Below, piece after piece: positions 1 to 64,000 of a stretch of DNA of 64,000 nt. Under the pieces are notes generated by a model that worked only from the letters and a program-made list of their open reading frames with translations, did not search any database and was not told the origin of the DNA. The stretch is taken from positions 21,926,001 through 21,990,000 of the forward strand of contig CP142453.1 of NCBI GenBank assembly GCA_038049695.1, in the 5' to 3' direction. The position numbers and the translations under genes were made by a program. This DNA comes from Cinnamomum chago. Taxonomy: Eukaryota; Streptophyta; Magnoliopsida; Laurales; Lauraceae. Position 1 is the stretch's first letter, and the number at the start of each line of letters is the position of its first letter.

Positions 1-1389
1 GGAACTTTGCTGTTGATGGGTATGTGCCAAAGCCACATTGAATGCCTAAGTCTCAGAAAATTTGATGATGTAGCTTCCTGAGTGTAAAGAATGCAACCAT
101 GTCGGTTTTGTAGCTTATCTATAGTGTCTTAGGGGAACGTGCCCATAATCAGCATGAGTTATACTATCATTGACTGACGTTACAATTTTTTTATTTTCTT
201 GTTGGTACCATCAATAATTTGATATATTTATTGAGCATAAGTGAGATCCATCGTTTTATTCTTCCAATATGTTTATTATTCCAAACAAATCTCTTCCAAA
301 TATGGTTCGCTTGGATAGGCTGCATGTGGTTTTGAAATTATATCCCTGCCTATAATATATATCTTCTGTCGAAGGTACAAATCTCTAATTGGTATATCAG
401 TTTTCCCTGTATCCCATATATGCTTTGAAAATCCTTTTCGTCTTTGGTTCTATTTTGCTATGATTCCACCAATACTTCCTTGGCTACTATTAAATTGAAT
501 GAAATGTGATCCGTGTTTTCATCATTCTAGATTTTGTTAAAGAGGAATTATAGGTGATGCACACCATTGACAATGGTTTGATTATTCGACAATATTCTCC
601 TATGAGCAAAATGCATTTTAGCCCTCATGGGGCCCACTTAGGTATATGTCTATCAATGGGAGGATGGAAAGCTCTCCTCATGGACAAGGGGAAGCCAAAG
701 AATCAGCCCCACCGATTATCCTAGCCCTTGATTTAACATCCTTAAAGTTTAATGGCATCTTAAACTTAGATTTTGTTTGAGATTCAATCCAATGGTGAGT
801 GAAGGTTTAATGAGTGTGAAATTGATCCTAATGCTATACCATGGAATGATAAGAGCATCGAAGGTAGTGGTGGAGCCAGGATTTATTTATTTATTTATAT
901 ATTTTTTTTTGGGGGGGGGGGGGGGGGGGGGGGCGGGGGGGTACAATGAAAGTTGGTCTTGGTGTTGATCTAAGTCTAGTTCAAATGTTGATTTTGTTGA
1001 CGTAATAGTGCAGTTGCGAGTGGGCCAGGTCGACTTTGATATAACCCATAAATTTGTGATCCATTTTTTTGACCTAGGTGGGTTTAGTTGACTTATAAAC
1101 AACCTGGCTTGACCTTACATGATTTTTAAGTGATAGGGAGGTTGGCGCTACACAATGACTAGAGGGGATTTTGCTACTAGATGCTGAGAACAGCGTGTGG
1201 GGCGCTTGGAGATCCTAGAGTTGACATTCATTGTTTTATTCATGTTGTAGACAAAATCATGGTTTCAAAAATCGGCCAAGTCCGAGTCGGCTCCTATAGG
1301 ACTTGAACTCGAATTATGGCTCTCGGCCGAGTTGACTAGGACTCGGCCCTAACCGAGTTGGGTACCGAGTCCGAGTTTATTTTTTCATT
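1..1389. other. Intergenic, no gene seen
   Basis: No convincing coding exon is visible. About 700-840 ('atcctagcccttgatttaac' and following) resembles about 4840-4970 and is probably a dispersed repeat. About 1261-1380 is rich in alternating GAGTC/CGAGT/GGCCGAG words on both strands, a degenerate low-complexity repeat of unknown class. A long G homopolymer lies at 911-941. Short ORFs across this stretch have no recognisable domain. Confidence 0.6.
911..941 (+). repeat. Poly-G tract
   Basis: Twenty-three consecutive G residues, one C, then seven more G, directly after a T/A-rich run. The G strand could form a quadruplex. The exact length is doubtful because homopolymers of this size are often mis-sequenced. 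Confidence 0.85.
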
Positions 1390-1405
1390 GGACAAAATAG
1401 AAAAT

Positions 1406-1987
1406 TGAAACTTTAGGTACCTTGGATCTATGGTGCAACAGGATTGAGAGATTGATACTGATGTAAGTCACAGGATTCGGGCCGGGTGGACCAAATGGAG
1501 GAGTGTTTCGGGGGTCTTGTGTAATCGGAAAGTCCCCCTCAAGGTTAAAGGAAAGTATTATAAGGTGGCGGTACGTCCAGCGTTGTTATATGGATCAGAG
1601 TGTTGGGCAGTAAAGCATAATCATGTTAAGAAGATGGAAGTTGCGGAGATGAGAATGCTAAGATGGATGTGCGGGATCACAAGGAGAGATAGAATTAGGA
1701 ATGAGGAGATTAGGGGTAAAGTAGGAATAGCACCGATTAAAGATAAAATGAGAGAAAATCGACTGAGATGGTTCGGCCATGTTAGAAGGCACCCAACGGA
1801 TGCACCTATTAAAAGGTGTGAAAGCATAGAGATTGCCCGGAGTAGGAGAGGGAGAGGGAGAGGGAGACCCAAGAGAAGTTGGAAAGAAACTATTAAACAT
1901 GACCTTGCCTACATGGATCTAACGGAGGACATGGCCCTAAACAGATTTGATTGGCGTCGTCAAATCCATATAGCCAACCCCACCTAG
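1406..1987 (+). pseudogene. LINE reverse transcriptase, C-terminal remnant
   Basis: The open stretch 1517-1987 (156 codons) encodes the region after the RT core found in plant RTE LINEs, with motifs such as LLYGSECWAVK, RMLRWMCGITR, NRLRWFGHVRR and GRGRPKRSW. Similar sequence is recognisable upstream from about 1406 (a YLGSMVQQD-like stretch), but an in-frame stop near 1446 closes it. The catalytic RT motifs and the endonuclease are absent because the insertion is 5'-truncated. It cannot make an active enzyme. The reading frame runs to just before the GGTTT tail, as in complete relatives. Confidence 0.88.
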
Positions 1988-2015
1988 TGGGAAAAGGCTT
2001 GGTTTGGTTTGGTTT
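1406..2015 (+). mobile_element. 5'-truncated RTE-type LINE with 16-bp target duplication
   Basis: Seen: the segment holds the C-terminal part of a LINE reverse transcriptase ORF and ends in a short GGTTT repeat (2001-2015) in place of poly(A). It is flanked by the 16-bp direct repeat GGACAAAATAGAAAAT at 1390-1405 and 2016-2031. Known: RTE-clade plant LINEs carry this type of C-terminal domain and simple-repeat tails, and are usually 5'-truncated. Inferred: target-primed insertion into the margin of the minus-strand gypsy element, whose RNase H reading runs up to 2032. The exact duplication fits a fairly recent event. Confidence 0.9.
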
Positions 2016-2082
2016 GGACAAAATAGAAAATGACGCCAATGATGAAAAGTCTACACCACAACATCAAGTTTGAGATCATAAA

Positions 2083-2802
2083 GGGAATGTGTTTTCTTGG
2101 CTTTATTGAGCTTATCACTGCAGAAGGATATGGGGTGACCCTCTTGACTAAGCACGCCTCTTATACCAACATTGAATGCATCACAATTAATTTTAAAAAA
2201 CCTGGTTGAAGTTTGGAAGGTATAAGACTGGAACTTCTGTCATCTTTCATTTGATCTGCTCAAATGCATGGGCGGCAGCACTAGTCCATTCGAACACCCC
2301 TTGTTTCATGCGGTCGGTAATAGGAGCCATAATGCTGCTGAAGTTTATGATTAAACTCTTGTAAAAGGTGGCAAGTCCATGGAAGCTCCGAACTTCAGAT
2401 AAAATTGTCGGCGTCAGTCATGAAAGAGCATTCTCGAGGTTGATGTAAAATTTATCACGGCGCAGGGTGTTGGAAACATGGCTCAAGTGATCGAGGTGTT
2501 CTTTCTTCTGCTTGCTTTATATCAAGATATCATCAAAATAAACAACAACAAACTTGCCAAGAAAGGGGCCCAATAGCTAGGTCATCACACGCATAAAAGT
2601 GCTTGGTGCATTAGAAAGACCGAATGGCATGACTACACAGTTTTTTAAATGTTGTTTTCCATTTGTCACTTGGTTGGATGCAAATCTGGTGGTAGCCGCT
2701 ACGCAGATCAATTTTTGAAAAGATAGTGGATCCATGCATCATATCTAACATATCGTCTATCCGAGGAATGGGAAAATGATACTTTACAGTGATTTTGTTG
2801 AT
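2083..2802 (-). pseudogene. Gypsy pol remnant: RT core and RNase H start
   Basis: Minus-strand reading gives the gypsy RT stretch [18 protein letters not shown] followed by [13 protein letters not shown] (about 2802-2690). Further on come [18 protein letters not shown] residues (about 2400-2350) and the RNase H opening NCDAFNVGIRGVLSQEGHPI (about 2190-2130), then a THSLYDLKLDVVV..HHWR stretch up to the LINE. Several frame changes and stops separate these blocks, so it is a pseudogene. The first block continues directly from the block at 5834-6017 once the hAT-like insertion is taken out. Confidence 0.85.
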
Positions 2803-3048
2803 GGCGCGGCCAAGGACAGAAGGAGGGGGGGTTGAATGAGGGCACTTGCCCCCACTCAATATTCCTATCATCTTTGATAAATAATAGAAAATTTAGGAGT
2901 GTGTTTGGGAATTTTTATTTTATGCCCTTTTGCCCCTCCTCAACTTTCTATACACTTTGAGAAATTTAGACTAACAAGGGTATTCTTGTCATAATAAGGG
3001 TATTATTGACCTTTTCTTTTCCTAAAAGATAGAATCTTATGGTTATCT

Positions 3049-3068
3049 CTCTCTCTCTCTCTCTCTAT
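3049..3068 (+). repeat. (CT)n microsatellite
   Basis: Uninterrupted run of CT dinucleotides within the hAT-like element. Confidence 0.9.
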
Positions 3069-3702
3069 AGTGTCATCATTCTCATCTCATCCATTGCCAA
3101 TGTCTCTTCCCACATCCAACCATGAGTGGAGCCCACTTAATGAAATTAAACAGGCTCGGAATGTGGGTCTTTTTGGGCCTATGCTCGTGTGGGGCATACT
3201 TTGGAAAAAAAATAAACCCCATAAAATATATGCTCTAATTCTCTATGAAAAATATAACTCAAAATGGTATGGGCCCAAGTCAAATTGGTCTATATGAAAA
3301 AATTAAATTTGTTTATTAGAATTTTATGGAATATATATTTTTAAAAGTTAACAATCTTAAGTTGGGTCATTTGAGTGAAATCTGATAAGGTCTATACACT
3401 ATATGAGGATGTTGTTTTCCAACAATTTAGTTGTTTTTTTACCATTAAAAAAAAATAAAATAAATCCCCAGCCGGCTTTTCCCCTTTCATTTGTTTGACT
3501 GGAGGAAGAAGAAGAAGAAAAAATAGGAAGAGGAGCAAAAAAAAACACAGAGAACAGATGCGGGAAACATACCTGTCCTGAAGGCACCCGTAGCGGGAAC
3601 ACCTCCTCTTCTTCTTCTCTTTTCTTTTCTTTTTTCTTCTTTTCCTCTCCCCTTCTCGATTTTTGTCGAACCTTGTGTGTTGGGAAAGGCAACAGGGCAC
3701 CA

Positions 3703-3948
3703 AAACCTATTTAATTTCGGCCCTGGTTTTAATTCATTAGGGGGCACTTAATGGGCCCTATTTGAGTTCTAAAAAAAACCAAATGGAGCCCCCTCTTTTA
3801 TTTCTCGATTTGTGTGTCACCCCCCTAAACCTATTTAATTTCGGCCTTGGTTTGAATTCATTAGGGGGGCACTTAATAGGCCCTATTTAAGTTCTAAAAA
3901 AAAAAAGAAGATGGAGCCCCTCTTTTATTTCTCGATTTGTGTGTGTCA
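3703..3948 (+). repeat. 124-bp tandem duplication
   Basis: Two head-to-tail copies, 3703-3826 and 3827-about 3948, each starting AAACCTATTTAATTTCGG and ending in a TTTCTCGATTTGTGTGT block. They differ by scattered substitutions and by A-run length. Non-coding, internal to the hAT-like element. Confidence 0.85.
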
Positions 3949-4149
3949 ACTCTCTCAGAGGGAAATTATGGACAGAAATAAAAATTTAATGGATCCCCTC
4001 TTTTATTTCATTATAGGCCACTTATGGGCACTTTTAAATGTATAAATAAAATTTAAATGAACCCTCTAAGAAAAAATAAAACCTAAAGCACCTAATACGT
4101 TTAACCATTGGTGGGCCCCAGATAAAAATAAAAAAGTCATGTCTTAGCC

Positions 4150-4410
4150 AAATATTACTTAATTGAAATCAAGTTTCACTCTACTTGTAAATAGAGCTCA
4201 ATCAAATTTCACTCTAATTAGAAAAAAGACCATAGCCAATTTTTACACTAATTGAAAATAAAGCCCAATCAAATTTCACGCTAATTGAAGATGGAAATAG
4301 TGCTTAACCAAAGTGAACTCTAATAGGAAATAGGGCCTTAACCAATGGGCCCTTTTTACTCTAATAGGAAATAGAGTCCTAATCAAATTTCACTTTAACA
4401 GAAAAATTTT
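4150..4410 (+). repeat. Degenerate short tandem array
   Basis: About five to six diverged units of 40-60 bp built on the words CAAATTTCACTCTAAT and GAAAATAGAGCC. Non-coding; inside the hAT-like element. Confidence 0.6.
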
Positions 4411-5049
4411 CCCCGTATAAATACAACTGTGAAATGTGATATTCTAAGCAACGGTACTGGTAATATATTGATGACACTGTTGTTTATAAGCATTTTATTA
4501 GTTTCTAAGTTAACATAACTAAGCAACATAAAACACATGTGAAAAAAATGATTATTACTATTATTTTCTATTTATACAATGATATAGGACCTCATATAAT
4601 GAGGGGACCGCTACGCCCCCTTATCTAAGTTACTTTTGCAAAAAATAAAAAAAAAACATTTTCAATCATTTTCCAATATTCTGGATTTTCTAGAATTTTT
4701 TATGATTTTTTTATTTTTTCAAAACGCACTGCTACGGCGCTACTTAGCGCCCGCTTCATAGCATTTTGCTGCCCGCCGCTACTGCTATTTTCATCCTGGA
4801 TCTCTACTGTGCAAATGACATCCAAGGACATTGAAATCATCCTAGCTCTTGATTTAACTAACTTAAAGTCTAATACTATTTTAATAATAATTAATCTCTT
4901 TTCTTATGAGATCCAATCCAATATTTGGTAAAGGATCAATGGGCGTCAAAACTTAACATGATGCCAAATCAAGGTGAGGGTATAAGTATGAAAGAGATAA
5001 ATTGATCAAAGGTTGGCTCAAGTAGGTACCATAGAGTTGGACTTTACAT

Positions 5050-5660
5050 GTGATGTACTTTTTTTAAAAAATTGTATTAAGCAGAGACTTAACAGTACAT
5101 AAGAGGTATACTGAGAAGCTAAAAAAAATACCAAAAAAAAAAAGAAAGAGACCCAAAATGGCAGGCTTAAGCACCAAGCCTAACAAAAAGGCCCTATAGA
5201 AAAGGCAGAAAGAAGGCACCCAAAAATCAAGATATCACCTCCCTCCAATTGAGAAGGATAAGGTTTAAAGGCAAACCCCAAAAATCCCGAAGGATAGCCA
5301 CCCAAGAAGCAGCCATGAATCTAGCCCTAGAAATAACAATAGATGACGGGCAAGAGATTCATTAGAAACATCTAAAGTTTCTCTCCTTCTAGATAGCCCA
5401 AATGGTTGCCAAAAAAGAAGCACGCCAAAGCAGCCTCCTCTTGATAGAACCAAACACAAACTTCCAAGCTCGAAACAAATCTAAAATCGATCAAGGGAGA
5501 ACCCAGGATAGATCGAAGGACTGAAGGAGCGAATTCCAAATATCGGAAGCCATAGGACAAAGTAGGAGAAGGTGGACTGTTTCTTCAGCAGACAAGCAAA
5601 GTAGGTAGGCATTAACCACTATCACTTAACGACGACGAAGATTATCGAGGGTGAGGATAT
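5050..5660 (-). pseudogene. L1-type LINE 3'-end remnant (zf-RVT region)
   Basis: Read on the minus strand, 5660 to about 5400 gives LTLDNLRRR, then CLSAEETVHLLLLCPMASDI, then FLATIWAIWKERN-like text. This is the cysteine/histidine zinc-binding tail (zf-RVT) and following segment of plant L1 LINE reverse transcriptases. It is followed by a 3' UTR-like stretch ending near 5060 in a run of A on that strand. Stops occur and the RT core is missing, so it is 5'-truncated and dead. It lies inside the hAT-like element and so inserted into, or was captured by, it. No clear target duplication was found. Confidence 0.72.
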
Positions 5661-5833
5661 GACCTACTTGTAATAGATTTTTTTTTTCTTTAAGTGAATT
5701 TTATGTAGATAACAAGGGAAAGGGTCATTTCTTGACTAGATTAAATTTTTCATAAATGGGCCTAATAATATTATTGGTCAATCAACTTTGCCCCCACTAG
5801 AAAAAAAATCCTAGCTCCGTCCCTGGGCGCAGT

Positions 5834-6230
5834 TGTCCGCACATGCACCAGCTTCCATCCTTCTTTGGTATAAGGAGGGTTGGAACAACACAAGAACTAA
5901 GGCTCTCCTTGATGTACCCTCGCTGCAATAGATCTTCTATTTGACGCTTCAATTCGGCATACTCACTTTGGCTCATCCGGTAAGCAGGCAGATTTGGCAA
6001 AGAAGCTCTAGGAACCAAGTCGTATATCTCACATTGGAGGTAGTTCTTTTGTTAGTTCCTCAGGAGTCAAATCAGAGAATTCATGAAGAAGGGCTTGAAC
6101 CTCACTAGGAATACAATTCTTAGAGGGTTCCTGCACTTGCCTAGTGAATAAAGCAAAGATCACATTCTGCTCTTTGCTTTCGTCTTTAAATTTTCGCATA
6201 GTGAGGACATGGGGATTGGATGGGGTAGGA
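5834..6230 (-). pseudogene. Gypsy pol remnant: protease-RT linker and RT N-terminus
   Basis: Minus-strand blocks at 6230-6029 ([20 protein letters not shown]) and 6018-5834 ([20 protein letters not shown], then LIPKKDGSW) are the linker and the first RT motifs of a Ty3/gypsy polyprotein. A one-frame shift separates the two blocks. The block is cut at both sides: by the hAT-like element just after the KDGSWCMC motif and by the copia 5' LTR on the gag side. Confidence 0.85.
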
Positions 6231-6235
6231 GTAGT

Positions 6236-6532
6236 TGTTAACGCAAGTCCATTATAATATAAGTTTGGCCCATCCATGACCCATCTGTAAAGCCCATTAT
6301 GTTATAGACTTGTACAGCAATACATACTAAAATAGGAGATTTGATTGATTGATACTAGTCAGACTTGTACACCAATACATACTAAAATAGGAGATTTGAT
6401 AGATTGTAATTGTAGCCCAAATTGGGCATCTCTGATCTATAAATTACAATGGTGAATCTTCAAAGAGATAATCGAATACAATTCCATTCAGCCTTGTCTA
6501 TGAGTAATAATTCTTCTGGCTTATTCGTGACA
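6236..6532 (+). repeat. Copia 5' LTR
   Basis: Starts TGTTAACGCAAG and ends TTCGTGACA; 297 bp, the same length as the 3' copy. It contains an internal 55-bp tandem duplication beginning AGACTTGTACA at 6306 and 6361, present in both LTRs and therefore older than the insertion. Confidence 0.95.
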
Positions 6533-6545
6533 TGGTATCAGAGCC
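6533..6545 (+). other. Primer binding site, initiator tRNA-Met
   Basis: TGGTATCAGAGCC directly follows the 5' LTR and is complementary to the 3' end of plant initiator methionine tRNA, the usual copia primer. Confidence 0.95.
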
Positions 6546-7230
6546 TTCTGGACATGCCCTAGTGCTGTAGTTTCAGATCCTCCAAGCCATCTTCCACGTC
6601 TGGAATCCCTCCGATCATTCCCAATCATCCCAGATCAGGTGTGGCCCACCTGAAATCTTCTTCAACAACTCTGCAGGACCAGCCCATGTTGGTCGACTGC
6701 TATTGCTGGTATTTGTGGTGATTTTTCCGGAATTTTTTTCCCCATCGGAGGTAGGCCTTCTATCACAATTTGTGGAAATTCAATTTTCTCCCTCTGATTT
6801 CATCTCAGCCGTACAAAATCAAGGATCTTGATTGTTTTTGGCTGAAACTTCTTCCATCACTTGCGTAAATATTCTGTGCCTTCATCCCCGACCTCTGATC
6901 TGTCCTCTGATGATCTGGTGGGGCCCACGTGCATGAACTCACACTGACGAGAGGGTCGTCACTCGTCCGTCTCTTTTGGTGCAATTCTGTGCACTTTTCG
7001 ACTGCACTGTACATATTTGTGCAGATTCTTCATTCAATTGGTGCTCTGGTTCTTTGCATCTTTGTTTTCCGCAGTAGCAACCATCGGAGCTCCTCTCTAT
7101 CACTATTGACTGTTCTGGGAACAGTTCTAATCAAGATTTGTTTTGCCTAAATTTTCTTGCTGTTGCTGTTCACTTTATTTGTGCATTTTACTGTCAGCTG
7201 TCTATTACTGTTGTCATCTATGGGTTGAAA

Positions 7231-8275
7231 ATGGACAAGAATGAAATGCAGTTGATCAAATTCATTGGAAAGAACTATTCTACTTGGGCCTATCAATTTG
7301 AGCTATATCTGAAAGGCAAAAAATTATGGGGCCACATTTCTGGTTCTATGAAAAAACCATCGGAAAAAGATAAATTGGAAGATTTGGAAGATTGGGAAAC
7401 CAAAGAAGCATAAATTACGAGCTGGATGTTGGGCGCAGTGGAACCCCAATTTCTCCTACATCTTAAGCCCTATAAAACTGCTCAAGATATGTGGGGATAT
7501 CTGAAACGCATATATCACCAAGAGAATTCAGCCTGTCGGTTCCAATTGGAACATGACATTGCTCAATATTCTCAAGGACAGATGGTTGTCCAAGAGTATT
7601 ACTCCGGCTTCTTTTCTCTTTGGACTGAATACACGGATATTGCCTATGCCACTATCACCGGAGAAACTCTCTCTGGTATTCAGGAAGTTCATAAAATTAC
7701 TCAGAGAGATCAATTCTTAATGAAACTTCGGCCTGAATTTGAAAATGTTCGCTCCAATCTTATGAGTCGGCATCCATCTCCCTCTTTGGAGACATGTCTC
7801 AATGAAGTGCTTCGCGAAGAACAACGGATATTCACTCAGCATCAACTATCCCAACAATCATCCACTGGTCCCACTGAAGTTGCTTATGTAGCCAAAGGGA
7901 AACCCCCCAGATGCGACACTTTAACCCAGGATTTGAGCAAGATTCAATGCTTCACTTGTAAGGAGTATGGACATTATTCTTCTCAGTGCAGAAGAAAAGT
8001 TTGTAACTACTGTAAAGCTAGCGGACATATCATTTCTGAATGCAGGAAACGACCAGAAAATAGAAATTCGCGTGCTTATTCTGCCATTGCTTCTTCAGAT
8101 TCTCACTCTGTGGCACCTGCTTCTCCGTCTCCATCTATGTCTTCACATCAATTTGCACCCAACCCTCCTATCAACCCTGAAATGATTCAACAAATGATTC
8201 TCCAAGCATTCTCCTCCTTGGGCCTCTCAGGTAAAACCTCTCCATCTCCCTCTCAGGTAAAACCTCTCCATCTCC
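7231..8275 (+). pseudogene. Copia gag (broken)
   Basis: The reading starts at ATG 7231 (MDKNEMQLIKFIGKNYSTWA), giving a copia-type gag: N-terminal domain, then a CCHC knuckle region with CFTCKEYGHYSSQC and CNYCKASGHIISEC (near 7948-8042), then a Ser/Pro-rich tail. An in-frame TAA at 7411-7413 splits it. A 26-bp direct duplication (8224-8249 and 8250-8275) puts the downstream protease out of frame. Removing 26 bp restores the gag-pol frame arithmetically, so gag and pol were once one ORF, as usual for copia. Confidence 0.9.
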
Positions 8276-8282
8276 TTCCATA

Positions 8283-9560
8283 TGGTATTTTGATTCTAGA
8301 GCATCAAATCATATGACTTCCTCTTCCAGACTCATGTCTCATATTCAATCATATGATGGGAAACTCCAAGTTCAAACTGCAAATGGAGGTCATTTACCTA
8401 TCACTGCCATAGGAGATATTCCACACAAATTGCCTTTGAATCATGTTTTTCTTTCACCTGGCCTCTTTACAAATTTGTTATCTGTTGGATAACTCGTAGA
8501 TAATCATTGTAATGTGTCATTCTCTTCTTCTGGTTGTGTTGTACAGGATCAGGGGACGGGACAGGTGATCGCGAATGGGCCTAAGTGCGGCCGGTTGTTT
8601 CCGCTTAGTCTGTCTATACAACCTAGGGATGAATCTACTTCAGCTTTTTCATGTGCTTCAAAATAATGTGCATCTGTGGCACAAAAAATTAGGACATCCT
8701 AATTCGAACATATTGTTATCTTTGAAAAATTCTGGTTTGATTAATAAAATGCAGTTTTCTACTTCGGATGTGAATATTGATTGTTTTGTTTGCAAATTAG
8801 GAAAAAGTAAGGCCCTTCCATTTCCTGTGCATACCTCTTTATCCGAAAAATGTTTTGATTTGATTCATAGTGACGTTTGGGGTATAACACCAGTTATTTC
8901 TCATTCTCACTTTAAATACTGTCACATTCATCTATTATCATAGCAGATTCACTTGGGTTTATTTTTTAACGGCAAAATCAGAGGTGTTTGAGATTTTTAA
9001 AAAATTCCTGGCCTATGTTGAAACACAATTCTCCACTTGCATAAAGATTCTCTGATCTGATTCAGGTGGAGAATATGTGTCAAACAGATTTCAGGAATTT
9101 CTTCAACAAAAGGGGATTATCTCACAACGAACCTGTCCTCATACTCCACATCAAAATGACATTGCTGAGCGGAAGAATCGCCATTTACTTGACATGGTTC
9201 GTTGCCTGCTACTTGAATCCTCTGTTCCCCCTAGATTCTGGCCGGAAGCTCTCTCCACTTCCGCTCATCTTATTAATCGGCTTCCATCTTCCAAACTTCA
9301 AAATCAGTCCCCATATTTCTGTCTTTTTAACTCTCATCCTACATATACACATCTTCGTCCTTTCAGATGTGTTTGTTTTGTTCATCTTCCTCCTTCTGAA
9401 AGGACGAAATTGTCTGCGCAAGCTACCAGATGTGTTTTTCTTGGTTACGCAACTCATCAAAAAGGATTTGTTTGTTATGATCCATCTACCAAAAGAATTC
9501 GAGTTTCTCGACATGTTGTGTTTTTTGAAAATTTATATTTTTTTTCTCAAGCCCCTGATT
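8283..9560 (+). pseudogene. Copia protease and integrase (broken)
   Basis: The protease motif reads WYFDSRASNHM at 8283, with the glycine of the DSG catalytic triad changed to Arg. TAA at 8490 and a frame change before 8640 follow. The pre-integrase zinc region LWHKKLGHPNSNILL..CFVCKLGKSK starts near 8670. The integrase core shows a frame break near 8925 at its first catalytic Asp, a TGA near 9052 just before SDSGGEYVS, then the open part from 9077 with AERKNRHLL (catalytic Glu region), RFWPEALSTSAHLINRLPS and RCVFLGYATHQKGF. No active enzyme is possible. Confidence 0.9.
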
Positions 9561-9829
9561 CCTCCACTCCTATCACCATGACTAGATTACCACCTTTTTC
9601 ATCCGACACTTCATCTTCTGTTGAAAGGTTAAAACCTGGAATTGTATATCGGCGACGGACGGAACCACTCCCTGCTACAATACAACCCCTTCAAGAGACA
9701 CCTGATCCAACTCCCCTAGCCACTCCACCAGCCCTTACTATGATGCCCACTCTTCGACGCTCCACACGTGTATCTCGGCCTCCTGATAGATATGGGTATT
9801 CTCCTTCATCCTTTCTTGCCACTCTATCG

Positions 9830-11732
9830 TCTGTTAACATTCCCACTTCCTATTCTCAAGCTGTGAAGCATGAATGTTGGCGGAATGCTATGTCTGAGGA
9901 ATTAGAAGCTCTACAGAATAATCATACATGGGATGTGGTTACCTGCCCGCCTACAGTTCGACCTATTGGGTGTAAATGGGTTTATTCGGTCAAACTGAAA
10001 TTTGATGGCTCGCTAGACCGATACAAAGCTCGTCTGGTCGCTCTTGGTAATCGCCAAGAATATGGCATCGACTATGATGAAACATTTGCTCCGGTTGCAA
10101 AGATGACTATTGTCCGGATGATTATTGTCATTGCAGCATCTCAAGCTTGGCTCATTCTTCATTTAGATGTAAAGAATGCCTTTCTTCATGGTGATCTTAA
10201 AGAAGACATTTATATGCGCCTTCCTACCGGGTGTTCCTCTTCCAGTCGTTCAGATGTGGCTAAAACTTAGGCATTCCCTCTATGGGGTCTTAAACAGGCT
10301 CCTCGCGCTTGGTTTGAAAAATTTCGGGATGCCTTGCTTATGTTAGACTTCCAGCAAAGTCCGTATGATCCATTATTGTTTTTACATAAGTCTCCAAGTG
10401 GTATCACTATTCTTCTTGTTTATGTTGACGACATCATTATTACTGGGACGGATTCCAAAATGATATCGAAGCTTCAATCCTCATTGCATCAATCATTCCA
10501 TATGAAAGACTTGGGTCCCTTGACCTACTTCTTAGGTCTTGAAGTGCATCAAACAGAAAAAGGAATCATCTTGCACCAACACAAATATGCTCTAGACCTA
10601 ATTGAACTAGCAGGACTCCAGCAATCAACTCCAGTTGATACTCCTCTTGAAGTGAATTTGAAGCTCTCAAAGGATAGCGGGGATCTCCTTCCCGATGCCA
10701 TGCTCTATCGGCAATTGGTTGGTAGCTTGATCTACTTAACTCATACCCGCCCCGACATTTCCTTTGCTGTTAACATGGTCAGCCAGTATATGACTCAACC
10801 ACGGCATCTTCATTTGGCGGCTGTTCGACGAATTATTCGTTACCTACTTGGTACGACTACTCGTGGTCTATTTTTCCCTGCCGGCTACCCCCCAAATCTC
10901 ATTGCTTTCTCCGATGCTGATTGGGCGGGTTGTACTTGTAAGAAACCATATACCAACCTAAAAGCTTAAGCTGATAGGTGGAAGGCCCATACAGGTATAT
11001 TAAGATATGACAAGCCTATTACTTAGGCGATGTGGGATGTGGGACTTCCCAACACTCCCCCTCACGTGCAGGCCCAACAGATTTCATGGATGGGCCTGTC
11101 ACGTGGGCTACACAAGAACGACGGCCACGTGGGCCATGCAAGAACAACGGGATCGGAACCCGCTTTGATACCATGTAAGAAACCATATACCAACCTAAAA
11201 GCTTAAGCTGATAGGTGGAAGGCCCATACAGGTATATTAAGACATGACAAGCCTATTACTTAGGCGATGTGGGATGTGGGACTTCCCAACAGTACTGACA
11301 CCCGTCGGTCCACAATTGGGTGGTGTATGTATCTTGGCGATGCGTTGATATCCTGGAAATGTAAGAAACAAGATAAGGTTTCAAGATCTTCCAAGGAAGC
11401 CGAATATCGGGCCATGTCTGTGCGCTGAAATCCTTTGGCTTCGTGGGCTATTCTCAGATCTCGGTTTTCCACAAAGCTCACCTACGCCTCTCCATGCTGA
11501 CGACACTAGTACTATTCGTATTACAGAAAATCCAGTTTTTCATGAACAGACCAAGCATATTGAAGTTGATTGCCATTTCATTCGTGATGAATATCTACGG
11601 GACGTCATTTCCCTACCGTTCATTTCCTCTGGCTTCCAGATTGCGGACATCTTCACGAAGGGACTTCCTCGCCCACGTCATCAATTCTTATCCGGCAAAT
11701 TGATGCTTACTGATTCCCCCGCATCAATTTGA
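9830..11732 (+). pseudogene. Copia RT and RNase H (broken, carries TRIM)
   Basis: The RT begins near 9850 with WRNAMSEELEALQNNHTWD and includes GCKWVYSVKLKFDGS, YDETFAPVAK, HLDVKNAFLHGDL, a local double frameshift with TAG at 10268, GLKQAPRAWF and the catalytic YVDD at 10421-10432. RNase H follows (LTHTRPDISFAV, IAFSDADWAGC) until the TRIM at 10937. It resumes at 11297 with [16 protein letters not shown] and [10 protein letters not shown], then reads on with frame changes to KHIEVDCHFIRDE, IADIFTKGLP and a stop at 11730-11732. Confidence 0.92.
10937..11291 (-). mobile_element. TRIM (terminal-repeat retrotransposon in miniature)
   Basis: 355 bp. Two 118-bp direct terminal repeats (10937-11054 and 11174-11291) differ at one base (T/C). 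On the minus strand each starts TGTTGGGAAGTCCC and ends TTTCTTACA. The PBS TGGTATCAAAGC (11173-11162, minus) directly follows the 5' repeat, and a purine tract GTGAGGGGGAG (11065-11055, minus) precedes the 3' repeat. The target duplication GTACT lies at 10932-10936 and 11292-11296. It carries no coding sequence, so it must have been moved by proteins from another element. It splits the copia RNase H ORF cleanly. Confidence 0.96.
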
Positions 11733-11739
11733 GGGGGGG
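11729..11739 (+). other. Copia polypurine tract
   Basis: TTGAGGGGGGG immediately upstream of the 3' LTR; it overlaps the pol stop codon. Confidence 0.9.
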
Positions 11740-12036
11740 TGTTAACGCAAGTCCATTATAATATAAGTTTGGCCCATCCATGACCCATCTGCAAAGCCCA
11801 TTATGTTATAGACTTGTACAGCAATACATACTAAAATAGGAGATTTGATTGATTGATACTAGTCAGACTTGTACACCAATACATACTAAAATAGGAGATT
11901 TGATAGATTGTAATTGTAGCCCAAATTGGGCATCTCTGATCTATAAATTACAATGGTGAATCCTCAAGGAGATCATCGAATACAATTCCATTCAGCCTTG
12001 TCTATGAGTAATAGTTCTTCTGGCTTATTTGTGACA
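11740..12036 (+). repeat. Copia 3' LTR
   Basis: 297 bp, starts TGTTAACGCAAG and ends TTTGTGACA, followed by the second GTAGT. Near-identical to the 5' LTR; differences sit mainly in the last 100 bp. Confidence 0.95.
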
Positions 12037-12041
12037 GTAGT

Positions 12042-13640
12042 TGTTGAAGAACATGTTAATGGCGGCAATGGAAGAAGATCCACTATTTGCCCTTTCCACT
12101 TAAAAGAATGCATATGCCTATTTTGATTAGTAAATTCCTCTCGATCAAAGAGCCATGGCCGTCCAAGAAGTATATGAGCGATATTCATAGGAATTATGTC
12201 ACCATATTTCATCTTCATAAATGCCAATTTTGAAAGGAACCGAACATTGGCGGGTCACAGGAATTGAATGATCATCTACCCATGCAACCTCGTAAGGTTT
12301 TGGGTTCTTTTCGGTGGGCAATTTTAATTTATCAATCACTTCCTGTGCAACAATGTTCATAGAACTTCCACCATCAATAGTTCAATTACTCAACTTACCT
12401 TTGCATCTCACACGCGTCTGGAAGATTGAAGTTTTCCGCCAATCTTCTTCTTCCTTTTCATTGGTGGTTAGGAGTCGGCGTATGATGAGTAAAGGACCAC
12501 CTTCTTCAGCAGTGGTGGCTCTAAGAAGAGGTTCTGACTGTGCTTCTTGTTGAGTGTCTGACTGTTCTTCCGCCGGCGGATTCTCTAGGGGGTGGTTCCA
12601 TCTCAATGTGCTCATCATAGGGCTCATCTTCATAATAGGCATCTTCTTCTCAATAATAAAGATTTCGAACCTGTGGGCAATCATTGGCAAAGTGACCAGG
12701 TTGACGATAATGCCAACATTCGTCATTCTGCCGATCCTGCCTGGGAAGTCCACGTCTCCTCATATCCTGTCCATGTGTCATTGCACCCCTCTGGTTTTGA
12801 GCAAAAGGGCGATGATTAGGCTGGTTGGGCTGTTGTGTGGGTGGTGGACGATACCCTTGTGGTGGGGGCACAATTGGTTTGGAATTCAGGAGTTGGACAA
12901 TAACCTGGTGGTGGAGCACGATTATTTTGGAAATCAGGAACAATACGAGTCACAGATTCTTCGGTTTGAGTACCGAAGTGTCGAAGTGTCTCATATTTGG
13001 TGACTGTAATTCCAGTTCAACCCTTTTTTCCTTATAGATTTCATCAACTGTCTCAAAATCATGCATGAGGACCTCACGCGTAATCCCTTGGCGCAAATCA
13101 ATTCGATAACGGTTGACTAGTGCATGATCATTATCTCGAATTTGGCACCGAATAACATAATCATCGAACTTCTCTGCGTACTCATCTAATGATAAGGTGC
13201 CTTGTCTGAAGACAAAGAACTCTTGTTGAAGGATGTCCAGATAGTTAGAGGGCATGTACTTACCTTTGAGCTTTTCGCGCATGTCTTCCCACTCCCAGCT
13301 AGTGATAGCGGGGCATTTCATGAAAAGATTGTTATGATCATTGTCATGCCACCATGCATGTGCTGAACCCTTACGCTTGACCTTCACGAAGGCCACATGC
13401 TGTGCATCATCCATATTATACCAATTGAAATAATCTTCAACAGAATTAAGCCAATCAATAAAAAGCCTTTTGATTGAGGCGTCTAGAAAAATCAGCCACT
13501 TCAACTTTTACTCGTTTGGTAATATCATCAATTTTGGGTGCCACTGGTGTATCCTCGAGTTCTTTTTCAAAAAAAAGACACTTGATGAAATCATGAATAG
13601 ATTCATGTTTGCTGGAGTTAGCTTGCTGAGGTACAATTTA
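12042..13640 (-). pseudogene. Gypsy gag and protease remnant
   Basis: The minus-strand gag domain runs from about 13640 to 12960 (FIDWLNSVEDYFNWYNMDDA, AHAWWHDND, SWEWEDMREKLKGKYMPSNY, GTLSLDEYAEKFDDYVIRC). A frame change occurs near 13460. The zinc knuckle CWHYRQPGHFANDC (near 12710) has Tyr in place of the second Cys. The protease region shows TIDGGSSMNIV near 12380, with a TGA just upstream, then IPMNIAHILLGRPWLFDRE (about 12190-12130). The sequence ends at the copia insertion and resumes at 6230. It is multiply broken. Confidence 0.88.
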
Positions 13641-14192
13641 TGGAGTACCCGCACTTGAAGGATTGTCCCATATCAGATGCCTCATGGATCACTACTACTG
13701 ATTTTCAGCGCCTCAATCCAAACTTATATGAGCGTTATCAAGTTATACACTCGCTGGAGTCGAGTTTTTCTAAGGCGGGGAGAACTCGTGCAGGTCAAGC
13801 TAGGCCCAAGTCCACAGGGTCAGACCCATAAGCTCCCGACCCATTGGGTTAGCCCACAAGTCCTAATGGGAAACAACCAGTTATTCTGTGGGGAAGTGAT
13901 ATTTAGTTTCCTAATTGCTTTAGTATTTTGGATTAGTAGGTTTCCTTATTGATTTAGGAATTTTATGTTTAGCAATTAAAAGTCCTAATGGCAGGAAATA
14001 TTATTTGATCTTTTTTATAAATATGTAAATGCCCTTTTGGCTTTGATTTGTGTTTGGCTTCTTGATCGTGCGCTTTTGACTGCTTCGAATCCAGATGGAT
14101 TCGACCATATCCCGTCTGCGGGTTTGGTCTATTCCTGGGCTGCATCAGTGTGAGTTTGAATCTCTTGTAAACCCAAAAAAAAAAAAAAAAAA
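13640..14192 (+). repeat. Retroelement-derived remnant ending in poly(A)
   Basis: A short open stretch (13640-13831) is followed by AT-rich, UTR-like sequence that ends in 18 A residues at 14174-14191 ('gtaaacccaaaa'). The open stretch resembles the region after pol in some plant gypsy elements, but this rests only on general appearance (KxYTRxxRVxxRxG-like text). It may be a retrocopied retroelement end. No target duplication was found. Confidence 0.35.
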
Positions 14193-17100
14193 GGGATGCA
14201 AAATATTCGAGTCCTAACAGGTTTTAGTTATATCAGGAATTAATTTACTCATAATTTTCTGATACACAAAATGAATTGACAAAGTCAAACGATCTTAAAA
14301 AAAAAAAGGTGTGAGGAAGGAGGATATTTTGGTCATGGGAGAAGAAAATGAAGTAATAAAGAGTAAAAGGAGAGGGTACTGTGTTCAATGAGCAACCCAC
14401 ACTTAAATGGAGAGGGAAGAATGCAGGAAGGAGTCCCGCTCCGTGTCTCACTCACAGTTCAAACTTCAGAGACTTGTAGGGAGTGGAACTTAATAGTAGG
14501 TCCCACCTATTCAAGATCTGAACGGCTAAAATTTAACCTCCTCTGTTATGTGATTTAACAAAATTCACCTCAATAAGAGTTTGTCTCATCATTAGATTGA
14601 GGATATGGCTGTGATTAATCATGTACTCAATCTGATGGTGGTAAAAACTCTTTGTAATGTAAAAGATGAAACATATCTCTGAATATGAGGGCTGTCACCA
14701 GTTCAGATTTTTAGTAGGTGGGGCATAGTGTAAACTTTTACTCTCCTACACATAAAGCCTGAGTTAGGATATTGGAGGAAAGGATGCTGAGGGACAGAGT
14801 AACATACATAGAAATGTCTCCCAGGCATCTGCGAATACTTATTTTGCTCGAGGTTCTTCATTGATTAAAGGTTGGTCCAAGTGGACCGCATAGAGCTGAA
14901 CTGCATATGCAGTCCGCTGATAGGAGAACATTCTCCTTGATTATTCAGACTATTAATCTGATGAGAACTGTGGATAGAGTTGTACCAAGATTCAATTGGA
15001 AAATCCTAAGCCTTAAAGTTTCTATTTGGTTTATTTTTTTTCAGGTAATCTTATTTACCTTTTTTTTTTTTCTGTAGTCATGTATTCATAGGTGGTTTGA
15101 GAAAGGGAGATTCATGTAAAAGAAAGTAAATTTGTTTACAATGAAAGATTTATGTAGTATATAGACCGAAGCGAAGTTACAGTTTTCGAATTACAGGCGA
15201 CGAAATTTGCCTGATTGAGATCTGAGAGAAGCAAAGGTTTGAGTGTTGTCTAGGAATTCTACCCAGTTTACCTTTGGCGATTATGTTTGGTTTACTTTAG
15301 ACAAACCCGGTTAGGAAGAGTTCTAGCTAGAATTGGGAGGATGAACAGATACTTTATAATCTAAAGATAATTCTAGATCACTTCAGAACCTGCCCAGTGG
15401 CGTCAGAAGTTAATTGTTCATAACGTATCAGCAGCAATTGAAGAATGCAAATCTTGATATGAAAAATCCTTGTGCTCCAAATCCAAGAGTAATAGTCAAT
15501 CAGCTGAGAAACATTTTTTAGAAGTTCAGAACTCAAAACACAAAACTTCACTTGGTACCATATCGAAACAGTTCAATTTTGCACACTGAGTTGTTGTTGT
15601 GACCCTTACTAACTGATTGACTCTGTTTCTTCTGCTTTTTATTAGTTAGAATGAAGATTACTTTTGGGCCTGTCTCAAAAAGGACTTGTGGTTAAATCTG
15701 ATAGGTTTTCAGCCTCAAATATAATTCTGAGCCCACCTGGTAAGGTTGTGGGAGGCTGGAGTGTACTGATAAGGGCTCGAGTCTGATTAGGTCTGGCCTC
15801 CAAGATATGGGCCGAGCCCCGTACGATTGCGGAATCTAAACTTTGTCTGAGTAAAGCTTGTTGGTCCTGCTGAACATTCCAGAGCTGCCTCTTATCAGAT
15901 TTGCGTTCAGGCCAGCCAAGTTGCCAAATCTTTTGATAGCTGTAGTCAAATGCTTACATTGTGCGTTGCTTGGAAGAAATTAGCAGATCTTGCTCTGGGT
16001 GGCCCATCATACCTTAGATGATCGCAACTTCTGATTGACCATCTTTCAAAATAATAGGTTGCCCAAATATGGACTAAATGCAATGCAACACCATATCTGT
16101 GAATTTCTTGGAGGTTGATTATGAGTGAGATTGTTCACCTTATCCAGAGACTAAATGCAGCAGGGGAATTATTAGTAATATTAAAAGGACAATGGGGATG
16201 GTAATACCTACCCTTTGATTAGCTTTCAATTGCTTGACTCACAAGAATTTCACACATCGTGGGACCTTCTAGGCTTTGGGATGATTTGGATCCTTCTGTC
16301 ATGTTGTCATTGGCATTTAAAGCTAGACTGAGACTTTTTGATATGGTACAATTGTCTTTCTAAGTTAACACAGAATGCAGGGAATCTCATTTATGGAAGA
16401 CGTGACAGGAATGGGGATGGCTCTTCATATATTACTATGTTTCGTGCTCTGACTTGCCCATACATAGAAATATAGTCATTTAATTAAATAGCTCAGACCA
16501 TGCTAAAGTCATTCAATACATCATACGGAAAAAATTATGCATTTAGGTATAATTTGGTTTAGACTTTCAAAAGTTGTTATAAAAAATTAATTAAACAATG
16601 TAAAATGTCAAACAGTCAGATGCTCATATTTTGCTTGTAAAATTTTTAGACCGCGCACTCTGCCAAATACAATTTAGTGCAAATTTTTCTCAAATTTTTG
16701 ACTTCAGGATATCATTAAAAAGGAGTAATTTGGGGGGAACACATTTGTGTAACCTACCTTGATCCAATCCCTCCATGTGCTTACAACTCCTTGAAGCTTT
16801 TCATAATTTAGATGAAATGTTTGGTTTGGGGTTCGTGACAAATAATCACCAAAACGTCTGGGATGGATAATTTTTTAGTATGATGCATGTCCAGCATGTT
16901 ATCCTTAAAACATGTGTATAGTTCAATGCCTTGAATGAAAAAAAAAAATCAAAGTGAAGGTTTTTCTTATAAAAAAAAAGGGGGTATATGCATATAGTAG
17001 TTCTATAATGCTCAAATTGGCTGTCCACAGTAAAAAAAAGTGTGTTGAGGACTGATCCACATGGTAGACATGGGATATATGAATACCAGTCCACACAGTT

Positions 17101-17356
17101 GGGACTGCTTGCATAGATTTGGTATATAAATGAAAAATGACTGTGCATGCTATCTATTAGTTGGGATTACCTGCATAGATCTTGTTTATAAATGAAAAAG
17201 GACTGATTGCTATCATCTTTCATATTTTACTAGTTGAATTTGGACCTCTGAGGGTTACTTTTTTTTCCCCCTCATAATCTGCTGAGCATTGCTCTTTAAC
17301 ACTCTATTTGATGCCAATTATTTCTATGGAGAATAGCATAATACGGCTGTGGATTT

Positions 17357-17387
<31 letters not shown>

Positions 17388-18867
17388 AATTTATTTTATG
17401 GGATTTCAGTGTTCTTTGGAAATAAATACTACAGAAGAAACGAAAGCTTGAAGGAGCAATAAAATGAGAGAAGGTAAAAGAGAGAGAGAACTTCAAAGAA
17501 AGACTTTGGTATGGAAGACTTGTGTATGTTAAGTTTGCATGTAAATTGATTTTCAACTTGAATGGCTCATCCAAACATGGTCCAAGGCACTGGAGATCAG
17601 CACAAAGTACTTCAGTTCTCTCGTTTTGCCCACAGAGGAGCTGTTCCGATCTATCTTCGGAAACCAAATTCATATAAACTGCATTACAGCTATTTTGTTC
17701 TTTGTCATAAACCAATCACAAATAAAATGAGTTACATGTAATCTGATTTACCCATCGCCCTTCATCCTGCGAAAATGGATTGTTCTTTGAATCCCTGTTG
17801 CAAGTATTGTTAATTACCATGGAAATAACATGACTTTAGCTTATGTCATTGATTTGTGACTAAACAAATCAATCGTGGGAGGAAGGTTGTTAGATTTCAT
17901 CAATCCCCTTTATATTTCTTCCATGGTGTGACTCCTTCTAGAGACTTGTGGAGAATATCACAACAAAACGCTAGTGGGCGGTAGCTCTCTGTCTTAGTTG
18001 TAACGTGGAAGTACAATTGCAACCTTTGGATCACAATAAATTAAAGAGATGACTGGTTAAAAAATTGTGGAAAGGCCTACTGTGAGTGACAACAAAGTTC
18101 TTAAACAAGTAGGAAAAAAGAGGCTCATCTCACCCTGGTCTGCGGAATCTTCTTCCTTCACCAACTACTTCACCAGTTATTGAAAGGGATCGTCAGCAAT
18201 TTGTCATCTTCCCTTCCAAATATGTGTACTGTGTGAAGGCCATTTTTGTGCTATTTCAAGCCTCAGATTGATTGTGATTGAACACTCTCCACTCAGGTGA
18301 TGCAATCTATAATAACACCAGCAGTCAGAAAAAAAAAAAAAACAACAGCAGCCGCCATAAACTACTGCCATTAATGTTAAGAACATTATTTGTTGACCGG
18401 CTTAATAGAACAAATTATGGCTTAGCTTGGGTCAGTTTGAGTTTGATCTGTTGAGCCCATCTCAAGTTAGGCTCAAGCTTGAGTTCCACTTGATTTACAC
18501 ACATGCCTACAATACTCAGTTACTGAGCTAACATTAAGCTCGAACCAAGTTTTAACTTCAAACCAATGATGAACATGGACTAGATTGAATTCACCTTGTA
18601 GAGTAATCAAGTCAGGTCATCTAAGCTTGATTAACGATGAGCCAAGCTTAGATTAGTGTCTATAAATATACTACTGTCTTATTTGTCTGTCTAAACAAGT
18701 TGCAATATAAAGCTAATATATATAAGCTTGTAAGATGACTGTGCTGCACGATCTTCCTTTTCTAGTTGTATCTTACTGTGCTGGTTGTTTCTATCGAGAG
18801 TATTTTTAGAGGTGGTCACGGTCATTTTTACTGGCCTCCTCTCATTTTTGCAGCAAAATCTGTGAGT

Positions 18868-18906
<39 letters not shown>

Positions 18907-21293
18907 TTATGAAGTTCTTACTGGTTGCTGAGGGTTAGAATCTTGGGCATGCCACCTTCCCTCACGCAATGATAATCTTACCTCACCTTATGTCTATATC
19001 TTTTTCGAGGGCTCCCTCACCTCATCCAAGGTCTCCTTCCCTCACCCGAGGTTTGGGGTACTCCCGGCCCTATAAGTTGGGTAAAAAAATATGAAAAAAA
19101 AAAACACTGAAAAAAGGAAAAAAAAAAAAAAAACAAAAGAGAAGAAACTGGATGATTATGAGATGACATTACCAATATGGGTAGCAATGCATACTTATTC
19201 ATGTTATGAATCATGATATCCATCGGTTCTCGTTTTAATCTCTGAAAAATGTGATCGCGTGGTAATAAATGGGCATGGCTATCAAATTTAGCGTATACCT
19301 GTTAGGTAATTTTTTCGTAAAATAAAGGTAAAATAAAGCATCAAATTTAAGAGAGAATAAAATATATGAAAGTTATGGTTGTCTTGTTTTTAGTGAATTG
19401 GTAAGAAATTCTTTTTTAGTCGATTCATAGTAGGTCTTGGGTATTAATGATTTCGACCGATTTGAAACTAAAACGACTTTGATGATCCTTGACATGGACA
19501 TTAATTAAAGCATCGGAATTCTGAGACCCCACAAGTTTGTACAAATGATTCCCATTAATCGAGTATTTGTAGAACTCACGTTTTCCAAATGGTATCTTTG
19601 ATTTTTGTTACACAAGGAAAAGGCTTACACAAGAAAACCTTGAAATTGCTACCAGTCATAGAGGATGCTAGTATGAAACTTTTTAAGCCAATTAAAAATG
19701 GTAGAAAATTCGACATTCTGTTGCTGATGGCCTTCTAAACCTACCTGAATGGTCCAAGCAAAGGGGGTGCAAAATTTTTCACTATTTTAAAATATTTATT
19801 AAATAATTTAATTAATCTGTGCCCAAAAAAAAAATCTTTGGGGGCCTTGTAATGTGTTCATTTCATTTTCCTAGATATTCTAATTTTTCATAGTATCCAT
19901 CTAATATAGTTGGCACAAGGCTTCCAACAAATTCTTGGCCCTGGCTTCCTTTTATCAGTTCACTCTTGTGGCGAGCAAGCTATCCTCTAAATGGGTCCAA
20001 GCCCCCTTGACAAGTACTTAAAAAAAAAAATTTAACCTAGTTGGGACAAGACTTTGACGATGATGATCTGTCCAATAAACTTGTACTGAAGTAAATGACT
20101 CATTTCAGACATTACAACCTTTGGGAACTTTTTTGCACTTGCATAAATGAATAATAGAGTGATGCTAGTATCAAACTCTTAATGACATATTGTAAAAGAA
20201 ATTGTCATTATGCTACCAATAGTCACTACTAAACTAATCAAGATGGTCAGGATGGAAAGGTCCTTGTATAGGTAGAGATACTCAAAATATCAACACGATA
20301 GGATTCAATTTGTTGTGGATTTGAGGCCTCAAAATCACCCACCCTGGAAGTATTGAAATAGAGGGTCTGGATGAGCGTCCAATCAAGTTGAGTGCCAACT
20401 CAACTCAAAAAGGATGAAAACAAAAGGGGTTTGTAGTTTGCTTGATCAGAGAGTGTTTCCAATTTGGTTCATGAGTGAGGGTCTCTCACGGGTCCATTTC
20501 TGTGCTTATCATAGAAGAGCCTGGTCAGCCCCCAAGAGTCTTTATCTTATTTAATTTATACTAGTGTTCAATTGGAGTCTAATTTGTGTATTAGATCAAA
20601 CTAAGTTTATATCAGATATGCATATCAATGCCCACGAATCACATCCCATTCACACGATCATGTCAATGTTAATCCACGAGTAGCTTATTGGTGAGGAATC
20701 TCCTTTTCACCTAAACAACCGCGGATCAACTCTAGCTGTAGCACCAATGGGGGCGGACTTGGGGGTGGGTGTTGGTGGTTGAGTAATTCGATGCCCACAA
20801 AAATAAAAAAATTATTTTTTACATATGAATCCTCCTTAAATTCAATTTTTTCCAATTTTATGACCGAAATTCAAATAATATCACTATAGTTACTCGACTT
20901 GGGCCAACAGTTTTTTAAAAACTATTTTTTCCCTAGATCCCATGGTGTCATGGTTTTTATGCTACATCTTAGGAATTTTTTTTTTTGAATGATAGAACAT
21001 AAAAAATGGTGGTCAAATGCGTATTTATTTTTCACAAATACCCATTTTTAGTGTTATATAAAAATGAATTCACTTGCACGTTGCAGTAAATGTATGGTGC
21101 CGAAACTATTAAATCTCATGGATATCATGGGATATGGCATAAAAAAGTTAAAGAAATGTTAACCAGAGTCACACAACTTTAGTAACATTAACTGAATTTT
21201 GGTCATGAAATTAAATAAAACTACAAAAAAATTATTTGAGAACTTTTTGTGGGGCCCACATTTGGGGATGAGAATATGGGGGGTGGAAAGATC
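14193..21293. other. Intergenic, no gene seen
   Basis: AT-rich DNA with scattered short ORFs and no recognisable domain or convincing exon. An (AT)n run lies at 17362-17387 and a (GA)n run at about 18871-18904. About 18420-18680 is a diverged repeat built on CAAGCTTGA/GAGCTTAAG-like words. Several A/T homopolymers occur. Confidence 0.55.
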
Positions 21294-21528
21294 TATGTGA
21301 GACCACCTAAAGTATCAAATTTGACTCTAAACCCATGCCCCTAACCCCTTCATCCATGGCCCAAAATTTTAATGACTTCATATTCAAAAAATTATTCAAC
21401 CTTTCATATACTATGTGAGACCACCCAAAGTATCAAATTTGACCCTAAACCCATGCACCTAATCCTTTCATCCGTGGCTCAAAAATTTAATGGCTTCATA
21501 TTCAAAAAATTATTCAACCCTTGATCTA
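21294..21528 (+). repeat. 118-bp tandem duplication
   Basis: Two head-to-tail copies (21294-21411, 21412-21528), both starting TATGTGAGACCACC and containing AGTATCAAATTTGAC and TTCAAAAAATTATTCAACC. About a dozen substitutions separate them. Non-coding. Confidence 0.88.
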
Positions 21529-21751
21529 ACGGTTCAATCCATTCGGACGTGTGCCAATCCTTGAGATTAGTGACTATCAAGGGGGTCCCTATTGGTTGCT
21601 AGGTATGGATTGGTTGTTAAAAAAAAAAACCCGTAAATAAATCTCATCCTATCCTATTGCCACCCTTGGCAATAGACATCATGTATTGGGATTCGGGAGT
21701 ACAACTAAAAGGAATTTTTTTATTCTGATTCTTCAACAATCTCGGAAAAAA

Positions 21752-21934
21752 GAGGCTTGCTACTTGGACCGAAATGGGGGACCGAACCATGGCCCGGTCC
21801 CCCATCCGGACCACAGAATCCCAGGGCAGCCTGGGATTCTGTGGTCCGAATGGGGGAGCCCTGAGATTCTGTGGTCCGGATGGGGGACCGGGCCATGGTT
21901 TGGTCTCCCCATTTCGGTCCAAGTAGACTTAATC
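21752..21934. mobile_element. Fold-back element with long inverted repeat
   Basis: Arms 21760-21820 and 21865-21926 form an inverted repeat of about 61 bp with only a few mismatches (CTACTTGGACCGAAATGG at one end, its complement at the other). An inner palindrome GAATCCCAGG-gcag-CCTGGGATTC spans 21817-21840, and a third partial copy of the arm tip lies at 21835-21857. The 9-mer CGGAAAAAA flanks it at 21743-21751 and 21935-21943 and may be a target duplication (9 bp is the Mutator size). GC content is far above the surroundings. Superfamily is uncertain. Confidence 0.7.
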
Positions 21935-22722
21935 CGGAAAAAATGTAACTTTGATTTCATTACAATATTCAAATTAGGTTTTACAGAATAGGAGGGATTT
22001 ATGACTGATTGCACGACGTCCCGTCCAGAAGACTTTAATTCGGTCTAGTCTATGGTCGCCGTGGTGAGCCCCACAGGCCAATAGGGCTTGTCATGTGGTT
22101 TGAAATGTGAATCATATATAGAATGATATCCCACCTTCTTCTTCACAACCACTACTTTACGTTTCCACAGGATGCATATTTCCACGCTGACAGGGCAACC
22201 TTTACCCTACAAGAAGAAGACAATGTAATTTCCCTGGAAACCCAAAGTTGGTAGGGAAAGTACAAATTGGTTTGAACTAAAAGGCAAAAAGAAGAAGTAC
22301 GTACTACTATCAACCTGGGAAATGTACATGAACATCATTTTCTTCTTCTATGCAATGCAGTGGTTACTAACTTACCACTATACTGCTGCTGCTGTGTGAC
22401 TGTGTCAATCCATAAAAGACGTTTTTCCCACGCAAGCGACGGCGAATCTCTTCTGGTTTCGTATCGTAGCGATTAATCAACAAGAATGCTGTTCCCACGA
22501 CTTAGAGAGGGGGGTGAAGCCCCACCTTATAAAGATGGTTTGATGATTCATGAATTATTTTTATGTTTCAATCAAAGGCAATGCTTACGAATCACATTTA
22601 TTCTGCTACTTATATTAACCATTCATCTTAGTTTTGCTTCTTTTGAAAGTAAATAAGTGGCTAAAAATGAAATTCAACAAAGTAAATATACAAAGATGAC
22701 CATCAAATTTCGTTTCTTTTTA

Positions 22723-23229
22723 TGGTCTGTTTGCATTTGAATATATAGTAATTGAATACAAAGGAGTTGGGATAATTCATGCTATAGTACTTAGTGCTTA
22801 AACATACCGATCAAAAAACAAAATAAGTCCTTAAAAACGACCTCCCCTTTAATAGAAAGAGAATCAAGGAAAGATGAGAATTGAATACCTCTCACCACCT
22901 CTTAAAAGTACTTCATGGAGCTGATCATTAGATCTTGAATTCCTATAGATTCAATTCCAATGTAATCTAATGTAAACAAATATGACCTTAATAAAACCCT
23001 TAATGAAAATTGAATCAAGGGAATATGTTCAATGAATCTAGAGTTAGCTATATATAACCTTAGTAATTTAGATTCTAGAAAACTCAAGGTCGATCCCTCT
23101 ACATTGTTACATTATATCCTTCACCCCTCATCTCATATTATACACACTTCACATCTTTATTAATCCTTGTGTGAAGCTCATTTACCATGAGTTCGTATAA
23201 ATTCAATTTTAATGCAAACAAACATGCTC
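22723..23229. mobile_element. Tourist-like MITE (probable)
   Basis: Imperfect inverted ends (GGTCTGTTTGCATTTGAAT at the left; on the opposite strand of the right end ATGTTTGTTTGCATTAAAAT) lie between TTA trinucleotides (22720-22722 and 23230-23232). TTA duplications and a GTTTG core are typical of PIF/Harbinger MITEs. Related sequence occurs in the RBOH intron near 37790-38020. Confidence 0.5.
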
Positions 23230-23538
23230 TTATAGTGAAATGTATTATATTTTTAATAGATAATTAATAGGGATGCTCATGGACCGGGCCAACCTAAAAA
23301 ACAATGGTAAGTAAACGACTATACCAATCAAGATACGCTTGAAACAATAAACGAAAATCCTTTTTTTAAATTATAAAGTTAACCATGGCTAGGCCTAAGC
23401 TTGGGCCTATAGTTTAGAAGTTGGGCCGAACTTGAATATTCTCAACCTAGCCCAACCCGGCCCATGAACACGCCTAATGATTAATCTAGCAAACTCCCTG
23501 TTTTATTGTAATTTAGTGGATTCAATTCCATTCATGCT

Positions 23539-23721
23539 CTAACCCCAAGGGGTAGTTTGGTTGGCCTAGGACCACGGTTTGCATCCAGAGGTTGTGGGTT
23601 CGAAACTCCGCTACCACACTAAGGCTACAGGGGATTTACCCGGCTTCTCTCTCTGGGTCCGGAGGGATTAGTCCAGCCCAAAGGATTGGGAACCCTCCGA
23701 TAGCGAAAAAAAATAATAATT
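23539..23721 (+). mobile_element. tRNA-derived SINE
   Basis: A box-A-like word (TAGTTTGGTTGGCC, about 23553) and a good box B (GGTTCGAAACTCC, about 23597) are spaced as in a pol III promoter. A non-tRNA body rich in CCGGAGGGATTAGTCC and an A-rich tail follow. The duplication CATTCATGCT flanks it (23529-23538 and 23722-23731). It is not a tRNA gene: no cloverleaf or acceptor stem is apparent. Confidence 0.85.
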
Positions 23722-24785
23722 CATTCATGCTATGTGCCCTATGCTCCACTTTCATCATGCTCATGACAAAAGTATAATCATTGTGCTAATTAAACTCATT
23801 AAATTATTTCCATTAATTTAAGTCAACAGCAAAGGAGGAGCGAGTCCAACGATGAAGTAGGTAAGCGAAAAGGATGGATTATATTAGTTACCAAGCCTCC
23901 CTTCTAGAAGGCCCTTTGTCCTCAAGTCAAATGCATGCATGGTGACCGGTAATGCGTATGATGTGTCTCTTCCCAGTTCACAGTCCCAAGTCTCTCAACA
24001 CATGTTTTTTCATTGATAAACGAGATGGGAAAGCAGGCATCGACAGGCAGATAAGATAACCGGCAGCTTTGTGGGGGCGTTGATGAGACATTTACCATTT
24101 TTCATGTCACACTCCCACTCTTACATCATCAGACGGCTAGCAAATTTTTGTACTAAGCTAATCTACATTTTCCCCGTCATTTTTTAAAGCTAGTGGGCTC
24201 CATCTTAACTTGTTTGCATTATAATGCATAAGAGTTTGTTACCATTAGTGGTTTATAAAAATGAAGATCAAAAGATGAATTAAAAAAAAATAAAAGCATC
24301 AAATAGCCTTTCACTTTCCATCTTGTTTTGATTTTTTTTTTTGTCAAAGAATAAAATTATGTGATACTCTTTTTCAAAAACTTGAACTTGACCTTCATTT
24401 TTAACCACTAAAGTTATCAATCATATCCATTATCATGAAGGAAAAAAGAAAAGACCCTTAAATGAATATGTATCCATGTATAGGAGATTAGGAGATCACA
24501 GTTCATATATCATGCTACACATGAAAACTGGAGCTAAGAATCTGTTGGCAAGTGGGCATACAAATATACTCATGGAGGTGATCATGTGCCGCATGTGGTT
24601 GATATCCCATCAGGGCTCACTTTGGTGAATCAGCCGAGTGTAAAGATAATAGGGTCAGCAAGGTTAAGAGATGGATGACAGTGAAGATAAAAAAAAATGA
24701 AGGTTGATTTGATTTCAAATAGTATAGACGACCTCCAAGGCTCCAACTTGAACGTGGAGAAAAGGTAACTCAACCACCAAAACTG

Positions 24786-25080
24786 AGATAGGGTGACAGT
24801 TCATAGGGATAAGGACTGGGGGAGCTAGAGACATGATAGAAGGGGCCCATATGGAGCAGTTGCGTGATATTTGTCATTGGCGATCGATATGGACCAAACA
24901 TGTTAACTCGATAAAATGGGGACCAGCTGAATTCTGTACAGAGTGACAATTGATAGGGAGAATGTGTGGGGGAGCTAGAGACAATAATTGAAGGCCCCAT
25001 ATGGAGCAGTTGCATGAAATTCTTCACAGGCAATATGGACCAAACATGTTTAATTAACTTGATAAATGGAGGACAGTTGT
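24786..25080 (+). repeat. ~150-bp tandem duplication
   Basis: Two head-to-tail units share GGGGGAGCTAGAGACA, CCCATATGGAGCAGTTGC and ATATGGACCAAACATGTT. The period is about 150 bp, with small indels. Non-coding. Confidence 0.85.
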
Positions 25081-25504
25081 AACATATTTTCCAATTATCT
25101 AAACACCTCTTTATATATATATATATAAATTATATTTTAAACTACTAGATAATATAATAAAATCTTTTTCAATATTTTATTTCCGAACACCACCTTAACT
25201 AAATTCTACTTTCTCCCTCTCGATCTCTGTTGTAAATTTTTTCATATAGAGCTCTGATTTTGCTTTGATGGGGGAGCATTTGAATGATGCTTTTGTTTGT
25301 AATTGAAACCAAGTCTTTTACTGTTGCTAGAATTATGTTATAGATTCTTAATTTTATTCAAGATTCTTAAGTTCGGCACTGGAGCTTGCGTGCTCAACTT
25401 GAATGATGGCTTTCCTTGAGTTTTCAAATGCAATAGATCCATACATATAAAACAAAATATCTAGGGTTTTAAAAAGCATATATACAACGTATAAAGCACA
25501 TTTA
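25081..25504. other. Intergenic, nothing recognised
   Basis: AT-rich, with a short (AT)n run near 25113-25127. No exon or element ends seen. Confidence 0.5.
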
Positions 25505-26370
25505 GGGGTCGTTTGTTTCTTGTGAAAGTGATTCACATGTGTAAATGACCCACATATGAGTCATTTGCATATGTAAATGACTCACATGTGGATCAGATTC
25601 CATCGTTTGTTACTAACATAACATTTCACATGTGAATCTATGAATAAGTTGTAGATTGTTTGATGATATCTCAACATCCAAGCATCATCAATGGTTGAAA
25701 ATTGGACACATGACCGTGTTTGAGCTTCTGAAGAATATGAACGGTCCTGATTTTACAGGTGAGGCCCAGAACATTAAAATAATAATAAAAGGCAGACTGG
25801 GTATGTTAGTAACAATAGGTTGTATATTGTTTGATGATATCTCAACCTCCATACATCATCAACGGTTGAAAATTAGACACATGGCCGTGGTTGAGCTTCT
25901 GAAGAATATGAACGGTCCTGATTTTACAGGTGAGTCCCAGAAAAATAAAAAAATCATAAAAGGCGGACTGCTATATGTTAGTAACAGTAGATTAATCGAA
26001 CGGCTGTGATTATATTGATCATATCTCAACCTCCATGCATCATCAACGGTTGAAAATCGGACACATGGCCGTGTTTGAGCTTCTTAAGAGAATGAACGGT
26101 TCGGATGTTACAAGTGGGGCCCAAAAAAATAAAAAAGGCTGACTGCTCAGTGAGGCACTGTAGCAGTCCGCCTAGTAACAGTAACGTGTGTAAGTTTTTC
26201 ACACCTCTTGAGGTTTGAAAATGCGATACATAAAAAGGGTCATCTTTCACACCATTTACACAACTATTTTACACATGTGAATCAAAATCACACCAAACAA
26301 ACATAATTTTTGTGTATCCATTACCCATGTGATTCAATTACATGTGTAAATGGAAAAAACAAACGTCCCC
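25505..26370. mobile_element. PIF/Harbinger-type element with internal triplication
   Basis: Ends GGGGTCGTTTGTTTCTT and, on the opposite strand, GGGGACGTTTGTTTTTT match at 15 of 17 positions. TTA flanks both sides (25502-25504, 26371-26373). The interior has three tandem units of 171-184 bp (starting near 25651, 25822 and 26006), each with ATATCTCAACxTCCA, CATCATCAACGGTTGAAAAT and GACACATGGCCGTG. Sub-terminal CACATGTGAATC/GATTCACATGTG words are also inverted. At 866 bp it is larger than most MITEs because of the triplication. No transposase. Confidence 0.85.
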
Positions 26371-27748
26371 TTAAGAAAGAAAGAAAAAGAATTATACACC
26401 TATGATACGCACCTGGCTAACTAGATTCTGACCATCTAACAATGTAATCGTCAAAGGAGCAAATCAGTGTTAGGTATCAGATATATCTACACTTTAGTGT
26501 ATGTATCATATGTACAAGGAATGGTGAGCACATCTGTAACTCCATATGAATTATTGGGTCGACGTTTGAAGGTATCGCAACTTGCAAGAGACAGCTGCCA
26601 AGTGAGTTGCTTTAATTAAATTGTGCATCTCAATTAAATTGTGCATCTCTCTCTCTCTCTCTCTCTCTCTCCTCTCGGACTTAGTTTGGAAAAGAAGCTG
26701 GCAATTGGCCAACACTCCTTTGTGTATTATCTCCCAAGGCAAGGAAACAGGGATAGTCGTGTCATTTTGACTTGGGTGGAAGGAAGCTTGAAGAAGTGGG
26801 ATACATGAACTTAATGTGATTCAACAACAAATGCTTGTTTAAATGGTAGGTGGACCTTTTCGGTACAAAGGCCAGCAGGTCAATGTAACGTTAGCGTCTT
26901 CAATAGTAATCGAGGGTCCATTTCTGATGTTCCTCAATCAGAGATCATACTGGGATGATTATGAACCTGAACCGGTTGGGGCCATTGTTAACTTACATCT
27001 GACCCGACTTGGTGAAGGTTGACCTAAACACTTGCATATGCATCATATTGGAGAGACGCGGTTCTAGACTCCTTAATTTATGCAAGAGAGATACATTAAT
27101 AAGATAATAAGTTGAAATTCAAATTCTTATTCTATCCCTAAAATTTTTAACAATCTAAACCTAATCTCTAACACAGTAACTCTGATTTGTCTAACAGCTT
27201 TAGGATATTTTCTCAACCATACTAACTCTCTAAATGAGGTTGTGTGGCAACCCCTATGCTGAGCGCCTTGGCCTATGCTGAGCACCAGTGCTTGCAAGGC
27301 CCACGTTAGGCCCCAACCGAGCATGGGATAGGGAGGATCGAAAGATCTCCTCCAACAACACAACCTGTGTACAATGACGGAGGCTTCGATCATCACCAGC
27401 CCCACTTGAGCCATAGCCAAGAAGTTTTCAATGTTCAAAACGAGTGCACACTCAATCCACTGTTCCAGCTCATTCAAATGGGTGCCAAAATGCAAGACCT
27501 ATGACTATTGGGGGGTCCCTTTTTTATGGTCCACTTGGATAGATCAAAATGTGGGCCCCATCACAGGTTTCAGAGCACTGGTGCTTGCCAGTTGAGGCTG
27601 GCCCTAGCTTGTATATTTAGTGTCCTCTACTATAGCCTATAATTCTTGGGCTGTTGGGGAAACAACTTCGTTAATTATGGCGTGTAATGAGAAGCCATTA
27701 TCGGTATGCTAGAGATGTCTTAGGAGCCGAAGAGACTTGAGTCTATTA
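26371..27748. other. Intergenic, nothing recognised
   Basis: Contains a (CT)n microsatellite at about 26646-26671. No convincing exon; the minus-strand open stretch 27127-27495 has no recognisable domain. Confidence 0.5.
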
Positions 27749-28049
27749 GGATCTGTTTGCCAATTTACTATTAAAGTAAAAGTAATGTAAAGCCTCTATT
27801 TTTTAGATAATTAAAGACTAAAGGGTCATAAAAGTACATATATTCAAAATTCTCTATTTTTTTTTCAAAAAAAAAGTAAAAAAGCAATCTTAAAGGCAAA
27901 AAAAAAAAAAAAAACCCCACTTTTTACATAAAAAGTAAAAAAAAAAAAATCTCTATCAAACAACTAAATATAAAATACCATCATATATTTTATTCTCTCT
28001 TGATTTGAGGCTTTACTTTACTTTTATTTGAAAATTACCAAACGGGCCC
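27749..28049. mobile_element. Tourist-like MITE
   Basis: 301 bp between TTA trinucleotides (27746-27748, 28050-28052). Long imperfect inverted ends share GTTTGxxAATTT and AAAGTAAAGCCTC-like text; the interior is A/T homopolymer-rich. TTA target and length fit PIF/Harbinger MITEs. Confidence 0.75.
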
Positions 28050-28860
28050 TTATTAAGGATCTTTGTAGTCACTAATTGGGCCCAAATAGCCCACATATCA
28101 ACTCTTGCAATGAAACCTTAAACCCAACAAGGAAAAAAGACTCGGGAATTGGGATCCATATCCAGACTTTTGACCCCGAACATAGGACTTAAACCTGGAC
28201 CCAAATTGAAACTTGCAACTTACACCAACATGTATATTGTTATGCTATTTTTCATTGACACTAATTTTGAAACTTATAGAGTAAGCATTAACTTAAATTA
28301 GGAATCTTAAGAAACATACTTATGTTATAAATCTAATCTAAGACAAATTCATCCTCATTGTAACAAACATTTTAAGCTTTTAGACTCTCTATTACACTTT
28401 ATTTTACATTATCGTCATTTGATTAGTTGCCAGGACTAATCCCTCCCAATTAAAGTTACAGGTAGCTTGTTAGAAGGCCACTGAGTTCAAAGAAATCAAA
28501 TGAGGGTAAGGCTTGGCCCGAAATTCCCATTATCAACTAATCATATGTTGCTATCAGTATCGAAGTGTTTTGTCAAAGTACTCTTCATATTAGTTATCTT
28601 TGAAATAAGCTTAAGATGGTTTGAATCCATGATTTCTTTCAAGGAAAGGAAAACTTTATCAGTGAATTAAACTTTTTAACTATTAACCAAAGACATTTAA
28701 AAAATAAATCAATCAAACAGTGTGAAATATTATAAACTAAATTAAAAATTATCTTATCTCTAAGCTTATAATTTATGATCCAACAAAATTATGTTTCATA
28801 ATTTCATTTGCTAACTGACCCTCACAGCTGCTAACTCTAGTTACCATAAGCACGAACTTA
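28050..28860. other. Intergenic, nothing recognised
   Basis: AT-rich, no exon, no element ends seen. Confidence 0.5.
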
Positions 28861-29147
28861 GGCCTGTTTGTTTTGAGGTATTTCTAAGAGGAATTCTCCT
28901 TATTGGAAATTCAATACAGCAATTACAACTTTTGACTCTTGAGAATTTCGAGAATTTATGAATAGTGAGAACTCACGATGCTATAGCATGTAAAATTGCC
29001 ACTGTGGACCTACTAAATTCTCATGAAACCAACATTTTAAACGTTAGACACTTCCGAGCATTTTGGAATTACACTTGTGATATAGCATTTAGAGAATTCC
29101 AAATGCACAGGAGATGAAATCTCTATATGCTTGCCACCAAACAGGCC
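28861..29147. mobile_element. MITE-like element with GGCCTGTTTG ends
   Basis: GGCCTGTTTG at 28861 is matched by CAAACAGGCC ending at 29147, a perfect 10-bp terminal inverted repeat. AGAATTC-type words near both ends are also inverted. The left flank is TTA but the right is ATG, so a target duplication is not confirmed. Confidence 0.6.
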
Positions 29148-31100
29148 ATGATAAGACCCAAACAGGCCCATCCCATTGCCAACTGATGGATAATTTTACT
29201 TAATTGCCCCATTATTCCTGCATGCACCAAGTGCTTCTTCGAATCATGTAATTCTTGTTTCTACAGGCACTGCACAATGCTTGCCGAGGACAGTCAGTGG
29301 CAGACCTACATGTTATGGTCGCACCAGCAAAATTCTAAAAATTTCTTAAATAACACCTTAGAATTTTTTATTTTATTATTCAACTTCTTAACTTGACCAT
29401 GGTCCCCACTACCCAAATGAAAATTCTGGGTCAGTCATTGCGAGTACTGGGTCTACTCCCCAGTGGTATGAAGCCATGACTAGTTGGATAGACCACACTC
29501 CTCTCTTGTATAAAGACTTTCATTTTGGAGATAAAAGGGAGATTTGGATTGATTTATCCCTTCGTACATGACCACAGCAGAGGACTGAGGACATATAGCT
29601 GCAATCCCTCCTCAAATTGAATTAGTTTCACTTCTATAACTCGTCTGCAACACTCTCCCACAGGCCACAGCATAGCACAGATGGCTGCAGTTTTTTGCGA
29701 ATTATTTCTTGTCTATTACCGGTCCACAATATGGCCCACAAGATGAATAAATCTGCAGAAAAAGGCAAGAGCTCAATGATATTAAGTTCATTCAATATAT
29801 TGTCTAGACCCCATTAAAATTTTAAAACCTATACACATTATACAGAGTAACATAGTACAGCAGTTGTATGAGGTTTTGAATCCATTTTACCTCTCACTTG
29901 TTGAGAAACAACTGCATTTGATTCAATCACATGGGAGGACTCAAACTTATGCAGTCTCACACATGCACCTATGTTTCTAAATAGAGGTACAACCAGGGGC
30001 CTACATTAAATGGGACTCGAATAAATTTCAACCATAGGGATATCTAGATCACTCTACTCCCTTAATCACGGATTAGGACATAGTGATGGGTCCCTTCTCT
30101 TCGTTGATCTTCGCTTCACATTATAGTACATTATCCAAAGATCAATTGTTAATGATCAAGAACATAAACGGGACTGGATCCAATTATACTTACTATATTA
30201 AGTTAAGAGGTTTTTTGTTGGATTTTGATCATCAGTTACAATTTTGAAAGTAAGTTACTATTTTTAAAAATATTTTCAGTTTTCTCCACACTTATTTCAT
30301 ACCAACTACTTTGAAACCACTACTCACAACTTCATTCCCTTTCTTCTCCAATTCTTTTCTTTTCTCTTTCTTTTTTATCCCATTAGCTCATATATTACAT
30401 AAACAGCTACTTTCATGATAAGCTTTTATTATTTTCTTTCGACAATTTATAGATATTTTTTAATACATAAACGCCGATCATACATATGCTGAGCACGGGT
30501 TATTATGCTAGTTTATATTATATACATGATTAATTCTTTATTACTTCAGTTACACAAAGGATAAAATTCAAATTCTCAGAGACCATTGATGAAGTCTCAA
30601 TTAAACTACCTATCATTTATCATGTCTGATGTATTTATGTTTTCAAATTCCACTAAGACTGAGAGATGGCTCCACTGCAGAGTTGGCTAGTGTTAAAAAG
30701 GTGATTCAACTTATTTGAATCACATATTTTATACGTGATCAATCACACAATAGTCTCAGTTGCAATTGACTGAAAAGTTATCCTCAGGCACCACTCTCCT
30801 GAAGCACAGATTTTGACCTGCTAAGATTTCAAAGAGTGGACCAACACTGATTGGTTATGGGCCTCTAATGCACATAAAATTTTAGCATTTAAGATTTCAT
30901 GGAGTGGGCCCACTGATGGGTTATGAGCCGTTAATGCTCAGCATTGGAGAATCAGCACTCATTACTCTAGGGCACGTTTGTTCAACAACACCCCTTCTCT
31001 CTCTCTAAAAAAAATTATTTTTCAAAAAATTGCAAAAATTTAAGAACATTTCTACACTTTTCTATGTGAAAAAAAGGGGCTATATCAAACAAGCAATTCA
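29148..31100. other. Intergenic, nothing recognised
   Basis: No exon with recognisable protein. A short diverged duplication built on AAGATTTCAxxGAGTGGxCC occurs near 30820-30910. Confidence 0.5.
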
Positions 31101-31327
31101 GGGCATGTTTGTGCGGCACTGCTAAAAACCATTTCACTAGAATAAATTTTTCATTTTCCACGACAGTCAAAAAAGGTTTTCTTCTTAACACAAAAAGGTT
31201 ACTTCATTTTCAAGGTTTTTCATAAGGAAAAAATCAACCGTACCAAAAATAGAATTTTAAATCTTGCGAAATAACATTTCCACTTTTCATGCACTACTCA
31301 AGGAAAAGTTGTCGCACAAACATGCCC
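31101..31327. mobile_element. Tourist-like MITE, GGGCATGTTTGTGCG family
   Basis: Perfect 15-bp inverted ends GGGCATGTTTGTGCG / CGCACAAACATGCCC; 227 bp; 3-bp duplication TCA at 31098-31100 and 31328-31330. It lies about 0.75 kb upstream of the RBOH TATA box. A second family member is at 42399-42643, downstream of the same gene. Confidence 0.85.
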
Positions 31328-31857
31328 TCATCGTCTTGCGGAAAACTGATTGGGTGACCTTCACTTTTTTTCATATAAATTCAGCTACACAAATGTACCA
31401 TTTTGCCGCAACTTTTCTCCTGGTGAAATATAGAAAGTGAAAACACTTTTCTATTGTTCGGCAAAAACTTCATTTTCGGTGTAACCGCTTTTTGGCAAAG
31501 AGAGAAAATGAGCTAATTTTTTCATAAATTCGCAGAAGACCATTTTTTAGAGGGAGATGTCCTTGATTTTCTACCAATCTTCCTGGGCCCACTGCCACAC
31601 TAGCCTCCCAAAAATCAAGCCATTGTATCTAACGTTAGTAAGAGCCCATCCCAAAAAAAACAAAAACCTCTGCCGTGCCCGAGTGAGAAGCCATGCGAGC
31701 GAAGCAGACAAAACGTGGCGGTTTTTCGAGTCCTGCGACTCACCAATGGCATGGGCGGCTCAGCAAAACTGTTAGGTGACCTGACGTACAAAAGTCCTAC
31801 CGGCTGTTACAGGTTCCAACAGCTGCTTCCCCGCCAACCCCTTCTTTTGACCTCCGT

Positions 31858-31867
31858 TATATAAATA
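31858..31867 (+). promoter_or_regulatory. Probable RBOH TATA box
   Basis: TATATAAATA, 446 bp upstream of the RBOH start codon. A pyrimidine-rich CT stretch (about 31905-31950) follows, as in plant 5' leaders. A GA microsatellite (about 32294-32311) ends one base before the start codon. Transcription start is inferred near 31890. Confidence 0.6.
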
Positions 31868-32312
31868 CCACGCTTGCCGGTGATCTGTAAACACCTGACA
31901 ACACTACTTTCCCATTTCTTCTTTTCCTTTTCCACTTCCGCCTCTCTCCCAGTCTCCATTCCCAACCAAACCCATTTGAATCTCCAAACAACAACAAAAA
32001 CAAACGAACACTCTGTGCATTCCCTCTGCCACCTGGCACACATCCAACCGTCCACTTCTAACTTGGTCACAAATCAAAAAGTTACCTTTCCCATTTGGTA
32101 TCGAGTTTGAGGACATTTACTTTCCATGAATTTTATTTTCTCTGTTTCTTCAACAAATCCCAACAACTTGTAAGAAGAACTCGGAATCAGGGCGTTGAAA
32201 TCATGGTTTTGAGATTGGTTGGAGGCGTTTGCTTTTACAAGTTTTACTGAAGCTATCGTGCCAAACAAGACACTTTTGCTTGTGTTGTAGAGATTAGAGA
32301 GAGAGAGAGAGA

Positions 32313-35300
32313 ATGAGAACTACTTCGTTCGGAAGTAGCTCAAGAAGATCGAGCTACCACAGGAATTCCGACTACTTGGATGGAGATCTGGAATCTGTCG
32401 ACTATGGAAGCGTTGGCGGAGCAATGCTGCCGGTCTTCCTCGCCGATCTGAGACGAAACGAAGGGGCTGATTTCGTCGAAGTGACGCTCGAGATCGATCA
32501 CGACTCGATCCTCGTCAGCAGCATCACGCCGGCGGCAGGAGAGGAGCCGGCTGGAAATGAGAACGTCGGAGGGTTTTTCAGCCGGAGCTTGTCGACGACG
32601 ACGACGAGAATCCGGCGGAAATTCCCGTGGCTGAGGTCGGCATCGTCGAGATCGGAAGCGTCGGCAATGGAGGAATCCAAGGTTTCAGCTCGAAATGAGA
32701 GGAAAATGCAAGCGAGATTGGATCGGACGAGGTCGGGCGCGCAGCAGGCGCTCAAAGGGCTGAGGTTTATAAGCAAGACTACTACTGGAAACTCTGATTC
32801 GAACGAGCAATGGAAGAAGGTGGAATCCAGGTTTGATTCGCTCGCCAAAGATGGTCTTCTCTCTCGAGATGATTTTGCAGAGTGTATTGGTAGGTGCTTC
32901 AGATTTCCCAAATCTTCTCTCTCTTTCCACATTTTCTATTGTTTGCATGGATGGGATTTTGATTTTTATTCTGATTCGCGTTTGTTTGAGTTTTCGGTCA
33001 GGGATGGTCGATTCCAAGGAATTTGCGGTGGGGATTTTCGACGCGCTGGTGAGACGAAGGAATCAGAGTATTGAGCGAATCACGAAAGAGGAATTTTACG
33101 ATTTCTGGATGCAGATTTCGGATCAGAGTTTCGACGCTCGACTTCAGATATTTTTTGATATGTTGGTGTTTTACCTTGAAAATATTTTCCTTGATAATAA
33201 TTCTTTACACTGCTTTCTCTCTCGCTACTGAACATTTCCTCTTCTTGTTGGGCTGTTTGGATGTTCTTGTAGGGTGGATAGTAACGTAGATGGAAAGATT
33301 ACAAGAGAAGAAGTACAAGAGGTGATGTCTATTCTACTTTGTTTTCCCATTTTTGGTTAGTTGTGCATATTTAAAAAAAAAAAAAAAGGGGGCTTAAATT
33401 TTTATTTTTTATTTTTTATACTACAGTTGATAATGCTTAGTGCTTCAGCAAACAAGCTGTCCAAGTTAAAAGAACAGGCTGAAGAATATGCTTCTTTAAT
33501 AATGGAAGAACTCGACCCGGAAAATCTTGGCTACATCGAGGTAATAAAGACACAGACAAAAAAAAAGATAAAGATAGAAAATAAAGGTCTTTATTTTATA
33601 TAAAAATGAAAAGAAATCAAGAGAATTATCAAAAGAATCACCTTAAATATCCAATGCACCAAAAAGATCCTCTTAGGATGTTCCTATAAACACGAAAGAC
33701 CAACTATATCGCCGTTTGCTTTAGTTAAGAAAGAAAACGGAGACGAAGAATGAAATCCTTCCGTGGGACGGACGTCGATAGTCTTATTGAAGAAGTTATG
33801 AAGGCCTTTTTGGTGCATGGGACTTTCAATTTGATTTTTTTAGGTAATTTTATCAAATAAGTTCTACTTTTAGTCAACATGACTAACTGAGGTCGGTTCG
33901 TTGGACCCATTAAAACCAGTTGTGGCAGCTGGAAGGGTTACTGCTGCAAAGAGACAGGTACATGAACTACAGCAGACCCATTAGCACGACGAGCGTGGGT
34001 TGGAGCCAGCACGTTGCGCCCAGGCCTAGAAACTTGGTGCGCAGGATAAGTTCTACTGTGCAGTGCCTGATCCAAGAGAACTGGCAGAGAGTGTGGATTG
34101 TAATGCTTTGGGTGGTGGCTATGGTCGTTCTGTTTTCCTGGAAATTTATCCAGTACAAGAAGAAAGCCGCGTTTGAGGTGATGGGCTACTGCTTGACCAC
34201 CGCAAAAGGAGCTGCGGAGACACTGAAGCTTAACATGGCCCTCATCCTCTTGCCCGTTTGCCGGAACACGCTTACGTGGCTCAGGTCTACGAGAGCTCGG
34301 CTGTTTGTCCCTTTCGATGATAACATCAACTTCCACAAGGTAATAATTCATCTTTATGTAGTTTATTAGTTTATAAATTATATAGGACAAATGATCCCTT
34401 AGTTGGTCTCACTTTGTTGAAATCCATACCGTTGGATACATTCATTCTCCGTGGATGGAAATTGACCGGAGCACCAGACCTTAGAAGTGTTTTTCCGTTT
34501 TAGGGTCGAATCAATGAACATGAAATTACTCTTTTTTTTTAATAACCCAGGTATCTTCCGTACAACCTCGCCAAAGAGCCTTTCGTCACGCGATGAACAC
34601 TCTTATCATTTGTCAAGAACTAATCTCTAGGGACACATGCAAATCCTCTTATCCATATATGAAATCACTTTGTACACTTTATTTAAGAAGTCATTAAAAT
34701 TAAATCAAGCAGTGATTATTATTCAAATTGGTATCAAATTGGGGTGATTGTTAATTGATAGGGAATTTGTGAGTGTGAGGAAATTGAATTACTCATCTAT
34801 GTCCAACCGGAATATAAAAAAAAAGAAAAAAAAAGAGTTCTCTCATTCAGTTTTTGGTAGATACCTCTTTAATTATATATGGTTTGGTGATGAATTCACC
34901 CGTCAGCATAGAGTGGGTAGAAGGTAAAAATGGAGTGGAGATTTCTCCGGTATTGAACCGTTACGTATACATCGGATAACACTTCATTACATATGAGCAA
35001 TTAATCAATAGTTGGTAGAACTAGGTGAGGAAACTTAAATCATTTGCAAACCAAATTTAATCTTTGTTTACTGCCATCCAAATCAAGTATCGCAGCAGCC
35101 CAATAAATCGGTGCAATCCATTGAAGTTATGGCCCCACTGCAGATGGAACACAGATCGTATGCATTGGAATTAATGTTACTTCCAGACTTCACGATCTGT
35201 TCGCAATTTCTCCTACTCACAGCGTACCTAAAATGCCCACAAATCGAGAGAACATGGTGGCCAAGAAATGATTCACTTTTAGAGGGCAATAGTGTCATTT

Positions 35301-38300
35301 AGAAGGGTGATTAGAGGAGTTTAGTTTACGGCATGCAAATTGCACTGCATATGCCACCTATTGGGATTATCAAAGTTTCGAAACTCTAAGTTGGCTTCTT
35401 TAAATGCATTGATTTGAGTTTAGGATTTAATAACTCTATTGAAAAGGATAAGATCTGATCACCGACAAATGGACTAATACCGCCACATGTTTAATGCTGT
35501 CCCTGTCTTATGTGATGTTGTTATCTGTAATTAAGAAGCCATGATTGTTTCTTCACAAAGAAAAATAATAATAACATATGTGTAGTCCGAAGGACCATTT
35601 TATTTCACGTTAGCACCAATCCTACAAAATTCATTCATACACTGTTTACCACTCGGTCCGTTCTTTTCAGTTTGTCTTTTATGATTTAAAGTTTGTTTAT
35701 TTGATAAATATTTAATTATATATATTTTTTACAAGTTTTTACTTTTGAAAAAATAAATTAAGGGAGTAGGGTTGTAAATGGGTCCGTTCCGGTCCGGGTC
35801 CATGGTGGACCCGGAACCGTTAAGAAAAAGGTGGAATCGGATCCGGACCTGGAACAGTTTCGGAACCGGTTTCTTGGCTTCGGAACCACAACCATATATG
35901 GGATGGGTCTAGATTCGGGTCAGGGTCTAAGTAGAGAATAATATTTTTAAAAAAATATTAGTTTTAGGAGAGATTCTTGAAAATTGAGGTAATATGTCTG
36001 GTCTTGGGTCCACGGGTCCAAACCAAGGTGGAACCAGATCCGGACCCATTTACTTATCGGGCCTAAATAAGAACTTAAATCCAGTTTTTAACGGGTCGGA
36101 ACCTTTAAAAAATGGGATAATTGAGACTCATTTACATCCTGAAGCAATATACGTAAGACCAAATATTTTAACTAAAGTGGATGAAAGTGAACAACACAAA
36201 ATATACATAATTCTTGGATGAAAATAATCTCATAAATTCTTTGTAACAACGCAAATGGTAAAATGTGAAATCCGATCACCTCTTGAAATGAGAGTGTTTT
36301 TTTTTTGTTCTTAATTTTATCGAACATACAAGGTATTGATTCTTTACTTAAAAAATGGAGTTTATATTTTAGATATTAACCTAATTAGCTTTTATTAATT
36401 AAATTAGAGTTGCCAAACTACCCTGCTAACTAAATTATTATTATTTATTTTAAGATATAATTATGTTTGTTTATTTATTTATTTATTTATTTATTTGTTG
36501 TGACAGACAATCGCATCCGCTATATCAATCGGGATAATCTTACACGCCGGGAGCCATCTTGCCTGCGATTTCCCGCGTCTGACGAAAGCAACGCCGAGTA
36601 AGTTCGCCTTCGTATCGTCCGATTTCCACAATAAGGTGCCAACGTACGGAGGGCTGATAACGGGCGTGGTGGGGTCCACTGGGATTACGATGGTAATTCT
36701 CATGACCATCGCCTTCACGCTCGCGACCCGTCATTTCCGAAAGAACGTTGTGAGGCTTCCACCGCCTCTGAACAGATTGACAGGCTTCAACGCCTTCTGG
36801 TACTCACACCACCTCTTTGTCATCGTCTACCTCCTGCTCATCATTCATGGCTATTTCATTTTCCTCGTCCACAAATGGTACCAGAAAACGGTAAGCCCAT
36901 GAACCCTCTCTTTTTTGTGATCCTGACCATAATTAACACAATGTTTTGTTTTATTAATTATATGCCCGATCTTACGGTGGGATGATCTTCTATTAGACTA
37001 GAATGTGAACATGTTTCAATTAGTATTCATTTTGAGCGGATTAGATTTTTAATAAGTAGACACCACTGTGAAATTACAAAACATAGAAGTACACACATCC
37101 AAATAAGTCAAACCAATTTTTTTTCATTTGTTTCTTTAAAAAAAAAATGTTCAAAGTAGAACTGTTGAGCTCATATGCTATCAATGAATTCCAATGTGAC
37201 ATGCCAATCAGTTGCCAAGATGGGGTCAGTCTTTCTCATATGACTTCACTACAAAAGTAATAATTTTGCACATGGTCGGTTTGTTGTTTACAGAAATACT
37301 GTTTAATTAGTACTTGGATATGTGGTAGGGTTTTGATTAGTATTTCAATATATGGTAGGTTTATCATACCACATACATGACCACTCCATCTGATGTGTGA
37401 TAACCTGGTAGGTGTAATGTTTATTTTGAGTTATGGGTTGGGTTAGGTTTTTCACGGGTATTGTCTGATTAGTATTTAAATTCATATGATTCTTTTTTCT
37501 TTTTTTTTTCAGACATGGATGTACATCTCAATCCCATTGCTACTCTACATAGGCGAGCGGACACTGCGTACATTTCGATCAGAATCTTACTCTGTTAAAA
37601 TTCTCAAGGTGTGTCGCTGTATGATAAATTTTATTGAGTTTTTCTGTTTTCATTCTCTTTCCTTTTAACAAATTCCCTAGGATAAGTTTTAGTGGAAAGA
37701 AGAATATTCCATGTTTTCTAATTTCCACTTATGTAGTTATTTTAGTTTTTAGTCCATGCTGAATGTTACAATGTTGCAATGTTTAGGGGCTGTTGTTTGT
37801 ATAGAATATGTAGGAATTGAGTACATAGAAATTCATGCCATAGTTGATTAGAAATGAAGATCAAAGATAAATATAAAAAAAATAACCATCAAATAACCTC
37901 TGGTTTAATGAAAATTGAATCAAGGTGGGGATGAGATATGAATACATGCCTTTTGGTAATTCTAGTCCTATAGAGTCAAGGTCCCATCTATATTGCTACC
38001 TTATATCATTCATCATTCACCTCTCAAAAAAAAAAAAAAACATGGGTTTGATTCATACTCCACTTTTTGAGAAATATTTACCATCAAGAAAGAGGAAAGA
38101 GCAAAATCATCTATAGAAAAATGTTGGGAAAGAAGAACTAGGTGGGAGACACTATGTAGATTGATTAGTGGTATCGTTGTATTTAAGTACTTCAAGAGAG
38201 ACCACACAAGTCTGTCCTTTTTTACTGCTCCTGGTCCGTGGAATAGAGTAGCCATATGTTTCCCGAGAGCACATACATGAATACCGAATTCTACTTATGA

Positions 38301-40426
38301 TTTTAACGAACAAACACTTAATTGAATTACCTAATACCTGCGAAAAGGATATGCATAGTGTTTTCTTTTCTTTTCTTTTCCTGTGCTTGAGAAAAACCAT
38401 CCCATACATGACTTACCATTCAGAAGGATATGCATATTTTTCCACTGTAATTATGATTGATGTTTTTTTTTTTTTTTTTCAGTAAAAGTAATTATGATTG
38501 GTGCTGAAATACAGGTTTCATTGCTACCAGGAAGTGTCTTAAGCTTGATCATGTCCAAGCCCCATGGATTTCGCTATAAAAGTGGGCAATACATTTTTCT
38601 GAAATGCCCTACCATCTCCCCGTTTGAATGGTTTGTATATTTAATATCCTTGGTTCTAATCTTTTGTTGCAAAGTCTAATTCATCTAACCTTGTTGTCAT
38701 TACTAATGTTAATCCGGCAGGCACCCTTTCTCCATTACTTCTGCACCCGATGACGACTACCTTAGTGTTCACATCCGAACTATAGGAGATTGGACAGAGG
38801 AGCTGAAAAGAGTATTTACAGAGCCTCGTGGTTCTCCAACAGTGATTGGAAGAGCAAGATTTGGTGAATCGGGAAGAATTGATTATAAAGAGTAACTCAC
38901 TAGAAGAAATTACCTGCTCAAACTTGAATTTGAAAGCTTTGTTTATAGATCTCCTTAGCTCACACAGAAATTCATGCAGTTTGCCAAGATTGCTTGTGGA
39001 TGGTCCATATGGAGCACCTGCACAGGACTACCGAAACTATGACGTCTTACTCCTTGTTGGGCTAGGAATCGGGGCGACACCTTTTATAAGCATCCTTAGG
39101 GACCTTTTAAATGGCATAAGAACGGCAGATGAACAAACAGTAAGATCCATTCTCACCAGTTTTTGATAAACTGAAGGTGATCTTTTTCATCCATTTTATG
39201 GTTTTCTTGTTTTCCTTTGCTTTTGTTGTGGAGTAGGATTCAAACACAGAGATAAGCAGATCAGATGATAGCTTCAACAGCTTCCCATCAACATCAACAA
39301 TGAGCAGTGGCAAGAAGAAATCTCAGAGGACTACCAGTGCACATTTCTATTGGGTTACTAGAGAACCTGGCTCGTTTGAATGGTTCAAAGGAGTTATGAA
39401 TGAGGTTGCTGAAATGGATCAGAAAGTAAGCTATTCTTCACTACGAATTTGCTTTCCTTTTCATCTTTCTGCTGCTCTCAATTTCAGGGTGTGCTGAATT
39501 CAACTAGGTTAGTAATATCGAAGCTCATTTTTCAGTGGAAATAGAATTCAGTGATTTAAGGGATGATACCTATTTCAAATGGGTTTGATCACATGCACCC
39601 TATAAGCCGTTTTGCTTCTTTCTAATTGTTGCGCCCCATGAATTCCTTATCTTCTTTGAATTCACAGGAGAAATGTTTTTCTCAATCATGTATACAGCTT
39701 AAATGAGTCTCAGTCATACAAATATTGAGAAACATTTCATGTTTTATTATTGTACTTAAAACTTAAAAATGACAATCATTGGCCATTTTACAGGGCGTGA
39801 TCGAGATGCATAACTATCTTACTAGTGTTTATGAAGAAGGCGATGCCAGATCGACACTTCTCACCCTGGTGCAAGCTCTCAACCATGCTAAACACGGAGT
39901 TGATATAGTCTCCGGTACTCGGGTAGGGCTAAACAAAAGAATGATTTAGGCATTTCAAACATTCTCAAAATTATTTACTGAAGTAGTGGAATTTAACAAG
40001 ACTATGCTTTTGTACATTGGAACTATGAACATTTGCTAATCTATTGGCAATGCATTGTTATGGTCAATGGCAGGTTAGGACACATTTTGCAAGGCCGAAC
40101 TGGAAAGATGTGTTTGCAAGAATAGCTTCCAAGCATCCGGATGCCACAATAGGTATAAATAGAGAGATTTTTAACATGTACTAGAGGCATACTCAACCGG
40201 CTTGTTCTCAATCCGGTTTAGGATGTGTCATGTCAAGACTCAAGCAGTAAACCGGCATACTGATATCATTGAAAAAAAAATACACATTGAATAAACATGT
40301 GCTACTTATGTTGCAGGTGTTTTCTACTGCGGTGTGCCTGGACTAGCGAAGGAGCTGAAGCAGTTGTCACACGAAATCACTCACAGTACCTCCACACGGT
40401 TTGAGTTCCATAAAGAGTATTTCTGA
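32313..40426 (+). CDS. RBOH: Respiratory burst oxidase homologue (NADPH oxidase), 14 exons
   Basis: Transfers electrons from cytosolic NADPH through FAD and two haems to apoplastic oxygen, making superoxide at the plasma membrane. Exons: 32313-32889, 33002-33161, 33273-33321, 33427-33540, 33920-34339, 36507-36890, 37513-37608, 38515-38630, 38721-38891, 38980-39139, 39237-39425, 39794-39922, 40074-40152, 40317-40426. They sum to 2754 nt, 917 residues, with GT-AG introns and consistent phases. Seen: acidic/Ser-rich N-terminus; canonical EF-hand loop 248-259 ([12 protein letters not shown]) and a degenerate one after it; membrane segments about 357-565 with haem His pairs 439/453 and 541/554; FAD motif [14 protein letters not shown] motifs [10 protein letters not shown] and GLGIGATP; C-terminus FEFHKEYF. 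It looks intact. The layout and the long insert after GLGIGATP suggest the RBOHE-like group (inference). Confidence 0.95.
34340..36506 (+). other. RBOH intron 5 (2.2 kb)
   Basis: Lies between FHK and TIASA codons, with GTAATA at the donor and TTGTGACAG at the acceptor. It holds a hAT-like MITE at 35774-36053 and a (TTTA)n tract just before the acceptor (about 36470-36495). It is by far the longest intron of this gene. Confidence 0.85.
35774..36053. mobile_element. MITE-like element in RBOH intron 5
   Basis: Inverted ends GTAAATGGGTCCG / CGGACCCATTTAC, 13 bp perfect. The interior is rich in GGTCCGG/GGAACCGG words. Preceded by TAGGGTT, the usual beginning of a hAT-like group in plants, but the matching AACCCTA is not kept at the right end and no target duplication was found. 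Confidence 0.55.
37609..38514 (+). other. RBOH intron 7, part TE-derived
   Basis: GGGGCTGTTGTTTG after TTTA at 37785 and GAACAAACAC-TTA near 38309 could be ends of a diverged Tourist-like element. 37960-38020 resembles 23083-23130 of the MITE at 22.7 kb. The acceptor in use is the one at 38514; a stronger polypyrimidine-CAG at 38482 would bring in a stop codon at once. Confidence 0.5.
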
Positions 40427-40974
40427 TAAGATCAGATAAAGTTTTCCTCACAATGTTCTCTATTTTTGTAACTTAATAGAAAAAAGCATTATGTCATTAG
40501 CACTCCAAATGTACGTGTAAATAATACATATATTCAAAGTCATGATAACAAGAAAGAAAGGATTGTGAATCATTTGTTTCCCATTTTATCACTACAGGAA
40601 GAAAACTTGGAGCTTATTCATTAATTCATAATAAACTTTCCATTATAGAAGGAATTTCCAGAAATATTGAGAGAGAGAGAGAGAGAGAGAGAGAGTAATT
40701 CCAAACGTCGGCCAGGAGGACGTGAATGTGATGGTTATATGGACAGAGATTGCCTAAATTAGGTTCTAATTAATCAAAGATTGTGTCAAAGGGAATTAGG
40801 GAAAAATATTTCATTAATTGGAGTATCTGATCCAGTTGAGAGACCTCTCTCTATATGAAGTTTATAAAGGGTTTTTCACCTTATTAAGATAGCAATTAAC
40901 TTAGGCTTTCAAGAAACTACTATTAACTTTAGATTTTCAAGCTGGAAGGAGATTATCCAAATTACAAAGACTTA

Positions 40975-41062
40975 GGGCCGGGCTATTGCTCAGCTGGTTA
41001 GAGCTGTGTAGTGTTAATGACGCATGTTCTCATCCCTAAAGCAAATAATAATAATAATAATA
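40975..41062 (+). mobile_element. SINE-like tRNA-derived fragment
   Basis: GGGCTATTGCTCAGCTGGTTAG has the look of a tRNA 5' half with box A. A weak box B (TGTTCTCATCC) follows about 35 bp later, then an (AAT)n tail. No duplication was found and no full tRNA fold is possible. Confidence 0.5.
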
Positions 41063-41579
41063 GCGTGAAAGATTTTATTTTTATTATTATCATTGACAAA
41101 TACCAAGGACCAGTCTGGCTGTGGAGAAAACTGTCAGCAGCACAGATTTGAACTATGTGCAGTTCTTTCAGCCTTCTTTATACCACCTTTTCTCCACATC
41201 CAAGCAGAACCGAAGTAATTTTCACACCTAATATTTGGAAGAGAGAGAGAGAGGCTGTCCAATGTATGGATTTGATAAACAGATATAGGGTCTTTCTTCA
41301 TGCAAATTTATGATTGGCAATGTTGGAAACAAAAAGATATCTCAAATCTGGATAAATAATCATATTGCCTGACTAGAATGGTTGAGGAGTTATTATCAGT
41401 ATAAAAAAAGATATCACTTATCAGTATTATTAATGGTGTAGCAATCCTTTCTTCTGGCCAAACTTACAACTCCCAGGAGAACATGTCTGTTGTTGAATTT
41501 ATTATCTTCTTTTTTTTAATGCTAGCTAATAATCTATGCAAGTCACAATATGCACTCTCACAAATAGTTCTTATAGCTT

Positions 41580-41649
<70 letters not shown>
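41580..41649 (+). repeat. (GA)n microsatellite
   Basis: About 35 GA units with a single AAA interruption. Confidence 0.95.
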
Positions 41650-41651
<2 letters not shown>

Positions 41652-42398
41652 CTACCTAATCAATAGAATCAGTACATTTCTAACCATAATTAATTAATGT
41701 ACATGATTATCCTCAAATACACCCAATAATACCAACTAATAAAGTCAAGTGGGTACCAACCAATCTCAACAAATCAAAGTAGATGAGAGGCAATTCCATT
41801 GACCTAAGATACATTTCTCAAGTTTCCAATCATCATTGTCATTAGAATAAGAAAGCCATATACAGTAGACTGCAGGAGAAGTACCCTGCAACCACTATTA
41901 CCTTCCATGGATTGTGAGATCAATGCTTATTATTTTATAGGGATGGGATGGCCCCACTTCAACTGCCCTAACTGAAGAGTGCATACTAGGTACCCTTATA
42001 TGAAAAACTTAAACATAGATAATATGATTAATGACCCAGTCCAACCGGATCCGGAAGGACTACAATATAATTGTAGCTTAACTCATCATACACGGCCAAC
42101 TTTGACTGCATTATCTATACATAGAGTAGAAAGTTGGCAAAAATAATTACGTAGATGTTACTTTATTCGATGATCATAACCATCTCAAAAAAAAGAAAAA
42201 AAATGGTTTTAACAGTTAGTTATGTCTTACTGTTGATTTTTGCATATTATATTTGTCATGTCATGAGGAGCTGCTTTATGTTGGACAATAAAATGGATAG
42301 AAACTCAAGCATTTGTTGCTAGATGGAGGTGCATACTACATTAAAGTTTTGGAATTACAAGAAAGGAATAATTCAAAACGAATATAATGAAGAGCTTT

Positions 42399-42643
42399 GA
42401 GCATGTTTGTGCAACCATTTTTCTGCGAGAAAAAAAAAAGCATAGAAAATGGAAACACTTTTTGCGCCCTAATAAAATCTACATTTGGTGCGATTGCTTT
42501 TCCATGATAAAAGCAAAAAATGAACTGAGTTTTTCGCAATTCCATAGAAAACCCTTTCTAATGAGGTCGGATTTGGTTTTCCACGCAATGTGAAATAGCT
42601 TCTCCATGGATTCGGATTTCCGAATTATCGCACAAACATGCCC
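42399..42643. mobile_element. Tourist-like MITE, GGGCATGTTTGTGCG family
   Basis: 245 bp. Right end CGCACAAACATGCCC followed by TTA; left end GAGCATGTTTGTGCA preceded by TTT. It matches the 31.1-kb element at 13 of 15 terminal positions and shares internal text (TTTTCTxxxxxAAAA, GAAAACACTTTT-like). An older, more diverged member. Confidence 0.75.
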
Positions 42644-43749
42644 TTAAACTAACTTAAGGTAGCTTGAGGTTAGTTTAGACATTAACATGTATATCATTAA
42701 AATGGTTCCAAGTTGTAGAAGCCACAAGGGGAAGCCAATAAAAAAAGCCTTGGATAAATCACTGAGAAAACATAGCTTTAAGTTTAGATTGAGTGAAGTA
42801 GATTTCACAAAATCCACCCTAAATGGTTGAAATAAGCCTGCCATGATGATGAACATCATATCATTCTAACGTGGAATCCACCATGCAAACAGCCATAGAT
42901 GGTAGGAAGGCCTAACAGAGAGTGTTAGGCTGCTATTATAAAAATTGTTTATCATTTAAAACCTAAAACTTCTTCATATCATTCGTAGTGAAACGTGCAT
43001 AAAATACTTTGCCGTCCTCTAACTTTCTTATAAATATTTATATGCAATTGAGAGTTGAGACAGTGCACAACCACATTAGCTGTCCAACAAAAACCAGAGT
43101 TGCACAAGAATCTTGTTATATAATAAATAGTCCCTTTCTACATCCAAGAGAAGAAGACAACAAAATAATACAAGGATTTCATGTCTCCCCTGTAGCTGAC
43201 TGTGGCTTTTAACTTCTTCCTTGAAATGGAGTGAGGATTTAGAATGCAAATATTGTTCAACCATTAAAGTCACAACTGTATTGGTGTCACTTTGTTTCCA
43301 CTGAAAATAATTGAATGATAGTTTCTGTGGGCCTGTATAAGCCCATGCCCAGTTCATGTCAGTCCGTTAAAGGAGCTCTGCAGCATTAATGATACAAGGC
43401 TGACTTTCAGATGAAACTGATGTTTAGCACAAAGCAAAGCAGCCAATGAAATATGTTTGGGCCAATTTTTTCCCACCATGGCTCAAAAGAAATGTCTTTT
43501 AACAGAGTGAAATGGAATGTTAACAAATGCATCATCCACTGTAAGCACATGGAATGCAGGTATATGGGTCCATGACGAGATGATAATAATTGGCTTGGGA
43601 ATTGAGACACAGAGATCACATGTGATCATATTTAGATGTGGAGATTCCAACAAGTAGAGAATCCTCGCTGTGTGGGAGAATAGCCACAAGTTTCTCTTGT
43701 AATGATTTTTCACTGTGTTTGGATTTGAAAGGAGAAAGCCATGTAGGAG

Positions 43750-43761
43750 AAGATCAATTTT
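43750..43761 (+). repeat. Left 12-bp direct repeat bounding the pararetrovirus locus
   Basis: AAGATCAATTTT, repeated in the same orientation at 53775-53786 on the other side of about 10 kb of pararetroviral sequence. It may be a target duplication or repair microhomology. Confidence 0.7.
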
Positions 43762-43789
43762 TGAAACGTTACTTAACTTCTCTTAGTCT

Positions 43790-44278
43790 AACTTGGAAAC
43801 TCTTAGTCTAACTTCTCTAATTTTACTTCTGCCTAGACAAGAGGGTTGGCAGTCCCTTTTATAGACAAATTTACAAATTATTGCGGACTTGAAGATGCTT
43901 GAAGTCCGTGAATTGTTGAGGCTGCTTGAGGGGTTGTATCTGTATTATTGAGGCGGCTTCTTCGAAGTTGCTTGAAGGGGCTAAACCTGAATTATTGTGG
44001 TGGCTTGATGATGACTCCGGATGCGAAAGCATTTGAAATCCGGAACTCCGGGCTTGATTCATTGCATTGAAAGTGACGTGGTACTATTTGGTACTATTTG
44101 CATAGTACTTATATTATTGGATGAACAGTACTGCAGTTGAAAATCGTCGAATTCATTTATGAATAGTGACTGCTGCAATAGTATCAAATAGTAGCTGCAT
44201 AGTGAATTTTTTAAAGTGACGTCTGTAGAATTGATTTCGCAAAGTCGCTTTTGAGCTTGAGCTTTTTGACCAAATTGA
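43790..44278 (-). promoter_or_regulatory. Pararetroviral control region, copy 1 (outward, leftward)
   Basis: Closely matches 53278-53739 in inverted orientation. On the minus strand it holds ACGTCA bZIP-type boxes (in GACGTCACTTT and CACGTCACTTTC), short repeats such as CAAATAGTACCAAATAGTACC, and the TATA box TATAAAAGGG at 43863-43854. Caulimovirid pregenomic promoters are built this way. It would drive transcription out of the locus towards the RBOH 3' side. Confidence 0.8.
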
Positions 44279-44383
44279 AGGCTTTTGTGCTTCACAGAGC
44301 CTACTGGATTCAGGCAGCTGGATGAGCTTGATGGAGGCATTTGTGGGCTTTATTGTAGTAGCGTAGCATGTCTAGATGGAGGT

Positions 44384-45556
44384 CTAGAATCCGTCTTCGC
44401 CAGGGGATTGAGTAGCATCAGAGTCTTCATTGACGGAGGAGGCTGCAGATGGAACTGGTTCATGATGCAGTTGGAAAGGCTTTTTCTTGAGAGATTCAAT
44501 TTCTTTATGGAGAGCATGAATATGACTGATTAAATATTTTTGAGAATCCATAAAATTGTTGTTTGGATGGGAGGTTGCTATTGAAGGCACAGGCTTTGCT
44601 ATTGGGGCAGTTTTGAAGGGTCCTGCTGCAGGATTTTTGATGACTTCAGTAACTGCTGCTTTGAAGGATTTATAGGGATCAATTGTGGGTAATGGGGAAA
44701 AATGTTGGACATTAGAGGAAGAAGGAGAAGTTTGTTTATTAAGAATTGGTAAAACGTCAAATTTGTCCCAACGTTTTACAAAGGTCCTTCGAAATAGGAA
44801 TAGGGGATTTGTGGTTTTTGAATAGTCCCATTTGAGGATCCAGGGGATACCATGAGTGAGGGAATAGGCTAAAAAGAGGTATGAAGGTTCGTTGGATTCA
44901 AAAGAGGCTTTATTGGAAGTAAAAGTTTTTAAATGGCTAGATAGGGAATCCGATAGGATGGATAAAGATGGGCCAAAGAGTGACCACCAATTTATCCAAA
45001 ACCATTTTGGAACTTGAAGGTTCCGGGATTTTTGGAAGCTGAGAAACCAGAAATGAGATTGCTTAGAATTTTGGCAAAGCAAAACAAATTCCCAAGCACT
45101 CATATAATCCCAGTAATTGTAAGGCCATTGTTTTTGGTTGGGGCTTTGCACCATTCTTGTTGTAGACCAATTGTTCTGCCATTCCTGCGGTGAGAGGACA
45201 TTGAGAATTTTGAGTTTCGAGAAGGCGATTTCGCCGTCTTTTTCAGCATGAGTAATAAGTGCGCTATTGGATTGTTCAAGTATTGCTTCATAAAAATTGA
45301 TAGTAAGAGATGACAATTTGGGGGAGAAATGCATATCAGGAAGGAATATTTTAGGGGCTATTTGATCAACAGGAAGTCCTATAAGAACATCATCTAGAAG
45401 AGTAAGTTGGCTTTCAGCATTGAGAAGATATTGGGAGGAGGAAACATTCTTTTTTGTTGGAGGATTGAGCAAAGGGGAGAATTGATTGGAGACACTAAAT
45501 TCACTTAGTGCATCAGGCTGTTTGGCTTTATTTTTGGATCTTTTGGACATTTTCAT
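44384..45556 (-). CDS. Pararetroviral ORF of unknown function (390 codons, intact)
   Basis: Uninterrupted. Its ATG overlaps the end of the RT-RNase H frame by 29 nt (stop at 45530-45528), an arrangement that suggests a downstream ORF translated by leaky or coupled initiation. Visible traits: a Lys-rich start, a Trp-rich middle (twelve Trp between residues 126 and 243, with YWDYMSAWEF and KWFWINWW), and a Ser/Pro-rich, acidic C-terminus. I do not recognise a functional domain. Proteins of this look occur as the second ORF of some endogenous caulimovirids. Its intactness contrasts with the broken RT frame upstream. Confidence 0.75.
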   Translation of the reverse strand: MKMSKRSKNKAKQPDALSEFSVSNQFSPLLNPPTKKNVSSSQYLLNAESQLTLLDDVLIGLPVDQIAPKIFLPDMHFSPKLSSLTINFYEAILEQSNSALITHAEKDGEIAFSKLKILNVLSPQEWQNNWSTTRMVQSPNQKQWPYNYWDYMSAWEFVLLCQNSKQSHFWFLSFQKSRNLQVPKWFWINWWSLFGPSLSILSDSLSSHLKTFTSNKASFESNEPSYLFLAYSLTHGIPWILKWDYSKTTNPLFLFRRTFVKRWDKFDVLPILNKQTSPSSSNVQHFSPLPTIDPYKSFKAAVTEVIKNPAAGPFKTAPIAKPVPSIATSHPNNNFMDSQKYLISHIHALHKEIESLKKKPFQLHHEPVPSAASSVNEDSDATQSPGEDGF

Positions 45557-47929
45557 ACTGAGGCTTTTCTCGTCCCTGTAGAAATTCGCGAAAGAGAAAG
45601 TCAGGAAGAGAATTAGAGGTTCCTTTTATAAATTCAATTTTGAAATCAAATATTGAAAGCAAAGCTTGCCATTGAGCAAAGATTTGTTTTGATGCAAGAT
45701 TTTTAACATCTTTTTCTAAAACTTCTTTTGTTGGTTTGCAATCAATGCGTAAAAGAAATGGTTTATTTAAAATATCACTTTGAAATTTGAGGATGGAAGA
45801 GACTATGGTAAGAATTTCTTTTTTAATTGTAGAATAATTTTGTTGGGTTGGATTCCATGAACTGGATGTGAATTGAACGATTTGTTCTTTATTTCCATTT
45901 TGCTGGAGAAGGATACCACCATATCCTTGTTCAGAAGCATCAGTTTGAATTATTTTAAAAAGATCAGGATTGGCTATATTTAAGCATGGGAGAATTCTGA
46001 CTTTTTCTTTTAATTTTTGAACAGCTAAAGTGTGTCCTTTAGTCCATTCTTCTTAATTATCTTTAGAAAGTCGTTTTTGAAGAAGGGTTCTTTCGGTTGC
46101 TAAATTTTGAAAGAAATTTGATACATAATTCAAGCAACCTAAGAATCGTTGAAGCTGAGCAGTATCCTTGATTTCATCAGGAAATTTGCCAGCAAATTGA
46201 ATGACACGGTTAATTGGAGTAATGGTTTGATTTTCAATTTTATATCCGAGAAAGCGGATAGAGGTTTGAAAGAGAATTATTTTTCTTTGAGAGAGGACAA
46301 GACCATTATATTTTATTGTGTTATAGAAGATAGAAAGATGTTTCCAATGTTGTTCGATGTTCTTAGAAAAGATTAGAATATCATCGATGTAAACAATGGA
46401 AAAGTCTTTATATGGGTGGAATATTTCATCCATGATTCTTTGGAATTCAGAAGGAGCATTTTTTAAGCCAAACGGCATAACATTCCATTCGAAGTGTCCG
46501 AAGGGAACTGTGAATGCTGTTTTATAACGATCTTCTTCACAGAGTTGGATTTGCCAGAATCCGGATTTTAGATCAAATTTAGAGAAGATATTGGCATTGC
46601 AGAGGCGACTGATTAAGTCTTATTTATTAGGAATGGGGTATCTTATTGATTGAAGTACTTCATTGAGGGGTTTATAATTGATTACAAGTTTTGGAGAACC
46701 TCGTTCGAGTTCTGCTGCATTTTCTACGTAGAAGGCGGCACAACTCCAAGGAGATTGACATTTTCGAATAAGATTTTTTAAGAGTAAATCTTTGATTTCA
46801 TTATCACAGAGATCAAGGAGGCGATGATTCATTTGAGCTGGTCTAACTTTTGTAGGAATGGATTTTTCATTAAAAATTTTATCATATGGGAGAGAGACTT
46901 GATGAGATTTTCTATGCCAAAATGCGGAAGGTATATCAGCACAACAAGTGGCAAACAACTTCTTTTGGAAATGTAATAATTGAGATTGGAAATAAGGTTT
47001 ATTGAGTTTTTCTTGAAGATTGAGGAGTCTAATGTCATTTTTGAGACTATTTATATGAGCGGTCTGATAAGAGATTAGATTTTTGAGGGTGGAAACTTTT
47101 CCTATTTGGGGAGGCCGAATAAAATTAAAAAGAATAGATTTATGGTCTATCTTTGTCTTGAGACCGATGGAGGTAACTTTGAAAGGCTGAATTTGTAATA
47201 TAAATGGAGTTCCTAGTATTATGTCATGTTGGAGATTTTTAACAATGACAAAAGATGTTGGAATACATTTATTATTTTTACACACATGTGCTAGTGGTAG
47301 TTTATAGTTAATAGTACAAGTGGCACCATTAGCTGTTGTTATGGAAGCTTTAGTATGGAGGCAGAATTTTGTAGGGATTAGGCCTTTTTTTGATACAATT
47401 GATATCAGCGCCTGAATCTATTAAAGCAATTGATTTTTGGATTAGATTTTTGGTTTTTAGTGTTATATGAGTATACCATTTTTGGAAGCTATATTTGGTT
47501 ATAGAGTTGGCTTCATTATGTGAAGGAGATTCTTTATATTGTGCCAATTGATTTTGGAGTTTGTTAATTTCTGTTTTTGAGTCATTTATTTCCTTTTGAA
47601 GAATAAAGATTGAAATAAGTTCTTCTTCTATTACGTTTTCTGTTTTTGAGTCATTTATTTCCTTTTGAAGAATAGAGATTGAAATAGGTTCTTCTTCTAT
47701 TACGTTTGAATTTTCTTTAATTATGTAGATGTTAGAATCGGACATAGAAGAATTAGTATGATCCTTTTGAGGAGTCAGATGAGCGAGTTGCGGTGGTGGC
47801 AAGGGATTTATGATGGCAAAGTCTTGGGTAGGCTTTGTTGATTCTTTTTTAAGTGGTATAGTATAAGGACATTGATTAGATTGGTGATTGATATTTGAGT
47901 CACGATGTAACATCATGATCTGTTGGTGT
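45528..47929 (-). pseudogene. Pararetroviral protease-RT-RNase H (broken)
   Basis: The minus strand starts near ATG 47916. Its first ~140 codons are linker with a Gln/Asn/Lys-rich coiled-coil-like stretch that contains an in-frame 23-codon duplication. The protease site DSGAD is at 47418-47404, followed by a frameshift at a homopolymer (47385-47391). The flap-like ILGTPFILQIQPF motif is conserved. The RT spans about 46900-46100 with FDLKSGFWQI, FGLKNAPSEFQ and catalytic YIDD (46391-46380). TAA codons fall at 46622-46620 and 46055-46053. The RNase H follows (TDASEQGYGG near 45930) and the frame stops at 45528. No integrase. The upstream movement and capsid region is missing: the part begins at the head-to-head junction. 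Confidence 0.9.
47571..47708 (-). repeat. 69-bp in-frame tandem duplication in protease linker
   Basis: Copies at 47571-47639 and 47640-47708 encode 23 residues twice (VIEEExISIxILQKEINDSK), with a few substitutions. It adds a heptad-like coiled-coil unit and keeps the frame. Confidence 0.9.
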
Positions 47930-47933
47930 AATC

Positions 47934-47946
47934 TGGTATTAGAGCC
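47934..47946 (+). other. Pararetroviral primer binding site (tRNA-Met)
   Basis: TGGTATTAGAGCC, one mismatch (C to T) from the initiator tRNA-Met complement used by caulimovirids. It marks position 1 of the linear viral map and lies only a few bases from the head-to-head junction. Confidence 0.85.
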
Positions 47947-48066
47947 AAGTGCTCAAGCCTTACTGCCCCCAGTGCCTACTCCCTCTGTAAGCTTTGTTTA
48001 GTTTCTCCCTTGTATTGTTAAACAGTCATGTTACTCTGTCTTGTAAACAATCCTGTTTATATGTTC

Positions 48067-48113
<47 letters not shown>

Positions 48114-48354
48114 TATGTTTTGTAAAACTCATGCATTATCTATTATGTTGCTCGTCTGCTTTCTGAGTATTTAAATTCTTAGTACTGCTTTGAATAGTAG
48201 TTGTATATTAAGAAGGAAGAAGTTAGGTTCGAGGCCTCTTGTCGCGCCAAGGTTGATTGTCCGTTGAGCTAGCGAGCATTAGGACGTGTTCCCTCATTTG
48301 GGGTTGACAGGCCACTAGTAACTTCCAACTTGATATTTCAATTATTGTTTAAAA
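47947..48354 (+). other. Viral leader with (TA)n tract
   Basis: About 400 bp between the primer site and the movement protein ATG. Contains 18 AT units at 48075-48110, several short upstream ATGs, and a GC-richer block (about 48225-48310) before the start codon. TA repeats are known to accompany endogenous florendovirus loci. Confidence 0.7.
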
Positions 48355-50403
48355 ATGTCTAAGTTATTTAATTCTTTGAAAAAAGATTTTTTGTCTAAAT
48401 CTTCTTCTTCTTCTTCAAACTCTTCTTCATCCTCATCATCTGCATCTAGTATTAGTTTAAATATTAGTAAAATGTCAATTAAAAATTTGGAAGAGATTAC
48501 CTACGGGAATCTCGAACAATCTATCAATAATTGGACTATTCCAACAGTCCTAATAAAAGAAATTTATAATCATGGTTCATTCAAACTAGACACTGATTAT
48601 ATAATCAAAACCGTCGAAGAGACGAAATCAATTGTCGATAAAGAGGAAAACCTTTCTCTTATCGCAAAAGAAACAATAGAAAAATTCAGCCAACAATATA
48701 AATATCTCCATATTAGACTTGTACAAGTTGCTATTAAATCTCTCACTCGAACTGGTTTAAACACTTCTTGTCTATCCTATGTCCGAGACCAAAGACATGT
48801 GAAGTTCAAAGACTCACTTATAGGTCTCGTCGAAGCTAGTCTTCACAATAGCCCTGCCTTCTTCAATCGCTTCCCCAATTTCTCAATAAGCCTCTCTGAT
48901 CCAGGTGCTCATCAAGCATGCACACTTGGTATCCATACCAAAGGTTTCAACATGAAGCCACAATCTGAAAATATAGCCATCATATATCGAGTTTATTTCA
49001 AAGCAATGAACTCAATCATGCCTGATATAGCCTATAATAATCAATTAAAAGGAATAACAACTTTATTTCTTACTGATTTCAAAAATAAAATCACAATTCC
49101 AAAGATAATTACTTGGGAACAAGTCAATCTCTCTGGCGAATGGGATCTCCAAGATGCTCAATCTTCAATCCTGCCAATCAATGATGATTTAGAAATTATT
49201 ACTGAATATCCCAATGGTAGAGTTGCTATCAAACTCAATAATGTTAAATCAACTCTTCCTAGGCCAATAACTAGGCATTCTACCTCATCAATTCCCTCTC
49301 AAATAAACCCAACAGAAGTTGAACAACATAGACCATCTTCTGTTTCTCAATATGACTATGTTCGCTCTAAGCTACCAAACGTCATGATACCTCCTCCATC
49401 AAATATTTGTTATCCTCAAACTACAAATTACAGAAGTGGATCTCATCATAATGAAAATTATGATCCTACTGAATCATATCGCCCCATTGCTTCTTATTTC
49501 AGTCCTCATATAGGAATGATCTCAGTCTCAAATACCATATCTGACGAAATTTCTAATGATTCAGAAAATAGTCAAGAGATACCCTTTCAAATCAATAATC
49601 AATTCTTAATTGATAATATGAAAAACCATCCCCTTCGCTTTTCTTTCTTTAGAAATTTCAATAAAGAAGAACAAGCTCAATTAAAAGCCCAATGGTTTAG
49701 CCATATGCAATTAGTCAAAACTAATATCCCTTTCTTTGATTGGTTCCATTATCACGTACCCCAAGAACCAATTGCCTCAAATAATATCATGATGTTACAT
49801 CAACAATTAAATAAACAAAAATGGGAAACCACTTCTGGTGAAGAGATTGCCCAATCTTTACCCCCTTTTCGCGCAATTAAATTCAAAGAAACTGTAGCAA
49901 CTCCGCTTAAAACAGTCTCTATTTTCAAAGATGACAAGCCTGCTACCTCCAAAGATATTTCTCATATCATTGAACAAAACAATTATACCAATACCTTTTT
50001 ACATTCTATCGCAACAAACTTGACACCTACTCCCCAGCCTATTTCCCATATACATCCCTCACCGACTCTCCCTACCAAACAGTTATTTCTTCCAGCACAA
50101 ACAATACAAACCAATCTCCCTCAAATACAAAGACCCTCCTCTTCTATGTCAACTGAGTTCCTAACAGAACTTTTGAATATAATCAAATTATCTAATGAAA
50201 TAGACCCAAAAGGCAAAAAACCAAACCTATCAATGATAACAGAAAATAATCTCCCTTTGGAAGACTCCGACGACTCTGCTAATGATGAAGTAGATGCTGA
50301 TCCACTTCCTCAAATAAATCGATATATTTTCCAACGTAGTTCTACAAAACAGTACTATCGTCGTCCCTCTCCAGTTGATCTTCAATTTGAAGAAATCTCT
50401 TAA
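48355..50403 (+). CDS. Pararetroviral movement protein (30K superfamily), intact
   Basis: 682 codons without a stop. Residues 14-32 are almost pure Ser. Residues about 110-235 form the 30K-type movement core that opens plasmodesmata for cell-to-cell spread: hydrophobic beta-strand text (HIRLVQVAIKSL), a charged RDQR turn, LHNSPAFFNRFPNFSISL and the conserved SDPG at 181-184. The C-terminal ~280 residues are Pro/Ser/Gln-rich linker with DISHIIEQNNYTN-like text seen in related polyproteins. It ends TAA at 50401-50403, directly followed by the ATG of the capsid ORF. Start chosen as the first in-frame ATG after the leader. Confidence 0.85.
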   Translation: MSKLFNSLKKDFLSKSSSSSSNSSSSSSSASSISLNISKMSIKNLEEITYGNLEQSINNWTIPTVLIKEIYNHGSFKLDTDYIIKTVEETKSIVDKEENLSLIAKETIEKFSQQYKYLHIRLVQVAIKSLTRTGLNTSCLSYVRDQRHVKFKDSLIGLVEASLHNSPAFFNRFPNFSISLSDPGAHQACTLGIHTKGFNMKPQSENIAIIYRVYFKAMNSIMPDIAYNNQLKGITTLFLTDFKNKITIPKIITWEQVNLSGEWDLQDAQSSILPINDDLEIITEYPNGRVAIKLNNVKSTLPRPITRHSTSSIPSQINPTEVEQHRPSSVSQYDYVRSKLPNVMIPPPSNICYPQTTNYRSGSHHNENYDPTESYRPIASYFSPHIGMISVSNTISDEISNDSENSQEIPFQINNQFLIDNMKNHPLRFSFFRNFNKEEQAQLKAQWFSHMQLVKTNIPFFDWFHYHVPQEPIASNNIMMLHQQLNKQKWETTSGEEIAQSLPPFRAIKFKETVATPLKTVSIFKDDKPATSKDISHIIEQNNYTNTFLHSIATNLTPTPQPISHIHPSPTLPTKQLFLPAQTIQTNLPQIQRPSSSMSTEFLTELLNIIKLSNEIDPKGKKPNLSMITENNLPLEDSDDSANDEVDADPLPQINRYIFQRSSTKQYYRRPSPVDLQFEEIS

Positions 50404-51540
50404 ATGCCCAAAATCCATTTTGAAGGGAATGTCCTCTATGAATGGAACATCGACGGACTTTCCGAATACCAAATACTCAATGTTATGCAACATATGATTG
50501 TCTATTGCAATGCCTGCTATATTCATCAATGGGCACAAGAAAACACTGTTCTCGCTATCACCTCTGGTTTTACCGGACAACTTCACGGATGGTGGAACGA
50601 TTATTTGACCGAAATACAACGCGAAGAAATAAAACAATCCATCCAACGCGATGAACATGGGCAGCCAATCCTTAATTCTAAAGGAGAAACACAAGGCAAA
50701 CAAGTCCTTGCTCTAATAACCAATATCATCCATCATTTTCTTGGAAAACTTGGCGATATTTCTGAGAAAAACAAAGAACTATTAATCAATCTTAAATGCC
50801 ATACTTTAACAGACTTTCAATGGTATAAAGATATATATCTTTCCAAACTATTTCGCATTGACAACTGCGATAGCTCCTTTTGGAAAGAAAAATTCATCTC
50901 TAGTCTTCCAACGCTGTTCGCCGAAAAGGTTCGTAATTGCTTACGAGACAAAGGCAATAGAAACCTCAATTACCACCATTACACTTACGGCGAATTAATC
51001 CAAACCATTAACAAAGTTGGCATCAGTATTTGTACGGACCTCAAACTTAAATCCCAAATGAAAAGAGAAAGGTCCAATAACCAAAAAGAATTAGGCGATT
51101 TTTGCTACCCATTTGGTTATGACCCAATTATAAGTCCTTCTCGAAGAAAGACTTCTTCTAGAACCAAACACAATTCTAATAATGCTTCCCTTCCTACCCA
51201 AAGAAAGCCTCGTAATTTCAGAAATCATAAATTCAAAAATCAACAACCTAAAACTAATGAACCTCTTCCCAAAAATAATGATCCCAATCAACGCTGCTAC
51301 AAATGTAACAAACCTGGTCACTTTCCAAATAAATGCTTTGTCCAAACTACCAAAAAGAAAATTAATAATATTAAAAATAAATCAAACTCCAATAAAACAA
51401 GTGACAATTCTGACCAAGAACATATTTGTCATTCTTGTCAAGAATCATTCTCCGAATATGAATCTTCTTCTACACCATCAATAAATATGCTTTCTGCCAA
51501 TGAGCAGTTAATTCTTGAAATGATTCAAACCATTCAATAG
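50404..51540 (+). CDS. Pararetroviral capsid protein with CCHC knuckle, intact
   Basis: 378 codons, ATG abutting the movement protein stop (TAAATG). Residues 1-210 are the coat core (YIHQWAQE, GQLHGWWNDYL, FLGKLGDISEKNKELLINLK). About 215-290 is Lys/Arg/Asn-rich, suited to nucleic acid binding. The zinc knuckle CYKCNKPGHFPNKC lies at 298-311 and a second Cys pair (CHSC) at 342-345. It ends with TAG; the same frame stays open for about 70 more codons towards the protease region. That suggests a former or suppressible polyprotein, or loss of continuity. The abutting start fits termination-reinitiation. Confidence 0.85.
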   Translation: MPKIHFEGNVLYEWNIDGLSEYQILNVMQHMIVYCNACYIHQWAQENTVLAITSGFTGQLHGWWNDYLTEIQREEIKQSIQRDEHGQPILNSKGETQGKQVLALITNIIHHFLGKLGDISEKNKELLINLKCHTLTDFQWYKDIYLSKLFRIDNCDSSFWKEKFISSLPTLFAEKVRNCLRDKGNRNLNYHHYTYGELIQTINKVGISICTDLKLKSQMKRERSNNQKELGDFCYPFGYDPIISPSRRKTSSRTKHNSNNASLPTQRKPRNFRNHKFKNQQPKTNEPLPKNNDPNQRCYKCNKPGHFPNKCFVQTTKKKINNIKNKSNSNKTSDNSDQEHICHSCQESFSEYESSSTPSINMLSANEQLILEMIQTIQ

Positions 51541-52217
51541 CCCCTTACAAAAAATGAATTTTTTTATAAATTAATATCTCAAAATATCAGAAGTAAACAG
51601 GTTAAACAAATTCCTTCTACTACACCTGTTTTCACTATGCAGCAAGACCGACTGCAAGCTCAAACCTCTTCTACTCCTTCTCATAATCACAATAACGAGT
51701 TCTCTTCTTTGAAAGAAGAAGTCTCGACTCTAAACAAATTGTCAATACTTTAAAAATTCAAGTTGATCTCTTGGAAAAATCTATCCAAGATTCAACTACT
51801 GCCAATATTGAAAATTTTTGTGGATCCATCCAAAATCATCATTTTCAAAAATGGTATACTATAATCATTTTACAAATTCAAGAATTTTCCTATGAATTTA
51901 CAGCTCTGATTGATTTAGGAGCTGACATGAACTGCCTCAAAGAAGATCTCATCCCCCTATGTCTCCTCGAATATAAACCTTCTTCAATTACCACTGCTAA
52001 TAGAAATTCTTGTCCCATCCAATATAGGCTGACTACTGCCATCATTTTCAAAGATAATATCGGTATTCCCACTAATTTCATTGTTGTATCAAATCTACAA
52101 CATAATTTAGTGCTTGGAACACCCTTCATAACACAAATCCAGCCCTTTTTGGTCACCGCAAATGGCCTACATACCACTATAAATGACAAAGAGGTCATTT
52201 TTCAATTTAATGCATAA
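51541..52217 (+). pseudogene. Pararetroviral protease domain without RT (decayed)
   Basis: It continues the capsid frame after TAG, then shifts frame near 51730. The domain from about 51840 matches the protease of the minus-strand part (FQKWYT, ALIDLGADMNCL, SNLQHNLVLGTPFITQIQPF). The catalytic triad reads D-L-G in place of D-S-G, which should abolish activity. The frame closes with a stop at 52215-52217, right where the minus-strand part goes on into RT. About 80 bp of AT-rich spacer follow, then a new ORF. RT and RNase H are absent. Confidence 0.8.
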
Positions 52218-52299
52218 CTTCATTCATATGCATAATTCCATTCATATTTTCTCAAAAATATTTAAATAATATATCTCTTTTTCCTTCTCTCAACAACTA

Positions 52300-53490
52300 A
52301 TGTCTTCTGACAAAGGCAAGCTGCCAATTATATCCAAACAGCCTTCTACCATTTAAGAGTTGTTTCCCCTCCATATTCCATTTCCTTCTTCCAATCCACT
52401 CCCTTCTGTCGAGTCTCAAGCTCTTCTTGACAGAATATGGAGCACCCATCTCTCTGGCCAAAGAAATTCTCGTATGAGAAAAAATATTTCTGATTTGGCC
52501 ATACATCTCAAATCGTTAGAATCACAAATCCAATTACTTGAACAACAATGTGCATCGTCATCCAATAAAAGAATTGCAAAACAATTCCGACAACAGCTCC
52601 TGTAAAAGGTTGATAACCTCCTTCCAGATGATTTAGCTGTGCGAATTAGAGCTCAAACTCTTTCTTGCCAGCTCAAAGAAAGCTTTATGTCTAAAGCACA
52701 ATATCTCAGTTGGGCCACCGGCTTTCCAAAAATGTTCCTTCCAATAGAAGAATTCAATATCTCTTATATTGAACAAGGGCCGGTTCAACGATTCATTCTT
52801 GATCGGAATGATTCTACAATGCTCAGCCAACTGCCAGCCATTGTTAAATACACTCTCAACTGCCTCAGCATCACCAATCAGCATCTTCTTGTCACAATCT
52901 CCTCCTCCCTCGGAGAATGAGAAGAAATTCGCTTTTATCAACCACATCAATTATGGACCCTCACTAATATCGAAGACGGTGATCTATTCTGCAGGAAGCT
53001 CAGTGCTTGTCCTCCTGACTATGGCACTTATGATCATCTAGCCGAATGATTCGAAACTTCCGACGCTGCAACTCTCGATTAAAGCATCGAACGCCTATAA
53101 TCCTATAATGCTCAAGCAGATCAAATTCAGCGCTTCATTTCTCTCAAAAGGCACCTTGAATTCGCCAGCACTTATAAAGGAGTTTGGAGTGATGGTCGAA
53201 GAATTATCTGTATTGACGACGACCTCGCCGATCAAACACATGTGTTCTATGATCCCATCCGATCTGGACAAAAAGCTCAATTTGGTCAAAAAGCTCAAGG
53301 TCGAAAGCGACTCTGCGAAATCAATTCTACAGACGTCACTTTCAAAAATTCACTATGCAGCCACTATTTGACACTATTGCAGCAGTCACTATTCATCAAT
53401 AAATTCGATGATTTTCAACTGCAGTACTGTTCATTCAATAATATATTTCGGTTATTATTCAAAAAGTACTATGCAAATAGTACCAAATAG
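52300..53490 (+). pseudogene. Pararetroviral third ORF, six stops, unknown function
   Basis: One frame runs from ATG 52300 to TAG 53490 (about 396 codons) with no frameshift, but with stops at 52354, 52603, 52918, 53047, 53080 and 53098. A coiled-coil-like stretch lies near 52500-52600 (LKSLESQIQLLEQQC). No known domain is recognised, and it does not resemble the 390-codon ORF of the minus-strand part although it holds the same place on the map. Its last ~70 codons run into the shared control region and stay open there; the same frame is open in the minus-strand copy too (44340-44059). Confidence 0.7.
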
Positions 53491-53739
53491 TGTCACGTCA
53501 CTTTCAATGCAATAAATCAAGCCCGAAGTTCCGAATTTCTAATGCTTTCACATCCAGAATCATCATCAAGCCGCCTCAATAATACAAATACAGCCCCCCT
53601 CAAGCAGCCTCAACAATTCATGGACTTCAAGTATCTTCAAGTCCGCAATAATTTGTAAATTTGTCTATAAAAGGGACTGCCAGCCCTCTTGTCTAGGCAG
53701 AAGTAAAATTAGAGAAGTTAGACTAAGAGTTTCCAAGTT
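53278..53739 (+). promoter_or_regulatory. Pararetroviral control region, copy 2 (outward, rightward)
   Basis: Matches 44278-43790 (minus) closely; it includes GACGTCACTTT and CACGTCACTTTC boxes and TATAAAAGGG at 53666-53675, followed by a conserved segment CTCTTGTCTAGGCAGAAG. Differences are scattered substitutions and a few indels. It would drive transcription towards 54.9 kb, antisense to the small membrane protein gene. Confidence 0.8.
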
Positions 53740-53774
53740 CTCTTCAGTCTAAGAAAATAATTATTAAATGGCCA

Positions 53775-53786
53775 AAGATCAATTTT
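53775..53786 (+). repeat. Right 12-bp direct repeat bounding the pararetrovirus locus
   Basis: AAGATCAATTTT, same orientation as the copy at 43750-43761. Confidence 0.7.
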
Positions 53787-54967
53787 AGGAGGGGAGAAAT
53801 CATTAATTTAACTAGAGAATCATATTTACTCTTATCCTCTAAGGAGCTAATCATTTTTCCGAGAATTCTCCTCTTTACTTTTCTCCGCATCCAAACATAG
53901 ATTTTGAGTCATTTTCAGCTCTTAAGATTAAGTGTTATAATTGTCTTTTAAGCACTGAGAACAATAAATTGTATTGGTTCATAGTAGGAGGCATCACTTT
54001 CATAGATAGAGTGTTTTCAATGCAAGTGTGTTCTCTTGACCGTGCACCATTGTCTTATTACATTTGTCACTTCTTGCAAGGCCCACCTATATTCATAACA
54101 AAAACAAGGGGAGGGGATGAACTGGGATAGAACATAAATTAGGAGTGTCTTCAATATCAATACGACCAAATGATCATAGCCCTTTATTTAACCCATCAAA
54201 ATTTAATGGCTACATATCATACAAAATTATTGTGGCAAAATCCAATATCGCCCTATGTCCAAATTAAATGGAGTATGAAACCATGCATGAATGAGAAGTT
54301 TGTGGGCAGTAGTTTAATCTCTGCCCCACAGTTGAATGCCTGTCAACAACAGATAACACAAAATTCAATTGTCTTTGTGCTAGATAACTCAATCCATATC
54401 ATGTTCAATCATCAAAAGTACCCCGCCCCATCTGGATGCAAATGATCTAATGGTTGGGATGTCAATCCACGTTATAGATTGCAGTGCAGCACATCAAATT
54501 AAAACTGAGAGGCAGTTTTCGATGGTCTATCAAAAAGTGGTCCTTGCAAACTACTATCATGGCCAGTTATCATTGTTCATGTTTTCTTCACTCAGAATCC
54601 AAGGTCGGCCCATCCACTTCCCATGTGATGTGCTTCAAAAAAAAAAAGCAAGAGGCAGTGGAAGTTTCATTTTCACTTAAAAAAAGAATCATTAACTGCA
54701 AAAGCTAGTCATTATCACATGGCAAAGAAATCTGAGCACTCACCCTAACACAATAGCAGAAAAAAAGTAACTAACTACAGTTATGGGGATTCCACCAGCC
54801 CACAAACAAATTGACATCTGGAAAGTTGGGCAAATCTGATCTTGGGGGAAGGCCTCTGTTGGGTTGGTAGGAGTAAGCATGATGAGAAAGAAAAGGTTAC
54901 AAGGATTTACTTGTCTACCATAATGATAATGGCAACATACGACAAAATTTAACTTAGAACACAAGTT
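53787..54967. other. Intergenic, no gene seen
   Basis: ATCCAAACA at 53889-53897 is the complement of TGTTTGGAT at 43716-43724, and TTTTCTCC/GGAGAAA words are likewise inverted. The pararetrovirus may therefore sit in an older MITE-like element. The rest is unremarkable; no recognisable exon. Confidence 0.5.
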
Positions 54968-57900
54968 TCAATCATCCTTCAATCGCTTGAGCAACTTGGT
55001 GACCCAACGCTTGCAACGTCGCTTTAACGTGAAGCCCACAAAGACGCCTACAGCAAAGCTGATGGCACAAACCTTAGAACATGTCCACAGAGAAACAACT
55101 TGCCTGCAAGAGATGTACAACCCAAAGACATTAACCAGGGAATTTGTAGTTTGCATTGAGGCATGTACAACAGGAAATGTGATTCTTTGAATTTTTAACA
55201 TTTGCTTTAATTTTGAAATAAATTTTCTCCGTTTCGATGATACATAAGTCATTGGAAGAGGATTAGCATTGTTAAAAGCGAAAAGAACCAAACAATGAGC
55301 ATCCACTTTCACCATCTTCTACATGCATGTGATTGGCATGGATGGGACTCATGGGCATTATTTTAGTTGCATGTGTCATTCTGGCCACCATGCTATAAGA
55401 TAGTCACCACCAAACACGCAATTGCCAACACTCTTGGCGTCACTTCCACTTCCAAGTCTCATGATTCCTAGATCCATAATTCAAAATCTTGAAAATTCAA
55501 TCCAACTCAGAACTCCACTTGATCACAATTGTTTCAAACTTCAACAAGACAAGATCTTAAAGTGAAACTAGAAGGAAAAGTGCATGAAAAAAGGGAAAAT
55601 ATTATAGAACATATAAGAAATTACTTCACTAGTAGAATAGTTACCAGAAACCCTCTTCATCTTCATTCTAGATCTCTCATTAACTATTCTTCAACCAGAT
55701 GAAATTGGAAAGTTGGGACACAATCATCAAAAGGATATAGGATAGAAGATGCACTTAAAATTCCTAAAGATGAAGTGAGATGTAAATTGGCAACCGAGTC
55801 TCATTTTTTGAATCTTTGGCAGCAAATAGTATAAAGTGCAGTCCGTATTCTGCTATACAACACAGTTAAGCCACATCTTTTTATGTCTCCAAAATCATCA
55901 TCATCATCAAATCTGTCCCAACTATGTTGGGGTCAGCTATGAATTTTGTTTCTCCATTCAAATCTACCCTAAGCCAAACCCTCCGGTAGGTTTAACTTCT
56001 TTAGATTTATCCTTACTACTACATCCATGTTCTCTTCGACAAAGTGGGACGCGATCTAAACCATCCAGATCTAGCAAAATGCTAAAGCCTAAAACTGTGA
56101 CTGTACAAAACATAATGTCAATACTGTACAACCTCTCTCCCTCTCTCATCGGTGTGCCTATTGAACTATTGAATAACATCACCAACTGAGTGCCACCTCT
56201 GTGAGGTCCCTTGCCAAGACCCCTTGTGACATGCAACCCCCTTCAGTGAAGGATCTCCCGTTATACAACCACATGACCCATTTTATAAGTGCAGGCTTTT
56301 CTATTCTGTTCTTTTCTTTTTTAAGATTCAGAAATGGATAATTGTCTCATCAGCGTTGAATCGGTTCAAGTGCCAATTCAAAATGGTGGGTGTTTGTGAG
56401 GGTTTGGATCATAGGTTGGCCCATTCCTGGTGCAAAAAGTAGTCCCTTGTGTTGGATCCACTGGGATGAATACCTATTAGGGCAAGGGGATGGAAGGGTC
56501 TCTGTCTGACCTAGGTGTGTGTATAAAAATGAGGACCATGGGATCATCTACATTAAGGCCCTAATGTTTAATGATAAAGTCCAGGTTTTCACAGCTTTTG
56601 CATAATCAATCCAAAAGGGAAGCAAAAATTAGATGTGTTCACCAAATTGGGTCTGGTACCATTTCATGTGGGGTGGGGTGGGGGGACAGTGAGCCTGAAG
56701 AGCTAAGATTCATCATAGGGGACCCGCATGGACCCCACAAGCTGGGTCATTCCAGACAACTGTGCGTTAAGGAATTTAACCTATAAACCAGTTCTCATTT
56801 TGTTATATGCTATATATCTTGTGGGGCCTACCTAGATGCATGCCAATAGAGGAGTAAGGCAGATGAAAAGGTGTACATGTGGCTTAGGTTTGCCCCAAAG
56901 AACTACCTAATCAGATCATCATAGACATGGATTTGAAGACCTAAAAACTTACGGTGAGAACATGGGATACTTTAATTGAATCATAACATTCAAAAGAGTG
57001 TCACTATAAGGTGAGTATCGATTTACAGGAGTAGTGTGAGCAAGTTGGATTAAATCATGAGCAGGTTCCACAAGGAGGTTTGCACGTCACAACCCGCAAA
57101 AAAGTTTGTAGGTGAAGATATACACACATTTGAAGTGTTTAGGTGCCTCAAACTTTAATGGCTTTAGTCTTTATGTCTAACAATTGTTTATTATTGTTAT
57201 TATTATACTTGAGCCTGGACACACCTGGACCGCAACCCAATTATTAACCAAGCCCAAACATGGAACCATGCATGAAGCCAACTATCAATTGAACCCAAAA
57301 AAGGGTCCATATCCAGATTTTTTGGGCCTGGTACTTTGAGTATCCACGTAACATAGGAAGTCCATTAAGCATCCTTGAACCAAGGACTTCTCTCCCCCAT
57401 GAACACAACATGCAAGAAAACCACCATGTCCTGCTGCTGAATTGTAGAAAATATATCATTTATGAACTCCACTAATCCCTATTTTGAATTCATCAATAGT
57501 TTCATCGCCATGATTTCCCAGCTGCTCAGCTTCTTCCCCAAAGACATGATGACCCATGTTAGTGTATTTGTAACATAGGCTCGCAACAGATCCCTTTTTT
57601 TTCTGAATGTGCTCACAACAAGTCAATTGCAATGATGAAACATGCATTACAATCCATTACATGTATATAAGCAAAATCAGCAATAGGAGAGGGGACAGGT
57701 GGCCATGTCAATGGGGCCATTAGCCCCAAGAAATTTAAGGAGTTTTATATTTCTAATCTGCCCGAAATCAGCTTGAATGGGTATTGTTACCCATCTAATG
57801 TGAGGCTTTAAAATGAACAGTTGAAATGGAGATGATTTCAAAGCCATGGACCAAAAGGCTAGCAATGTCCAATGGTGTTAATTCTTGGGCGTCTAATGGT

Positions 57901-58388
57901 GTTGATTCTTAGTAGATGGGATAACCACAATCCTCTTTAATTTTATAGGGGGGTAAAGCAGAGAACCACATGTCTAAAGTTTGCTCAGTCCATTGGCCCA
58001 CATGTCTAACATTTGCTTAGTTCATCTACCCATGGTGAAGAGAACTTTGAGATGCAACTGCCCATATATAATCACCTTGCTGTGTACATATGTATGTAGA
58101 GCTCTGTTCAGATGAGGACACTTCTCACCTTTCTATATGAGAACCATTTTTATGAGGCCCACCCAAATGCATGCCAAGCATGGAGAGTGCTAGGGATGGG
58201 AAAGTTTATACATGGATTATGGATGCCCTAAAGATCAACAAAATTAAATCATTAAAAATATGGAACTTGAGTCATCAGAGACAACAACAGGAACATATGA
58301 AAAAACTGGGTTTCAATCCAATAGTGAATAATATTTGGATGTGTCAAATTGGGATGAATGTGAGGACAGTTCTCCTAACAAAACTTCC

Positions 58389-58442
<54 letters not shown>

Positions 58443-60911
58443 ATACAACTATACTTAGTAAGTACACACACGCAAGCGCACATATATATATATATATATA
58501 TTCTGTGTATGTGTGTGAAATTGAGAAATATGATTGGGTGGCATGCAAAGTTACACCACACAGGAACCCCCATTATCAATCCAACCCCCTCACACACTAA
58601 CCAAAACAACAACCCCACAAGAATTGGACTCACACTAATTTGCAATGATATGGATAATACTCATTGTTGGATTGAGTTTCACAAAAATGTAACTTAAGAA
58701 ACCTTTAAACTTTAAGGCCCTTAAATCACCCGTTCTAATGATTTGAGAGATTAATTTTGCCCAAAATCATATCCACAAAGAAACCTTTCAACAAACAATC
58801 CTCCCATCATTGGAATGCATTCAAGTGGTCCCACAAGGGGGTTAGATTTTTACATCTCACACAAGCAGTGAAAGGTACTCAGGTACCTCTTAGAAGAACA
58901 TAACCTATATACATATTTGTGTATGAAACTGATTCATATGAATGGGTGGTGTGCAAAGTTTCACAAAAGCCTCCAAGACTGCCTTGTGACCTAGGCTCAA
59001 CTTATTTCAGCCATTGCAAATGTTTATTGTTAGATCACAATGTTACTGGATGATGTTTCATTGGCACCAACCCTGTAGTCCCCTATACATCACACTCACT
59101 ATCATGAATCATCATCATGATGTCTTATCATGCGAAGGCAGGTCACTGTACATGCTCACTAGTGTAGTAAAAAAAATCGAAAACAAGGAATCACACATTG
59201 CTTCCTAACCTAAACTGGAGAATCAGTGTGTTGTGTATTAAAAAAAAATCACTAAGTGAAAATTAGGAAGCATTCTAGAAGGGGATATCAAGGCACGACG
59301 GCATGAAGGTGTTTAAGAGTGTTGGTGGATAGATGGCTTCCCATAACTGAATTGAGATTGATAGTAATCAAAGAATCAATAAATGAAGAGTTAAACAAGT
59401 GGATCTAGAAAAAAGAAAAGATTTTTTTTTTCTTGGAAGCTAAACTCATAAAGTTAATCCCTTAATTCTGAATCTCTGATAGACCATTAGAATAGACTCA
59501 CAGAGATTGAACAATTTGAACTAGAAATACACCCCCAGTGAACAACGAGTGAAAAAGTGGCTACTGAAGAAAGAAAAGAGTTTTTGCCTTGAAAGTTTAA
59601 CTCCCAAATTTAATCCCATTACTTGAAATCTTGGTTAGACCATTGGATTAGCGGCCCTAGAGATTGAACAATTTGAACTGGAACACCCCTTCTCCAACCC
59701 CAAGCACCATCAGCAAAGAAAAAAAATCAGGAATGAAGCTATCGAAAGATCCATGCACTAAGGGGTTGGTTTCTATAAGGAGTGAAGGTTGACAACACAA
59801 GTAGAGATAAATTTCTGTTGTACACATTTGAATGTGGACAATTTTCTCTACTTTTTGCTACACATCCTATTGACCATTAAGACTTTCCCCCCATCACTTT
59901 AAAACTCATTGAAGCGGTAATAAAGAATACAGGAAACATCTCCAACAAATGAATGCATATTGGTTACAACTTACACACATAATTGACTCTTTTTCTTTTT
60001 TTTTAATGTTTGGTTACCACCATGATTTAGGGGGGAAAAAAAAACTTGCCCTTTGGGAAAGCTAAAGCAATGCAGAGTCTAAAACAATGCTCTGAGCCAG
60101 ACAATGCTGGGAAGACCCAGAAGCACAAAATGCTCGACAGACAGCCCCGGACAGCTCCACAAGCCCCCTTTGTTCTCAAATTGTTCTCAAATTCCAGACA
60201 ATATGAGCATCTCTATAAAACAAAACACCATCAATTGGAATCAAGCAATCCACATTCATCTTAAGCTCCATTTAGAACACCTTACAGCATCCCCTCATAA
60301 TGATAGATAAGGAAATCAATCAAAAAGTAAAAAAGGGTAACCCCAGGAATTTCCACTTGATGCCATCACCATTGGTTAAAGAGGGTCACCATCATTTCAC
60401 CCTTTTGTTTTCCTCTCAACATTATTTCACCCTTTCTTTGTTTCACACTTGTTGTTCTGATAATTTTGTTGCTGTTGCTGTTGTTATTTTTCATCTTCTA
60501 CTACAAATTCTTAATTCAAAAACACAAAACAACCTACAAAATGTTACACCCACAAGAACCCCACAATTCGAAAACCACCAAGTTCACGATTGGGATTAGG
60601 AATGAAGAAAACCAACCATCCACGGCAATTGGAATTAGAAATGAAGAAAATGATTGGATTCATGTTTGCAAATTGAAGGGTGTCTCCAAACAACATGACT
60701 TTTGATCTTCTTTTATAACTATACTTCCAAAGAGAACAGAAACAATACCAAATCAGTTTATCTAGTGAGAGAGAAAGAGAGAGTACCGATTAGCTCTTTG
60801 GACAACTAGTTGAGCGTGATCGGAAGATAAATCAGAGCCGCTGAAAGAAGTGCTAGCGTTTCTGCTCGACTCTTGAGCTAGAGAACGAAGCCCTTGCGTG
60901 AATCTTTCCAT
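54968..60911 (-). CDS. Small plant membrane protein, 2 exons with a 5.7-kb intron
   Basis: Exon 1 is 60911-60787 (125 nt), exon 2 is 55103-54968 (136 nt), joined in phase to 86 residues. The start is the ATG in ACGATGGAAAG. Residues 1-42 are polar and Ser-rich (MERFTQGLRSLAQESS, then HAQLVVQRANR). The join gives NR-QVVSLWTCSK. Residues about 50-64 (CAISFAVGVFVGF) form one membrane segment, followed by a basic, amphipathic tail (TLKRRCKRWVTKLLKRLKDD). The C-terminal layout resembles a family of short uncharacterised plant transmembrane proteins as I recall it; no function is claimed. Donor G|GTACTC and acceptor TCTCTTGCAG|G are good. The extreme intron length relative to the coding sequence is the odd feature. 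Confidence 0.72.
55885..56090 (-). repeat. LINE- or SINE-like repeat fragment
   Basis: A (CAT)n run followed by TCCCAACTATGTTGGGGTCAGC, a sequence type very common in plant genomes at the reversed 3' ends of RTE LINEs and SINEs. The fragment is diverged and its limits are unclear. Confidence 0.4.
58389..58500 (+). repeat. Compound (AT)n(GT)n microsatellite
   Basis: (AT)n at about 58391-58415 runs into (GT)n to 58441. A second (AT)n run lies at about 58482-58500 after a CACACACG stretch. Confidence 0.9.
59381..59690 (+). repeat. ~157-bp tandem duplication
   Basis: Two units share GAAAAGA(T)nCTTGGAAG-like text, AGACCATTxGAxTAG and GAGATTGAACAATTTGAACT (59503 and 59660). They are diverged by several indels. 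Confidence 0.8.
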
Positions 60912-62520
60912 CGTCTCGAACCCAGCCCCCCAGATTCTCTCAATCTTACCGTGTTCGTGCAGATTTGGCGCTTTCAACACTATCCCTTCTCATTCACCTC
61001 ATCGATTTATATGTAACAGTTACAGAAGTTCAGAGAGAGCAGTGCTACGAAACCCTTTTCTAGGGTTTAAAACTTTTGCATCTCATTCCAGTCCTCAATA
61101 GTAAGAGAATGAAAGACCTATTTGACGAGTTTGCAGCCTTGCAGTGTGCGAGCCAGAGCGATTGATTATTTCATTTTATGGACAGTTCCTCGGCCACGGG
61201 TCATAAATCATAATGATATAGGATTATTACTTGCAACCAAGTTGGAATGAATATTTTCACCTATATAAAAAAAAATAAAAAATGGTTTGAACCTTATTTT
61301 AGATTCCGATTTATAAATTAAATTGGGCGTAAAACCTAACTTAGATTTTAATTGATAAATGGATTTGATTTTGGGACTACATAGGTTCCCGACTTATTGA
61401 CCTAGAACCCAACATATAAGAGTCTTTTAATGTTGAAAACTATAGCTCAAAATCAACTTTTGTTGGATATTTTTATATTTAATCTTGAGAGTATTATAAG
61501 TTGAATGATATCCTTATTTTAAGAAAATAAAAAGAAGTTAGAATCAATTTTAGAAGTAGATTCTGGTTCTTTAGTTGGACTTGGTTTCGAAAATTGGATC
61601 CGGGCCCTCCTATCGAAATGAGGTCTGAAACCAACAAAGCAGCTTTCAAGTTGGAATCGGAGCCAAAACTAAGTCCAGGTATAATATAGTTTTGACCTAA
61701 AATCGACCTGTTTCCAACCCTAGATTCATGGTTTCTACTTTCTACTAGTGTTTGGCAAGACCCATCCCATGTTGGTCCTATAATGTTGGATCTGGACGAC
61801 CGGCGTCCAGATTCGAGATATGGACATTAGTTGGGCTTGACTTTAATCTATCTAAATATCTTTTAAAAGTTTTGATTGTACAATTTGATGAATATGGCGA
61901 GATCGTATGGCTTAGATGTTTGGATGGATGAAAGAGGATGTTTGAATTTATTGAAATAAAAGGAAATTCACGGTGATTATTGCAAAAGAATGAAGGATAA
62001 GACCATGCCTAGCTTGATTGCAAGATCATCACCGGCCCCACTCCGATAGCAGAAATTTAATAGATTATTTAGTGTGCCTTTACATTTACATATATATATG
62101 TGGACTGCTGAAATAATAACAGAAGATAGAAGATAAAGAGAGAATAGAGTTTGTTGAGAGGCTTTGAACCCATCAGTAGAATACCAAGCCAATGTCGTTT
62201 GCAGGCATACATCTCTGCTAGCCACATAAAACAAAATGAATCAGTACGGAGGGTGAAAAACAGTTCTTATGAGGCATTTTTCACAACTTGCTTGTTGCTG
62301 TTGTATATCTAGTTCCAGTCATCATCATAGAAGAGGGCAGGGACATATTCAAGTGCTCCCGGATAGTGCTTAGTGTAAGGAAATTACTTTTAGGTCCATT
62401 ACTTGGACAACACGTCCTTACCTTTCTCGAAATGTGGTCATTACTGAAAAAACGGTTTCTTAATGAGATATATTTCATAATATTCTCTAACTTGATGGAT
62501 GGTTGAGATAAAATCTAAGA
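60912..62520. other. Shared upstream region between two divergent genes
   Basis: Separates the minus-strand small membrane protein gene from the plus-strand first exon at 62.7 kb. TAGGGTTT at 61061-61068 is a telo-box in the leader or promoter of the minus-strand gene. The middle (about 61250-61740) is a diverged low-complexity repeat with GATTxxGGGxxxTAGGTTC-like text. No exon seen. Confidence 0.55.
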
Positions 62521-62734
62521 AAACCCTAATGGGAAATTCAGTCCTCTCCCCACCTATAAAATAAAGCATTTCGTCCATCACAAAGGCTACACACAAAAAA
62601 CTCAACACATTAGGGTTTATAGGCAGAGAAACCGAAATCATTCACCTAGCATCTTCTTCGACAGATCTCAACATCAATCAACAACAGCACCAGACAGCAG
62701 GATCGGAAAGCTCTCTGCATCAGGATGTCTGGAG
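62521..62734 (+). CDS. Promoter and probable first exon of a plus-strand gene (partial)
   Basis: Telo-boxes AAACCCTAA (62521-62529) and TAGGGTTT (62611-62618) surround a TATA box TATAAAATA (62555-62563). A C/A-rich leader then ends in ATG at 62725 (MSG), with a splice donor G|GTACTC at 62734/62735. Paired telo-boxes near the start are common in genes for translation and ribosome biogenesis. Only about 10 coding nucleotides are visible, so no product can be named, and the next exon was not recognised before the end of the window. Confidence 0.4.
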
Positions 62735-64000
62735 GTACTCTTCAATTTATTTAAGATTAAATCCTACATGTGATTATCATGATGTTCACGATCTTAGGGT
62801 TCATATTAATAATAGTATAACATTCAGATCTAAGATTGGTTCAAACGCTACCAACATGCAATTGCGAAGAGATTAGACAAATCTATGTTCAAAGAATAGA
62901 AGAAAAACATATATCTAATCCACTGACCAGGAATATACATGGTAACCTCTTAAGGCTTAAGCCACAATTGTACCAATGTAACTAGCTAATGTCTTTCAAT
63001 TTGAATTAGTTTCGAGCATGATCCATTCTGAAATGAGTCCACTCCAACTTAATAGTCTCAGCAACCTGATCAAAGGCCATGCATCTACAAACTCAAGACT
63101 CAAGATTACCCAGGCATACCCCAGAATGACCCTTCTAAGATGAACTGATACAGCTTCAGTTAGGAAACAAGGAATTGAGATGAACTAATAAAATAAATGA
63201 AATGGAAAGTATTATAAGCTTGACAATTTCAAAAACACCCCCTCCATTATCTTCTGATCCTTCTTCAGCTTTACAATAGGAGATCATCACATCCAGAATC
63301 CAGATCACTGGCTATATAAATGATGTTTGCATTGCACTTCTGGGGGCCACAACCCATACGTGAAGTAACCAGCTCTCCTCATAAATTCCCCATAGCAACA
63401 GTTATTTTCCAAAAATGTCAAGAAAAGGTGTTCCCATGAAGGAAGATAAAATGCAAATGGAGCATGAAGTCCATCCTGCTTATGTTGGCAAGCAGCATAC
63501 CCGATCAAAAGGTTTTATAAGAACACAGAGTATGGGAAGAGTCATCAGAAAACCAAATGAGAAATGTTACCAAAATAATTAAACTTGAGTATAATCTGTC
63601 CAGCCACAATTTACAGGGGGGATATATCGATGCAATTGTTTACCACAACAAGTAGACCTCACATAGCCTACACAGATCATGTTAATAATCAAAAACACCA
63701 AAAGCTCGAGCTATTAGTAATTGGCATAACAATGTATATCAACAACTTGTACCACAACTCGCCATTAAGGTCCCAGTATGTCATCATTTCTTTTGCGAAG
63801 GAATTTCACTGTGGATAATCCATCCTGCTCATCGATTTGACCAGTTTAACCTGTTTTATCAAAATTTGTTTGGACGTTTGGTTTTGGGACCAAACTATAA
63901 AAGGCAATTTTCTGGTTCAATTCAGAAAAACCTGGTCTCACAAGATTCCGTAACAATTCCAAAATCAGAAACATTGGTTTTTATCCTCATGTGTGAAGAA
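62735..64000. other. Probable intron or intergenic, nothing recognised
   Basis: If the exon at 62725-62734 is real, this is its first intron and may continue past the window. Short ORFs at both strands have no recognisable domain. Confidence 0.4.

What the first reader, a model, noticed from the sequence alone, without database searches (positions are those of the whole stretch)
43762..53774. Two pararetroviral parts with a shared control region but different genes: candidate divided genome
Seen: the left part has protease-RT-RNase H plus a 390-codon ORF; the right part has movement protein, capsid protein, a protease domain ending at a stop, and a different last ORF. Both end in the same ~0.46-0.49-kb promoter region. 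Known: some endogenous florendoviruses are thought to have been bipartite. Inference: this locus may hold two components of one divided pararetrovirus, with RT on one and movement/capsid on the other, joined before integration. Alternative: truncated and rearranged copies of two related monopartite viruses. The short match ATCATGATGTTACATC between the start of the left part and the movement ORF (about 49785-49800) favours truncation of the left part.
Basis: partly seen in the sequence, partly recalled or inferred. Interest (0 to 1): 0.9.

Follow-up and report, generated by a model that had tools for sequence, protein, structure and literature searches.

The report
Two-part plant pararetrovirus, jointly inserted
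A plant chromosome carries, side by side, fossils of both halves of a DNA virus whose genes seem to have been split over two separate circles, and the same genome holds many more copies of each half, which supports the idea that some reverse-transcribing viruses had a divided genome.

Summary
Window 43762-53774 is one insertion of two endogenous pararetroviral parts, head to head. Left (A): protease, RT, RNase H, ORF2. Right (B): movement protein (MP), capsid protein (CP), protease, a different last gene. Their control regions are 92.7% identical over ungapped columns; their protease genes are 59% identical with saturated synonymous sites. Other copies in the genome show that A naturally carries MP but no CP, and B no RT. 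A second, diverged virus has the same split: its A and B control regions are 98-99% identical, the B gene follows CP in 60 of 76 rows examined, and no CP-ORF2 pair lies at single-genome spacing. Array spacing clusters near 5.7 kb for A and at 6.34, 5.66 or 5.0 kb for B. Bipartite florendoviruses were proposed in 2014 (Vitis, Oryza, Sorghum), so the kind is known. New here: a probable Lauraceae host, a B gene without detectable kinship to ORF2, and an RT component with no detectable protease in the second virus. RT phylogeny and a genome-wide RT search were not obtained.

The parts
43750..43761 (.). 12-bp direct repeat (left copy), probable target-site duplication
   Evidence: AAGATCAATTTT
43762..43789 (.). 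28-nt filler between the repeat and the end of component A
   Evidence: does not match the native viral continuation seen in L009 and L015; holds a 10-nt copy of nearby viral sequence
43790..44286 (-). control region of component A with TATA box
   Evidence: 92.7% identical to 53271-53739 over 450 ungapped columns
44384..45556 (-). component A ORF2, 390 aa, intact, unknown function
   Evidence: 61% to a Cinnamomum micranthum protein; dN/dS 0.26 against virus 2
45531..46052 (-). component A RNase H
   Evidence: PF17919, PF17917
46056..47417 (-). component A protease C-part and reverse transcriptase, one frame with an in-frame stop
47353..47924 (-). component A: last scrap of the MP region, linker with 69-bp duplication (47568-47705), protease N-part
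   Evidence: aligned to L009 and L014; duplication
47920..47933 (.). A/B junction at a near-identical 9-nt stretch (8 of 9)
   Evidence: compared by eye: native A in L009, native sequence upstream of the primer site in L010 and L014
47925..48354 (+). component B 5' end: tRNA-Met primer-binding site at 47934 (one mismatch) and leader with (TA)18 at 48075-48110
   Evidence: leader fold z -3.3
48355..50403 (+). component B movement protein ORF
   Evidence: PF01107, PF24496
50404..51540 (+). component B capsid protein ORF with zinc-knuckle motif
   Evidence: PF24925, PF22909; PF00098 only below its cut-off
51696..52217 (+). component B protease, ends at a stop; active-site motif reads DLG, not DSG as in A
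   Evidence: PF00077; translation
52357..53270 (+). component B last gene, broken by in-frame stops; the virus-2 copy read is 381 aa and intact
   Evidence: dN/dS 0.16 for 218 codons
53271..53739 (+). control region of component B with TATA box
53740..53753 (+). native continuation of B toward the primer site
   Evidence: same 14 letters in L015
53754..53774 (.). filler or unassigned DNA up to the repeat
53775..53786 (.). 12-bp direct repeat (right copy)

Best explanation
The locus is a compound fossil of a pararetrovirus with a two-part genome. Component A was a circle carrying MP, protease, RT, RNase H and ORF2; component B was a circle carrying MP, CP, protease and a B-specific last gene. 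Both shared a near-identical control region with promoter and tRNA-Met primer site. Inferred working: the host transcribes each circle from the shared promoter, RT from A copies both RNAs, CP from B packages both, MP comes from either, and recombination or template switching at the common block keeps the control regions alike. Shown here: gene content, identity pattern, further copies, spacing of copies. Inferred: circles, replication and packaging in trans. An A fragment and a nearly whole B unit were joined head to head at a short homology and captured in one repair event flanked by a 12-bp repeat.
For: Control regions 92.7% (ungapped) against protease 58.9% nt with dS 2.6 between A and B in the window. 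In virus 2, A and B control regions are 99.1% (L019/L021) and 98.3% (L020/L021) over 749 nt, while among the seven stretches compared virus 1 and virus 2 give no hit apart from a 70.9%/230-nt match at the end of the B gene. MP is 93.5% between window B and L009 A over 1067 nt, and the match stops at window 49768 in both L009 and L014; virus-2 MP A/B 98.2% over 225 codons. Seven of seven A copies read with MP upstream of RT lack CP; 57 of 76 virus-2 CP rows have the B gene 869-873 nt on. ORF2-ORF2 spacing lies at 5615-5798 nt in 16 of 22 neighbouring pairs; CP-CP spacing is 6343 nt in 6 of 23 and B-B in 7 of 27. B gene dN/dS 0.16 between viruses. 33 of 72 clusters hold both components.
Against: No circle, virion or transcript was seen; all is from integrated copies. 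Searches score only the best candidates (109 of 1108 for CP; 106 of 298 for ORF2), so a more distant single-genome virus in this plant is not excluded. The genome-wide RT search did not complete. Protease relations do not follow components: A of virus 1 to B of virus 2 is 55.6% aa, but B of virus 1 to B of virus 2 only 43.2%. Virus-1 control regions are not uniformly homogenised: with gaps counted, A of L009, L014 and the window are 83.6-85.1% to each other and 76.5-82.0% to window B. B spacing is not uniform (6343, 5657 and 5000 nt recur), and arrays may be amplified chromosomal duplications or assembly products. 39 of 72 clusters hold one component only.
Confidence: 0.85

Rival explanations
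1. Both parts are deletion derivatives (defective copies) of one single-genome virus, made in the virus or after integration.
For: A lacks CP by an in-frame join after MP, which looks like a deletion; the copies keep promoter and primer site, as defective genomes do.
Against: The same split recurs in a diverged virus; B has its own gene under purifying selection (dN/dS 0.16), found only on the B side in the loci read; no CP-then-ORF2 pair at single-genome spacing among 111 CP and 106 ORF2 rows, though these lists are capped.
Confidence: 0.07
2. A and B are dependent replicons that needed a third, unseen helper virus.
For: Geering and colleagues could not discount a helper (PMC4241990, passages).
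Against: Together A and B hold MP, CP, protease, RT, RNase H and two control regions, so no known replication gene is missing.
Confidence: 0.06
3. Truncated copies of two related single-genome viruses that met by chance.
For: Protease genes of the two parts are only 51% identical in protein.
Against: Simple divergence does not give 93% in non-coding DNA beside saturated synonymous sites; five of ten virus-1 CP loci have a virus-1 ORF2 within 15 kb (counted from the rows).
Confidence: 0.02

Closest known systems
Bipartite florendoviruses VvinBV, VvinDV, OsatBV, SbicV (Geering 2014, PMC4241990; passages seen)
   Same: A lacks CP and keeps RT, RNase H and ORF2; B has MP, CP, protease and no RT; 5.5-6.9 kb; shared intergenic region over 90% and MP over 87% nt; compound A+B insertions
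   Different: There the B polyprotein ends in an ORF2-homologous extension and only the N-terminal part of RNase H is missing; here the last B gene is a separate ORF with no detectable ORF2 kinship and B gives no RNase H hit; virus-2 A copies read give no protease hit; different host lineage
Sugar beet endogenous pararetroviruses (Schmidt 2021; known only through the review PMC10377300, passages; paper not held)
   Same: reported evidence for bipartite florendoviruses
   Different: not compared; sequence and text unseen
Glycine max and G. soja polyproteins (P0007-P0014)
   Same: MP, DUF7588, DUF7746 and coat domains in the same order as component B
   Different: 29-40% identity by BLASTP over part or most of the query; they read MP and CP as one frame
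Common regions of bipartite begomoviruses (recalled, no call)
   Same: near-identical control region on two circles with different genes
   Different: single-stranded rolling-circle viruses, unrelated; here the shared block also covers an MP gene

Membership tests
Caulimoviridae | MP, CP, aspartic protease, RT and RNase H without integrase | tested here: met
   Pfam hits for all five across A and B, none for integrase in the pieces scanned
Caulimoviridae | tRNA-Met primer-binding site | tested here: met
   47934, one mismatch to a recalled consensus; perfect in L010, L012, L014 and L019
Florendovirus | RT falls in the florendovirus clade | not tested
   no reference RT was at hand; four IMG/VR scans gave no relatives
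Florendovirus | ORF2 of 45-58 kDa specific to the genus after ORF1 | tested here: inconclusive
   a 390-aa ORF sits there, but homology to published florendovirus ORF2 was not tested; 3 database hits only
Bipartite florendovirus | A without CP, B without RT, components 5.5-6.9 kb | tested here: met
   gene content in the copies read and CP-B gene spacing; size only from spacing of copies, with a 5000-nt array outside the range
Bipartite florendovirus | A and B share intergenic region >90% and MP >87% nt | tested here: met
   92.7% without gaps but 82% with gaps, MP 93.5%; virus 2 98-99% and 98.2%
Bipartite florendovirus (Vitis type) | C-terminal extension of B homologous to ORF2 of A | tested here: not met
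   hhalign probability 0.2 of 100; BLASTP E 0.17; local shuffle z 0.9, 2.6, -1.0 (the 2.6, against the Cinnamomum protein, was reached by 6 of 300 shuffles)
Bipartite florendovirus (Vitis type) | B keeps the C-terminal part of RNase H | tested here: not met
   no RNase H hit in the B parts of the window, L015 and L019

The most novel reading that the evidence does not exclude
A stable, obligately two-part reverse-transcribing virus lineage: the split into an RT circle and a capsid circle predates the divergence of two virus species in this plant, the capsid circle gained or kept a gene of its own, and in one species the RT circle has lost its protease and so depends on the other circle in trans even to mature its enzymes, while recombination keeps the shared control block alike.
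Probability: 0.6. Interest if true: 0.8.

Novelty: new variant of a known kind. Interest (0 to 1): 0.62.

Why it matters
Divided genomes are commonplace in plant RNA viruses but are claimed for reverse-transcribing viruses only from reconstructed fossils, and no extant example was known (PMC4241990 and PMC10377300, passages). This genome offers evidence that needs no reconstruction: separate arrays of each half, a control block shared within each virus, and the same split in two diverged viruses. Many virus-2 frames are open, so the split may be recent enough to look for as episomal DNA in wild relatives. The B gene, without a Pfam or PDB match, is a protein family whose function can be sought.

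Tried and rejected
Homology of the B gene to ORF2: tested several ways, not found. Structure of ORF2 and of the B protein: AlphaFold2 models too poor to use (mean pLDDT 33 and 45), so no fold search was run. Relatives in IMG/VR: none for MP, ORF2, an RT piece, CP. My early idea that the 14 nt at 47920-47933 are filler, and that the 16-bp MP match might be a templated patch, was dropped after reading L009, L010 and L014. My early idea that both parts end exactly at the primer site was corrected: native copies run on about 70 nt from the shared end. Insertion inside the RBOH gene: that gene appears to end near 40.4 kb. The bacterial-type promoter scan of the control region is not informative for a plant virus.
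Full report
WHAT IS THERE. The window lies at C3:21926001-21990000 of a 1.06-Gb genome in 14 contigs. Between two copies of a 12-bp repeat (43750-43761, 53775-53786) sit two endogenous pararetroviral parts in opposite orientation. Left, minus strand: protease, RT, RNase H and an intact 390-aa ORF2, then a control region ending at 43790. Right, plus strand: tRNA-Met primer site at 47934 with one mismatch, leader, MP, CP, protease, a broken last gene, and a control region whose viral sequence ends near 53753.

THE KEY CONTRAST. The two control regions match at 417 of 450 ungapped columns (92.7%; 82% over 516 columns with gaps counted). The two protease genes, the one enzyme gene both parts carry, match at 159 of 270 nt (58.9%), with synonymous sites saturated (dS 2.6). 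Two viruses that merely diverged would be expected to show the reverse. Something kept the control region alike while the genes drifted.

OTHER COPIES. A genome search with ORF2 gave 106 matches and with CP 111; both lists are capped. Twelve loci were fetched, ten of them around virus-1-like ORF2 rows and two from the second virus, and mapped with the window's protein pieces. In L009 and L014, A copies of this virus, MP runs at 92-94% nt identity to window B up to window position 49768, then joins in frame to the linker and protease with no CP. The window's left part begins inside that A-specific join, so its missing 5' end is a truncation, but its missing CP is the normal state of A. L015 and L011 are further compound A+B loci. 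Of ten virus-1 CP loci (83% identity or more), five have a virus-1 ORF2 within 15 kb: window, L011, L013, L014, L015 (counted from the rows).

A SECOND VIRUS WITH THE SAME SPLIT. Most matches belong to a second virus (ORF2 about 38-46%, CP mostly 44-52% identity). Its A copies read (two in L020, L024, L026, a shortened one in L019) run MP, RT, RNase H, ORF2 with no CP and no protease hit, the L019 one with most of RT and RNase H missing. Its B copies read (L019, L022, L025) run CP side, protease, then the B gene. The B protein as query gave 108 matches. Of the 76 best-scoring second-virus CP rows (of about 98) given to the script, 60 are followed by the B gene within 1.3 kb, 57 of them at 869-873 nt; the other 16 have none that near. 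The B gene is 381 aa and intact in the copy read, 63% identical between the two viruses, dN/dS 0.16 over 218 codons: evidence of a real protein under selection. A piece of the window's B gene also has one outside relative, 73% identical over 70% of it (P0027). It has no Pfam or PDB match.

TEST FOR A PARENT GENOME. In one undivided genome CP and ORF2 would lie about 2.2 kb apart (my estimate from window distances). Of 21 same-strand CP-then-ORF2 pairs under 9 kb, the gaps are 1649 and then 3735 nt upward. The four shortest were read: L022 is protease and part of the B gene joined to the middle of RNase H; L024 and L026 have MP-RT-RNase H beginning after a cut-off B part; L025 continues from protease into the B gene. 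None is a parent genome. The other 17 pairs (4.7-7.8 kb) were not read; a B unit followed by an A unit would give about 6.6 kb.

SPACING. Neighbouring ORF2 rows on one strand without CP between them lie 5615-5798 nt apart in 16 of 22 pairs under 9 kb (5739-5740 in four). CP rows without ORF2 between them lie 6343 nt apart in 6 of 23 pairs, 5000 in five and 5657 in two; B-gene rows lie 6343 nt apart in 7 of 27 pairs. Head-to-tail arrays of each half at lengths of their own suggest two separate circles. Some arrays may be copies of each other, and the array with exactly 5000-nt steps could be a deletion form or an assembly effect.

CONTROL REGIONS AND MP. In virus 2, A and B control regions are 99.1% and 98.3% identical over 749 nt; between the viruses, among seven stretches compared, only a 230-nt match at the end of the B gene was found. 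In virus 1 the picture is mixed: the L015 B control region is as close to window A (84.5%) as to window B (83.8%), the regions beside ORF2 in L011 and L013 are closer to window B (83.6, 85.9%) than to window A (75.0, 74.2%) over partly different spans, yet those of L009, L014 and window A are closer to each other (83.6-85.1%) than to window B (76.5-82.0%), gaps counted. There is no clean grouping by component. MP agrees: 93.5% between A and B of virus 1, 98.2% in virus 2. Against the simplest picture, the proteases do not group by component either: A of virus 1 to B of virus 2 is 55.6% aa, A to B of virus 1 51.1%, and B of virus 1 to B of virus 2 43.2%.

HOW THE LOCUS AROSE. Native copies (L010, L014) show about 70 nt between the shared end and the primer site. 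Window B starts about 10 nt before the primer site and ends about 56 nt short of it, so it is a nearly whole unit opened there; A is cut within the MP region. The two are joined where A and B share 8 of 9 nt, compared by eye. With the flanking 12-bp repeat this fits joint capture during repair of one chromosome break, the mechanism proposed for florendoviruses (PMC4241990, passages). Inferred, not shown.

COMPARISON. Bipartite florendoviruses were proposed from Vitis, Oryza and Sorghum, including compound insertions, control regions above 90% and MP above 87% identity (PMC4241990, passages). A review adds sugar beet (PMC10377300, passages; the beet paper was not held). CAULIFINDER reports substantial divergence of B parts (PMC9719215, passages). 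So the idea and the layout are known. Different here: the last B gene is separate and has no detectable kinship to ORF2; B gives no RNase H hit; A of virus 2 gives no protease hit. A 2026 survey that includes four Lauraceae genomes has no occurrence of the word bipartite in its main text (PMC13308828, passages). Searches for Caulimoviridae with Lauraceae, for endogenous pararetrovirus with Cinnamomum, and for bipartite genome with endogenous caulimovirid (listings, and passages of four of the listed papers) showed me no report of this in a Lauraceae plant; subscription papers are mostly not held. A survey notes florendoviruses in magnoliids (PMC9794742, passages). The RT clade was not tested, so the genus name stays probable.

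VERDICT. It is a new variant of a known kind, with better evidence than a single locus could give.

Noticed in passing
window 6236-12036: Copia-type LTR retrotransposon: LTRs 297 bp, 98% identical, exact primer site at 6533, 5-bp flanking repeat seen by eye; gag and RVT_2 hits.
   Followed up: partly
window 32298 to about 40400, + strand: Host respiratory burst NADPH oxidase gene (PF08414, a ferric reductase hit just under its cut-off, C-terminal motifs recalled and found); the viral insertion starts about 3.4 kb downstream of its apparent end.
   Followed up: partly
window 2460-2754, - strand: RT relic, 42-52% aa identity to the left RT piece.
   Followed up: no
G000 C6:13690981-13717114: Six CP rows at exactly 5000-nt steps, each followed by the B gene: a shortened B array or an assembly effect.
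   Followed up: partly
window 43762-43789 and L011 1290-1520: Short repeated viral motif at an insertion end, perhaps fold-back repair; in L011 two primer-site regions meet tail to tail.
   Followed up: no
window 47934-48354: B leader folds better than all 100 shuffles (z -3.3), but it contains a (TA)18 run that may inflate this.
   Followed up: no
L012, L016, L017: A third, more distant relative in the same genome (ORF2 62-69%; control region 80-86% in short pieces in L012 and L016).
   Followed up: no
P0004: A Cinnamomum protein named 'eukaryotic translation initiation factor-like' carries viral ORF2 in its C-terminal part: a gene fusion or a misannotation.
   Followed up: no
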